Source of the DNA: Earliella scabrosa
Lineage: Eukaryota; Basidiomycota; Agaricomycetes; Polyporales; Polyporaceae
NCBI GenBank assembly: GCA_022605405.1
Contig: JABYQQ010000001.1
Location: 2,294,001-2,358,000, forward strand
Direction of reading: 5' to 3'
DNA length: 64,000 nucleotides
Each line of letters opens with the position of its first letter. Position 1 is the first letter of the stretch. Of this stretch, positions 1 to 64,000 are shown one piece after another. The translations under genes and the position numbers were made by a program. The notes under the pieces are model-generated. The model saw nothing but the letters and a program-made list of their open reading frames with translations. It had not been told where the DNA came from and did no database searches.

Positions 1-1237
1 GCACGTAATTTGTGCGCAAATGGAAAACGCAGCACACTCTCTAGGTACGGCCGGGCGGCCAGTCCGCGCGGGTACGAGGCGGCACGCTCACAACATCATG
101 ACGAGTATGTAGCCTCGGCTTATGACTTCAATGACGCTGCTAATTGCTGCTGGTCTCCGACCGCCGGGCTCAGAACTACTTGCCCATAGTCATTGATGCA
201 AACATCAACTCTTACACGCGGCGTGTAACTCTGCACGCTACTGTAAGATAGGGACGAGAGCTGTCGACGTCGGTCACTACGAACTCACAGCTAATTCGCG
301 ATCCGGAGCTCAGCGGAGGGGCGGCGAGCGCTAACAGCTGGTGAACCTTTCAAGCGCTTCGGAGCACTGTGATCCGCCGTCCGCCAGGAGCCGCCAACGA
401 CTGTCGGCCGTTCGGGGAGGGTGCACGCGGGCCCATCCGGCAGTGACGGTAGCAATTTCGCTGAGTAGCTATCTCGATTGCTGTTGAGGCGAAAATGAAA
501 CTGGAGAGATAGCGATGTAGGTGCTCGAAACTGTTAGTCGCCTCGTGGTGGAACGTGTGTTCTTGGTGCAACCGCGCACCTTTCGTTTCAGAAGCCATCC
601 AGCGGTCCGCTCGATAGGCACACAATTTTCAGCTCCAGGCAAGCTCCAGGCGTCGAACAGTATCGATCCTGAGACGAGTCGCTTACGCGGAGGGGCAAAT
701 ATGACATTAACGGGCGTAAGTGTTTAGGTGCGAAATTAAGTAAACTGGTCGTCTCATACTGATCGGCTATACGCTTATTCCTTTACCAGTTCGCTTGGCC
801 CGCCTTCCGGTCAGTCTCGATGGTAAGCCACATACGTCAGCTATGCGGAGGTCTTACCGTCGAAGTGTTTTGGACACAGAGCGAATGACGCGGTAGCCCT
901 CGCGTCTGTACACACAGGGTGCAAATTGGGGGAACATAGCTTGCGTCGAATCCTTCAACGCCGAGCCCAACTTGGAGGCAATTGATGGAGGGCTCGCGTC
1001 CACGCTTTGCGCGTAGGCGTGGTGATCCAGATCTGATCGCCAGAACGCTCCCAGAATTCTCGTTTGCACTAAACCCGGGAAAGACGGGCGTCGGCGATGC
1101 GCGTATGCTCCCAAATCACTTTCCCACCTGGCCTCATCTTGCACAGAATCTCCCGTCCTCGTCCTTCCACTTTTTACCTAGGCCCTCGTTTCCTGTCCCT
1201 CTTCCAGTCCGCTCTTTTAAATCTCCTCGCCTCCGCC
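1..1237. other. Left intergenic region, no supported gene
   Basis: I see no convincing gene here. The open frames are short, start late and have no intron signals or recognisable domains. A pyrimidine-rich stretch from about 1150 to 1230, with a TTTTTACC run and a CTTTTAAAT run, is a plausible core promoter and 5' leader for the terpene cyclase that follows. Confidence 0.5.
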
Positions 1238-3053
1238 ATGTCCACTCGTTCCGTGCCTACGTTTCTGCTCCCCTCTGCCTGCTGCAGCATGGCCTCCCTT
1301 CACCGTCGGTACACCACCCTCATCTTGGACTTGGGCGACGTCCTCTTCAAGTGGTCACCGAAGACAAAGACACCCATCCCCCCACGACAGCTCAAGGAGA
1401 TCCTCTCGTCTGTCACCTGGTTCCAGTATGAGCGAGGTCAGATCTCCCAGCCCGAGTGCTATGAACGCGTAGCAGCCGAATTCAACCTCCAAGTCGACGC
1501 CATCGCTGAAGCATTCAAACAAGCTCGCGAGTCATTACGACCTAACGAGGAGTTCATCACGTTGATTCGCGAACTCCGCCAGCAGTCGCAAGGCCAGCTT
1601 ACCGTCCTCGCTCTCTCCAACATCTCCCTACCCGACTACGAGTACATCATGTCCCTCAACTCTGACTGGGCAACCATCTTCGACCGTGTCTTCCCCTCTG
1701 CACTCATCGGCGAGCGCAAGCCCCATCTAGGATGCTACCGCAAGGTCATCTCCGAAGCCCACATCGACCCCTCCCTCACCGTCTTCGTTGACGACAAGCT
1801 CGACAACGTCGCTTCCGCTCGTTCACTCGGCATGCACGGAATCGTTTTCGATAACCAGGCCAACGTGTTCCGTCAACTCCGGAATATCTTCGGCGACCCT
1901 GTACGCCGGGGCCAGGAATACCTGCGCCGCCACGCAGGGAAGCTCGAGTCCCAGACGGACGGCGGCGCCGTCTTCGAGGAGAACTTCACCCAGCTCATCA
2001 TCTACGAGCTCACCGGCGATAAGTGAGTGATCAGTACGAGTATGCTATGCGCAACAGCCAATTCATGATTGTTCCTTGATGCAGGAGCCTCATCACCACA
2101 TCAGACTGCCCTCGTACTTGGAATTTCTTCCGTGGTGAGTGTGTTTCAGACGTCGTCGGGGCGCGCATTGCTGAGGCATTTGTCCACAGGCAAACCATTG
2201 TTCTCGGAGACGTTCCCGAATGACGTTGACACCACGTCCGTCGCGCTCACCGTTCTCCGCCCGGACCGTGCGCTAGTTTCGTCGATCCTAGACGAAATGC
2301 TGACCTACGTCGACGCCGATGGCATCATGCAGGTGATTAACATTGATCAGTGCCTCCCCGTCCACGCTAACGCCATTTGGCCAGACATACTTCGACCACT
2401 CACGCCCACGCATGGACCCTTTCGTCTGCGTGAACGTTCTGTCCCTCTTCTACGAGCACGGTCGCGGACACGAGCTACCTCGGACACTGGACTGGGTGTA
2501 CGAGGTCCTCTACCACCGCGCGTACCACGGCGGGTCGCGATATTACATGTCGGCCGACTGCTTCCTGTTCTTCATGAGCCGCCTGCTCCAGCGCGCCGAC
2601 GACCCTGCAGTCCAGGCCCGGTTCCGTCCTTTGTTCATCGAGCGCCTGAAGGAGCGGGTTGGTGCCGCAGGTGACTCCATGGATATCGCGTTCCGAATCC
2701 TCGCCGCTGCGACGGTCGGCCTGGAGTGTCCGCGGGACATGGAAAAGCTCGTTGCCGCGCAATGCGAGGATGGCGGCTGGGACCTTTGCTGGTTCTACCA
2801 GTTCGGCTCGACGGGCGTGCGCGCAGGCAACCGCGGTCTCACGACCGCGCTGGCGATCAAGGCAATCGAGACGTCGATAGCGCGGCCACCCTCTCCAACG
2901 CCTTCCGCCGCCTCGTCCTCGAAACTCGACCTCCCCAACAAGATCTTCGCCGCCATCCCCCGTCCCGTCAGCCCCATGCGCTTGGGCGAGTTCCTCATGC
3001 CTTGGCGCAAGAACAACAGCAGGACAAATCTCAACATCACCGTCGAGGGCTAG
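1238..3053 (+). CDS. HAD-fused drimane-type sesquiterpene cyclase (AstC/AncC-like)
   Basis: Four exons join in frame: 1238-2022, 2085-2134, 2190-2332 and 2385-3053, giving about 548 residues. The N-terminal half is a haloacid dehalogenase-like domain: motif I reads LDLGDVLF (second Asp replaced by Gly), followed by SNIS, GERKPH and the acidic motif VFVDDKLDN. The C-terminal half is a terpene cyclase beta-type domain with a DVDTT motif near residue 290, the DxDTT variant of the class II acid motif, and a QW-like CEDGGWDLCWF. This pairing is that of the fungal HAD-like cyclases AstC and AncC, which protonate and cyclise farnesyl diphosphate to drimane or albicanyl diphosphates. The product here is inferred only. 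The ATG at 1289, just before the HAD domain, is an alternative start with a better context. No P450, oxidoreductase or transporter gene lies beside it, so there is no visible cluster. Confidence 0.82.
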
Positions 3054-3786
3054 TCGTCGTCGATGCCTTCGCTCGCTCCCCCCTCTCTTTCTTGCACTGG
3101 TCCCTCGCCCCCGCCACATCCACGCTCGTTCTTGGCAGCCTGTCCAGCCCCGGCGGGGGTTGTAGATATGTAGGTATTGTTATATATTGGCGTGTATAGA
3201 TGTGTACGATAGAGTCCATAGGCAATCTCGCTCTGCTTTCGGATATACCTGCTGCTGTCCGTGACTTATCCGCTCCACCCCTATACAGCGCTACCCTCAT
3301 CTGCTTTTAATCCGCGCGGGATGCCACGGGCGTCGCAGTACGGTACACACTTCCCTGCATGTATTCGCTGTACCACCTAGAGCTGTCGTCGTCCCTTGGA
3401 TTACGTTCTTGAGCCTCCATATAATCTCGTCCACAACATCTCTAGCACGCTATAGTAGTACTAGTACTACCAGAACACTGATGTCAATCTCTGTTCCTCC
3501 TACCGCAGGGTCCGCAGCGCGGCATAACACACCCATCAGCAAGTACTCGGTGGCGTAGGTCCGAGAGTCCAGGTCCGATCTTTCTACCATGGGATTTTTG
3601 GACCTTTTGGGGCTATTCGGCTTTCGCGGGCCCCGCGCCCGTCCTGAGCCCGTCATACTGATATGGAACATGGAGCGCGCATGGGAAGGGTTGGATGCCG
3701 GAGTTGCACCTGGGGCGCAGTTCAGCACGCAATGATGAAGTTGCAGGCACTGAGTTAGGAACTAGATGGCTGGCACTCTAGATATT
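3054..3786. other. Convergent intergenic region
   Basis: This 0.7-kb stretch separates the 3' ends of the terpene cyclase (+) and the threonine deaminase (-). A TGTATAGATGTG-like AT-rich stretch near 3180-3200 may serve the cyclase 3' end. No gene or repeat is supported. Confidence 0.5.
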
Positions 3787-5828
3787 CTATCCTCTAAGGA
3801 ATCGTTTGTACACCTCGCTCTCCGTCTCCTCGACGTACGGGTATCCTAGGTTCCTCAAATATTCGCTAAATTGTGCCGTATCTTCCGGCGGCACTTGGAT
3901 ACCGGCCAACACTTTCCCAATATCTGCAGCGGAGAGGGACGGTGCTCATCAGTTACGTCAGTGTGAGCCTTGGCGAGGCTAGACACACCTGCGCCGTGGT
4001 TGCGGTAGTGGAACAAGGAGATGTTCCATCCGCTGTGGAGGCCCTTCAGGAACCGGCGCAACGCGTCAGGCCGCTCAGGAAACTCTACGTAGAGCAAACA
4101 CACGTTGGTCAGAGAGGAACGAATCATGAACAGAAATTCCTATCTCACCGAAGCGGAACATGCGTTCGTTGGGTACCTCGGATCGGCCACCGACCATGTA
4201 GCGCGCGTGGCTTTTCGCCATCTCATCATCGCTGATGTCGACCGCCTTCATATCGAGTCGGCCCAGCGCAGCGATCAGTTCGGACACTTCCTTAGCGCGA
4301 GAGGTCGTCTGAAGTTGGAAGGACAGGAAGATCTGGGCGCGCTCGGGATTGTGATACCGATACACAAACTCGGTAGTAGCACGAGGGTGGATCATGTCAT
4401 GCAGTGCAACGAAACTGAGATGACGGGGGTTTTAGATGATCAGGGACGTCCGACCTAGAGGAGCAATGGAGGCAATGCAGACGTACCTTCCTGGCTTCTC
4501 AGGAATCTCTACGCTCAGCAGTGCTTCTCGTCCCTCTCCGAGTTCCGCACGTTCCGCGACAAAGCGCAGTCGGTCGAAGTTCATGTTCGCGCCGCTGATG
4601 ACGGCGACGAACTTCTTCTGTGCGCCGACGAGCTGGTTGTCGAGAATGTAGCGCTTCAGCGCTGCTAGCGCGAGTGCGCCTGCTGGTTCAGTGATAGACC
4701 GTGTCTCTGCATAGCCTGTCAGCGATACAAGGGTTGATTGTGGCTGCCCACGCTCACCCTCAAACACATCCTTGATGGCGGCGCACAGCTCGTCCGTGTC
4801 TACCTTCACAACGCCGTCAAGCAAGGACTTGCAGATCCTGAACGGCTCCTCCCCTACGATCTTGACCGCTGTACCATCGCTGAACAGCCCGACCTCGGTC
4901 AGCGTGACCCGTTCGCCCTTATCCAAGCTGCGAGCCATCGCGTCTCCGTCGACCGTCTCTCCGCCAATGACTTTGGTCTGGGGAGAGCCAATGCGCTTCA
5001 CATACTCCGCGATTCCCGCGACGAGGCCGCCGCCACCGACGCCTGCTACGATCGCGTCCAGAGTTTCAGGGTGAGGGATCTGCTTGATGATCTCCATTCC
5101 AACGGTGCCCTGGCCGGCGATGACTAGGGGGTCGTCGTATGGCGGGACAAAGACAAGCCCGTGCGTCGCTGCTAGTCGCGCGCACTCCGTCTTGGCCTCG
5201 TCGAAGTCCTGTCCGTACAGGACCACTTTTGCGCCCAGCCGGGAAACGTTGCGCACCTTGATGGTGGGCGTCGCTTTGGGCATGACGATCGTGCAAGGGA
5301 TACCGAGCCTGGATCCAGAGAGTGCGACTCCCTGAGCATGATTACCTGTAAGACAACCGAAGTGTCAATCGAGCGGTATGCAATGGTGCAATGGAGGGGG
5401 GCGGCAGTATGGAACTTTGGGAGCAGGCTGAATACGGATTGGGCTTGGGCCACGTCGCAGCACTTGCTCGATTCTCAAGGAGGGTACGCACACTAACCCG
5501 CGCTGCATGTCACCACGCCCTTCCATCGATCCTCCTCTGGCAGGCTCGCCATGAAGTTGTACGCGCCCCTGATTTTGAAGCTGAAGACCTCCTGAAGATC
5601 CTCGCGCTTGAGCCATATCTGGTTCCCTAGGCGAGCACTGAGATTCGGACAGTACACGAGCGGAGTCTCTTTTAGGATCTCGTAGACTTTGGACGTCAGG
5701 ATGAGGCGAAGGTAGTCTGGAGACCCATCGGGGAGCACCGTGTGCGCTGCGAGCCGTGGGTACCGGGAGTCTGTGATGGGTTCTGGAGCGTGGGAGGAGT
5801 ACTCGACAGTCGCCTCCGTCGTCGCCAT
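3787..5828 (-). CDS. ILV1: Threonine ammonia-lyase (threonine deaminase)
   Basis: This PLP enzyme deaminates threonine to 2-oxobutanoate, the first committed step of isoleucine synthesis, normally in mitochondria. Reading from 5828, the N-terminal exon contains [11 protein letters not shown] with the PLP lysine. The next exons carry the fold-type II catalytic core, including the phosphate-binding GVGGGGL loop and [12 protein letters not shown]. The last exons hold two ACT-like regulatory segments ending in YKRFLRG and a TAG at 3787-3789, so the isoleucine-feedback region is present. At least five introns interrupt it. The start follows a CCATGG context. No clear mitochondrial presequence is seen after this Met, so the true N terminus could differ. 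Confidence 0.93.
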
Positions 5829-6185
5829 GGCCTCGGCGGGGTTAGCAAACAGAGCGGAGGACCTGAAGGCAGAGATTTTGCAGACAGACAGCAGCGCGAG
5901 TCAGAAATGAAGCCCATGATGCACCTAGCGCCGGCAACACGCACCGCGCGCACGACCGCGCATCCTCCGCGAGTTCGAGGTCCGGACAGGTGATGCATAT
6001 TCGACAAACAGCAGTATTCGTACGCTAGGATATGTGAAGTATAAAACATACAGAGGTAGAGGTAGTGATAGCCCAATGGAAGTGGATGGTGGATGTAGCA
6101 GTGCGATAAAGATTCAGGTTACAACATATGCGACTAGTACGATGACAGAGGATCCCTCAATAGGCAGGAAAGCGGAGCAAGGAAG
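5829..6185. other. Intergenic region upstream of ILV1
   Basis: This 360-bp interval between the ILV1 start and the 3' end of the PHD-finger gene probably holds the ILV1 promoter. I see no gene or repeat. Confidence 0.5.
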
Positions 6186-8321
6186 TCATAGAGTCCCTGC
6201 ACGACGATCGCGTTCCTTGACTTTTGCCCCAGGCCCAAACCGCTCCTGGAACTCGATGAGCTCCTCCATGATTTCCTCCATCATGCTCATGGTCGAGTCT
6301 TCCGCGCCCCCGTCAACCATGATGGGAAGAGCGGTGGGTTCGGGGTGTGACAGGTCATGGCCGTGCACCGGAGGCTCGCCCGTGTGAGTGTCGATGTCCA
6401 TCAGACCACCTTCGCCTGTGCTGGCAGCTCTCTCCTGTGCTTGTAGCGCTTTCTCTAGCGCCTCCTTCCTCCGTGTCCTCTCCAACGCCGCTGCCTGCTC
6501 GCGCCCGACCCATTCCACCAGGGAACGAACTCGCTTGTTCATGTCCCCAACGCTCATGCGTTTGCTGGGCCATTTGACCTTGACTCCACGCTCGGTCGTG
6601 CGCTCCTGGGAGTCGCGACCGGTGGCATCGAGGACGGAGCCTCGGACCTCGAGGGGTCGAGGGATGTCGGTGGGTAGCATGGCCTCGAGGTGAGCGAGAT
6701 AGTCAGGGAGGTTCCATGATGTGAAGAGTGGTTGTTGGGAGACAGCGTAAGCATGCGAGTTGTGATACGCCCGAGACGCCGCAGCGTTCGTGGATGTGCC
6801 GCCTGCGTTGGTCTGTGTACGTCTGTTGCTGTGCTCAGACGCATTGTTGGCTGAGAGAGGGTATATGCGACGCATGGGTATAAGTGAGCGGGGTGGGTAT
6901 AACCGAGGAAAAAGAGGTGAACGCACCTTTGGCGCGGTTGTTGGCCTTGCGTGCCGGTGCAGCGCTTGGAACTGTGTAGCACGTGAGTTGACGTCACACG
7001 ATCGGCAAATATTCGCCCAAAACAGACGCACCTTCATCGCCGTCCACGGACGCGAGGTCCTGCGCTTGTGACTTCCTCCCGCCATTGCGTTTATTACGTG
7101 CGTTTGTCGTGCGCACCGTCGAGGACGTAGAAGGAGGACCAGCGGGGCCTTTGGCGACACTCAACGGGGTCATGTCGCGCGCAAGCACGGATGGTGGTGG
7201 GCGATCAGAGGTAATAGACGCAGATCTTGTCCTTTTCACGGAAGCGCTAAGATTGTGCTCGTCGGCAACGTGGGGCGCGTTTGCAGACGGATGAAGAACT
7301 CACGCATCGTCGTCCGTCCTCTTCCGCTTCTTCTTCGGGTTCGGCAGCTCGATCTCGTTCTCCAGATCCGCATGTCCGTTCAATCCTCCTCCTGCGCTGA
7401 CCGCAGATACTGGCGTGCGCGGAGGTAGTTCGTAGTCGGCCTTTGTGGGTTCGATCAGCGCCTGGTACTTCTCCTCATCGTAGGCAGCATCGCGGCTGTT
7501 CATGGTATTCCTGCGCTTTGTGGTCTTCGAGACAGCCGGAGAGTGGGAGCGTGAGTTGCGAGGCGCGGTGGCTACCGATGGGGTGGGGGGTGGATGAGAG
7601 TTCGAATGCCGGGAATGCCTGGTGGCCCAGTCTCTGTAGTACATGGTCAGGACTAGCGAGGGTCGGAAAGTGGCATGCAGCGCACCTCAAGACCTCTCCC
7701 CACAGGTCTGGTCTGCACTCCTCGCAGAAGTACTGCTGGGGCACGTTCTCGGAGGCGTCATAGTGCATACACGACCCATGCTGCCACGCCTTGCATGTGT
7801 CGCACTGGACCATGAACTCTGATTGCTCGTTCTCCTCTTCGCCTGGAGGAGGGATTGGAAACACGTTTAGGGCGATCGACGCGACGAGACGAACCGTATT
7901 TCTGGCAGATGCAACGCGTAACTCCCGCCTCGTCCTCGTCGTCTCCATTCTCTCCTACTCCCTCATCGCCGTTGCCCTCGGGGTTGTTGTCGGGGTCGTC
8001 GGGGATTTCCAACGCGAGAGAGATCTTGTCTTTCTCCCTGCCCTTGCGCTTGGAGCGTGACTGCCCCCCGTTGCTGGTAACGCCATTCCTGTGGAGGTCT
8101 TCAATGGGCTCATCGAGCTCTTCGTTCTTTGCGCGTTTGTTACGGCCGTTGGTGTGTGCAGGGTTGACGGAGGCACGGTTCGGGTTGTCCTTGGACTTGG
8201 GGTTCGCCTCTGACGGTGGCGAGCCGGCGGGGGACTTGCTAGAGGAAGGTGCCTGGCGTCGTCCAGAGCGTCGAGGTTCTTTCGGAGAGGGCGGGGGACC
8301 CATGGTGGCCACGTTGGCCAT
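6186..8321 (-). CDS. CTI6: PHD-finger chromatin protein, Cti6-like
   Basis: Several exons join on the minus strand. The N terminus is basic and Ser/Pro-rich (MGPPPSPKEPRRSGRR). It is followed by an acidic stretch and a split PHD finger: CICQKYG before an intron, then QCDTCKAWQHGSCMH and FCEECRPDLW after it, which gives the Cys4-His-Cys3 ligands. A bipartite basic PKKKRKR signal and a C-terminal block VKWPSKRMSVGDMNKRVRSL follow, with a predicted helical EEIMEELIEFQERF tail. The PHD finger with the WPSKRM...MNKRVR block fits Cti6, a subunit of the Rpd3 large histone deacetylase complex that reads methylated H3K4. The start at 8321 or 8303 is uncertain. It shares a 300-bp bidirectional promoter with COG2. 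Confidence 0.75.
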
Positions 8322-8621
8322 TACTGACGTCGGGCGATGTGGCAAGGGAGTGCGCGGATGGTCGAGGGCAGAGATACAGACAATGCCCCCATTTCCCCGT
8401 CCCCAGTTTAGATTGCCGTTTTGAAGTGATAAGTCTATATGCGGTTTTGCGATCAATTATTTTGAAGCAGATTGTGTCACGTGTACGTATGCGCGACGCG
8501 CGTGGCGAGCGCGTACGTCAGGTCCGAGTCGCACTCGTCCACCAAGTCCTCTCCGTCCCTCCAGTCCGCTTCCTCTCCGTTGCACTCGACGGCCACGCTG
8601 CAGGGGACGCAGGGAAGAGCC
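8322..8621. promoter_or_regulatory. Bidirectional promoter between CTI6-like and COG2
   Basis: Exactly 300 bp separate two divergent starts. No strong TATA box is seen. A CACGTG E-box-like site lies at about 8478-8483. The promoter role is inferred from the head-to-head arrangement. Confidence 0.5.
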
Positions 8622-11600
8622 ATGGCGTCCGCTAGGAGTCCTGACGCGCTTGGCTCTCGTGATCCCTTCGAGCTCGATCGCCTCGCTGAGGAACTCGCTG
8701 CGCGCGAGTCTTCCAAGGCCCTGAACGGAACAAGCACGGCGGATGACGACCTCCCCGCCGAGGCTCGCAATCTGCCAATATATGTCCCTCTCTCACATTC
8801 CGACCCATATCTGTCCGCGGAGACATTCGATGTTGAGCAGTTTCTCCTTTCTCGCGCATACACCTCCCTACCCGACCTTCGCACCGAGTTGCGTGATTAC
8901 CTCGCGATACTGAAGGAAGAACTGGTCAGGCTCATCAACGATGACTATGAGGCGTTCATCAGTTTGAGCACGGACCTCAGAGGGGAAGGGACGAGATTAG
9001 AGAGTATGAGGCGGCCGTTAGAGGATCTCAAGGCACGGGTGCTTGTACGTCGTACCGTTTGCTGTAGCTACACCCTCGTTCATGAATACACATGTCCGTA
9101 CAACACAGGACGCGAGGAAGACGTTGCAGGTCATCCAGGACGAGATCAAAGAAAAGCTGGATCGCCGTGCCGTCATCCGTGAAGAGAAGGCATTCCTCCA
9201 CCTCTTGCTCAAGATTTCCGAGTCTATAACCCGCCTGGAGACCCTTCTGCTCATATCCTCGCCAGACGATGACAAGGACTCTGCAACCACTGGAACCATG
9301 CAGCTCTCATCTCGGGCGGAGGGCGAAGCTGAGGACAGGTGAGCATATGCACTTCCTGGTGGCTATGAATTCATTTCATTACGATGGGGTCAAGGACGCG
9401 AGGGAATCGTGCCAAACACATAGCCCGTGTCGCAGCAGAATACACACAACTACTGTATCATGTCTCAAGAGCGCGAACGGAGCCATGCGCCTTCATTGAT
9501 GAGTCTCAATGGGTATGTGAGTTGTCCCTCGTCACATTACCATGGTTCTCACCGGACTCGGCATATATAGCGTATCGACCGTATCAAATCGACACTGTCC
9601 TCTGATCTAGATCACCTCTTTGCAACTACGCTCCATGCCCTCGTGGGTGGGAAAGAACACGGCAAAACAAGCAAGGTGACCGAGATTGAGAAGTCTAAAC
9701 TCTACGCCGACGTCACAGAATGCTTGCGCACCTACGACGTCCTCGGGCTATGGCGCGATGCAGAAGATGTGCTGCGTCGCGAAGTCGTGCGCGAGTTTGT
9801 GAAGAAGGTCTGCGCATATACTCTCAACAATCTGCACACAGGCTGACCTATCGCACACTTCAGGCGATTTACCCTGGGGCACTTGCTGCGCCGCATTCCC
9901 CCATCGTCCCGCATACACCCATGGCCACTCGAACAGGGGCCACTTCTCCTGCTCCTCCAATGACCGCATCCCTACCACCGCGCACACCATACACACCATT
10001 CACTGCATTCGCCTCCAAACAGAATCCGTTCGAGTTCGCTTTGCGTGCTGACAACCACTCCACCACCTCCAGTTTCGCGCACATACTCGACGAGACAGAC
10101 GACCCGCTTGCCGCACTATACAATACCATCCTGCGCTTTGTTGATCGGGACATGCGTCGAATCATGGAGATCGCGGAGGCCGTCTGTGTCAAATCTGGCT
10201 CGCGTGCCGCCGCCGACAAAGGCGAGAAACGAGACGGCGAGGAACCCGTGTTCGAGATCATGGCGAATGTCGTTTGGGCAGAGATCGGCCGGGCGCTCAT
10301 GGACGAGCTTGGGAGTGTGATCTTTGCTGCCGGGAAGCCTGATGATTTCCGCAAGGTGGGTGTCATAAACCTGACCCGGGGCAACCACTGATACTGACCG
10401 CATCACAGCACCACGAGACAACCCAAGCGTTCAACCGTGCGCTCGAGTTCCTGGCACCTTCAGTGCAGTCGGTAGAGGCTATGCGAACACACATTGTCTA
10501 CACGTCGTTCGAGCGACGGTGGCAGCTACCGGTCTACTTCCAGCTGCGATGGAAAGAGATTGTGACCAAGTTGGAGGAGTCCCTGACGATGACGAAGTTG
10601 GAGCGAAGTACAGCTAAAGGCTAGTATGTCTTCATTAGATGTGACCCAATGCTCACCGACTCGTTGTTTATAGCTCTGTCTCCCTTCGTGACTCCCCAAG
10701 CAGCTGCAGTTTGGGATGCCATCCGGGCGTGCTGGAGCGCAGAAATCTATATCCCTGACCTCGGCGCGCGATTCTGGCGTTTCACGCTTCAGGTTTGTTG
10801 CGCCTCAGCTCCTATCACACGCTCACATTCTGACGACTTGGCAGATTCTCAGTAGATATCGGACATGGTTGGACAAGAGCCTGCCACCATTAGAGCCTAC
10901 AGCTAAAGTCGCTGCCGCTGTTGCTGCAGAAAGGATAGGTGGTGTACGACCATCCACTGAAAGCTGTTGGTTGTCGCTAATAAGGGTCTGCAGTCCGCAG
11001 GGTCGCCAACAACACGGACGGCTACTCCTATACCGACGGAAGCCGCGTCCGCAGAGAGCATTGCTGCGGACGATGCTCTCTTGCTGCAGTTCGCAACTGC
11101 AATCACGGATATCAAAGCGATGGAAGCGCAGGTTCTGAAGCTGTGGAGAGAAGAACTTGTTGTCATGCTTCCTGAGTCGTCCTCGGGCGACGAGCAAGGT
11201 GTTCCTCCAGAAGGTAAGCTCCAACCTCCGATCCCCGATACCAGGTTAACCTTCTCGTCATTGTGCAGAGGCTCTCAAGCATTCCTTGTCGAAACTTACT
11301 TCGCTCGTACCAACGCTATTGAGTCAGATTGTCGTCATCCTGTCGCGGAGAGGATGCGATGCTCTTCTCTCCATGCGCTCAATCCCCTCGCAGTTCCGTG
11401 CAATGTCGTCAAGCAAGCGGATGCCGACAGAGCCCAGCTACTTCGTCTCGCTCATCTTCAAGCACACGAAGGCCTTCTTCGCCATACAAACGGTGGATGG
11501 ACCTGGGTCCGCCCTCAAAGACGCGTTCCTCAAGTCCGTCGCCGAGGAGGTCTTTGAAGTGGTCACCCAGCGATACATCTACTTCCTATCAGCAATGAAG

Positions 11601-11894
11601 AAGACTGAAGAATCGCTCCGGAGGTTGAAGAAGGGCAAGAAGTCCACCTACTCACTCTTCGGCTCAAGCTCGAGAGAAGACGACGGGCGCGCGGACGAGG
11701 AGAAAATCCGGACCCAGATGATCCTTGACGTCGATGCGTTTGGTCGGGAGGCCGAGTCTCTTGGTGTTGCCGTTCAGGAGAATGCCAACTACCGCAGCTT
11801 GGTAGAGATGGCTCGCTCAAGTCTCACTGATGGTGAGTACTCCCTGCCCCGTGTGCACAATCATTAAGCCCATCCTGCCCCCATAGAAACATGA
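8622..11894 (+). CDS. COG2: Conserved oligomeric Golgi complex subunit 2
   Basis: COG2 belongs to lobe A of the COG tethering complex, which handles retrograde vesicles within the Golgi. The first exon starts MASARSPDALGSRDPFELD after GCCATGG. It contains the family's N-terminal signature: DVEQFLLSRAYTSLPDLR, then LVRLINDDYEAFISLSTDLRG and RRPLEDLK. Downstream exons are mainly helical (DEIKEKLDRRAVIREEKAF, YADVTECLRTYDVLGLWRDAE, FERRWQLPVYFQLRW) and include a Pro/Thr-rich insertion near 9900-10000. About eight introns are inferred. The last splice, donor near 11831 and acceptor at 11886, gives the short ending SLTDET and a TGA at 11892-11894. Its 3' end converges on VPS8, 75 bp away. Confidence 0.88.
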
Positions 11895-11969
11895 GCCTGT
11901 CCAGCTTGCATCCTCGTTGCATCGCTGTAATCCCTAGCAATGCAATTATCAATAACGGACATATGCTGC

Positions 11970-14900
11970 TTAATGTACATTGACGGTATGATTAGCATGG
12001 AAGTCAGGCGGTAAGCATCTAGTATGGTATATGGCTCCTGTCCGTGATACAACAACCGGCTCGCGCGCCGACGGTGCCTCCCCCTCCCCAGGCTTTTTCC
12101 CGCTGACGAACGCCGCGCCGCACGAACCGCACGCACCCCTCGCCGGTGCCCACCCCTTGCACCGTTCCCCGACCAGCTCTGCGACAGTATCAGCGACGTC
12201 GCGGTCCACAAGATGTTTGGTGATGACGAGCATGTCGCCTTCGGAGCGGAACGACTCGAGCATGCCGGTCAGGATCGTCCGGAACTCGGTGTAGAGCGTG
12301 CCCTTCGATACCTGCCCTTTGGACGCTGACGCGGAGCCCACTAGACGTTTGAACAGGCGCGGGAAGGAGACGGCGCGGGTCGAGCTGGCTGACATGAGGG
12401 CCGAGAACGTCTTGTGGACGAGCGAGCGGAGAGCGGAGATCGTCCCGTGCTCCCTCTGCGCTCGGGGATCGTCCGGGACGCCCTCCGATGGCCCGAGCGC
12501 CTCCAGTGAACAACAGCTGGCGACCCGCTGCACGCAGTCGATCTGGCTGCTGAGCAGCTGGAACCATAGGTCTTCTAGCGGGAACTCGGCTGGTGAGGAC
12601 GGCTTGGAGCGCTCCAGGCATATTGAGATGGACGTGCCCGCGACGGCCTCGAGTTTGTGCAGCGCCTCCGAGATGGCGTCCTGCGAGCTGTCGTCGTTGC
12701 TCGCGAGTGCGTCTGCTATTCGAGTAGAGAGCTTTCGATCGAAGGCGTCTGCCTTGGAGAGCGCCGCTCGGGGGTCGCCGTCGCGATCGATGAGCCACAA
12801 GACGGCGTCGAACACTTCGTGCTCTTCGCATATGCGAGCCGTCTCTGGGCCGTCGATGAAACCATGGGGTAGATGCTGAAGAGCCGATATGAGCCCTGAC
12901 GGTTCGAACCGGCAGTGGAGGGACACGTATGCTAGTCGGAGGGCGGAAGGGAGGTCGGGTGGAAGGGCGGACTTGCGAGGAAGGAAGACGGTCTCGTCTT
13001 CGTCCTGCTTTGATGGAGGTTCCAATAGATGTTGGAGATAGATGAAGCGTTCTTGGTCGGCGTTGACCCCTAGATCGTCCAAGGCCGCCTCATGGCAAGA
13101 CGGGAGGTGCTGATCGAGGAGCGCCGCGGTGTTTGCGACGTGGATGTCAAGAAGGGCGGGGGTGGAGTCGCGAAGCTTGGCGGCAAGGGAGTCGGGCAGC
13201 TTGCCCTTGTTGAACTTCTTCGCCACCAGCAGGACTTCGTGGATCGAAGTGAAGACGTCTTGCTGAGGCAGGTCGGGGTCTTCCAGGTACGTCATCATCA
13301 GCTCCGCCCATCTCTTCTCCTGCCGGAACCATGAGCGCAAGATCCTGTAAAAGCCAGCCTCCTTGAACAGGACCAATATTCGCTCGCTCTCGTGCGGGGT
13401 GTACGCGGAGAGGAGGAACTCTGCCGCAAGCTGGCGATCTTCCCGTGTGCTGGTGTCCGGGTCCTCCGCGAGTCCAATGAGGATGCTGTGGAGGGTGCTG
13501 GGCTGGATCTGGATGAACTGGGGATACTTGGGGACGTTCCGGGCGATGAAGATGTGCACGAATGTCCGCTCCTCTGGAGACAGGCTGGGGGAGGCCAGGA
13601 TTTCGAGGAGTATCTTGACAATGACGAAGCGGCTGACACCACGCGTGTCGTCGTTCAGGTACGCGTCCTCGAACGCCAAGTCAAGCGTGTGCAAGAATGC
13701 TTCTGGGTCGAACCGGAGGAGAAGACGAGTGTAAGGATACGTGGGTTCCACGCCGTTCTCCTCGTCGGATGTCAGGACCAGCTTGCCGCCCTCTCCAACA
13801 GGCCAAACGCTGGAGCGGCCAAAGAAGAGGAAAGTGTACACATCGTTCTTCGCCTGGAATGCCTCATCCTCCGGGAGGGGCTCCTCTGATGGATACGTCA
13901 GACCAGTCAGCGTGTCGGCGATGAATGGGTATATCTTGTACGCATTCAGTATGACCGGCTCGATCGCCTGCTCGTCCAGGAAGCTCGACGACGTGGGCGA
14001 CGCCTCTGCACGCTGTCTCCGATACTGCTGCACACGACGAACAAGACCGAGCAGCTCGACCACCGGGGAGACGTAGTCGCGCAGGGCGCGCGTGTAGACG
14101 TAGATGAGGGCGTCGTACAGCTGGTACCGCTGGCATAGAGTGATCGCCTGGTTGATGTCGAGACACTCCGGGTCGATGTGCCAAATGAGCCGCTCCACGA
14201 GGTCCGGTCGACTCGCCGCGTCATGCAGAGCGATGAGCCGCTGTGTGATCCGTGGAGGGACTTGTCGGATGTCGCCATTGAGCATGAACGGCTCAAGCTG
14301 CGACAGGAATATTCCCGAGATGCCGTTGATGTCGTAGTAGTGGAACAAGTCCTCGAAGAAGAAGTCGAAGTCGTCTAGAGCCATGCACGCGCGTGCGCAC
14401 GTCGAGACGAGCCCTTCAAAGAGGTCTGTCCGGTCGACACCGCGGCCGTCTGGAGTGACGTGGGTACCGTCCGTCATGCGATCCTCGGAGAACGCGTACC
14501 GGGCGGAAGCGACCATGAGCTCGCGCAGCTTCTGACCCACGACTTGCTTCAGCTTCTCCGGTTCGTCTGGGAGACCGTTCCTGTTTCCGGGTGCTTCGCC
14601 GACGTAGTACGAGCGAGTCAATTCGATGGCACTGAGGAAGTCTCCGCCTTCAACGAAGTGGAGAATCCGATCAGCCCAAGTGAGCAAGGTGCCGACCTGT
14701 ACTCCATGTTGTCCCTGAGAAATCCACCGTCAGCTGTATGCTTGTACAGCAGGATAACAACACCAACTTACAAGGAGGAAGATCTTCCCCTTGTACACCC
14801 GTACGCTATGCGCCACTTCAGAGACAGCATCCGAGTACGTGATAGTTCCGTTCGTCGTGTGGCTAAGCACAGGCGACACGAGCGTCCACGCGTCAAACGG

Positions 14901-17022
14901 CTCGCTCTCAACCAGCTTGAAGGTGCGCACGTCGTAGATCTCGAACCCGCCCTTCGTGAGCACGATGATTTGCTGCATACATCCAAGAGAGCACAGTCAG
15001 TCAAAGTGCGACACCCGAGAACCACCGGGGTAAACGAACCCACATTGACGTTCAGCCACTGCAGAGCGAAGACGTCGTCGCTGGCCGTCCAACTCCCGAC
15101 CTCCTCGAACACGATCCTGCCGACCTCGACCTTGCTGACCTTGCCCGTCTTCGCGTCCTTCACCGACTCCGTGACCTTGGTCTCCGTGACCTTCAGGAGG
15201 TGCAGCGACTCGCCCCAAGAATACGCGAGGGTTGGCGTGGAGGAGGGGTGCACGCCGTTCGCCTGGCCCTTCTTGCTGTCCCTCTCAGGCGCGGAGGTAA
15301 GATCGGCTCCGAGCGAGACAGATGGGAACCACGCGAGCGTTCCCTTGAATCTCGACTTCGAGCTCACTTCATCATCGGAATCCCGGTGTCGCCTGTACCA
15401 CGTCTTGGGCGACGGCTTCAGCCCCACGATGACGAGCTTGATAGGCGTGAGAAGGGCGATGAGGTTATATGCGTCCGTGGGGTGGACAGAAGTCCCGAAC
15501 GGAAGCGGGGCCATGGCAAGGATCGTTGCCGGTCGCCGGGTCTTCCTTCTCCGCAATCTGTGGCCGAATGCCGCTGGGCCGTCAGGTATGTCCTCGTCAG
15601 GGTACTTTCCGAGTATGCGCAGAATGTCCGTGGCGTCGACGAACAACACCTTGCCCAGGCTGTGGTAGAACGCAAGTCCGGAGTCATCTGCCGAAACGAG
15701 TGCTGTGTGCCGCCCTGCTACGAACCCTACACTGACGATCCGGGACCCGACCAAGTGCCCTTCCTGCCGACCAGAGGCTACCGCAGCCAGGGTGGTGGGC
15801 GGCACGGCCCGGGCAGGAACCTTGGGCGAGCGCAGGTCGTACAGCTGAACGTGGCCCGTCGCATGCCCCACCGCCACATAAGTGTGATCGAACGAGAGCG
15901 CAAGGGCAGTCACAGCCCCGACGTTCTTCTCTGCCGCAACACGTCAAGAGCCGATCCACAACAGCTGTGAGTGGGGCAGCCGGAGATGCTCACCTGACTG
16001 TTCGTTCCCGCATACGCACTTCAACGTCTGCTTGAAGTCGAAGACGAGCACGCGCCCCGTGTCCGTGCCGATGCACACCAGCCCGTTCGCGGCGAGCACC
16101 GTCGGGGAGCCCGAAGACTGGGTGCCCAGCAGCGCAGACGCCTTCGAGCCCTGCCCCGCATATATGTACTCCCCGAGGACACGCAGCTGCGTCCACCGCA
16201 GGACCTCACGGGCCGGGCGCGACCGCGCCGGGGACGCCTCGTGCTGCGTGAACTGGTGCGAGAGATTCGTGAGCGACGACGAGCGGGAGAGCGCAGAGAA
16301 GTGCGAGGGCGCGGCGGACATGGACTCGTGCAGGTGCGAGTGCAGCGTCTGGCCGCTCGCTGCGGACGACGTGCGGGAGGGCTGGGGCGTGGTCGAGCGC
16401 AGGCGGGAGATGGACGGGTGCAGGTACGGACGCGTCGACGGCGTGCGTGGCGGCGTGCCGTTGCCCAGCTGGCTGTGCATCCTCGACGGCACGGCGGACG
16501 GGATGGGCGTTTTGGGCGACATGGGTGGGGGCGAGCGAGGGGGCAGGATCTGGACGTGGACATGCTACAGTGCGGCAAGGGGAACGAGCAGGATCGTGAG
16601 TGGGCGTGAGCAGGGCGGGGCGAGGCGTGCATGCGGTGTGCGGAGGGACTCACCCCTGCCTCGTCCTCGATCGTCGCGGCAAACTTCTCGTTCTCCTCGA
16701 CTTCGTGCACGAGCGACCGCTCGACCTCCTGCTCCTCCACGAGCTCGTCGTCTTCGTGGTCCGGTCCGAGCACGTCGCGTAGCTGCTCGCGGTACCCGCC
16801 AGTAGGGTCTGCGTCGACGCCGCTGTAGACGAACCCTTCCTCCTCCTCCTCATCGTCGTCGCCGTCTCCGCCGTGGCCTTCCTCCTCGCCGTCGCTCATG
16901 AGCTCCTCGAACCGTGCGGAATAGTCGCCGAGGCCGCCATCGGGCGCGTCGTCGCCTTCGTTGTCGGAGAAGTTGAAGTCCTCGGACAGGCCGTTCTCGT
17001 GGGTGCGGTGTGTCCCATTCAT
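11970..17022 (-). CDS. VPS8: Vacuolar sorting protein 8, CORVET subunit
   Basis: VPS8 is the Rab5-binding subunit of the CORVET tether on early endosomes. The gene starts at 17022 with an acidic leader (EDFNFSDNEGDDAPDGG, long Glu/Asp runs). It continues through a Ser/Thr/Pro-rich linker into a WD40-type propeller (VCIGTDTGRVLVFDFK, ALALSFDHTYVAVGHATGHVQL). A single 2.7-kb exon from about 14687 then encodes the alpha-solenoid with the conserved block from ACMALDDFDFFFEDLF through NGDIRQVPPRI. The C terminus has a degenerate RING/zinc-binding segment (CGSCGAAF ... YHTRCLP), fitting the RING-like end of Vps8. Introns near 14700-14780, 14980-15040, 15930-15990 and 16530-16660 are inferred. It is head to head with the glutaredoxin gene. 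Confidence 0.88.
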
Positions 17023-17755
17023 GGACGTGGACGAGAGATACGTGCGCGTACGCGGAGGACGATGACGAGCAGGTCAGACACCGGCGAGCCGGCGCTTCAT
17101 GATGCCCATGATGTCCGTCCCCTTTTGGTGGCCGGGCGCTCCGGCCTTCCAGGTCACCTCACCTTCTGGGGATTTGTTGCAGACTTCCATCTTCTCACTG
17201 GCGACGGTGTGTCGCTATCACTTTCTAGCTCCGTCTCGAGCTCCTGAGCTGCATGACTCTGGTTTGACTAGTTGAACTCGTTCGAAACCTTTGCTACAGG
17301 AAAGACGCGCGTCAGAGCTCAGTTGCCTCAGCATTCACATTGTGATTCACATCGCCTCACAGCCCGCAGCCTGTCCGCACCCATCCATCTGTCAATGAAC
17401 CCTCCGTCGTCGACATCCTCGGCGACACGTCCACGTACAAATACACGCGCGACTCACCCTCGACGCCGGAATCTTGCCTCGCTCCTCCGCGCGCCCGACT
17501 GACTCGTATATTGACGCTGACAGGAGCACGAGATCCTCGCACTCCAATCCAAACGCTTGCGCAAGCCCCGACAAACTTGACCAGTACCTCTCTTGAGCCC
17601 TGGGCAACGGCCGTCTCACACCCCCTCTCCCTCAGCTCCCACCAGCAGCGAGTCTACCCCAAGTTCCAGAGGTCGTGCGACCATCCCTTCGACCGGCAGC
17701 CTAGCCCCTTGCCCCCCACCTCCCTCAGCACCTCTCAACTCTTGACCAACGCGAC
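17023..17755. promoter_or_regulatory. Bidirectional promoter region VPS8/glutaredoxin
   Basis: This 733-bp region lies between two divergent start codons. It is rich in pyrimidine tracts on the plus strand (17560-17740), typical of basidiomycete 5' leaders. No TATA box or gene is supported. Confidence 0.45.
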
Positions 17756-18709
17756 ATGCAAAAGTCAAGCATAAACCCACCCCAACCCGCCCGCCCGTGG
17801 ACAGGCTCACCCTACCGCCGCCGGCGCATCCTCTGGACCCTCGTCCTCCTCACCCTCGGCGGCCTCGTCTACCTCACCCAGTACGACCCCCCGTCCTTCC
17901 TCTCCCTCTCCCTCAACCTCAAAGACTTCGGCTTCGCCCCCGACTCCTCGCACGCCGGCCGCGTCGCCCAAGCCAAAGCCGCTGCCAACCAGAACGAATC
18001 GGAGGCCTCAAAGCCAGCCTACGCAGGCGAGGGCGCGTACGCGGGCGTGCGCGAGCTCGACGCGCTCCTGCACTTCCTCACGGCGCACCCCGAGCGCCGG
18101 CTCGACGAGGACGGGGGCTCGATCCGCGTGGAGGGGCTCGGGAGCGTCGCTGTCGACGCGGGCAGCCCGGTTGACCTCCGCGTGTACGCGCCCGATGGCA
18201 AGTACGAGTGGGAGGAGCATACGAAGCGCTTGAGGGAGCAGTTTCCGCTCGTCGTGTTCAGCAAGACGTTCTGCCCGTACGTCCCTCATCGACAGCTGCT
18301 GTTTGTCGTGGCTGTCTGCATGGATGGGCTAACGGGATGGGTCGTGTGCGATGCGCCTTGTGCTTGTCGTCGGATCGGCGCTGTAGGTACTCGCAAAGGG
18401 CAAAGACGTTGCTCGCGTCATACAAGATTGAGCCAGAACCCAAGATTGTTGAGCTCAATGTGCGCTCGGACGGCCCGCTGATACAAGACATCCTTGCAAG
18501 GCTGACTGGCCGCAGAACGGTGCCAAACGTTCTGTTGAAGGTGCGTCTCGGGTCAAGGGTCTAGTTGCTTGATGCGATGTTCGATGTCTACTTCGCAGGG
18601 AGAATCGATTGGTGGTTCGGACGATATTCATGCAATGCATGAGGAGCACCGACTGAAGCGGTTACTTGAAGATGGCGGCGTCTCGGTAAAAGGGCATACC
18701 GACCAATGA
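17756..18709 (+). CDS. Membrane-anchored glutaredoxin, Grx6/Grx7-like
   Basis: Three exons encode a thiol oxidoreductase of the secretory pathway. The N terminus is a short basic segment (YRRRRIL) followed by one hydrophobic helix (WTLVLLTLGGLVYLTQY), a type II anchor. After a variable linker comes the glutaredoxin fold: FPLVVFSKTFCP, a phase-2 intron, then YSQRAKTLL, which rebuilds the CPYS active site. GRRTVPNVLLK carries the cis-Pro TVP motif and GESIGGSDDIH the GG glutathione site. The single cysteine in CPYS with a membrane anchor matches yeast Grx7 best. It ends KGHTDQ with a TGA at 18707-18709. A role in ER/Golgi glutathione redox control is inferred from the family. Confidence 0.85.
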
Positions 18710-18872
18710 TAGCGAGCGTTGGTTGTGGACTCAGTATCAGGATTGAAATATTGATGCACAGTCGTATAAGATATGGTGCGAAAGCGACATGATGATATAG
18801 GAAGAATCCGAACGTGCATGGTAACTACAAACATCGAGAGCGTATGGAACAATGTAATCTGCTGAATTGTTC

Positions 18873-19729
18873 TTAGGGCTTCTTGTGGAGATCCTGCGCC
18901 CAGGAGGGGGGCTCGTCCTTGCCCTCATCCTCGAGCTTTTCGCCCTGTTCCAGCGTATCGTGAACAGTGTCGGCTTTGTGCTCCGCGGGAGCATACACCT
19001 GTGATCGCTCGTGAGCACAAGGTGCGCAATCACACGGGCTGGAACGTACAGTGGAGACGATGAGGGGGGTTGGCCCTGTGTTCTTGAACTGAAGAGCGAA
19101 GTGAGTGCAAGTCGCTTCGAAGCGTTGTTCACTCACGTTGTGCAGAGTGCCTGCAGGAACGATCACGATGTCGCCCGGCTTGATGGCCTCCTCCTGTGTG
19201 ACATGGGAATATGTCAGTGCGGCACGAACTTCATCTAGGTATTCTCTTACACGCTTGCCGTCGATGATGGCGCAGGCAGTGCCCGAGAGGAAGTTGAGGT
19301 GTTGGTCGACAGTGTGTGTTTCCTATGCTCACATGAGCGCATATAGTGAATTAAATCAACTGGTGCTGACCTCGCCGATCTCGCCACCGACAGGAATCGT
19401 CATTATGACCAGCTAAACGTGCCGTCAGCGCAATGTGCGAGATCTCGTACCGGTAGGCCTACCTGGCTGTTGCGGCCGGTCCACAGCACGCGCCTAAACT
19501 TGTCGTTATCGGATGCGACCTGGTAGACATTCTTGAAGATGGCAACGGTCTTTGGGGGCTCGGTGTTGGGCTTGTATGCGGTCATGGTCGCGGAGAAGTT
19601 ACGCTGGGCGGACGGAACGCGCTGGAGAAAAACACTACGACGCGGCGCGGCGATAGTGAGGGTGGAGGTAGAGGAAGAGGACGATAGACGGAACATATTG
19701 GATGTCGGGGACTGGAGACGGGAGAGCAC
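18873..19729 (-). CDS. Mitochondrial-type cupin protein
   Basis: A small cupin (RmlC-type beta-barrel) protein is encoded in about five exons. The N terminus (FRLSSSSSTSTLTIAAPRR and the following RSVFLQRVPSAQRNF) is rich in Arg and Ser and lacks acids, like a mitochondrial presequence. The core is TVAIFKNVYQ, a TIPVGGEIGEETHTVDQHLNFLSG segment matching cupin motif 1, and GDIVIVPAGTLHNF matching motif 2. The C-terminal tail is charged (KLEDEGKDEPPSWAQDLHKK). Substrate and role are unknown. Start alternatives are Met at 19729 or the internal MTAYKPNTEPP, which would remove the presequence. Confidence 0.75.
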
Positions 19730-20941
19730 GTGAAGGACGGGGAAGAGCGGGCAATGAGGGAAGCTGACGGAGGTCGCGGGTGAAGGGCGTCGAATCGCTG
19801 GTGAACGAAGAGGCTCGTTCTTAAGGGCTGGTCAGCGGGCCAGACCGGGGTGTCCGCCGCTGGCGGATGCGATCGTGGGGTGCGCCTCTCCGCGGGTGGG
19901 GAGGCGGGACTGCCGCTTTGTCCTCCCGTTCGCTCGCCCTGCGTCATCCGACGTCGATCGTGCTCTCAGATCGCCCCCCGGAGGCTGGCAGCTGGAGCCT
20001 TTGGAACGTTCTGCAGAACCGACCTCCGCCGGCGTTCTCCTGAGAGCGATCTAGACTGTCCGGGGGCAGAGGAGGAATGGGTGCGACGATAACCACCTCC
20101 GTCCGCCTCGGCTTTGTATGCCCTGACTCCGATATCCATGCAAATTGTTCAAAGTGACAACAGGCCGCAAGCCCCTCCCTCGAGGATCGTGGTAAGTGTT
20201 ACTGTTCTCCCTTTATACCACCGCTGACGATGCACCCTTCCGTCCGCCATTCCGCCAGTGAGATCTCAGTGTCCTTGCCTATTCAAGTCATTCAGCAAGG
20301 TGACCTTCAACTTCACAGCCACATTAGTGTGGTTACCTACCTCCTCCATGACGGCCGAATCCGGTAACGGCCATAGTCACAATCGTCCAACCGGATAAAA
20401 TTCAGGTCAGTAAAATAGGTGGTGGCTTGCAGATGCAAGCCCGAGCTCGGCAATACCGAACCTATGTGCGGTGCGACCGGCGTCCCGGAGATGTAGTTAC
20501 CTTTTAGTTCGCTTTGAGCGTTTCGTTCTCCTGTTCAAGAATCCGTTCGAGGCTTGAGCATTGAGCAGTCAACACTATCACAGCATTTTGGTGTGTCAAG
20601 AACCAGTGGATGTTGATAGTGTTGAATGGACTCGAAATCTCAGACAAGTTCGGGGCTGAGGGATCCTCACAAATTTTGCGAAGGCATCTCTCCCGACCGG
20701 CGAATCGGAACGTTAGATGGACACTCTGTAGCGCAATTGTACCGCGGCCGCCACTAATATGTCGTTGTATCGTTGAGACAAACCACATACGCCTCTCGCA
20801 CGCAAGTCGGCGACGCCAACTTCCATGGTCCGCATGAGCGCGAGCGCGAGAACCGGCGCTTGTCGACTCGCACTTTTTCTCTTCCAGCCACCACGCTCTC
20901 GTCCTCATCTCGTCTGCACTGGCGGACCGAGACAAACAACA
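19730..20941. other. Intergenic region between cupin gene and DBP4
   Basis: This 1.2-kb divergent spacer must hold the promoters of both flanking genes. A pyrimidine-rich segment ending in TTTTTCTCTTCCAG just upstream of the DBP4 start could be its leader or a 5' UTR intron end. I see no open frame or repeat worth calling. Confidence 0.45.
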
Positions 20942-23784
20942 ATGGCGCAAGCAGGACCTTCTAACCCCCCTAAGCATAAGAAGAATGCGAGGACAAAAGC
21001 ACCCCTACTCAAGTCGAAGAAAGTCAAGAAAGTGGCTGAAGCGCAGGCGATCGCAAATCTCGAGCAGGCAGCTCAGAGCTTCGTGAGTAACCCCGGCATG
21101 CGCTCCATGTGTATTGTGCTCATTAACACAGTCTTTGCTGGGGTAGGAACCCACACAAGACCTCAAGCAATTCGCAGACCTTCCCATTTCTGATTTGACG
21201 AAGCGAGGTGTGTCTCCTACTTCAGCCGGGGTCTCTTATATGCTCTCACACACCTCTCTATAGGGTTGAAAAAGTCATTCTTCGTTGACATGACTGATAT
21301 CCAGGCCAAGAGTCTCCCGATCTCGCTGAAGGGCAAGGACGTCCTAGGAGCAGCGCGCACAGGCAGCGGCAAGACGCTCGCATTCCTCGTTCCCGTACTG
21401 GAGATCCTGTATCGACGGAAGTGGGGACCGCAGGATGGGCTGGGGGCACTGATTATCTCGCCGACGAGAGAGCTGGTGAGTGTTCTTACTGCACGAATCT
21501 CGTCCCATTACCCATGCCCTCGCAGGCCGTTCAAATTTTCGAAGTACTGCGCAGTATAGGCGGGTATCACAGTTTTTCTGCCGGCCTGGTAATCGGGGGC
21601 AAGAATCTGAAGGACGAGAGGGACCGACTGTCGCGCATGAACATCCTGGTCGCGACACCTGGACGGCTGCTCCAGCACATGGACCAGACGATAGGATTTG
21701 ACTGTGATAATCTCCAAATGTTAGGTATGCTACATCGCCGTCTCCGCATATTCCATTTCCGACCCCATTCTCGCAGTTTTGGACGAGGCGGACCGGATCC
21801 TGGATATGGGCTTCCAACGCACTCTCACCGCCCTCCTCTCCCATCTCCCCAAGTCTCGACAGACCCTGCTATTCTCCGCGACTCAAACACAGTCAGTCGC
21901 AGACCTCGCGCGCCTCAGTCTCAAAGATCCAGTCCGCGTGGGCATCGAGGAAACCTTGACGGAAGGTGCGACCCCGAAGTCTCTGGAGCAACACTACGTG
22001 CTCTGCGAGCTCGACAAAAAGCTGGACGTGCTCTGGAGCTTCATCAAGAGCCACCTACAGACGAAGACGCTCGTGTTCATGTCGAGCTGCAAGCAGGTCC
22101 GCTTCGCGTTCGAGACGTTCTGCAAGATGCACCCCGGCGTGCCGCTCCTGCACCTCCACGGCAAGCAGAAGCAGATGACGCGCCTCGCGACGTTCCAGCG
22201 CTTCACGTCGATGAAGCACGCCGTGCTCTTCGCCACGGACATCGCCGCGCGCGGCCTCGACTTCCCGTCCGTCGACTGGGTCCTCCAGCTCGACGCGCCA
22301 GAGGACGCGGAGACGTACATCCACCGCGTCGGGCGCACCGCGCGCTACGAGAGCGCGGGGAAGGGGCTGCTGCTGCTGATGCCGAGCGAGGAGGCGGGCA
22401 TGCTCGCTGCGCTCAAGAAGAAGAACATTGAGATCCAGAAGATCAAGATCAAGGCGAGCAAGACGCAGAGCATCAGCAACCAGCTGCAGAAGCTCGCGTT
22501 CCAGGACCCCGAGATCAAGTACTTGGGGCAGCGGGTGCGTGTGCCTTCGTATGTGTCGTTCTGCTGTGGAGTGGTATTGACGTGCTCGGCACAGGCGTTC
22601 GTGTCGTACTTGCGGTCGGTGTACTTGCAGAAGGAGAAGTCGATTTTCAAGGTCGACGAGCTCCCCGTCGAGCGGTTCGCGGAGGCGCTTGGTCTCCCTG
22701 GGATGCCGAAGATCAAGTTCCTGAGCAAGGAGATGGCGAAGAAGCGGAAGAACGCGTCGCGAGCAGTTGCGAACCCGCAGTCGCCGCCAAAAGGAAAGGC
22801 GAAGGAGGAAGAGGAGAACGAGCAAAGCGATGATGATGGTTCAGAATCCTCAAGCGAGAGCTCCGACGACGAGGCGCACGCAAAGGGCGGGGCGAATGCT
22901 TCGGAAGACAAGGTACGCGCCTCGTGCCTCAAACACCGTCAGAGTTCTGATCCCCATTCGTCCTCTTGCCAGCCCCAGCGCGTCCGGACGAAGTACGACC
23001 GGATGTTCGAGCGGAAGAACCAGAACATCCTGTCGGAGCACTACCAGAAGCTCGTCGACCACGGCGCCGCCAGCGGGGACGACGACGACGAGTTCATCAC
23101 GCTCAAGCGCGCGGACCACGACCTCGACGACCTCCCCGGCTCAGATGACGACGGGCCACTCGGGTCCGGGCCCCACTCGAAGCGGAAGCAGCGGCTCGCG
23201 CTGTCGAAGAAGGCGCTCGCGAAGCACGGCGAGAAGGGGCACAAGCTCGTGTTCGACGCGGAGGGGCGCGCGCACGAGGTGTACGAGATGCGGGACGCGG
23301 CGGAGGTGTTTGGGGACGACGCGCGCGCGGTGTTCGAGGCCGGGCGGCAGTTTGCGGAGGCGGAGCGCGGAAGGCTGAGGGAGGCGGACGTGGTGGACAA
23401 GGCGGAGGCGAAGGAGAAGAAGCGGGAGAAGAAGCGGAGGAGGAAGGAGCGCGAGCGTGAGGTACGTGTCTGTCTCCCGATTTTGGGAACTTGCCTGCTG
23501 TTTGTGTTTGGGATGGGGGAACTGACAGGTGTTATGCTTGGTGATAGGGCGAGGGGCACCATGGCGGGGACGACGATGGGGACGCCGTGTTGGGTCCGAC
23601 GGTTGCGGAGCTCTCGGAGGACGACGGATACGTCTCCCCCGAGTTCGATCTCCCTTCGGCGTCGGATGGGGAGGAGAGCTCGGACGAGCGGCCGCCGGCG
23701 AAGAAGGCACGCAAGGCCGCCGCCCTGTCGACGCTGCAGGAAGAGGAGGAGCTGGCGCTGCAGATGTTGCGCAGCAGACGTTAG
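20942..23784 (+). CDS. DBP4: DEAD-box RNA helicase DBP4 (Hca4/DDX10)
   Basis: This nucleolar ATP-dependent RNA helicase acts in early 18S rRNA processing and U14 snoRNA release. The lysine-rich N terminus starts [19 protein letters not shown]. Motifs follow in order: Q motif ([23 protein letters not shown]), motif [10 protein letters not shown], Ia PTREL, Ib TPGRL, motif [15 protein letters not shown], motif III SAT, FVSSCK-like motif IV region, then [11 protein letters not shown] and [10 protein letters not shown]. After the core comes the DBP4-type tail, [20 protein letters not shown], then acidic Ser/Glu tracts and Lys/Arg-rich coils ending [10 protein letters not shown]. About six introns are inferred near 21082-21141, 21212-21265, 21475-21525, 21725-21776, 22535-22594 and 22911-22978, plus one near 23461-23548. 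Confidence 0.92.
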
Positions 23785-24487
23785 TGCTCGGTATTCGGTG
23801 CTCGGTGCTTTATGGTTCTGTCTCTTTTGGCCGGAAGTCCTGGATTGACTTGCACCCGGACTTTCGTGCCTATGCTCCAACCCTTCACTTTGCGTCTCTG
23901 CCAGTTCAACAGATTCGAATCGCTTTCATACGAGGTCGGATAGCACCCGTAAACTCGGTGCGCGGAAGACTGCGAGTGCGAGAGTTGGCACGCCCATGTC
24001 GGTCCATGTTCAGAGACGACCCGTCGGACCCACCGATCCATTTCTACTATTACTAGCGACGAGGTGATCAGGTACATACAATCCTTCCAGGCCATTGGCC
24101 TCCCACGTCGACTGCAGTTCGTTCGGACGAGACGGAGGTGCAGTGGACACAAAGTCCGCGCCATGGAAAGTCCGTCCTGGTAGAGAGTCTGCTGACAGGG
24201 GGTCCTTTGTATGCAGACTTGTCCATCGCTTGCATATCTCGCGGCGCCTCGTTCAGCCTTCTTCATCATCTATGTACGTATCATATTTCGTAGGTCAGGC
24301 CGCTCAGACCTCAGAGATGGCGCGTCTGCGTAGTACGTGAGGTCCATGTGGGCGTGTCATTAGATGTCACTGCAATGTGGGCAGACGCTCGTGAACACAC
24401 GGAGATGGTCGCGGACCGATCATTTGATCCGCTTCGAGGACGGTCCCGGCGGCGCCCACGAGCGATGCGAGCAGCGACCATCGACGG
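23785..24487. other. Intergenic region between DBP4 and the mobile element
   Basis: This is the DBP4 3' flank up to the proposed insertion site. No gene or repeat is supported. TATTACTAG and TCATCATCTATGTACGT stretches are AT-rich but unremarkable. Confidence 0.45.
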
Positions 24488-24491
24488 AACA
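24488..24491. repeat. Candidate target-site duplication AACA (left)
   Basis: AACA immediately precedes the left inverted repeat, and the same four bases follow the right one at 42328-42331. Four bases can match by chance, so this supports the boundary only together with the inverted repeats and the mirrored subterminal clusters. Confidence 0.5.
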
Positions 24492-24520
24492 CTATGAAGG
24501 TCCCCTTTGGACAAAAATCC
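24492..24520 (+). repeat. Left terminal inverted repeat
   Basis: It begins CTATGAAGGTCCCC and ends CAAAAATCC. It matches the reverse complement of 42299-42327 at 22 of 29 positions. Weaker similarity continues inward (GTTT, then GGGATCCC) for roughly 25 more bases. Confidence 0.65.
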
Positions 24521-24538
24521 GCCGTTTCGTACCATCTC

Positions 24539-25010
24539 GCGGGATCCCTAGGGATCCCCAGGGATCCCCCGGGAACCCACAGGATCCCCCGGGAACTCTC
24601 GGGAACCCTCGGGAACCTGCGGGAACTCTAGGGATCCCTCAGGATCCTTGGCGCCTACTCGGCTAGCACCCGGGGAATCCTTGGGAATTGCCGGGAATCG
24701 CCAGGATTCCCGTCTTTTCCTGCCCACCTTCAATGCGAGCCCATAGGCCTCTCGGTTAAGGGTGTCCGGGAATCCTCAGGAATCCCGAGGAACTAGTTAA
24801 TGCTGGTAAACGATACCCTTTGTACCTCGCTTTCGTGTTTGGGAATCCTCAGGAATCCCGAGCACTTACATAAGCATCCCATGCCTCGTTGATGAGGAAT
24901 GATCGGGATTCCCCGGGATTCCCGAGGATTTTATGTAAGCAATTTCCATGCATCCAGTGCCGGGAATCGCAGGGAATCCTCGGGAATCCCGAGGATCTTA
25001 TGTAAGCACA
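24539..25010. repeat. Left subterminal palindromic repeat cluster
   Basis: The outer part (24539-24660) is a chain of about a dozen near-copies of GGGATCCC/GGGAACTC-type octamers spaced about every 10-14 bp. The inner part (24670-25010) holds longer copies built on GGGAATCCTCAGGAATCCC and its reverse form. Three of the inner copies are followed or preceded by TTATGTAAGC or its complement. The same two blocks occur in mirror order at the right end, so these look like subterminal transposase-binding repeats. Confidence 0.75.
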
Positions 25011-25090
25011 GCTGCCTTCTGCGACCTGTGCGAGTCCTGCAGGCTTCGGCTTCTCGTCCTCGCTCGTCAAACTTCAAAGTCTATCTTTCG

Positions 25091-25100
25091 CTATAAATAG
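25091..25100 (+). promoter_or_regulatory. TATA box, HECT-like gene
   Basis: CTATAAATAG is a near-ideal TATA box, 420 bp upstream of the proposed start at 25519. Transcription would begin around 25120-25135, leaving a long leader or 5' UTR introns. An ATG at 25105 lies only a few bases after the box, so it is probably upstream of the transcript start. Confidence 0.45.
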
Positions 25101-25518
25101 TGCAATGTCTGCCCACTCAACTCTATACCAGAGAATCCACTGTGTCCTTCCTGGCTGCAGATGTCGCAGCTGGATCCAGATCATTCCATCTCTTCAGGCT
25201 CCAGGTCAAGTCGTCAAGCATGTTCGTGCTCTGTTTGTACTTTATGTTCGCCGAGTTACAATTTTGCCTTGTAGATTCCTACCCTTCCTACCGATGTCTG
25301 TTCTTTCTGTAACCATGTATGGTTCCAGCATGGTGCCAATCCATCGCTGTTGGAGCCTGCCTTGCAGTCAGTCGCTCTTGAATATCTTCGTGGTGGATCG
25401 TCGTGCACTCTTTCGGCCTGTGGAGGCTTCCATCCTGTACGATAATGTTTGCGATTGATCTGCATGTCTCGCATTGATGTCTGCATAAATATAGGTTAAC
25501 CCTGTTGATGGGCAACCA

Positions 25519-28500
25519 ATGTGTCTGTGTGGACAGGCATTGGATCAACACATCCATGGGTATGTTTGTCCTCGCTGATGTTGCTGTCGCCTCGTTCTTA
25601 TATTCATCTCTCCCATAGCTATCCAAACCGACAGCCTGACCAGGGTATTATGGTTAACACACAGGTTCCTTCTGGCAATTACATATCTCAGTCCCATCTC
25701 GTCGCCTCTATGTCTGCTCCTGGTGTCCCTTCGTCTTCGGTCTCTTCGGTGTCGTCTATGTCCTCGGTCCCCTCTATGCCCTCCACTATGCCTTCCTCTA
25801 TGCCCTCCTCTATGTCCTCCTCGTTCTCTGCTATGCCCTATACATCTTCCATGCCCTCCCATTCCTCTATGTCGTCACTCACCCCTGCCGAACTACACCC
25901 GATGTCGAACATGTCCATCCCTCTCAGCCAAGTTAGTCCCATCACACCTTTCACCCAGCCTATTGCCACTGGCCACAATGTCGCACAACTTCGTGCTGCA
26001 AGTGCACGGAGAAACCTCCCTCAGCATGCAGGTGCCAATACCGTCGCCTTTCGTCCAGGCTCAGGCTCGCGAGGCCGCTCGTCATCTTCAGCTGGTCGCG
26101 CAGTAGTTGCGGCTTCAGTGACCAAGAAGACACTTATTATTCTCATCAATCCGATCTCGGTGCGGTTGAGTGTATGCGTATATTCAGCTTTCTCCTCACG
26201 ATGACATTGATCTGCAGGATGCCCCGGACATCAACAAGTCGCATGGCATACTGCCTGCTCTCAATGTCTCTTTGATGCAGCAGGATGTTGCTCGATTCGT
26301 AGAGCTTCTCCAGCACCATAATCTCGCTTTCACAGTTGAGGTTACCTGTGACCTTCGTGATCCGCTCTCTGACGATGTCAATTTGCACATCACCAACCAT
26401 CTCACGGCACATCGCCTCGTCTTACCACAAGGTCCATCTTCGGACAGCTCCTCTCTTACTGCCTTCCATTCTCGCCGCTGGATCGTTATGGAGAAGAGTC
26501 GTGCAACGGACGGTCGTTTCAAGCTCAAGTATGCCAGTTCGCTTGAGGAGAACGAGTTCCACCTTTCGTGGGTGCGCGTCCATGGTCTCAAGTTAGCCCA
26601 GCCCCCAGATGCATATGTTCTTGTTGTCGGTGCGCACGATGTGCTTGTGAGATCCAGCGAGATACTGAACTCTAGTGCCAGGTCCACGATATGGAGATAT
26701 GAGCATCCCACCTCCCCCTGCAGCTGAGCCAAGCTGTTCGTGCCACACAGTCGCACACTTCTGTGGGGCATTCCGACTCTTGCGCCCATTCATCGTCTTC
26801 ACAAAGAAGAAACTTCAGGTTCAGGACGAATGGTTCGAGTGCCAGCAGTCGCGGTGTCCAAGGTGTCCTCTCTGTGGAAACGAGGGGCCGAATCGTCCTA
26901 CAACTCCACCACACGTTCCTTCTACATCCCGCATACATCCTCGCTCACCTCAAAGTCCTGACCAAGCAGTCAAGCGGGTGCGAACAGAGACTGAGTCGAG
27001 CCGACCTCAACTTCCCTCTCTCGTTCTCCCTTCCGAGAACACATCCCATTCGGCGTCATCCTCTTTGACTCCAGCATTTGGCAACATCAATCTCGAAGTT
27101 TCACAGGGTCTCTATCATGCAGCGCCAGAGTCCGATGGTGATACCTCCCCTGATGGTACCATTCCATCCATTGGTGGAGTTCTGGCAAGCCATTCGCTAA
27201 CTGATGCTGACCTGCGAGGGTTGCCTGGAAGTGCGATGTCGTCTGGTCGTGCTTCGCACTCTCTCCCACCGGCTGCGACGTTCTCGTTGTCGTCCTCGCC
27301 TGTCGTCGGACACGTGCCGAGTCCGACTGCCGGGTCGATGTCGTCTGGTCGCCCTTCGCACTCTCTCCCACCGGCCGCGACGTTCTCGTCGTCGTCCTCG
27401 CCTGTCGTCGGACACGTGCCGAGTCCGACGGCCGGGTCGATGTCGTCTGGTCGCCCTTCGCACTCTCTCCCACCGGCCGCGACGTTCTCGTCGTCGTCCT
27501 CGCCTGTCGTCGGACACGTGCCGAGTCCGACGGCCGGGTCGATGTCGTCTGGTCGCCCTTCGCACTCTCTCCCACCGGCCGCGACGTTCTCGTCGTCGTC
27601 CTCGCCTGTCGTCGGACACATGCCGAGTCCGACGGCCGGGTCGATGTCGTCTGGTCGCCCTTCGCACTCTCTCCCACCAGCCGCGACGTTCTCGTCGTCG
27701 TCCTCGCCTGTCGTCGGACACGTGCCGAGTCCGACGGCCGGGTCGATGTCGTCTGGTCGCCCTTCGCACTCTCTCCCACTGGCCGCGACGTTCTCGTCGC
27801 CGTCCTCGCCTGTCGTCGGACATGTGCCGAGTACGACTGCCGGGTCGATGTCGTCTGGTCGCCCTTCGCACACTCTCCCACCGACCGTGCCCTTTGCGTC
27901 CTCGTCGTCGCCTGTCGCCGGACATGTGCCGAGTCCGACTGTTGGATCGATGTCATCGGCCCCTGTGCATGTGACCGTGCTTCCTGCATCTGCTACAGGT
28001 CTAATGTCTGAACTATCGATGTGGTACGAGCAGATGGAGGGAGGCCGGACCCCTCACCAGACTATCACCCTAAAGGCCGATAGTCTTGAGCAGCTTGGTG
28101 AAGTGCTTCTCTCATACCTTCTTCATCTACACCGCCCAAATGTGCAAGGTGCCAAGGCATGGAATCGACCTCAGGGTGTTCGCCAGTTTACCAAGTTCTC
28201 GATCAAGAACTATACAACGTCTTCGGCCCGGTTCTACGGAGCGTACGTTGGCATTGTTATGCAATTGTTGATGTATTGACCGAGAGTGTAGAGGTGTTGC
28301 TGTTGGTCAAGGGCCAGGTCGGGCTGGACATCTCCATGCTCTCAGTCAGATGACATGTGATCCTGCCTTCTGGATTGAGCGGCTCGGAGGTGGTCAGTCC
28401 ATGCCAGTATTCCTCGACGATACAGTTACCAACTCTCAGCGCACTGCTACATGGGAGGCTTTCGGTGCATTGTGTGGAATCCACCTTGCAGTGCACGGTT

Positions 28501-29835
28501 TGGGTCCTGTTCCTGTCTCGCCTTTTCTCATTCTACTGGCACTTCTCTCCCTGTTCGGACCAGACACCAATCTCCGCTTCGGCTACCTCGAGGACGTACC
28601 AGCATCACTGCGTGGCTCGGTGCCCCAGTTCGTCTCGGATGTTGTCAGCCCGATTGTCGATCTGTCCGTGTTGGCTGCTCTTGACAAAGATCTTGCTACA
28701 TCTCTCGCACCCTGGATCGAGCTGCCCTGGGACGAACCCATTCCTTCATTCCACAACCACGAGCATCCTGCAAGACAGTTTGTCATTATGGTTTTGGAGA
28801 AGAATGTAAGTCATACATCGCTGCCATCCAGGGCATAACAGTTGTCGCTGCTATACTAATATTTCACCAGATCGCTGAGGTCGCCAGTTCACGTGCGACT
28901 GCGACTGGTCCCGAAACACACAAAGCATGGCTGTTCGAAGCATTCTTCAAGATCGTCTTTGAGAAGACGGCGAGTATGCTCGGTAGTCGAGAGTTTCTTG
29001 CATTCTGCAAGGGACTCAATGTGCCAGTCAGCTGGGAAGACAGTTCAGGAAGGGTGCGAAGTGGATCGCTGATTCAGGTGAGTCCACATATTACTCCCTA
29101 TCTACAACCAAGCTGAGCAGTACGGCCAGAGTATTCATTCAGTGGTTCCCGATCGCAGCAGTCTGCCCCGACTGGTGATCGCAATGTTCAATCGGCGTGT
29201 TTCCGATCCTGCCGACTTCATCAAGAAGTATGTCATCTTCCACCGCACAAGCAAGAAGGGAGATTCTGCTTCTTCTCTTGATCCAGACAAGCTCAAGGCT
29301 CGGCGGGCCGCTGAGAAGCTCTTCGCAAGGAGGCTGATGCGTTACTTGCATGGGTGTGGCCATCCGAACCACCGCTTGCTGCGAGACAGTGGTCTGGTCT
29401 CGGACGACATGTTTATTGCAGAGGTATGGTCTTGTTGTACCCTGGATACACAAGCAGTAACTGACGACTAGGGCAATTGCTCAAGGCCTCTTCGCAAACC
29501 ACTCGGATTGAGCTACTGCTTCGGGCAGTCACCGATGCAGATCTCCTTCCAGTCGACCCGACTTGGGCCATCCACGTAAGATGTTGCTTTCTAATGTGTG
29601 TATCGCTCTCTCTCACATATGTATTGGTCAGTTTGCCTTTCCTATGAGGGCTCGTGAGCCCAATGGTGCTTTTCTGGGCATACACACCTGCACGAACAAC
29701 ATCGACGTCTTTCTCACAGAGGAGTTGTATGAGCTGCTCAGGGTCGCACCAGCGTCTGACAGCCATGCTACTCGGTTTGATGTGGCAGTTCACTCTATGC
29801 TACTGAGGTCAGGGATGGACTACAACGAGGTGTAG
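25519..29835 (+). CDS. HECT-type E3 ubiquitin ligase-like passenger protein
   Basis: Nine exons join in frame (25519-25559, 25619-26159, 26218-26629, 26724-28242, 28292-28805, 28871-29077, 29121-29423, 29486-29575, 29632-29835), about 1276 residues. The N terminus is Ser/Met-rich low complexity. A folded segment follows (DAPDINKSHGILPALNVSL ... RRWIVMEKS), then a Cys-rich patch (CSCHTVAHFCG, CQQSRCPRCPLC) that may bind zinc. Next come seven 34-residue repeats, and then a HECT-like domain from GAGVAVGQGPGRAGHLHAL through FGALCGIHLAVHGLGPVPVSP. The C-lobe ends FLGIHTCTNNIDVFL, where HTC aligns with the catalytic cysteine of HECT ligases. The start and first exon are the least certain part. HECT-like proteins carried by transposons may act on host or transposase proteins, but that role is inference. 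Confidence 0.68.
27236..27949 (+). repeat. Seven-copy 102-bp coding minisatellite
   Basis: Seven direct repeats of 102 bp encode 34-residue units reading SMSSGRPSHSLPPAATF then a Ser run and PVVGHVPSPTAG. The middle copies are almost identical at DNA level and the outer copies have diverged, the usual pattern of slippage or unequal exchange. The repeat creates long open frames on the opposite strand that are not genes. Confidence 0.95.
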
Positions 29836-30114
29836 TTGGTGGCTGCACAATCGCATAACTCGCCACAGTAAATTCGCCACAGTACTACACTTGAATGGGG
29901 ATTGTAAGATATACCTATAGCTGGGAGCATGTATTCCATGATTTGAATGTGACGCTGGCAGCACGTTCTACAACATATATACTGTGATGTCTTCGAGGGC
30001 AAGGACATGCGAGTGTGGACATTCCAGTCCTCGAATATGTCACTGCAACTGTGACACAGTCACACTCTCTTGTCGGAAATCTCGCCGATCGCAACTCATC
30101 TCGTCTGCACCATC

Positions 30115-31420
30115 ATGTCCTCTCAAGACGAAAGCAGTCCTCGCACTACAGCAGGATCACCAATGCTTGCTAGCTCAGGTGCTCACATCTTGCAAACTGG
30201 CCAAATAGGCTGGATTACACTAACTTTGCTGTGCAGATTCCGAAACAGATTCACTGTCGGCATCGTCGCGTTCATCCAACATTTCGCAAGCAGATCTGCA
30301 GACTGTGTATCAGGATTTCCTCGTTCTCACCGGACTTCCTGCCAGTATTGAATCGCCGGAGCCTGCAGCATTCAATACTGCCATTGACAATAATGAGAGT
30401 ACGAACTTCATGGTGGGTTACCTTGGCACAGATAGAAAGCACAGTTCGTCCATCGGTACTGACTGGGCTAACTAGACACAGCACGATCCTCTCTTTCTCG
30501 ACACACCTGCTTCCTATGGTGTTGCTACAGACATCCAGGTCACACAGCAGACTACACGTCCCTCAACTCCTGTGGTTGACAACGAGCCAAGTGGACCTCC
30601 GGGTATCCCCCACTCTGACTCTCTCGGTCTCATCGGAATGCCGCCCGAACATTTTTATGGTGGTCAAATAGAGGTCTGTTTCTTCTATGTGAAGCACTCT
30701 TTGCATGGATTTATCATGTGCAAGCAGACACTGAGTCGCGAGAATACACCCGCCCTGCCAGCCACCCCAGCCCCCATGCAACCCCCTCCCCCTGCTGCTG
30801 CTGCCATTGTGTGTGTGTCCTCTATATGCATTTTTCATTCGCTGAAATTGTGTCTAGACACCCTTCACAATTCTCGAGCGTACCTTCGCCCTTGAGCGTG
30901 TGCAATACGACAGCTTTCGCAACAAGGGCTACGAAACAGGATATGCTCAGTGGCTTCAGATCCGCCTCATGGAACAAATTCTGAACAACATTGGTATCTC
31001 CTTGCACCACCCGCAACCAGCCGTCTTCCATGGCTGTACAGTTACCGACAAGGATGTGCTGGCATGGTTGGGTCATCCACGGGCTCAGAAGACATACAAT
31101 AACTGGCGCACGTGGTACAAGCTGGCCTGTGGAGCACTGCGGTCCCTCGCAGCACAGGAACACACTCTCCCTCGTACTCCCGAAGAAGAGCGCTTGTTTC
31201 AAATCCTGCAGCGATGGAACCAGCACGACCTCCTCCCAGCTGCCCAGGGGCTCCCAGTCGCCGCAGAGACTAACTGGGCATACTTAGCAGTCACAGCGAA
31301 AGCATCGCACATCGGCGATATGTGCAAGGCTCTCAAGAAGAAGGCTCCATATTCGCAGGTGCGTACTCCATGCTAAATCTCACAGCTTCAGCTTATATTC
31401 GCTGCCAGACATGGGGTTAG
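30115..31420 (+). CDS. Unrecognised passenger protein of the mobile element
   Basis: Five exons join in frame (30115-30178, 30237-30412, 30476-30673, 30858-31358, 31409-31420) into about 316 residues. The N-terminal third is acidic and Ser/Thr-rich (MSSQDESSPRTTAGSP, DSETDSLSASSRSSN) and looks disordered. The C-terminal half from FTILERTFALERVQYDSFRN is a probable helical domain rich in Trp and Tyr (GYAQWLQIRLMEQILNNIG, KTYNNWRTWYKLACG, RWNQHDLLP). It ends SQTWG. Reading through the last intron instead would stop at 31376. I do not recognise the family. Its position between the HECT-like and oxygenase-like genes, on the same strand, suggests an element-encoded accessory protein. Confidence 0.6.
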
Positions 31421-31789
31421 AATGCCGAGTATTAAAGAGATGTGAGTGTGCCACAATGTTGACACTGCACACAGCTAATCCAGGCTCTCTCAAGAGAAAA
31501 CAAGTGGCAGACAGACATTTAAATGTACATTATAGCAGTTGCGATGCATCGTCAACACCGAGATTTGCCCAACATTGCACGACGGTTCTTCCCGCACAAA
31601 CTCATCGTCGTGCCCATGTTCATTCCAAGCTCGTAATCTACTAGTACAGCTGTCAGTGCTGTCAGTGCTCATACTGCAGGCCAAGCTCGTAAACGCCAGC
31701 AACTCAGGGTGGAGAACAGCGAGTCGTCCTGTTGCCATGGCCGAGTCCCGACTGCCAGTGGTCATGGTGCTGTCTGAGTAGCGGTGTCA

Positions 31790-32640
31790 GACTGCAGCCT
31801 GGGCGACGAGAGCACGTCGCCGTCGACAAGAGCACAGCGTCGGGGTCGGGCGCGAGTGATCGTGGTCAGGCGCGAGTGGTCGTGGTCGGGCGCGAGTGGT
31901 CGTGATCGAGAGCAAGTGGTCGTGGTCGAGAGCAAGTGGTCGTCGTGTCCGCCAGCGAGTTCTTGGGTTCGCCGGCAAGTCTCGGTGTCGGCCTGGGCGA
32001 TGAGAGCACGTCGTCGTGGTCGTGGTCGAGAGCGAGTGGTCGTGGTCGAGCGAGTCGTTGTGGTCGAACGACTCGTGGACCAGAGCAGGCGGCCGTGGAC
32101 GAAAGCGAGTCGTCCTGTGCTCGTACTACAGGTATCGCACCCCACGGGTCGTCATGTCCGGCAGCGAGTGGGCACCCGTGGGTCCTCGTGCACAGCAGCG
32201 AACCCTCGTGAACCAATGACAGTCGTCGTGGACAGCGGCGGGTCGTTGGGGCCCCCTGTCAAGTTGTTGTTTCCGCTGTCGGGATCTCGTGTCCGCTGTG
32301 GAGTTCTCGAGTGCGCGCACGAGCTGTCTCTCGTGTACGCCTGTCAGTGGCCGTGTCCAGCTGTGGGTCCTCGTGAACGGCAGCGAGTCGTCGTGGACCA
32401 GTGCAAGTCGTCGAGTTGTCGTGTCCGCGGTCGAGTTGTCGTGGCCGCCGCCAAGATCTCGTGTCCGCCGGTGAGTCGCAGGGTCCGACTGCAGCCTGGT
32501 CGACGAGAGCGCGTCGTCGGTGACACGTGCACGTCGTCGTGGTCGCGAGCGACTGAGCGTGGTCGCGAGCGAGTCGTCCTGGTCGGACGACTCGTGGATG
32601 GGAGCGAGTGGCCGTGGATAGTCCACGGCGCCGCTTGAGG
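31790..32640. repeat. GTCGTGG-type degenerate simple repeat
   Basis: The plus strand repeats words such as GTCGTGGTCG, GAGAGCAAGTGGTCGT and GCGAGTCGTC with irregular spacing over about 850 bp. Motifs recur without a fixed period. It shades into the palindromic units that follow, which have similar GTCGTC/GCGAGTCGTC spacers. Confidence 0.7.
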
Positions 32641-32759
32641 GCGCCTTACCCGGGTCGTGGCTGGGGCTCGGCGTCGTGGAGTGTTTGGGCGGGTTGCTAC
32701 AGGCCGGGCTCGTGGTGGACGCCGGGGGGCGACGCCGTGGTGGCGACGTGGTGGTGGTG

Positions 32760-35700
32760 AGGTGGTGGCCTGTAAGAACATGCGTCAGCATGCATGGTAC
32801 GCAGGATATGCGAGACGTGAGAGTCACGGGCGAGGGGGCAGGACGACGGGCGGGTGGAGAACCCACGGCGCACGAGAGGCGGCGCCGCGCTGCAGGCGGC
32901 ACAGCGCCAGCGCGACCGCCGTCTGCAGGCGGGTCTCCTTCTTCGCGCGCCGCCCGTCCTGCTACACGAGCGGTTCGCACAGCTGGACGGGCAGCTGGGC
33001 GACTCGCCCCTGCCGCTCTTTGGCCAGAACGAGCGGCAGGTGAAGAAGCAAAGGGTGCGGCAGGCGGTGGGTGCTTTAGCGCCCACCGGCACGCACACAC
33101 AGGCTGCCTGGCAGCCGCTTTCCTTCTTCGCCCGCCGCTCGTTCACGCAAACGAGCGGCGTGGGCAACTCGTACAGCTGTTGGGCGAGCTGTACGAGCTG
33201 CGAAGCGACGCGTGAGGGAAGGGGAGCGCTCTTGAAGCGCGAAAGGGGGAGCAGCGGGGAGGAGAGGGGAGGAGGTGAAAATTTTTTTTCACTCGCCTGC
33301 TCTGCTGGGCTTCGTGTAGAGGCTGCGGGTCCTGGCTGGCTCGACGGCGTCTGCGCATGTGCTGGCTCGACGTCGTGTGCGCGTGGTCGTAGAGTGCTCG
33401 CAGACCTCTGCGAGACGACGGGTGGGGCGTCATCGTGGTGGCGACAAGCGGTGGAGCGGTGGAGCGAGCCGACATGGGCGAGTGCAAACGGTCGGGCACA
33501 GCTGTCCGAAGGTGGGTCAGCATGGACACTACGCAGGAGTGCGAGACGAAGGAAGGACGGGCGAGTGTGCAGGGGCAGGACGAGGGGCGGGTGGAGAAGC
33601 AATGGCGGGCGCGCTAGCCCGATCGCCGTCTGCAGGCGGGTCTCCTTCTTCGCGCGCCGCCCGTTCTGCCCCACGAGCGGTTCGTACAGCTGCACGGGCA
33701 GCTGCACGACTCGCCCACGCCCCTCGTTCTGGCAAACGAGCGGCGGGCGAAGAAGGAAACGGGGCGGCAGGCGGTGGACGCTTTGGCGCCCAACCGGACA
33801 CGCGCAGACGCCTCCTGCCGCACCCTTTCCTTCTTCGCCCGCCGCTCGTTCGGGCAAACGAACGGCGTGGGCAGCTCGTACAGCGGCCGGGGCAGCTGTA
33901 CGAGCCGCCCACGCAAGTATATGGAGGACGGGGCGCTCTTGAAGCGCGATAGGGGGAGGAGAGGGGAGGGAGGTGGAAACATTTTTTCACTCACCTCCTC
34001 TGCTGGGCTGCGTGTTGGACACCGCAGGCGTCGCCGGTGTGGCGAGACGGTCCTCGTGCTGGGGCCCCGGCTGGTCGTGGGGCGCTCGTGCAGTCCTCGC
34101 AGACTCTCTATCTGCGAGGCGTCGGGTCGTCGAGGACCCGTGCACGACTGCGAGTCGTCCAGTCGTCGTGCCATCGTGCACGACTGCGCGTCGTCGCGTC
34201 TCCGTGGCCTCGTGCACGGCTGCGATTGTGCAGGCGGGGATCGTGGTGGACGCCGGAGGCGACGCGATGCGGCTGTAAGAGCGTGTGTCAGCCCCATCTG
34301 TACACAGGAGAGGCGAGAGGAGAGAGGCACGGGCGGGGGTCCAGGGGCAGGACGACGGGCGGGGGGAGAAGGCACGGCGCACGAGAGGCGGCGCCGCGCT
34401 GCAGGCTGCTGTCCTTCCTCGCGCGCCGCCCCTTCTGCTACACGAGCGGTTCGTACAGCTGGATGGGCAGCTGGCCGACTCGCTCCCGCCGCTCTTTTGC
34501 CAGAACGAGCGGCAGGGGAAGAAGGAAAGGCGGCGGCAGGAGGCGGCAGCGCGTGTGCGCTTGGGCGCTAAACCCGCCCCGGCCTGCTGCACACTTTCCT
34601 TCTTCACCTACCGCCCGTTCTGGCGAACAAGCGGCGTGGGCAGCTCGTACAGCGGCCGGGGTAGCTGTACGAGCTGGCCCGGCAGGCATATGGGGGACGG
34701 GGCGCTCTTGAAGCGCGAAAGGGGGAGGTGAGGGGAGGGAGGTGAAAAAATTTTTCACTGACCTCCTCGGCTGGGCTTCGTGTAGACGCAGCCCAGTTCT
34801 TGCGGGCTGCAGGCGGTTTTTGGACGCCGGAGGCGTCGCCGAGGTGGCGACACGAGTTGGGCCGTGAATCTGTCAAGCTATGTGTCAGTATAGAATGTCC
34901 GCCGGAGATGGGAGAGTAGAGTACAAAGGGTGCGAGAAGATGCAGCGGCGCACGGGAGAGGGCGAGGCGGACGCGCGCACGAGCGAAGCGTCGATGACAC
35001 CGCGGAGAGCGCGTCGCCGTCTCTCGTGCGCGGTGCGTCTGCTCCCAAGCGTCCCTCGAAATAAAGAGCGGCGTGGGCTGCTCGTACAGCTCGCCTCGTG
35101 CGAGCTGTACGCACTGCCCACGCCGCTCTTTATTTCGCGACCTGCCAAGCGAGGGCCGCTGTTGAAGCGCGAGAGGGAGAGGGAACTCGGGGAGAGTGGT
35201 AAAAGTATTTACTCACCTGCTGGCACCTCTCCTGGCCTAGGTCGTCGAGGCCCCGTGCACGGCTGCGAGTCGTCCGGTCGTCGAGGCCCCGTGCCCGACT
35301 GCGAGTCGTCCGTCGTCGTGGCCTCGTGCACGGCTGCGCGTCGTCGGGTCTCCATGGCCTCGTGCACGACTGCCATTCTGCAGGAGGGGATGGTGGTGGA
35401 TGCCGGAGGCGCGATGGGGCTGTAAGAGCATGTGTCAGCACCGAATGTACGCAGGAGGAGCGGGACGAGAGAGGCACGGGGGACGGTCCAGGTGCAGGAC
35501 GACGGGCGGGGGGAGAACCCACGGCGCACGAGAGGCGGCGCCGCGCTGCAGGCGGCACAGCGCTAGCGCGCACGCCGTCTGCAGCGTGCTCTCCTTCTTC
35601 GCGCGCCGCCCGTTCTGCTCCACGAGCGGTTCGTACAGCTGCCGGGGCAGCTGTACGAGCTGCCCACGCCGCTCGTTTGCCAGAACGAGCGGCGGGCGAA

Positions 35701-36400
35701 GAAGGAAAGTTTGGGGCAGGCGGTGGGTGCTTTAGCGCCCACCGCTACGCACGCACAAGCTGCCTGGCAGCTGCTTTCCTTCTTCGTCCGCCGCTCGTTC
35801 TGGCAAACGAGCGGCGTGGGCAGCTCGTACAGCTGTCGAGCGAGCCGTACGAGCTGCCAAGGGACGCGTGAGGGAAGGGGAGCGCTCTTGAAGCGCGAAA
35901 GGGGGTGGAGCGGGGAGGGAGGAGAAAAAAACTTTTTACTCACCTGTTTGCTAGGTGGCACCTCTGCTGGCCTTGGTCGGTAGCGAGCACGCTGCCTCGT
36001 CGAGGCGTGCTCGACGTCGTCGCCGCTGCGGAACGGGCGGCGGCGTGGAATTGCCTGGCCTCGTCTCTGGGCTGCGAGTCGCGGACTTGCTTGACTCAGG
36101 GCGGGTGGTGGACGTCGCGGTTGGGCGCATGCCCCGGCGGCAGACACCGGCGCCATCCGGGTCGTCGTGGGCCGCGAATGGAGTGCAATGCACTGGACGA
36201 GTGTCAGCTCCGAAAGTGACAGAGAGAGAAAAGAGGACGGATGGCGGGGCGAGCGGTGTTCGGACCGAACGACGGGCGGGTGAAGAAGCAACGGCGCACG
36301 GCAGACGGCGAGGCGCTGCGACACTGTGTCTCATGCGCCGTTGCTTCTTCAACCAGAGCTGGTGGCCGCGCGGGGAGGGTAACACAAAGGGGGCACGGCT
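32760..36400. repeat. Tandem array of palindrome-rich units (about 4 full, 2 partial)
   Basis: Units begin near 32765, 33510, 34275, 34875 (partial), 35420 and 36195 (partial). Each begins with a GTGTCAGC/ACGCAGGAG-like box, then GACGGGCGGG and GCGGCGCCGCGCTGCAGG. Next come two large hairpins made of CCTTCTTCGCGCGCCGC and GAGCGGCGGGCGAAGAAGG arms, with an inner GTACAGCTGC/GCAGCTGTAC palindrome. The unit then has CGCTCTTGAAGCGCGA and an A/T tract such as AAAATTTTTTTT, followed by CACTCACCTC. Spacers between units carry GCACGGCTGCGAGTCGTCC repeats. The clearest hairpin is 35591-35707. I cannot tell whether these act in RNA or DNA. Confidence 0.8.
36282..36350. repeat. Perfect 17-bp inverted repeat
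   Basis: The arm at 36282-36298 (GAAGAAGCAACGGCGCA) is exactly reverse-complementary to 36334-36350, with a 35-bp loop. It is the hairpin of the last, partial unit of the palindromic array and shares the GAAGAAG arm start with the other units. Confidence 0.9.
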
Positions 36401-36853
36401 CACCTATGTACGAGCCGCCATCGCTGCCGTCCTCAAGCCCGTCTTCCAGTCTGAAGTGCGGGCGGCCAAAGTCGATCGCTTTCTTGATAAACATGCAGTT
36501 GAGACATCCAGGTAGTACTATGACCGACACTCTGCGCGAGGCGCAGTGCCGCAAGTCGTCGTGGGGTCTGAGACCACCACTGCGCAGGCAACAGGTCGGA
36601 TGAAGTACATACACATGGCTGTTCAAGAAGCAACAGGAGACAAAAGGCGCCCGAACCACAGTTCGGGACCAAACATGGACAAATAAATGCCCGCTGGCAT
36701 GCTTGATGTCTGCCCTCTCTTCTCTTGCATCCACGAAGAGCACGAAAGCTCGGTGAGTGTACCTAGAGAGATCTTATTGTAGCCGAACTTATTCATCTTG
36801 TGTGCACCATGCCAATAGCTCTGTTATCAGCATGTAGGGACCACACACATAAG

Positions 36854-36860
36854 TATAAAT
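36854..36860 (+). promoter_or_regulatory. TATA box, oxygenase-like gene
   Basis: TATAAAT lies 35 bp before the ATG at 36895. The spacing is short but workable for a compact leader. Confidence 0.45.
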
Positions 36861-36894
36861 GTTTGTTCTAAACATGTTCATCTAGACGAGCAAT

Positions 36895-38613
36895 ATGGCC
36901 CGAACACGGCATGCGAAAGCACAGCGCAAAGCTCAATTCGCATCAGCCCTGGAGGCATACAGTGCAAACCCGCGTGAGTCACTTCTGCTTGCGCTGCCTG
37001 CACCATTGCGTGGATGGATTCGTGTAGTCCAGCATATCGCTACGAAGTCTGAACTACTCGAATCAATCCGCCTGGCACTCTTCCCTGATGAGCGCGGACA
37101 AATCGAACAAGCTCTAGTCACCCTTTATGAGACACACACTGGCAAGAAACTTGCAGATCCATGGTCTGCATTTCTTGGTCACTGTACCCAACATGAGGGC
37201 ACCGTCGCCAAAGCTGTTCTGCAGGCGGTCGCTGACTATCGGACTGCACGTGATGCTTATCTCCAAGCACGCAAGAGGCTGATTAAAGTGTGCCGCCTGG
37301 ACAACTCTGGAGACAGTGAGGCTGAGCGCACTGCGCGGCGTGAGCGGCGCCTCAAGTTTCTTGAATCGCACTGCACTGTAGTGCGTGTCAAGAAGCTGGA
37401 TGAGCCATACCCTCCAACCAAAGAATGGGTGGTAGAGACACCTGAGATTGGGGAAAAGTGGCAGGATTGGTGCGAGAAACGCAAGCTGAGGGACAAGCGT
37501 GAGGGGTACTTCCCTGTTCATCTGCTGGATTCCACCAAGCTTCAGCACACGGTGAAGGAGGATGCGAGCGAGCTCATCGTCGATGCCAACACGAAAGAGC
37601 TCCTTGCGGTTGTGATCCGGTCGTGGTGTGCTGAGCAGCCCGTCATCGATGCCATTGCAGCGCACATTGCCGATTCGCCCAACATTCAGCGAAGTGCTCG
37701 TGTGAGTTTTTCATATGTTCACAATCAGCTCTGGCTCAAGTAACTACTCCAGTTGGATGATCCAGGCCATTTGGGACACACTGGATACACTGGTGGCTCC
37801 CGCAACATCAACCAAGGTCTCCATTGGGCGAAGAATCTGAAGTCGGCCAAGCTCAAGAAAGACGCTGCGTTTATCGCCGATCTTCAGTCCCACGAGAGTT
37901 CCATCTGTGCTTTCTTCTGGAACATGGCTCTCAGCTCTCTTCCCATGCAAGTGCTCCAGCCCTACCAGACATATCTGGAGAAGCACTTTCTCCCCCGCAT
38001 GGCGCCCATCGGAACTCCATACTCGACTCATGGCATCTACACTGTCCCCATTGCTCCTCGCGACAACGACAATCCACATGTTCCCCTTTCCTACAACTTC
38101 GATGCTGTGCCTCTTGCTCCCCCTTCGGCAACATTCACAGTAAACTATGCAAGGTGAGTATGGTCCTGTTACTCTCCAAGCCAGACATGCTGACCTTTTA
38201 TTAGGCGCACTCACTTTGAAAACTGCCCTCACAAGTGGTTGATCTCCTGGACTCTCACCCGCACAGGGACTCCAGACGATGGCGGTAACTTCTATCTGCC
38301 TGAGCCTGAGTACGCAGTGAAGATCGAAAGCGCTGCCAACTCACTTGTCGCATGGCAACCAGGCATGTGGCATGGGACAAGCCTTCGCAACTGCAAGCCG
38401 GAGGACCTCATGAAGACCATCCATGAAGTGGGACTCTCCTTCGTCACCTCACCTCGGCTCGCATCACGTTGGGAAAAGTACGTCGCTCGAAACTTTTCAG
38501 CTGAGGCACGGGCGGAGTTAGAAGAGGAGCTTGGGGATGGGGGATATGGGACTGATGTTGAGCGCAATGAGGATGAGGGAGAGGAACTGGATGATGAAGA
38601 GACCTGGTGGTAG
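36895..38613 (+). CDS. 2OG-Fe(II) dioxygenase-like passenger protein, possibly JBP/TET-like
   Basis: Three exons join in frame (36895-37701, 37753-38153, 38205-38613), about 538 residues. The N-terminal half is basic and helical, starting MARTRHAKAQRKAQF. The C-terminal half has features of a double-stranded beta-helix oxygenase: NYARRTHFENCPHKWLISW with a possible HxE iron-ligand pair, a GGNFYLP strand, then VAWQPGMWHGTSLRN with a possible distal His and a following Arg for 2-oxoglutarate. The GG-F-lp ... HGTS pattern recalls fungal JBP/TET-family oxygenases, which can oxidise 5-methylcytosine and are known in basidiomycete transposons of the KDZ type. The tail is acidic (EDEGEELDDEETWW). 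A fold comparison is needed to settle this; an unrelated beta-helix protein is possible. It ends just before the 160-bp repeats. Confidence 0.55.
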
Positions 38614-38701
38614 TTGTACAAATTTTTCGATCTTGTTCCCAAGTGCTTGACTCGTTACATTGTGCTCATAACCAGACTGTGGTTGCTGTATGACACCGTG
38701 T

Positions 38702-39770
38702 GAATCAAATTCGGGAGCACCCACATGAACTTTGGGCATCTATTGAATGTGGTGAAACCAAACTCGGCGGCGATTCCTGCAGCGCTGTGATTTCCGTGAG
38801 CAGATGCGCGCACCCTGGGCCCGTGTTTGCTGTATCTCCGCAGGTGCTTGGCGGAATTGCGCGAGTCAAGTTTGAGAGCATTCATATATATTTTGGGCAT
38901 CTATTGGAGCGGACGAAACCAGACTCGTCGGCGATTCCTGAAGCGCTGTGATTTTTGTGGGCGTCCGCACCCGCACCAAAACTACTTTTGCTGTATCTCC
39001 GCGACCGCTTGGCGGTTTTGTGCGAAACAAGTTCGAGAGCATTCATATATATTTTGGGCATCTATTGGAGCGGACGAAACCAGACTCGTCGGCGATTCCT
39101 GAAGCGCTGTGATTTTTGTGGGCGTCTGCGTCCGCACCAATACTACTTTTGCTGTATCTCCGCGGCCGCTTGGCGGTTTTGTGCGGAACAAGTTCGAGAG
39201 CACTCACATGGATTTTGGGCATCTATTAAAGCCGATGAAACCAAACTCGTCGGCGATTCCTGAAGCGCTGTGATTTTTGCGGGCGTGCGTACCCGCACCA
39301 AGACCAATTTTGCTGTATCTCTGCGGCTGCTTGGCGGAATTGCGCGAATCAAGTTCGGGAGCACTCACATGAATTTTGGGCATCTATTAAAGCTGACGAA
39401 ACCAGACTCGTCGGCGATTCCTGAAGCGCTGTGATTTTTGCGAGCGTGCGTACCCGCACCAAGACCAATTTTGCTGTATCTCTGCGGCTGCTTGGCGGAA
39501 TTGCGCGAATCAAGTTCGGGAGCACTCACATTAATTTTGGGCATCTATTAGAGCCAATGAAACCAAACTCGTCGGCGACTTCTGAAGCCCTGTGATTTTT
39601 GTGAGCAGATGGGCGCACCCTGGGCCCGTGTTTGCTGTATCTCCGCGGCCGGTTGGCCGAATTGTGCGAATCAACTTTGAGAGCGCTCACATGAATTTTG
39701 GGCATCTATTAGAGCCGACGAAACCAAACTCGTCGGCGACTTCTGAAGGGCTGTGATTTTCGTGAGTCCG
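38702..39770. repeat. 160-bp tandem repeat array
   Basis: Six full and one partial copies of a 159-161-bp unit lie head to tail. Each contains TTTTGGGCATCTATT (first copy CTTTGGGCATCTATT), then a GACGAAACCA...CTCGTCGGCGATTCCTGAAG segment able to form a CGACGA/TCGTCG hairpin, and GCTGTATCTCCGCGGCCGCTTGGCGG. Middle copies are the most alike. It lies between the convergent oxygenase-like and transposase genes. Confidence 0.93.
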
Positions 39771-39853
39771 TGTACATGAAACTTTATCACTTCTGCCACA
39801 GATCCATCTCCATGAAGCCAAAGTGTGACGGTACATAATCACCCATACACATT

Positions 39854-41723
39854 TTAGAATGTGCCCTGTCTCCGCTCCAAAATTTCCCCACAAATCTGAA
39901 ACGCCTTCTTCCAGAGTAACCGCCGGACCTGCATGTTCTGCGAAGTGATGTCGACGAGGCCTGCCAACCGCATGTCCAGCTCCTGAATCTCCCAAGGAAA
40001 TAGCGGCTCCTCGGGAGGGTCGCATGGGACGTGAGGCCGCTTCTGTGGACCTTGGTTAGGGTGCACCATGAATGGATTGACATCGTCCCATTCGCTCTCC
40101 TCACGATCGAGGAGATGGTTCATAACGGCAGGGTCATGGTGTTCCTCCCAGTCAATCCCATACTCAGAGATGTCACTGGGATTGAGCATCTCCAAGCCAC
40201 GGGCACCATCCATGAGTAGACTGCGAAAGAACATTTGCCGCGGAGTGCGGTTCTTAGTTCCTAGCAGAGTATTTAGCACCAGCTGGAACCATAGATAGTA
40301 CTCTCACCTTTAAGCTGCATGGTATGGTTGTTCCAAGAGTGTACCCAGGCCTCTGCATCGGCATTGATGGCTGACATGAAGAGATGGTGTAGCAGCCAGA
40401 TGTGGCTAGACAGACTGGGGTTGAGATGGCAGTGTGCTTCAAGATCGATGAAGAAGTTCTTCCACTTCAGACCAAATCCATGGGTGACATCGTACCAGAG
40501 CCGCTCGATCCGCGTGTTGTGTACACTTCTATAACACAGTGAGAAATCCAGAGTGAAGTAATAATCATCTTACTTACCGGCCAAAGATATATGATCCCCG
40601 CCCAGGCCCCCGCCTGTGCTCCATATACTCAGCGACACGCACATTCTCTCCCCCATGATCGCCACGGACCCGGCTCGGAAGGCCATGTTCTCCAACACCT
40701 TGCAAGAATAGATCGAGCACAGTGTCAGCGCGGTTGTTGTTGCTAACGCGCATTGCGACAACGAAGCGGGAATGTCCATCGATGAAGGCATGGATGACAA
40801 ACTTCCAGCGGATAAGACCTATATGTCCATAGATATGAGCTAGTTATAATGAGATCAGAGAGTGTTCTGCGCACCGTGTTGGCCATCGTGATGCCAAAGT
40901 GCATTGGCACCAGCCACTTTGTAGACACGGCGCTGTATATGGCGCGCTCCGAAGATCCCAGGAACCCCATGCACACGAATGAAAGACTCGCGGAGACGCT
41001 TCTTTGGCACGTGGTGTCCCATGGCAACAAGGTGACCGTTGAGCATTGCCCGTTTATACTCGGGAAAGCTCTCGAGTGTTGCAGCAACGATGAAGTCGAG
41101 CTCGTCGTCTGTGAGTGTCGAAGTTGGGCGGGTAGACGACTGGTGTATGCGACTGGTGGATCCATCGGGGAGGGTGACATTCTCGAACACAGGAGCTCCT
41201 GGTGGGCGAACACCATACTCGACTGCACGCCTGGAGACTGTGCGGGCAGACCAGCCGAAGAGCGATGCAGTGTCAGTCGTGCCACCTAGGTCCATAGCAT
41301 ACGCCAAGAACTCGGGATTACACTCCTTCTTCGGACGTCCACGCTTCCCAGAGCGGAGCTCCCAATGAGCGACAACCGTAGGCATCTCGATGTTGTCGGA
41401 AGAGGCATGGCAAGCATCGTCGAGAGCACGGACCATGTTGTCGATTCCGAGCTCAAGTGCAGCATACTCGTTTGGTGGAATGGTAGTACGATGCTAATGC
41501 AATAGATGTGAGGCCTGTAAGCATTACTATATACACGGTCTAAGTACATGAACTGCACCTGCTGGGCACTGTGCATAAGCTCAAGAGCCTGTGATCGAAC
41601 CTCGGCCAGACGAGGAGCATCTCCGATCTGTGTACGAAGGGCGACAGTGACTCGTTGCCATAGCTCAGCATAGGCAGACCGAAAGTTGGCAAGAATATTG
41701 GCGGACTGAGAGTTAGATGCCAT
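39854..41723 (-). CDS. Integrase-core DDE transposase
   Basis: This is the likely transposase of the element. Reading from 41723, exon 1 gives [18 protein letters not shown] to SAQQ (41559-41723), and exon 2 begins [13 protein letters not shown] at 41493. A DNA-binding segment ([25 protein letters not shown]) precedes the retroviral-type integrase core. The catalytic residues are readable: Asp in [10 protein letters not shown], Asp in [11 protein letters not shown] and Glu in [11 protein letters not shown]. The core includes [19 protein letters not shown] and the [17 protein letters not shown] segment typical of this family in fungi and animals. The C terminus is acidic and ends LERRQGTF. Several introns are inferred near 41494-41558, 40805-40870, 40535-40590 and 40280-40310. 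The triad and frame appear intact. Confidence 0.82.
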
Positions 41724-41806
41724 GGTATGGAGTGGAGAGGCACTGTAACTAGGGAATCTGGAGAGGGAACAAGTTGCGAGGTTGCAGCCACAACTCCAGC
41801 AGGCGT

Positions 41807-42280
41807 GGGAATTCCTCGGGAATCCCGAGGAATCCTGGCCGAAGATGCAAAGGTAAGCGTGGGAATTCCTCGGGAATCCCCAGGACTGCAGCAAGCCAAC
41901 CACCTCCAGGTGGCGTGGGAATTCTTCGGGAATCCCGAGGAATCCTGGGGAATCCCTGGGAATTCCAGTTAGCAATGCTCTGGTAGGCTTATGTAAGCGA
42001 ATCACTTCCCCAAGAATCCTCAGGAATCCCTGCCACCTTAGCCGACAGGCTATGCATCTTGACAGAGGAATCCTCGGGATTCCCAGGGAATCCTCGGGAA
42101 TCCCTGGCAGCACTAGCAAGCAAGGAGCCATTTGATGGCAGGAAATGCCAGGATCCCGGGGGATCCTGAGGGATCCTGAGGGATCCTGCGGGATCTCGAG
42201 GGATCTCGAGGGATCTTGAGGGATCTCCCGGGAACTCGCGGGAACTTGCGGGATCCTGAGGGATCCCGAGGGAATTCGGC
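41807..42280. repeat. Right subterminal palindromic repeat cluster
   Basis: The inner part (41807-42110) has copies of GGGAATTCCTCGGGAATCCC and a TTATGTAAGC at 41990-41999. The outer part (42150-42280) is a run of GGGATCCTGA/GGGATCTCGA octamers. The order mirrors the left cluster, which supports both as ends of one element. The cluster lies directly upstream of the transposase gene and may also affect its promoter. Confidence 0.75.
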
Positions 42281-42298
42281 ATTATGACACAAACAAAG

Positions 42299-42327
42299 GG
42301 ATTTTTGACCCATAGGGCCACTCATAG
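42299..42327 (-). repeat. Right terminal inverted repeat
   Basis: Read on the minus strand it begins CTATGAGTGGCCC and ends CAAAAATCC, matching the left repeat at 22 of 29 positions. AACA follows it at 42328-42331. Confidence 0.65.
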
Positions 42328-42331
42328 AACA

Positions 42332-43089
42332 CCGACTCTAAACACCGCTCTTGACTCGCACAAAGCTCATCCTGACGCAATCATCTCGCAGACTAGTAGA
42401 GAGTAGCACGCTCGTAACGGTACGAGAGCATCTTCCCTGCTTCATCGACATGACCATTCATCGGAGTACGTCTGGGAAGAGGACGGGTTTACCCACTCCG
42501 AAGACCTTCCATCAAACCTCCTCCCAGTCGTTATGACCGGCCTCCCTCCGCAAGATGTCCCACGTCCATCCCCGGTAATACATCCCCACAGCTGACGTCT
42601 TTGCCGTCACTTCTTGCGTACGTAGTCATCAACAGGAAGATAGCATCGAACGGGGTCTTCGGGCACACGACCTTGCTGATATTGCGCGAGGACGGCGGGA
42701 TGACGCCCCATCAGATCCACCGCGTATGTCGCCAAGTGCAAGAGCGACGCGGAGCAGCCACAATCACGTCGGTCGCGGTCGGTCTCGCGCATCGCGTGGT
42801 CGGGCGAGCGGGGAGCATCGCACTCATGTTGAAATGATGCTTGGGATCGCAGAAATCATACCCGAATCATGAACCAGGAACTGTCTCCCGCTCTGCTCCG
42901 CTCTGTCGCAGATAGCGCCGTTGCTCGCACGTCCACATGCTTGCAGTTGCCGACGGTATCAGCTAGCACGCCTTCGCCTGTGAATCCGCCGAGTATGCGA
43001 CCGAGCACTACTTATAAAGAGCCCGCCCGTCGCGAGTTGGCCCCGCTAACACTGTTGCCCAGTGTCCGCGCATTTACTCCTTCGCCAGC
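42332..43089. other. Intergenic region between mobile element and subtilase
   Basis: No gene is supported. The last part is the subtilase promoter. The element's right end sits about 760 bp upstream of the protease start, so it may affect its regulation. Confidence 0.5.
43013..43018 (+). promoter_or_regulatory. TATA box of the subtilase gene
   Basis: TATAAA within CTACTTATAAAGAGCC lies 72 bp upstream of the ATG, a good position for a highly expressed secreted protease. Confidence 0.6.
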
Positions 43090-46000
43090 ATGGCCCCGAC
43101 CATGGCCTCCGTTATCCTTCCCCTTCTCGCCGCCACCGGTTCAGTTTTCGCCGCAAAGTTCTCTCCTTCCTCCATTACCCGCCCCAACGCTCGGTTCGGC
43201 AACACGCTCCCTAACAAGTTTATTGTTGAAGTCGAAAATGCCAGCGATATACCCGGAAAACGCGACCTCGACACGCGTTCGGTGAGTTCTGCGGTCTGCA
43301 CAGCACGTTCTCTCCCCTGCTCGTCCCTCCACCGTGTCCATACCCTACCGGTTCGGGAAGAGAAGCTTACCTCGAGGCACAGGCGCACGAGATCGTATAC
43401 GACTCCCTTCGCAAGAGGGACCTCGGCTTCAAGGTCGACAAGGAGTTCGACGAGCCAGGCCTGTTCCTCGGTTCCGTGCTGACGCTTGACGTGAGTCTTC
43501 GCCCCCGCTTACCCCGCTTTTCAAACATCCCACTCACACGCGTCGCACATGTAGAACGAACAAGTATGGCTCTCATCCACGTGCGGGCACAGAGCGCGTG
43601 AGACTGACAGGTCGTGTGACACTCCCAGGACGCCGCAAAAGTACTCGACATTCCCGGCGTGAAGGCCATTCGCCCGGTTACTCTCATCCCTCCTCCCAAG
43701 TACGTGCTCACCCCTGTCGTTCTGCGATGTCACGGTGCTCAAGGATGCGTTCAGCCCTGTCAAAGTGCACAAGGTCTCTGGCCCTGATGATCCCGAGCTT
43801 CCTCCCGACTCGGAGTCGACCCACATCCTCACGGTGCGTTCGCGACGTGTGTACTCCAGGGAAGAGTCGCACGAGTACTCAATGTCGTTCTCGCGCGCCA
43901 TTAGGGTGTAGATAAGCTCCATGCGCAAGGCTTCTTTGGCAAGGGCATCAAGATTGGAATGTGAGTTTGGCCGAAATTCGCGCACTGTCCTGAGTTAACA
44001 GTGACAACCACTCCACAGTATCGATACTGGTATGCGTGTTTCAACTGTGAGATACTGAGGAGAGGACCTCATTTGTTTGCGAAGGTATCGATTACCTCCA
44101 CCCCACCCTCGGTGGCGACATTGGTCCTTCTCACAAGGTCATCGGTGGCTTTGACTTTGTCGGAGATGACTACAGTAAGCTCCCGTTCTGATACATGTCT
44201 TGGACTCATACTAACCGTGATCATCAGCCGGTAAATCTTGCGAGACAACCATTCAGACCTGGACTCACTTAGCTGTATAGGCGAGAACGAACCCGTTCCC
44301 GACGACAACCCTCTTGACGAGTGCAACGGCCACGGCACTCACGTCGCGGTAAGCCCTACATTCTGTGTCGTGTGACTGCGGACACGTTCTAAGCCGTTCT
44401 CGCAGGGCATCATCGGTGCCGACCCGGGCAATGCGTTCAACATCAGTGGTGTAGCCTACGAAGCCTCCATCAACGCTTACAGGGTCTTCGGTTGCGACGG
44501 TTTCGTCTCTGACGACAGTGAGCACGCCATCTTCATGCGATCTACATGCACGCGGAGACACTCACGATGATCGCCCCTCGCGCTCAGTTATCATTGACGC
44601 GCTGCTCCGTGGTGTCCGTGATGGCAACCACATTCTCACTCTCTCGCTCGGCGGCCCCGACGGGTGGACGGAGAGTTCGAGCTCCGTCGTCGCGAGCAGG
44701 ATCGCTGAGTCTGGCCGCATTGTCACGATCGCCGCCGGTATGTCGATCAAGCTATGCACTTATCAGCCTCATCAGAGTCCCTGACAATGGTCTGATCCCG
44801 ATTCCTCCTTCCCGCCTCTCTCCCTCGTATCGACTCCTGAATAGGCAATGAGGGCGCCACTGGCTCGTGGTACTCGTCCAGCCCCGGTAACGGCATCAGC
44901 GTCATCTCAGTCGCGAGTCTCGACAACACTGTCATCCCGCTCCAGAACGCGACCGTGCACGGCGTCGAGCACGACCCCGTCACCTACTTCTCGGCCCTCC
45001 CATTCCCCATCACCGAGACTCTGCCCCTCTTCGCGACGAGCAACGATACCACCGTCGTAGACGATGCGTGCGACCCGCTCCCCGATGATACCCCTGACCT
45101 CTCGAACTTCGTCGTCCTCGTTCGCCGCGGCACTTGCACTTTCGTGAGTAGTTGACGAGGGTGGCTTTGTGTCTGGTGTTGATGCGGTGTTATCCTGTAG
45201 GTGCAGAAGCTTACCAACATCGCGGCGAAGGGCGGCCAGGTCACCCTCATCTACGAGTGCGTACCTTATGAAGTTCCCGCTATCTGCATTCATACTGACA
45301 GCCCTGTCCGTCAGCAATGGCAATGGCTTTGCCAACATCGAGGTCGGTGGCTTCCAGGCCGCACTGATTCAGGCCGCCGATGGTGAATTCGTAAGTGATC
45401 TCATCCCTCCCAAACAGCTATGCGCATCCCAAGTGCTCATGGAACCACACAGCTCGCCAGCCAGTTCGCCGCCGGTGCACCCGTTGCCCTCTCCTTCCCT
45501 CAGGCTGGCGCCAGCTTCCCCTTCCCCAACCCCGACGGCGGCCTGATCTCGGACTTCTCGACCTACGGCCCCACGAACGACTTCTTCTTCAAGCCCGCCG
45601 TCGCCGCGCCCGGAGGCAACATTCTCTCGACGTTCCCGCTCCCCCTCGGTGGCTTCGCTGTGCTCTCCGGTACGTCGATGGCCACGCCGTTCGTCGCAGG
45701 TGTCTCCGCGCTCCTGTTCGAGGCCCGCGGCACCTCTCCCGCCGTCGGCCGCAGCGCGCGCAACCTGTTCGAGTCGACAGCGCAGCGCGTGCCGTCGAGC
45801 CACACCGACGGCGACCCGCTTCAGACGGTGACCCAGCAGGGTGCCGGTCTCATTGACGCGTTCAAGGCTATCCACGCCGATGTTGTTGTGTCGCCGACGG
45901 AGCTGATCACCAACGACACCGCGCACTTCCGTGGCCTGTGAGTTCGCCCCTGACGTTTTGGCTGATGTTCTGTGCGAGACTGATATGATGTGGTGATAGG

Positions 46001-46936
46001 CACACGTTCACCGTCAAGAACACGGGCAAGGCGAAGAAGAGCTTCAAGATCACTCACGTCCCTGCCGGCACTGCTCTTACCATCCAGGAGGTACGTTGGC
46101 ATCTTTCTATGCTCTGTCAGTGAATTGACAGCCGCCAACAGGGCGCCATCCGTCCTGCCCTTGGCCCAGTTCCTCTCAGCGACAAGGCCGCTTCCGTCAC
46201 CGTCTTGCCCAAGTCCTTCACCGTCTTGCCCGGTCGTACGCAGACTGTGACCGTGGTGATCACGCCGCCCAAGGGCCTCGACGCGAAGCAGCTTCCCGTC
46301 TTCTCCGGCTTCCTCGAGATCGCGAACGGCGCGGAGAGCTACCACGTCACCTACCTCGGCGCGGCCGCCGCGCTCAAGGACGTGGCCGTCGTCGACAACA
46401 CGGACATCTTCTTCGGCGTGAACCTGCCCGCGCTCGTCGACGGCCAGGGCTTCTTCTTCACGGACCCGACCAACTTCACGTTCGTCGGCGACGACTTCCC
46501 GCAGCTCGTCTCCCGCCTCAACTTCGGCACGGCCAAGTTCCGCGTCGACCTCGTCGACCCGGCCATCAAGCTCGCCACGACGCTCAACACCCGCGAGGCC
46601 GAGGCTGAGGCCGAGGGCACGCACGTCTTCGAGCGCTCGATCTTTGGTTTCCCGATCTTCAGCTTCCCGCACGGACCGAAGGGCGGCTCGTTCGCAAAGG
46701 TGAAGACGCTCGGCGCGCTGTTCGAGGCCGACTTCCAGCCGCGGAACTCGGAGACGGACGACGGGACGGGCTTCAACCTGCTCTCGTTCGCGACGCCGTC
46801 GTTCGCGAACGGGACGGCGATCCCGAACGGCGCGTACCGGCTCCTACTGCGCGCGCTGAAGGTGACGGGGAACCCGACGAAGGAGGAGGACTTTGAGAGC
46901 TGGCTGAGCCCCATCATTGGCGTGCAGGCGCCTTAG
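43090..46936 (+). CDS. Secreted subtilisin-like serine protease (S8, PA-domain type)
   Basis: A multi-intron gene (about 14 introns) encodes a preproprotease near 900 residues. A signal peptide is likely in SVILPLLAATGSVFA. It is followed by an inhibitor I9-like propeptide (NKFIVEVENASDI ... VLDIPGVKAIRPV). The catalytic Asp is in GIKIGIIDTGIDY, His in CNGHGTHVAGI and Ser in LSGTSMATPFVAG; NEGATGSWYSS follows the oxyanion region. A PA-like insertion (FVVLVRRGTCTF ... VQKLTNIAAKGG) lies between His and Ser. An Fn3-like C-terminal part begins HTFTVKNTGKAKKSF. This architecture is that of extracellular minor-protease (Vpr-like) subtilases expanded in wood-decay fungi. All catalytic residues are present. 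It ends IIGVQAP, TAG at 46934-46936. Confidence 0.9.
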
Positions 46937-47392
46937 AGTCGCTGTTTCGTTGGACTTGTCGTTTTGCGGTATTTATCTTATTCAGGTTTTGGGTCATGAT
47001 GCTCTAAACGGTCTATCACGTTGGGAATGGGCGCGCTCGTGAGGATCTCTTCGTCTGGACACCAGTCGTTGAACGTCATGGTGTCGACATCCGTCTTGAG
47101 AATTGTGGCGTAGGCCGCCGTCCGGCTGTTGCGAATCGCTACCCTCCGCACGACGGCCATAGCTCTATTATGTGCGAGGTATGCACGGTCGAATAGTTGA
47201 CAACAAGGTCAGGTCTGACATCTTGTCGTGTAGGCCATTCCGCGGTCGGTGCTACTGACATCTTTTGTTTGTACTCAAAGATGCTCCGCGGAACCCAGTG
47301 GCCTATAGAGGTACATAAACAGTACTGCACCCGCTGCAGAAACATACCATCCTCAGTTGACCCAAGGCCATACATCACACCCATGTCTGCCG
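46937..47392. other. Intergenic region with a doubtful 60-codon frame
   Basis: A minus-strand ATG frame at 46978-47160 would give MAVVRRVAIRNSRTAAYATI to HHDPKPE. Nothing else supports it as a gene. The rest should hold the subtilase 3' UTR and the promoter of the small acidic gene. Confidence 0.35.
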
Positions 47393-47885
47393 CCGCCGTC
47401 GACGACACTCAGCATCCTCCGGAGGACGAGCTGTCCACGCAGCCAGTCACCGAAGACGACGACGAGATTGAGGATTTCATTCGGTTCATCCAGCCTCTGA
47501 TGGAGTGGCTCGACACCCAGTCTAGCGACCCAGGGTACGCCCAGCTGATGGCGGAGATGGGCAGCGCGGACTCGCCTGGCAAGTTGTACGAGGTGCTCGA
47601 GCGGTATGTCGGTTCATCTATGGTCCTCGAGGAATGTGTCGCCGATGTGTAGCATCGCAGGACCGACATGCCACCGGAGCTGAAGGCTGTGGCCGCGGAG
47701 CTTGCGCGGGAAGCCGAGCCGTATCACCTTTGGGCAGAGGAGTGCCGGGAATGGTCGGAGGAGGTAAAGCAGGTGGTTGTGAGTGCTGCCTTCGTATCGC
47801 GACCGTGAAGTTACTCACTGTGCTCCAACAGGAAGCATCCAATGCCTCTCTCGCGTCAGCGACAGATTCCTCCAGCTCAGGCTAA
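47393..47885 (+). CDS. Small acidic helical protein A (unrecognised)
   Basis: Three exons are inferred: the first from MSAAAVDDTQHPPEDELSTQ to LYEVLE, a second from TDMPPELKAVAAELAREAE to EEVKQVV, and a third EASNASLASATDSSSSG. The protein is about 125 residues, acidic and probably all helical, with no signal peptide or known domain. It resembles protein B at 48207-48736: both have a helix of the form FIQPLMEWL / RIQPVIDYL, an intron at the same place (after ER or RQ), then TDMPPEL / TNLPRDM and a Trp-Glu-rich helix. Reading through the first intron would stop at 47652. Function unknown. Confidence 0.55.
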
Positions 47886-48206
47886 TAGTCGTCATTCGCA
47901 AGACTGGCTTGGCATAGGACGTGTTATCTAGTACTTGATGGTCGGGTGACAGATTGTCTCGTTACGAGTCAGTTGAGGCCATGATCACTAGGATAGTAGG
48001 CTACCACGTAAGGACGCGAAGTGGATTCAAAGTATTTCTTTTCCTTGGACCATTTCCCTTCAACTACGCCATCCTGCGTAGCTTCATGATTATCGGGTGA
48101 CCAAACGCATCTGGGTATCTACTACATTACAGGGGCAGCACGTTGTCCCTCTCGCTATTTCGTATCCTTGTCGTTAACAAGAATAGCAATAATCATGCTG
48201 TGCTCT
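47886..48206. other. Spacer between convergent paralogues A and B
   Basis: This 320-bp AT-richer stretch lies between the two 3' ends. Nothing is recognised in it. Confidence 0.45.
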
Positions 48207-48736
48207 TCAGGAGATACTAATCGCAGACCCTGGCGTTGATGCTAACTTCGCCGCTCCCTGCGAATGAAGATCGTAAGTCTCTCAAGTGTACAGCGTGATT
48301 GCCAGTGCTAGAGAATGCAACTCACGGTTGCAGCGATGACCTGCTCGAGGAAGGCCTTGCAGTCCTGTTCCCACTTGATGCTCCGCTCCGCATCTTCCGC
48401 GAGCGCAGTGACGTCGTCTAGCATGTCTCGCGGGAGATTTGTCCTGTGTCAGACGGCGTCAGGCATATGCAGAGAATCATCAAAGGAATAAACGACGTAC
48501 TGTCTCAGCAATGCTGTGACCTCACTCGGTGAGAGGTCGCACTCAGCCTCCGAGTCACTCTCGAGGAGTGCGCGGAGGCGAGGGGGCAGCGTGTTTTTCT
48601 CCGCTTCGAGATAGTCGATGACCGGCTGGATGCGCTGGAGGAAGTCGGCCAGGGCGCTCAGCTCGCTGGAGAGCAGAACGTCAGGTTCGAGAGACTGCAT
48701 GGTGACGGTCGTGGAGTCCTCGTGACGCTGTGTCAT
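48207..48736 (-). CDS. Small acidic helical protein B (paralogue of A)
   Basis: Three exons: MTQRHEDSTTVTMQSLEPD to VTALLRQ; then TNLPRDMLDDVTALAEDAE to FLEQVIAAT; then GAAKLASTPGSAISIS ending in TGA at 48207-48209. The product is near 135 residues, acidic and helical, with the same exon layout as protein A. The pair lies tail to tail, so it arose by inverted duplication or by rearrangement of a tandem copy. A GTGGGA...GCCCAC element resembling the kinase-cluster promoters lies 285 bp upstream at about 49027. Confidence 0.55.
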
Positions 48737-49645
48737 CTTGGGGGTGTAGGTGTATGGGTGTGGAGGGGCCCGGGTGGGGTTGGGTGCTGGGGAGGCATGC
48801 CAATTGTTCGATACGACCTTTAACTATCTCCGAGTCCTTCCGATGCCGTTCAACTATGACACTGGCTGTACCCTAGACCTGGAACAAGGAGCGTTACTTG
48901 GTGCTCACAATATAGCCGAACTCTGAGAGAGGACACACCGCCTCAAGGAAGGAACCACAACAAAATCGGGGTGCAGCCTGAGCGGTTGTTGTAGGTGTAT
49001 GGGAGTACCACATCGCATCGCTCATGTGTGGGAGGGTACGCCCACAATCGTAATCAACCTAGAGAATCAGGAAGGATCAATGGCGAGCGAGAGTACGCGA
49101 GGGAATGCCACATTCAGTACCTTCAAGCAGAAGACAATACCTACCAAAAGGGATTGACGTACCATTGTTACTGACCTGTCCAATTAAGTTAACGCCGGGC
49201 ACCATCTACAATGACGCCGTACCAAAGAACGGGTTCTTGTCGGTTACGGAAACATCAGCGACATCTGTGCTTCGGGGCGTGCAGGCCCCGGTAGTGGTCG
49301 CCAGTACAGAAGCCGTCACTATGGTCCGCTGAGTCTGTCAGACAGCGCGTGGGATATATGATAGATGAGTTTGCCGGGCCTACGATGCAAGAACAAAACA
49401 CATCAGGCCCGGGAAACAAGGGGTTACGATGAAGAAAAAGAGTACACGATGTCATCCGCCCGCGCCTCAGGATGGCTGTTGGACTATATTCAGGATACAT
49501 TCAGTAGAAGCCCTGGACATCGGAAGACAACAGAACAAAAGAAGTGATGAACATCGCAATAAACAGATGATCATGATAGCACGATAGAACAGCAGACCGA
49601 CAACAAGTTACGAAACGAGGGCAGGATTAGCTGGGGGTGTCAGGG
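48737..49645. other. Intergenic region upstream of protein B
   Basis: No gene is supported over 0.9 kb. GTGTGGGAGGGTACGCCCAC near 49026-49045 is a shortened form of the element in the kinase-gene promoters, possibly controlling gene B or left from a lost module. Confidence 0.4.
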
Positions 49646-51020
49646 TTAGACATTGGGTGCTGCTTGCGCCGGGACTGGAGGCGTGGTGTGGAGACCGGCA
49701 AGCCCGCGCGAGCCCCCGCGCGAGCCCCCCGACGGCGTCGGCGTCTTGTGGGGCATCGGGATAGCGGGCAGAAACAGGCTGAGATAGAATGCGGCACGGA
49801 AGAAATGCTGGACGTCCTTGGCCAAGTTGAGGGACCAGTCGTCCTTGCGTCTGCGTAATCGGGCACGCAGCTTCCACCACGGAAGTTGGGACACTATTTC
49901 CTCCAGATCTCGCAAAGCCTGCTCCATAGTCGGACGTTGGTCTGGCTCGGGATTGACCATTGAGGTGACGAGGCGGTGCATGAAGCCAAGATTGGTGTAT
50001 TGCTGTCAAGTAAGTAGATTGGCACGATGCGGTTCACGAGTGGACGCGACGTTCACCTGCAAGAAGTCCCTTTTAATGAGGTTACCGAGGTAATACACGT
50101 CGGTGTGAAACGGATTGCGGGCAACGGAGGCGTCTTCCTGAAACTCAGGTACGGTACGGTCGGCTCCAAATATGGGCTCCTCGAGCGGATTGATGTTGTC
50201 GGTATCGTATCGCCGAGACAACCCGAAATCGATCCAGTAGTACTTGCAGGGACGGCGTGTTCTTGAATAATATGGCGCCGTGCCACGGAAGTTGCGAGTG
50301 GATTCAGTTTCAATTGGGTGATACGACTGCGGATACATGTCGTGAGGATCGAACATGATGTTGAGTGACATGCAGTCGCTGGCCATGGATATCAGCGTGA
50401 TAAGAGATGGTAACCAAACATGAAACAGACCGATGAGCTACATGGTGCTCGTGCATGAATAGTAGGCCCTAGACGGTACTCGATGAGCAACAGCCACATT
50501 GAGAGCACATCATAGACAGGTACCTCAAATGCTTGCTTGAAGAAGGATATTGCTTCACCGACAGTGTCCATCCGTGGATCGTCGTAGACCCTGAGTAGCG
50601 GCATCACCATGAGTTGCATGTCAGTGTCCATCGGGTCCTCGAGCACGTCCAAGATGGGACAACAGTGATTAAGGGAGTCCGAAGAGAGCGGTGGGGAGGA
50701 AAGGAACTGTCCTATGGGTATCTCGTGCGGATGAATCGCCCGCGAGATACGTTTGATGACGACCGTTTGTCCGTCCGAATCGCGTACTGCGTCAAGAACC
50801 CGGTCACCCTGGGCAAATGTTGGATTGTGAATGAGACAAGTAAAGCAAGCTTGCAACGGACCATACCAGAGTACTCAGACCGTCTTCGTACCTCAAGGGG
50901 ATGTGATTGGTACCTTTCCAGGACGGCACCCAGTCGGGGTGATACCGCGGACGCAATGTGTATCCGCGCTGTTTGAGCCAGTCATGACGGTCGCGCCAGA
51001 ACTGCTCTCGAGCGAACGGA
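49646..51020 (-). CDS. Kinase-like family member K1, start region lost
   Basis: The protein body matches its neighbours: FWRDRHDWLKQRGYTL, VIKR lysine, HEHHVAHR then DCMSLNIM, IDFGLSRRY, RTVPEF, VYYLGNLIKRDFLQ and the tail WWKLRARLRRRKDDWSLNL. Introns lie in the same places as in K2-K4. The conserved first dozen residues (MTSHKDILGG in relatives) are absent. Upstream of FAREQFW the DNA runs directly into the cluster promoter element at 51033-51064. The only nearby ATG (about 51065) is out of frame. A deletion seems to have fused promoter to coding sequence, so it is either a young pseudogene or uses an unusual start. The Gly-Ser-rich C terminus (SGGSRGGSRG) differs from relatives. Confidence 0.6.
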
Positions 51021-51032
51021 GGAGGAGCACCC

Positions 51033-51064
51033 CGTGGGAACTATGCTCCCACGGTGCGCCCACA
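51033..51064. promoter_or_regulatory. Cluster promoter element at K1
   Basis: GTGGGAACTATGCTCCCAC followed by GGTGCGCCCAC. It is the same element as upstream of K2, K3 and K4, but here it abuts coding sequence, with the usual 85-130-bp leader missing. Confidence 0.55.
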
Positions 51065-51330
51065 TGCCAGAGCGTTGAACAATTAATTCTTTCTATAGCG
51101 ATGCGTACACAGCGGGGCGGATAGTCAACATCAGGACAAGCAGGTAAAGATGATATGTAGCAAGACAGAGATGGTCAGCAGACCGACAACATGCGAAAAC
51201 ATCCCAAGGGTAATCATGGCAGAGGGTCAACTGGGGTTGTCGCGAGTACTAGACGATGGGGTCTCCTTGCGCGGAAACTTGAAGCGATGTCGCAGGAACC
51301 GTGAGACTCGCGCCAATTTCCCCCTCTTGG

Positions 51331-52655
51331 TCATCGCCTGCTGCTTTGCGCTGTGGGGTATAGGGATAGCGGGGGGAGGAGGGAAAGGTAGAATGCGGCC
51401 CGGAAGATGTGCTGGACGTCCTTGGCCAAATTGAGGGACCAGTCGTCCTTGCGTCTGCGTAATCGGGCGCGTAGCTTCCACCACGGAAGTTGCGATACTA
51501 TTTTCTCCAGATCGCGCATAGCCTTCTCCATGGTTGGACGTTGATCTGGTACAGGATTGACCATCGAGGTGACCAAGCGGTGCATGAAACCAAGATTGGT
51601 GTATTGCTGTAAAGTACGTAGATTGGCACGATGCAGGGCAGGAGTGGACTTGAAACGACGCTCACCTGCAGAAAGTCTTCCCTAATGAGATTGCCGAGGT
51701 AGTACACATCGGTGTGGAATGGATTGCGGGGAGTAGAGGCGTCTTCCTGAAACTCTGGTACTGTGCGGTCGCCCCCGAGAATGGGTTCCTCCAAAGGATG
51801 ACTATTATCAAGATCATACTGTCGAGACAATCCGAAGTCTGTCCAGTAATACTTGCACGGTCGACGGGTCCTTGAGTAGTGAGGTGCTGTTCGACGGTAG
51901 TCAGGTGTCGAGTCGGTCGCGACGAAATGATACAACTGTGGATACATTTCGCGAGGATCGAGCATGATGTTGAGAGTCATACAATCGCTAGATCTGAATT
52001 TCAGTGCACATAAGTCTCGGAAGGAGCATACAGACGAACCGGTGAGCAATATGACGCTCGTGCATGAAGAGCAAGCCCTGATGATGTGAATCAGTCTCAC
52101 TGGCTCAATCGAGTTTGGCCGTGCATACTTCGAAGGCTTGCTGGAAGAAGGCCACGGCTTCGCCCACTGTGTTCATCGGCGGGGAGTTGTATCGACGGAG
52201 AAGTGGCATGACCAGGAGTTGCAGATCAGGATCGAACGGATCGTCCAGGACGTCCCAGACGGGACAGCAATGATTACGCGGGTCGGATGCAAGTTGAGCA
52301 GAACATAGGAGTTGTCCTAGTGGGATCTCGTGTGGATGGTAGGAGCGCGAAACTCGCTTGATGACGATAGTTTCACCGTCAGAGTCGCGCACTGCGTCAA
52401 GGACTCGGTCTGCCTGGATAACGAGTTGAAGCGAACATCCTGATCTGCATGACAAGAACAACGATACGATACCATCCTACTCAGTCCATCCTCAAACATG
52501 AGGGGAATCCCATTGACCCCCTTCCAAGACGGCACCCAGTCAGGCTTGTATCGGGCACGTAAGGTATATCCTCGTTGTTTGAACCAGTCATAGCGATCAC
52601 GCCAGAATTCTTCGTCCTCGAGCAGGCCACCGATTATGTCTTTGTAGGAGGTCAT
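51331..52655 (-). CDS. Kinase-like family member K2, C-terminal frameshift
   Basis: It starts MTSYKDIIGGLLEDEEFW at 52655. The kinase-like signs are VIKRVSR with the likely ATP-binding Lys, HERHIAHRF then DCMTLNIML (HxD-N catalytic loop split by an intron), TDFGLSRQY and VPEF. No clear glycine-rich loop is visible, so activity is uncertain. Four or five introns are inferred. The frame ends PTAQSSRR at 51331. In K1 and K4 the segment TTC...CCCGCT has 24 bases before GCT; here it has 23, within a run of six C (G on the plus strand, 51371-51376). The next frame continues with the family-like ending KFPRKETPSSSTRDNPS down to 51227. So the last 50 residues appear frameshifted. Confidence 0.75.
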
Positions 52656-53253
52656 ACCTCACAAACGCAGGGAGCGAACATGAGAGGATGTAGAAGCGTG
52701 AAGTGATGGCCAGAGGGAAGGGGGAGGAATACGAAGCAATTCAGCGGGAATTCGGAAGAGCATCTACGGCGCTCATGGCAAGAGATCTCGATCTGACACA
52801 TGTGGGAAGAAAAGGTCCCACGGTACGCCCACAGTACTAAGCACGCCGCGCGGTTCGAACTCGCCTTCGGCGGCGGCGACTCAGAGTCGGAGTCATTGTG
52901 GGGTCAACCTGGCATGCACTCACGAACACAATTGGAACAATGGTCGTGCCTTGAACGGCCCTCGTTAGCCACACCGCGGTCAAGATCATCGGTGTACGGC
53001 GGCGGCCTTCTGCTAACGACACGATCAAGGTACTTACTTATGTTTTGTGTCATCAAGGCTCAGCTTCTACTCATCTTTCGCATAACGACCGGAAGGTCTG
53101 CTTTTGTCGTCCAGAAGGGAACCGCGAACGCCTGCGGCAACAGCTATGCGCTGTCAAATTCCTCAGCAACGATCGCACCGATTCCCATCCGAGACGTTCA
53201 ACCCCACACAGCTCGCACCCAGGCTCCCGCTACCACAACGTCTCTAACCAGAC
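52656..53253. promoter_or_regulatory. Bidirectional promoter K2/P1
   Basis: This spacer separates the divergent K2 (-) and P1 (+) starts. It contains the conserved element at 52784-52833. The P1 side has a pyrimidine/CA-rich leader. Confidence 0.5.
52784..52833. promoter_or_regulatory. Conserved cluster promoter element (K2/P1)
   Basis: It reads GATCTCGATCTGACACATG, then GTGGGAAGAAAAGGTCCCAC, then GGTACGCCCACA. It nearly matches 60318-60365 and resembles 56634-56675 and 51033-51064. GTGGG...CCCAC is an inverted repeat, suggesting a dimeric regulator. Confidence 0.65.
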
Positions 53254-54106
53254 ATGGCAACTGCGCCGGATCACGTACCCATCTCCCATGAGTCCGAGGC
53301 CATCACACAGCCCGGATCCTCAAAGGGCTGGTTCTCCCGCAAGTGGTCGTGGGCGAGGGGAGCCACTAGTACCACTGGCATTGACTACATCGTCGCGCAT
53401 AGAGAGGACGTCGTTGAGCTCGCTGCGGATGGCTGCGACGTTCTCGGAGTCGGCCCACAAGCCGCGCGCCAAGTCCAAGCAGCCACGCCCTGGTTCCTAC
53501 GAATGTTCAGCACTCTCTCGCCTGGGTACCACCTCGAGAAGGGAGAGATGTTGCTGGACGACGCATTTGCGCGACTCGACAAGGACGGACTCGGCATGCC
53601 CTCAGCGATTGCGAAGAGGCTCCTCAAGCAGCACGATCAGTACGCCCCACCAGTCACCATCTTGAGATTTCGCTGACCTGATGCAAGTAGGCTTCTTCGG
53701 CAACACGCGACCTTGCGAGCTGCTGCTCCCCAGAGTAGGAAAGCCAGTAAGATCTGGATGAAAGAAACTCGAAACTTCCTCGAAGATGTCAAAGTGAGAA
53801 TACGGACATCCGCGTATACCGATATGTCGACTGATATCTTGGCTCAACAGCGTAGTGCGCGGGATGCGCAGTCTGACAACTTACGCAAGAAACTAGACGG
53901 TGTGTTGACTCTGCACACTGCACATTTTCTATATCCCCAGGCTAACATCTGACTCGTCCAGCGGTGGTGCTTGATCCACAGCCAGTACCAAGCGGCCGCG
54001 TGTTGACATCATCTGAGGACCCATTCCGGGATGTAAGTCAGTCTCGTTCATTCTTGTCGAGACTTTGCATTGAACCCGCTGCCTATAGCCCGTGGATCTG
54101 ATCTGA
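53254..54106 (+). CDS. Small helical protein P1, partner of K2
   Basis: Five exons are inferred, starting MATAPDHVPISHESEAI at 53254 and ending PFRDPVDLI (TGA 54104-54106). The centre is helical: DYIVAHREDVVELAADGCDV, TPWFLRMFSTLSPGYHL, LLDDAFARL, then basic coils (RKASKIWMKETRNFLEDVK, RSARDAQSDNLRKKL). No signal peptide or known domain is seen. It is a clear paralogue of P2 (57042-58107): shared TPWFLRM/APWFLKM, SPGYHLEKG/SPAYHLQKG and RSARDAQS/RSSKEAQS, with matching introns. Its head-to-head position with a kinase-like gene, repeated at P2/K3, suggests a joint function. A possible role as target or partner of the kinase-like protein is inference. Confidence 0.6.
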
Positions 54107-55104
54107 CACAACCTTTGTCCGGTCACGACCTACATTGGTATGTACTAAAGTTGCTTTCGTGGCATGTTCTCGAACGCTACTCATCTCTCAACCATCGATA
54201 TTAATATCGCGCTATCATATCTGCTATACGTCATCCAGTACTACGCTCTTATGCCTTGTCATGTCACTCGTCTGTCCGGCACAATGTCACTTTGCGTGAC
54301 GACCTTGTTTCTGTGATGTGTCCTTCCCTTGGTGCCCTAACAAACCATCCGTGAGTGAATTAGGGCCCCCGCTGGAGTATGGGGACGGTGCTGCGAGAGG
54401 CTGGCGGCAATGCGATAGCGACGAAAGCGTGCACAGGATGGACGGCCAAGACGAGCGAAGCAGATGCCGACTAGAGCACGAGAGGTGTGACGAGGACATC
54501 CACGGATCGGATCGGTGAACCATGCCACATCGCTGGTGTGGAAGTACGCCCAACTGTCGGCAGCGAGCTGCGCAACGCGAGATTAGGAAATACAATGGAT
54601 ACTTTGAAAACAATTGGCCACTTCGATGAACCGTTGTATCAGCTCTTCCGAAGGTACCAATGAGGCTGTACCACGAGGCAAGCGTGAGATCGGCGGCTAC
54701 GGCGATACCGATGGTCTGCACTCTGTCCACTGGCAGCCGGCGTGATGGTGGGTGCATCGATGCAATGCTGCGGCATTAGTGAGTAGGGGGCTTCATCGTG
54801 TTACGAAGGTTCCCAGGACTCACGATCCTTCAAACGTGGGGAGACAAGCCGACTCGGGAGCACTTCGTCGCTCGATAGTCGTTCGATATTCGAGGGCTCT
54901 CGTTGGCACTATGCCGACCTGTTCAGGGGGTCGTCATTGTTCCTGCCACATTCATTGTAGCGTATCACATACACTATGGTTAGAGGCGTCGATCAAGGCT
55001 ATGCAAGACAACAAAGACAGCCCGAGGAACAGAAGATAACTATATCAAGCATGACGAGAGCGAGCGCACAGCAGCAGTATGCAGAAAAGCATGGGAGAGT
55101 GAGG
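54107..55104. other. Intergenic region between P1 and K3
   Basis: No gene is supported over 1 kb. A GGATCGGATCGG...GTGTGGAAGTACGCCCAAC string at about 54503-54555 loosely resembles the cluster promoter element and could be a decayed module. Confidence 0.4.
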
Positions 55105-56511
55105 CTATGGGGACGGGACGGTGCTGTGCTTGCGGGGCCAGGGAAACCGTCCCTTCGCGCCGGCAACCAGCCTGCTGGACCTGCCGGACTCAACAGCGGT
55201 CCCCTTCAAGGCAGGAGGTGGTACTGGAACTGCGGGAAGGAATAGAATGAGGTAGAAAATCGTGCGGAAAACATGTCGAACGTCCTTGAGGAGATTGAAG
55301 ACGAGGCTGTCTTTGCGCTTTCGAAGCCGCGCGCGAAGCTTCCACCATGGCAACGCGGATAGAGCCTTGTCTAGCTCCAGCGTAGCAGCGTCCATGCTCG
55401 GCCGTAGTTCAGGTTGCTCGTTGACCATGGACACAATAAGCGGTCGCATGAATTCCAGGTTGGAGTATCTCTGCAGGACAGACTAGCGCGTTAATGGAGA
55501 GATTAGGCAGGCTCGACTGGACACCCACTTCGAGGAAATCTTCTCTGATCAGGTTACCCAGATAATAGACATCCGTATGAAAAGGATTCCTAGGGGCCCC
55601 TTCGTCCTCCAGGAATTCTGGCACTGTTCTGTCCCCGCCAATGATTGGTATCTCTAACGGGTTCGTGTTGTCCGGCGCATAACGGCGAGACAGGCCGAAG
55701 TCGGTCCAATAGTACTTGCAGGGTCGTCGGGTCCTGGAGTAGTACCGAGCCCTCCCTCGGAAGTTGCGCTTTGTATCAATGGAGACGAAGTGATAAAGTT
55801 CCGGGTACATGGGATGAGGATCCATCATGATATTGAGCGTCATGCAATCTCTATGGCTATTTCAACATTTACGTCGCAGTACACCCCGTGCTGGACGTAC
55901 CGATGAGCTACGTGGTGTTCATGAATGAAGCGAAGGCCCTGGTCGTGTCTATCAGCGCAGGTTACGTCGAGCATGGACCAACAACTGCACCTCAAATGCT
56001 TGGCGAAAGAAAGAGACCGCTTCTCCCACAGTTTGCATCTCGGGATTGTTGTACCTTCGTAGCAGTGGCATCGCCATGATTTGGATGTTGTCGTCAATGG
56101 GATCGTCGAGGACGTCGAGAACAGGACAGCAGTGATTGCGCGGATCATCGGAGAGGGGAGAGGAGCACAAATACTGTGCGATTGGAACCTCATGGGGATG
56201 TACCGAACGTCTGATGCGCTTTAGGACGACGACCTCTCCATCGGACTCGCGGACAGCATCGAGAACTTGGTCAGCCTGCACATACGTAGGTCAGCTGAGT
56301 CTCGTATACTCGCCGGTTGTTGTGGTACCATTTGACCCATTCCATCCTCAAATCCTAGATAAATATCCCCCGTGGCCTTCCAGGACGGCACCCAGTCTGG
56401 TTTGTATCGAGGGCGCAGGGTGTATCCATGTTCACGAAGCCAGTCATAACGATCCCGCCAGAAGACTTCGCCCGTATGTAGACCGCCGAGGATGTCTTTG
56501 TGCGTCGTCAT
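55105..56511 (-). CDS. Kinase-like family member K3
   Basis: A full-length member starting MTTHKDILGGLHTGEVFW at 56511. Features in order: RPRYKPDWVPSWK, VLDAVRESDGEVVVLKRIRR (likely VAIK Lys), NHCCPVLDVLDDP, MAMPLLRRYN (hinge-like), HEHHVAHR then DCMTLNIMMD, YWTDFGLSRRY, RTVPEF, FHTDVYYLGNLIREDF, a SMVNEQPELRPSM segment like kinase subdomain XI, and WWKLRARLRKRKD. The C-terminal hydrophobic stretch TIFYLILFLPAVPVPPP may be a membrane-associated helix, and it recurs in K1, K2 and K4. It ends RKHSTVPSP. About four introns are inferred. Substrates are unknown. Confidence 0.8.
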
Positions 56512-57041
56512 ACAGCCACAGAGTAAAGCAGTAGTGCTATACCGGGAGGGGGATGAGGGGGATGAGGCTCAGTTGGGGATTCGAATTGGGGGCTGGAGAG
56601 AGGCCATTGTCAACTGCGCGAGCGTCAGAACTGGATCTTGATCGCGCGCGTGGGAGAGTTACCCACACGCCCACACTTGTCACAGCGCACGGCCTTGGTA
56701 CATTCCACCTTCCTTCTTGATGTGCTCTTGAGCTCTTTCCAGACAATCGACAAGACCCTGCAGCGTGGGGCATTGTTCTGCCTCTCGCAAGACGCTTTCC
56801 GTTTCGGGGCCCACTAGTGCCACTGGGTCGGCTTCCGAGTCGCGTTCCAACCGAAGTCGCGGTGTACGTACAGTGGTCTCTTCTCACCGGTATGCAGGAT
56901 CACTACGTTCACTCTCTGCCTTTGACCCACAAGGTGGGTAGCAACCAATATGACCCTCGGGCTTCAAAACCCTCGTAGGCTCGCTGCCACCGGCGTCATA
57001 CCCTCCCTCCCCTTTCCTCGGTCCATCCACTTCCACTCTAC
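56512..57041. promoter_or_regulatory. Bidirectional promoter K3/P2
   Basis: This spacer separates the divergent K3 (-) and P2 (+) starts and holds the cluster element at 56634-56675. No TATA box is evident. Confidence 0.5.
56634..56675. promoter_or_regulatory. Conserved cluster promoter element (K3/P2)
   Basis: It reads GATCTTGATCGCGCGC, then GTGGGAGAGTTACCCAC, then ACGCCCACA. Compared with K2/P1 and K4/K5 the inner spacer is a few bases shorter, but order and orientation are the same. Confidence 0.6.
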
Positions 57042-58107
57042 ATGTCGTCCCGTCTTCCTGTCTCAACCATTACAGCGAACGGCGACCTTGCAAGTAACTC
57101 CGTCGGTCTCACTCAGGCTAGCAGCACTACCACCTCTTCCCCTGCGACTGGATTCGCAGCACTATGGGCGTGGTGTAAGGATGGAGCACAAGACACCGTC
57201 GTCCCCTTTCTTGTCAGAAACAGCAACGAAGTAGTCTCGCTTGCCGTTGACTCATGCTCCGTACTCGGGATGGGCGCTGGCGCCGCGAATCCCGCGATCA
57301 AGACTTCAGCACCTTGGTTTCTGAAGATGCTCAGCCCCGCATCCCCCGCATATCACCTCCAGAAGGGGCTTGTGTACCTTGACGAGGCATTTGCCTTGCT
57401 ACAGCAGGACGGAGACGACATGCCCCGAACTCTCAGTATGAAGCTCCATGATTGGTATGATCAGTACGTCTTTCGCCGCTTCGCTGTGCGACGACTTCGA
57501 TTCTGAAGTTCGTATTGACAAGGCTATTGAACACCCGCAACACGTTGGCAGACAGGGTTCCTCAAAGCAGAGCCAGGAATAGAGAATGGAAAGCACAAAC
57601 CCAGGCCCTCCTAGAGTTGACCAAGGTGGGTGTGCAAGCCCACTCGACGCGATCTGCCGTTTCTTGACGTGACTTCTCCACTGCTCACAGCGTAGCTCCA
57701 AAGAAGCTCAATCGAGAAGACTGCGCAACCAGAGATACAATAGTACGCTGAGTGTGACGCGGTCTCCAAACACATATTTTTACTGAATTCTTGCCTTTAC
57801 CAGGAGGAAACGGGCCATCTCAACGGAGCCAGCTCGGTACGCCGCTACCGCGCGTCCCATGATCTCCATAGCTAATGATGAAGCAGGCGCGATACCTGAG
57901 GGTTCCAACACTACGACGGCACCAACGTCTCAGGCAGGCACAACGGACGTCTCCGATACTGGTGAACCAAACAACGATGGTCCTTTCGGCGATGATGTAT
58001 GTACAGTAAACTTCAGTGTGCCCCAAATCTTCGACTGAACCCGATCACTCCAGTCGCGTGTAGACTCCCCCACCGGGGACAATGGCTCGGGCGATGCTGA
58101 TGATTAG
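57042..58107 (+). CDS. Small helical protein P2, partner of K3
   Basis: Five exons are inferred, starting MSSRLPVSTITANGDLAS. The helical core is FAALWAWCKDGAQDTVV, NEVVSLAVDSCSVLGMG, APWFLKMLSPASPAYHLQK and YLDEAFALLQ; basic helices follow (RNREWKAQTQALLELTK, RSSKEAQSRRLRNQ). The acceptor before the fourth exon is best placed at about 57834 (GAGCCAG), which keeps the frame into AARP-like and acidic sequence ending GDNGSGDADD (TAG 58105-58107). It is a paralogue of P1 with the same exon order and the same divergent placement next to a kinase-like gene. No known domain or secretion signal is seen. Confidence 0.58.
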
Positions 58108-58818
58108 TGTTGTCGTTACACTGTATCTCGGACTGTATCCATGAGTCGTATTGCTATGGCTCGCTAGCTCTCGTAGTATTGTGGTTTACTGTTATCATGT
58201 ACACCGTTATGTAATCCGTGTTGTGTCAATGCTATCAGGTTCAAGTTGACTTGATTGAGACGTTCAATCTCACATTGGATGCCGTGTTGTTCGCAGAGCG
58301 CACGGTGTGCCGCATACGTGATGGATGTCGAGGGTCGGCAGGAGGATGTCCCGTAGAACAAGGATGTACCTTGCTCGGGGCGCCGTTTCCCTGCAGTCAG
58401 GCCCGGGGCCTAAGATACGCCGGTTAGGCGCACCGCTAAATCCTTACAGGTCTGCGGACGATCCCACGATGTCATATAATCGCGCCCGTCTGGTTCTGCA
58501 TTGTGCCACATGCCCGTCGTGGACTACGTCGGGGACGCCGAGATATCAAGTATGGAGCTTGAGTAGTCAACGCAGCACACGTGCCCTAGTACAAGGAGAC
58601 ATAGTACGTCTCCGGGTACTTCGTACGGTTGTATGTGTCTACACTTAGTTGTAGACTGTCTAGCAAAGGGCAGGCCGTCTGTTGTGATACTATGTGTGCG
58701 TGATAGCGGTGTCAGAGTATACAAAGCAGATTTCTGACACGTAGAAAGACGACGACAGCACGACATAAAGGGTCAGCAAATACACAAGAGAGAATGCCAG
58801 CGAAGCAGCGTGATCAGG
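58108..58818. other. Intergenic region between P2 and K4
   Basis: This 0.7-kb stretch lies between convergent 3' ends. No gene, repeat or regulatory site is recognised. Confidence 0.45.
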
Positions 58819-60232
58819 TCAATTGGGGTCATCCGGGGGAGACGGCGATGGCTGCTTGCGCAGAGACTTGAGCCGATAGGCCAGCGTTCGACAAGCTCCC
58901 GAAAGCCTACTACGCTTGCTTTCCACTTGATCCGAGGTGCTCCGGGGTATCGGCACAGCGGGTAGGAAGAGAACGAGGTAAAACGCGGTGCGAAAAATAT
59001 GCTGAACGTCCTTCACGAGATCGAGCGACCAGTCGTCTTTACGCCTCCGTAGTCGGGCACGGAGCTTCCACCACGGCAACTGTGACACTATGCGCTCGAG
59101 GTCGCGCATGGCTTGCTCCATGGTCGGACGCTGATCTGGGTCTTTCTTGACCATAGACGCAATCAAGGGGGTCATGAAACCCAAGTTGCTGTATTGCTGT
59201 GAGGAATCAGACCGGTGAGCAGAGACGCCGAGAGGGAACATACTCGCCTGCAGAAAATCCTCTCTAATGAGGTTCCCTAGATAGTACACATCGGTATGAA
59301 ATGGGTTTCTGAAGATGGAGGGGTCCTCTTGAAACTCCGGAACCGTGCGATCGCCTCCAATGATAGGTTCTTCCAGGGGATTGACGTTGTCCGGGTCATA
59401 CTGCCGAGAAAGACCAAAGTCGGTCCAGTAGTACTTTGGCGGACGCCGTGTGCGCGAATAGTATGATGCGTCTTTCCGGTTATCACGCGTTGAGTGAGTC
59501 GCGACAAAGTGATACAACTGTGGGTACATCTCGTGAGGATCGAGCATGATATTGAGTGTCATACAATCGCTAAGCCTCGTTGTGAGTTGGTCATGTAGGT
59601 GGTAGACAAACTTGTAGACGAACCGGTGAGCAATATGATGTTCATGCATGAAAAGTAAGCCCTGAGGATATGATCAACTCGAGGAGCCAGATCAACCGCG
59701 TAGAGATACGTACTTCAAAGGCTTGCTGGAAGAAGGCGAAAGCCTCGCCTACAGTATTCATCCGCGGATCAGTATATCTCCGGAGGAGCGGCATGACGAG
59801 CAGTTGTAGGTCAGGGTCGAAGGGGTCATCAAGGACGTCGAGGACCGGACAACAGTGATTGCGCGGGGATGACGAGAGATGCGAAGAGCAGAGTAGTCGT
59901 CCTATTGAGATCTCGTACGGATGAATTGAACGCGACACCCGCTTGATGACGACGGTTCGTCCGTCCGAATCCCGCACCGCGTCCAGGACGCGGTCAGCCT
60001 GGAACAAAATAGATTGTATGACACATCAGTGCAACCCTTCAGCACATACCATGGTGCTCATTCCATCCTCGTACTTCAAAGGAACGTCATTGGTACCCTT
60101 CCAAGATGGGACCCACTCGGGGTGGTATCGTGGACGCAGAATGTATCCTTGTTCTTTGAACCAGTGGTAGCGATCGCGCCAAAACTCCTCCCCACGCAAT
60201 AGACCTCCAAGTATGTCTTTATGTGAGGTCAT
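58819..60232 (-). CDS. Kinase-like family member K4
   Basis: A full-length copy starting MTSHKDILGGLLRGEEFW at 60232 and ending SPSPPDDPN. It has RPRYHPEWVPSWKG, TVVIKRVSR (likely ATP-site Lys), PVLDVLDDPFDPD, VMPLLRRYTDP, HEHHIAHRF then DCMTLNIML, YWTDFGLSRQY, RTVPEF, VYYLGNLIREDF, DPDQRPTM and WWKLRARLRRRKDDW. The hydrophobic AFYLVLFLPAVPIP stretch and a basic tail (YRLKSLRKQ) follow. It is the closest match to K2 and serves as reference for the K2 frameshift. It faces K5 head to head across a 244-bp promoter. Confidence 0.82.
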
Positions 60233-60476
60233 ACCATGTGCAAGGAGAGGCCATGCAAGTGGCTGAATAGGGAGAGCTGAGCGGGGGAGTGTGGGGACGA
60301 GCGTGTCACCACCATTGGATCTCGATCGGCACACGTGGGTACGAGGTTCCCACGGTGCGCCCACAACAACACAGCCTCCAAATAGCGCTCACCCTTTCAG
60401 GGCGGCACTGGTGGCAGAGTTCAACTTGCTTGATCCCGCATATGATTCAGGCCGTCTAGGCCCTTGCGTTACCCTC
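60233..60476. promoter_or_regulatory. Bidirectional promoter K4/K5
   Basis: A compact spacer between two divergent kinase-like genes, containing the cluster element at 60318-60365. Confidence 0.55.
60318..60365. promoter_or_regulatory. Conserved cluster promoter element (K4/K5)
   Basis: It reads GATCTCGATCGGCACAC, then GTGGGTACGAGGTTCCCAC, then GGTGCGCCCACA. The CACGTGGG start contains an E-box-like CACGTG. Confidence 0.65.
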
Positions 60477-61815
60477 ATGCCCGAGTCACCGATCCAACTT
60501 ACCAGAGAGCTCTTTGTGCCGGACTCTCAGCTTGGACAACTCACCAGGGCAGAGGAATGGTGGCGAGACCATCAAGAATGGCTTGCAGGGAAAGGATACA
60601 TGCTTCGGCCGAGGTATAGACCTGGATGGATACCGTCCTGGCAGACGCATCCCGAGAAGGTTAGATGGGATTGTGAAGACTGGTGCTCTCCTAATGTACG
60701 TATTGCACGCGTTGCCCACCTTTGAACTGACTGAAGTGCAATTAGAACATCATCATCTTGGACGCGGTTCGAGTGTCGGACGACTCACTCGTCGCCATCA
60801 AGCAGCTGCGGAAAGAGTTCAATCCCCATGAACTTGAAGTCATTCAATACCTCTACTCTGATGAACTCCGGAAGGACCCTCGCAATCACACAGTCCCTAT
60901 CTTGGATGTGTTGCCTGTTCCTGATGATCCCACCATCGTCCTACTGGTCATGCCACTCATGCGCGCCTGCAACAATCCCCGGTGGGATACCGTTGGAGAA
61001 GTCGTCTCGTTCATTCAGCAGATCTTCGAGGTACGCTCTCCACATAGTCGATGTCATCGCGATCTGTGACCGATTGCTTGCAGGGCTTGGCATTCATGCA
61101 TGAACATCACGTCGCGCATAGGTGCGTTCCTTTCTACCCGAATAGACCTCACACTGAGTTTACCAGGGACTGCATGGTTCTCAATATCATGTACGACCCC
61201 CGGCCCATGTATCCTGATATGTATCACCCCCTCAAGGTGGATGTGCAGCGCAACTTCAAGGGCAAGGCGAAATTCTACACGCGCACCGTCGCTCCCGTGA
61301 AATATTACTACATCGACTTCGGTCTGTCCATGAGGTATAATCTAGACGATGGCCCTCCACGAGAGCATCCCATAGCAGGCGGGGACAAGTCAGTTCCGGA
61401 ATTCAAGGACTGGAACGGCGAGCTGCTAGATCCTTTCCCAACTGATATATATTACCTCGGCAACATGCTCCATAACTTCGTCCTCAAGGTACGCATCTCG
61501 CGATTGTGCCCATCTTGTGCCTCACACCCTGATTTCTTCTGTTCGAGATAGGCGTACCGGGGCACTGACTTCTTAGCACCCCTTATCGAAGATATGATTC
61601 AAGACGACCCGTCCAAGAGACCAGTCATACAGGACGTCGTGCGCCGGTTCGATGTGATGACCCAGGGTATCTCTTCGTGGACTCTCAGGTCTCGACTGGT
61701 TCCCTATGACGAGGAACCCGTTTACACCTTCTTCCGAAACTTGCGCCATCGTGTTCGTACTATCTACTATATCCTGCTCCGCAAGGCTGCTATCCCGTCA
61801 CCTCGTTCAAGTTGA
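60477..61815 (+). CDS. Kinase-like family member K5 (plus strand, divergent)
   Basis: The only plus-strand copy. It starts MPESPIQLTRELFVPDS at 60477 and ends AAIPSPRSS. It contains WWRDHQEWLAGKGYML, VAIKQLRKEF (a true VAIK), HTVPILDVLPVPDDP, HEHHVAHR then DCMVLNIMYD, YYIDFGLSMRY, SVPEF, TDIYYLGNMLHNF and DPSKRPVI. It is more diverged from K1-K4 and closer to K6 in its first exon. The C-terminal helix YYILLRKAAIP is short. Introns fall at family positions (60696-60745, 61032-61083, 61122-61168 and 61489-61551 approximately). It occupies the place taken by P genes in the other modules. Confidence 0.8.
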
Positions 61816-62415
61816 CGACACATACTATAAGAAGTGTTTTCAACCAATGTACCTTCTACATATGGAGTCGTCCGAATGTATCCGTGTCAAGTCGCGAGAG
61901 AATTGCTTGACTAGCATCATAGCATGCGCGTTCAGCCTCCAGACCTATGTTGGAGATGCGTGAAGGATCCGTAGGTTTGACGCTCTGCTCTCCGGAATGC
62001 CCTATCGGTGCCATCTGAGACGTAATGCCTGTCTTCCTGCTCTCAGGGAGAGTCCATTGATCATTCTAGTCGTTGGCGGCAGATCATAGCCTCTTGTTCC
62101 AGCGGCCGAATTGTAGGCGCACCAGGAAGGAGAATTCCCTCGGCGAACCGCCTGTGTTGTTATGGTCAGTCACGTCGCCTGGGGCGTAGGAGTCGAATTC
62201 ATGGCTTGGGAACAAGGAGCCCAGCGCTGACGGCGAAGCTCTTCTCAACGTCCGGATCGTGTCGCAAATGATGCTTCTGATGCTCGTGACGGATCCAGTC
62301 CACCGTCACTCAGGGCAGATGCACCAATACCCTCGATAGTACAACCCGCTCACAGAGCATGAGCTAACCGAAGGTACAGCATTACGACAGCAATATGCAA
62401 CCATGAATATGACAG
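61816..62415. other. Convergent intergenic region K5/K6
   Basis: This 600-bp stretch lies between 3' ends. Nothing is recognised. Confidence 0.45.
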
Positions 62416-63732
62416 TCATGATCCGGAGAGAGGAGTGGGCATAGGGGATAATCGACGAACGAGGTGTGGTAGGGTGTGCGATGAAACATGGTATAAAGTC
62501 ATGACCATATTGGCGAACGTGCCGTCCGTGCGTTTAACCAGTCGAGCGTATAGCTTCCATCGAGAGAGCTTTGCGAGAATCGCGTTGAAGGTCTCCTGCA
62601 CCGCTGCCATGGTCGGCCGCTTGGAAGGATCGGGCTGGATCATGGACGTGACGAGCGGGTCCATGAATGATAGGTTGGAATAGCGCTATGACGGCATCAC
62701 AAATCAGTATGAAACGCTGTACGAGCTGGCGCAGACACGACCGACCTCCTGAAAGTCTTCCCGAATCATATTCCCAATGTAGTACACGTCAGTCGGGAAG
62801 GGATCACGGGCTGAGGTTTTGTCCTCTCGAAACTCGGGAGCAGAGCTGTCACCGCCAATGATGGGCACTGCACGGGGAGCAGGATCGTCCTCAGCGAATC
62901 GTCGGGAGATGCCGAAGTCGGTGAAATAGTATTTGGTTGGACGCTTCGTCCGAGAGTGGTGCTTCGCTTCTGTCGAGTAGTCGCGCTTGAGGAAGGTGTC
63001 GCGGGGGTGATACATGTCGGGATACATGGCACGGGGGTCCAACATGACGTTGAGTGTCATGCAATCTCTGGAAGAAGCACCGTCAGCTCGCGCACAATAC
63101 AAGGAGTGTGTCACACACCGATGTGCGACATGATGCTCGTGCATGAAGTGCAGACCCTACACATGCAATGAGACGAGGGAGGAGTCGGGCAAGAAACGGA
63201 CGTACCTCAAACAGTTGGCGGAAACACTCCACGGCCTCTCCGACGGTCAGAAATGTTGGATCTATATAGCGTCTTAAAAGCGGCATCACAATAATGAGCG
63301 TGTCCTCGTCGGTTGGGTCCTGGAGGATTTCATAGAACGGTACACAGTGATTCCGAGAGTCGGAGGACAGTGGTTCCGAAGAGAAGTACTGGCCGATCTC
63401 AACCTCGTACGGATGCAGTGACTTCGATATGCGTTTGAGCATGACCATCGCGCCGTCTTTCGTTCGTGTCGCGTCCATTAATGCAGCCAACTGTTGTGCA
63501 TTTCAGCACTCGGTGGATCGCACTCCAGCTGAGGATAGAATAGACATACCAATTGTGGTCGACCGTCTTCACATTCATGGGAGAACTTCTTGGTATTCTT
63601 CCATGATGGAACCCAATCCGGCCTGTATCGAGGACGCAGGGCGTATCCAGACTGTTGCAGCCAGTCGTGGTGGTCCCGCCAGTACTTCTCATGATCGCGG
63701 AGCAGTGCATTCGGGTCCTCGTCTGTGGGCAT
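62416..63732 (-). CDS. Kinase-like family member K6
   Basis: It starts at the ATG at 63732 (MPTDEDPNALLRDHEKYW) and ends MPTPLSGS. It has RPRYRPDWVPSWKN, MVMLKRISKSLHPYE (ATP-site Lys in the MLK context), NHCVPFYEILQDP, VMPLLRRYIDP, HEHHVAHR then DCMTLNVMLD, YFTDFGISRRF, SAPEF, TDVYYIGNMIREDF, QPDPSKRPTM and WKLYARLVKRTDG. Four introns are inferred. The upstream flank at 63868-63900 has GTGGAC...TTCCCACG, a weak version of the cluster element. The divergent partner, if any, lies beyond the window. Confidence 0.8.
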
Positions 63733-64000
63733 CTTCTCTGAGAGAGAGGGGAGCAGAGTCGGGGGCACAGCGCTGTGTCAGAAGAACAGGAGTGGTAGAG
63801 ATTGAGGTTAGTCGGGGCCGGACCTCGACGAGTTCCATGGTTGCTTGTAAGTGGTACATTGTTTGCCACGTGGACTACAACAAGGAGGAGTTCCCACGTC
63901 ACATCGCAACTGGCGCTACTGGCCACGCGCTCGCTGTCACCCGATTGATCCAACTCGCCGTCAACGTGATCTCTCGCTAGCGAAACTCGTTACTCTGCCC
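63733..64000. other. Right-edge region upstream of K6
   Basis: This should hold the K6 promoter and, at the edge, perhaps a divergent partner gene. CCACGTGGACTAC...GTTCCCACG near 63867-63900 resembles the cluster element. No gene can be called from this fragment. Confidence 0.35.

Follow-up and report, generated by a model that had tools for sequence, protein, structure and literature searches.

Complete families of IS3EU/GingerRoot always have TA..TA ends and usually carry 6-bp target site duplications (TSDs), as they are described in PMC10045372. Kojima (2025, PMC12730594) reported IS3EU elements with a TET gene (TET+ IS3EU) from rusts, and a single such family in Tuber indicum. As described in the text of that survey, in every TET+ IS3EU family the TET gene is flanked by the transposase on one side and an oppositely oriented alpha-kinase gene on the other, and the HxE motif is the hallmark of PE-type TET/JBP enzymes; cargo renewal was inferred there from trees and pairwise comparisons. 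The Polyporales TET elements given in its section 3.2 are Kyakuja only.

Here, a transposon of the polypore Earliella scabrosa is compared with these systems. Our account as a whole, which we consider likely, is of an IS3EU transposon with a TET/JBP-like gene for self-protection, a HECT-like accessory gene, and a TET segment that has been exchanged between copies.

Limits and ends of the element

The E. scabrosa assembly comprises 51.7 Mb in 48 contigs, and the stretch analyzed (64,000 bp, here called the window) is part of contig C1. Positions 24493 to 42326 hold a complete DNA transposon of 17,834 bp, and this stretch is a single transposon. The ends, the mirrored subterminal repeats, and the integrase and two other genes of the original prediction are all present in the sequence (Table 1). 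The limits proposed there, 24492 and 42327, each move one base inward, and its 4-bp duplication AACA is part of a longer one of 6 bp, GAACAC. The terminal inverted repeats (TIRs) are imperfect, with termini TATGA..TCATA. An Rfam search of the window gave no match.

Table 1. Features of the window element and complete copies elsewhere in the assembly (window positions unless a contig is given)
Feature	Position	Strand	Details
TSD, left copy	24487..24492	.	GAACAC, 6 bp; read at both flanks
Left TIR	24493..24518	+	TATGAAGGTCCCCTTTGGACAAAAAT; 26-bp end pattern, 0 mismatches
Left subterminal array	24540..24647	+	10-bp units CGGGATCCCT, 10.8 copies; inverted counterpart at right end
HECT-like gene	25305..29835	+	Gene models; alignment with Fomes P0005; HTC motif
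Cys-rich N-terminal stretch of HECT-like gene	25305-25439	+	Aligns with Fomes protein P0005
102-bp tandem repeat	27234..27954	+	7.1 copies; unit a multiple of 3; inside HECT-like gene
HECT-like C-terminal six-exon model	28004-29835	+	507 aa, without stop; gene model
ORF2, second conserved coding stretch	30858..31376	+	33% identical to C-terminal part of P0005; counterpart in C6
GC-rich block	31775..36500	.	Direct and inverted repeats, some short and some of about 700 bp
TET/JBP-like dioxygenase gene	36895..38613	+	538 aa; exons 36895-37701, 37753-38153, 38205-38613
161-bp tandem array	38702..39764	.	6.6 copies; between convergent oxygenase and transposase genes
Integrase-type DDE transposase	39854..41723	-	560 aa; Pfam rva_4, E 5.9e-63; rve just above cut-off
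Transposase exons	41723-41535, 41493-40875, 40818-40578, 40528-40302, 40260-39854	-	5-exon model
Right subterminal array	42151..42273	-	10-bp units, 12.3 copies
Right TIR	42301..42326	-	TATGAGTGGCCCTATGGGTCAAAAAT on minus strand; 26-bp end pattern
TSD, right copy	42327..42332	.	GAACAC, 6 bp; read at both flanks
Complete element, C1	Window		17,834 bp; TSD GAACAC
Complete element, C12	C12:340033-357148		17,116 bp; TSD GGAACT
Complete element, C6	C6:1412190-1430953		18,764 bp; TSD CCCAAT
Complete element, C26	C26:21310-53498		32,189 bp; TSD CTGTAT

Further copies and an empty site

The genome was scanned with the 26-bp end pattern, allowing up to 3 mismatches, and the reversed pattern was used as a control. 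The pattern matched 10 sites in the 51.7 Mb, five per strand, and the control matched none on either strand. All 10 sites are element ends, eight of which pair into four complete elements. Each of these is flanked by an exact 6-bp TSD, different in every case; AACA as a 4-bp duplication was therefore rejected. Besides the window element, three copies (C12, C6, and C26) share both termini and differ in their duplications, a pattern that the original prediction, with 4-bp duplications in mind, had named as support. The termini are TATGA..TCATA in C1 and C12 and of the TATGA..TCATA or TATGA..CATCATA type in C6 and C26. The C26 element holds insertions, since its transposase and HECT-like matches are split.

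An empty site was found for the C26 copy. The joined flanks of C26 aligned to C31:46070-46506 with 100% identity (437/437; query bases 19 to 455, junction at base 300), and on this alignment the C31 stretch is a gap-free empty site of the C26 insertion in the same genome; the junction was also spanned by four weaker matches (75 to 77%). The joined flanks of C12 matched C30 (93%) and C11 (91%) across all 600 bases, with a gap in both matches because the target stretches are 620 bases, and C8 (82%) over bases 58 to 599. For the insertion site of the window element, a search with the left flank returned itself and one 48-base match, and no empty allele was seen.

The copies were grouped here into subfamily A (C1 and C12) and subfamily B (C6, C26, and C42). 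Identity between A and B is 71% in the main transposase exon (66% for the shorter C26 stretch), 53 to 56% in the HECT-like stretch, and 38% in the oxygenase stretch, and gene order is common to both. Fragments of an older, broken subfamily-A copy, comprising the left part and HECT-like and oxygenase remnants with stops, were seen at C6:238961-277000.

The remaining two end-pattern sites lie at C42:24763-24765, where two ends of subfamily B, a right and a left one, meet head to tail with a single base separating them. This arrangement may reflect a circle junction or a tandem; a third possibility is an insertion adjoining an end, the duplication of which would be TCATAA. Circle junctions occur in IS3-type transposition. 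C42 is 99.8 to 99.9% identical to C26 in its left-end, oxygenase, and HECT-like stretches, and the match of its right end to C26 is limited to the last 80 bases. The start of C42 carries GC-rich repeats, and the end of the contig falls in another repeat.

Repeat arrays

The two 10-bp arrays are inverted relative to each other, as the mirrored repeats of the original prediction should be, and inward of the left one GGGAATCC-type motifs extend to about position 25000. Arrays of 10-bp period lie near both ends in both subfamilies and differ in sequence, being of the GGGATCCC type in A and of the TTCACGATGA type in B; they may be transposase-binding sites placed on one helix face.

The GC-rich block reaches 61 to 69% GC per kb, against 49 to 60% in the other kilobases examined. 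The C6 copy has GC-rich repeats as well, and the Fomes protein P0005 ends in a low-complexity stretch of similar kind. At the position of the 161-bp array, subfamily B has a tandem array of 160-bp units, and similarity between the two units is chance-like (best E, 0.19). A period of 160 or 161 bp is close to the nucleosome repeat.

Transposase and superfamily

The transposase, described in the original prediction as apparently intact, is uninterrupted in the 5-exon model, with a catalytic triad of D266-D323-E358. Because the TA..TA ends, the 6-bp TSDs (4/4 elements with both ends), and the intact integrase-type DDE transposase all fit, the element can be assigned to the IS3EU superfamily with high confidence. 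In a Pfam scan of 10 element ORFs, only rva_4 passed the cut-off, alongside one sub-threshold repeat family, and there was no polymerase or capsid. A tblastn search of plasmids with one transposase exon gave no match.

Further integrase genes in the genome are 43 to 47% identical to the window transposase, with open frames of 227 to 582 aa, and probably represent simpler IS3EU families. In six of these loci (45 to 47% identical), the one end examined has a similar motif with CATA as its last bases. Twelve related integrase loci were also scanned for paired TA ends flanked by 6-bp duplications, and none had them.

A TET/JBP-like oxygenase

The oxygenase carries the HxE motif (THFEN) and a distal HGTSL motif, and the HxE..H facial triad of the PE type is present in all eight alignment rows that cover the site, which lies outside the coverage of two further rows. 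The best matches of a low-confidence structural model were CMD1, CcTET, NgTET, and TET2, with ALKBH3 close behind; when the oxygenase alignment was used as a profile against PDB sequences, just two splicing-factor matches came back (E about 2). The motif and the best structural matches agree with the possible base-oxidising enzyme of the original prediction and point, with fairly high confidence, to a TET/JBP-like enzyme. It is most likely of the PE type, an assignment made by motif, outside the tree of PMC12730594. Given its enzyme family, the protein may act on chromatin marks, which agrees with the view of fungal-transposon TET genes published in the text of that survey.

Homologues in Polyporales were found in Earliella, Cerioporus, Lentinus, and Dichomitus, and one E. 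scabrosa database protein is 99% identical to the element oxygenase over 68% of the model. A diverged homologue at C2:940177-942000 has no stop in its main aligned stretches, and a genome search with the window transposase gave no match on C2.

Divergence of the TET segment

The C1 and C12 copies were compared in 500-bp steps. From the left end, identity is 97.8 to 100% up to 31.5 kb, bar one step (96 aligned columns, 91.7%), and it is 99.1 to 99.8% from 40.0 kb to the right end. Between these flanks, identity is 79 to 94% at 33 to 36 kb, 54 to 70% at 36 to 37 kb, 78% over the oxygenase gene, and 84 to 90% across the tandem array. Synonymous divergence (dS) is 0.008 in the HECT-like part (507 codons) and 0.013 in the transposase (560 codons); in the oxygenase it is 0.883, with dN of 0.103 and omega of 0.117, indicating purifying selection (535 codons). 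Because dS is about 0.01 in the flanking genes and 0.88 in the TET genes, the most economical interpretation is that a diverged TET segment recently entered one of the two copies. The zones where identity changes level match the GC-rich repeat block on the left and the 161-bp array on the right, so repeat-mediated recombination is the likely route of exchange. The C12 version is the closer of the two to a degenerate oxygenase copy at C6:276 kb, with 87% identity (1,556 columns) against 71% for the C1 version (1,583 columns).

The HECT-like gene and ORF2

Exon limits of the HECT-like gene were resolved from position 28004 onward. A homologue search, with scoring confined to the 7,995 candidates that had most words in common, found one homologue, P0005 of Fomes fomentarius (45% identity). 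This predicted protein also has a counterpart of ORF2, followed by a low-complexity stretch resembling translated GC-rich repeats, and Fomes therefore probably carries a related element. ORF2 may belong to the HECT-like gene as its last part.

Near the domain end, the C-lobe-like stretch LLRAVTDADLLP is followed by IHTCTNNID, and all three aligned homologues have the motif LLRA[VL]T[DS]x[DE]L[LI]P, or one close to it, followed by IHTCTxN[IV]D; the HTC-type cysteine motif near the C terminus reads HTCTNNID, HTCTANVD, and HTCTANID. In a C-lobe-only test with 200 column shuffles, none reached the observed local score and three reached the global one, which is only suggestive of a HECT C-lobe, the region having been picked by eye, the local match covering 9 columns around HTC, and the hhalign probability being 8%. 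Standard searches were negative. The protein gave no Pfam match up to E of 5, and none of the 14 matches to PF00632 scored in the genome lies inside the element. None of five PDB sequence matches up to E of 10 was a HECT chain, and a profile search of the PDB gave no match at all. Against two host HECTs, hhalign returned a probability of 0.5%, and an unfiltered HMM comparison with four host HECTs scored 2.1, 0.1, and -0.7 bits. A single-sequence structure model of a P0005 stretch had a mean pLDDT of 34. The HECT ligase-like protein of the original prediction thus receives some support from the short C-lobe-like HTC motif and none from the Pfam, PDB, profile, hhalign, or HMM searches, and for this reason we call it HECT-like rather than a HECT ligase. 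The action on host protein turnover suggested there is accordingly putative.

Alternative explanations

An integrase-type superfamily other than IS3EU, whether Ginger, a Polinton-like group, or an unnamed sister of IS3EU, seems unlikely. The placement of the transposase rests on features rather than on a tree with Repbase sequences, and the TIRs here are about 26 bp and end in TATGA, while those of rust TET elements exceed 30 bp and end in TAYGG (as given in the text of PMC12730594); against this, TA..TA ends with usually 6-bp duplications are the description of IS3EU/GingerRoot in PMC10045372, and no polymerase or capsid was seen in the 10 ORFs scanned. It is rather doubtful that the TET segment stayed in place while gene conversion homogenised the flanks of C1 and C12. 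The data show just unequal divergence of flanks and TET segment, but conversion would have to cover some 8 kb on one side and 2.5 kb on the other, the two ends included, and skip the middle, and exchange of a single segment is simpler.

For the HECT-like protein the balance is closer. That it is a HECT ubiquitin ligase is about an even proposition, the shared IHTCTxN[IV]D motif and the shuffle test of the eye-chosen C-lobe arguing for it, and the chance that it is instead another accessory protein, such as a DNA-binding or assembly factor, as the negative searches would suggest, falls a little short of even. It is distinctly unlikely that the oxygenase and HECT-like genes are mere passengers of a real transposon, with no role in its life cycle. 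Their functions are predicted ones and the HECT-like gene has no recognised domain, but both subfamilies, with 71% transposase identity in the main exon, have retained the same gene order, the TET-like gene is under constraint, and TET genes are reported in rust and truffle IS3EU elements in the text of PMC12730594.

Proposed function

For an IS3EU transposon with working cargo, the transposase would probably bind the 26-bp ends and the subterminal arrays of 10-bp period and insert the element through a 6-bp staggered cut, in keeping with the ends and duplications observed. The TET/JBP-like enzyme would probably oxidise 5-methylcytosine laid on the element by the host, a role proposed because of the motif, the best structural matches, and purifying selection, thereby keeping the element genes expressed. 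The HECT-like protein may be a second accessory factor that acts on host proteins. Lying between two repeat arrays, the TET gene has a pattern of divergence that suggests swapping among element copies by recombination. The cargo genes may have a joint anti-silencing role, and the element resembles a genomic parasite with the means to escape DNA silencing by its host. A more specific version, in which a DNA-base oxidiser, as a cassette exchangeable through recombination of its flanking arrays, is paired with a highly diverged HECT-type ligase of the element that removes host silencing proteins, is speculative and somewhat improbable; if the HECT-like protein is a ligase, transposons would counter silencing at the protein level too.

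Several complete copies in one sequenced genome make a direct test of element-borne DNA oxidation possible, and the C1/C12 pair, differing mainly in the TET segment, offers a natural experiment on cargo renewal.

Comparison with known systems

The fungal HECT ligases RSP5, TOM1, UFD4, HUL4, HUL4A, and HUL5 (PMC5913265, in the text of which they are described) share the C-terminal HTC cysteine with the HECT-like protein, which has no significant sequence similarity to them. The string "transpos" is absent from the main text of that paper, "HECT" and "ubiquitin" are absent from the main text of PMC12730594, and no transposon-borne HECT gene was found in the open-licence literature, as judged by titles and abstract openings.

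With IS3EU/GingerRoot families, as described in PMC10045372, the element shares TA..TA ends, the usual 6-bp duplications, and an integrase-type DDE transposase, but its copies without large insertions (C1, C12, and C6) are 17 to 19 kb and carry several genes. The closest likeness is to the TET+ IS3EU elements of rusts and T. indicum in the text of PMC12730594, which have the same TA..TA ends, 6-bp duplications, and TET/JBP gene between the transposase and an oppositely oriented third gene. Order and orientation therefore match the rust-type layout, but the third gene is HECT-like; an alpha-kinase was not recognised by Pfam in the 10 ORFs and 3 gene models of the window element scanned. The element also differs in its polypore host and its TATGA..TCATA ends with 10-bp subterminal arrays. 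Like the PE-type TET/JBP enzymes of section 3.4 of that survey, the oxygenase has HxE in place of HxD, and its nearest solved structures are CMD1, CcTET, NgTET, and TET2; the survey names hosts in Agaricales and Pezizomycetes, to which the putative PE type seen here would add Polyporales. The reported range of TET-bearing IS3EU elements, rusts and a truffle, would grow to take in polypores.
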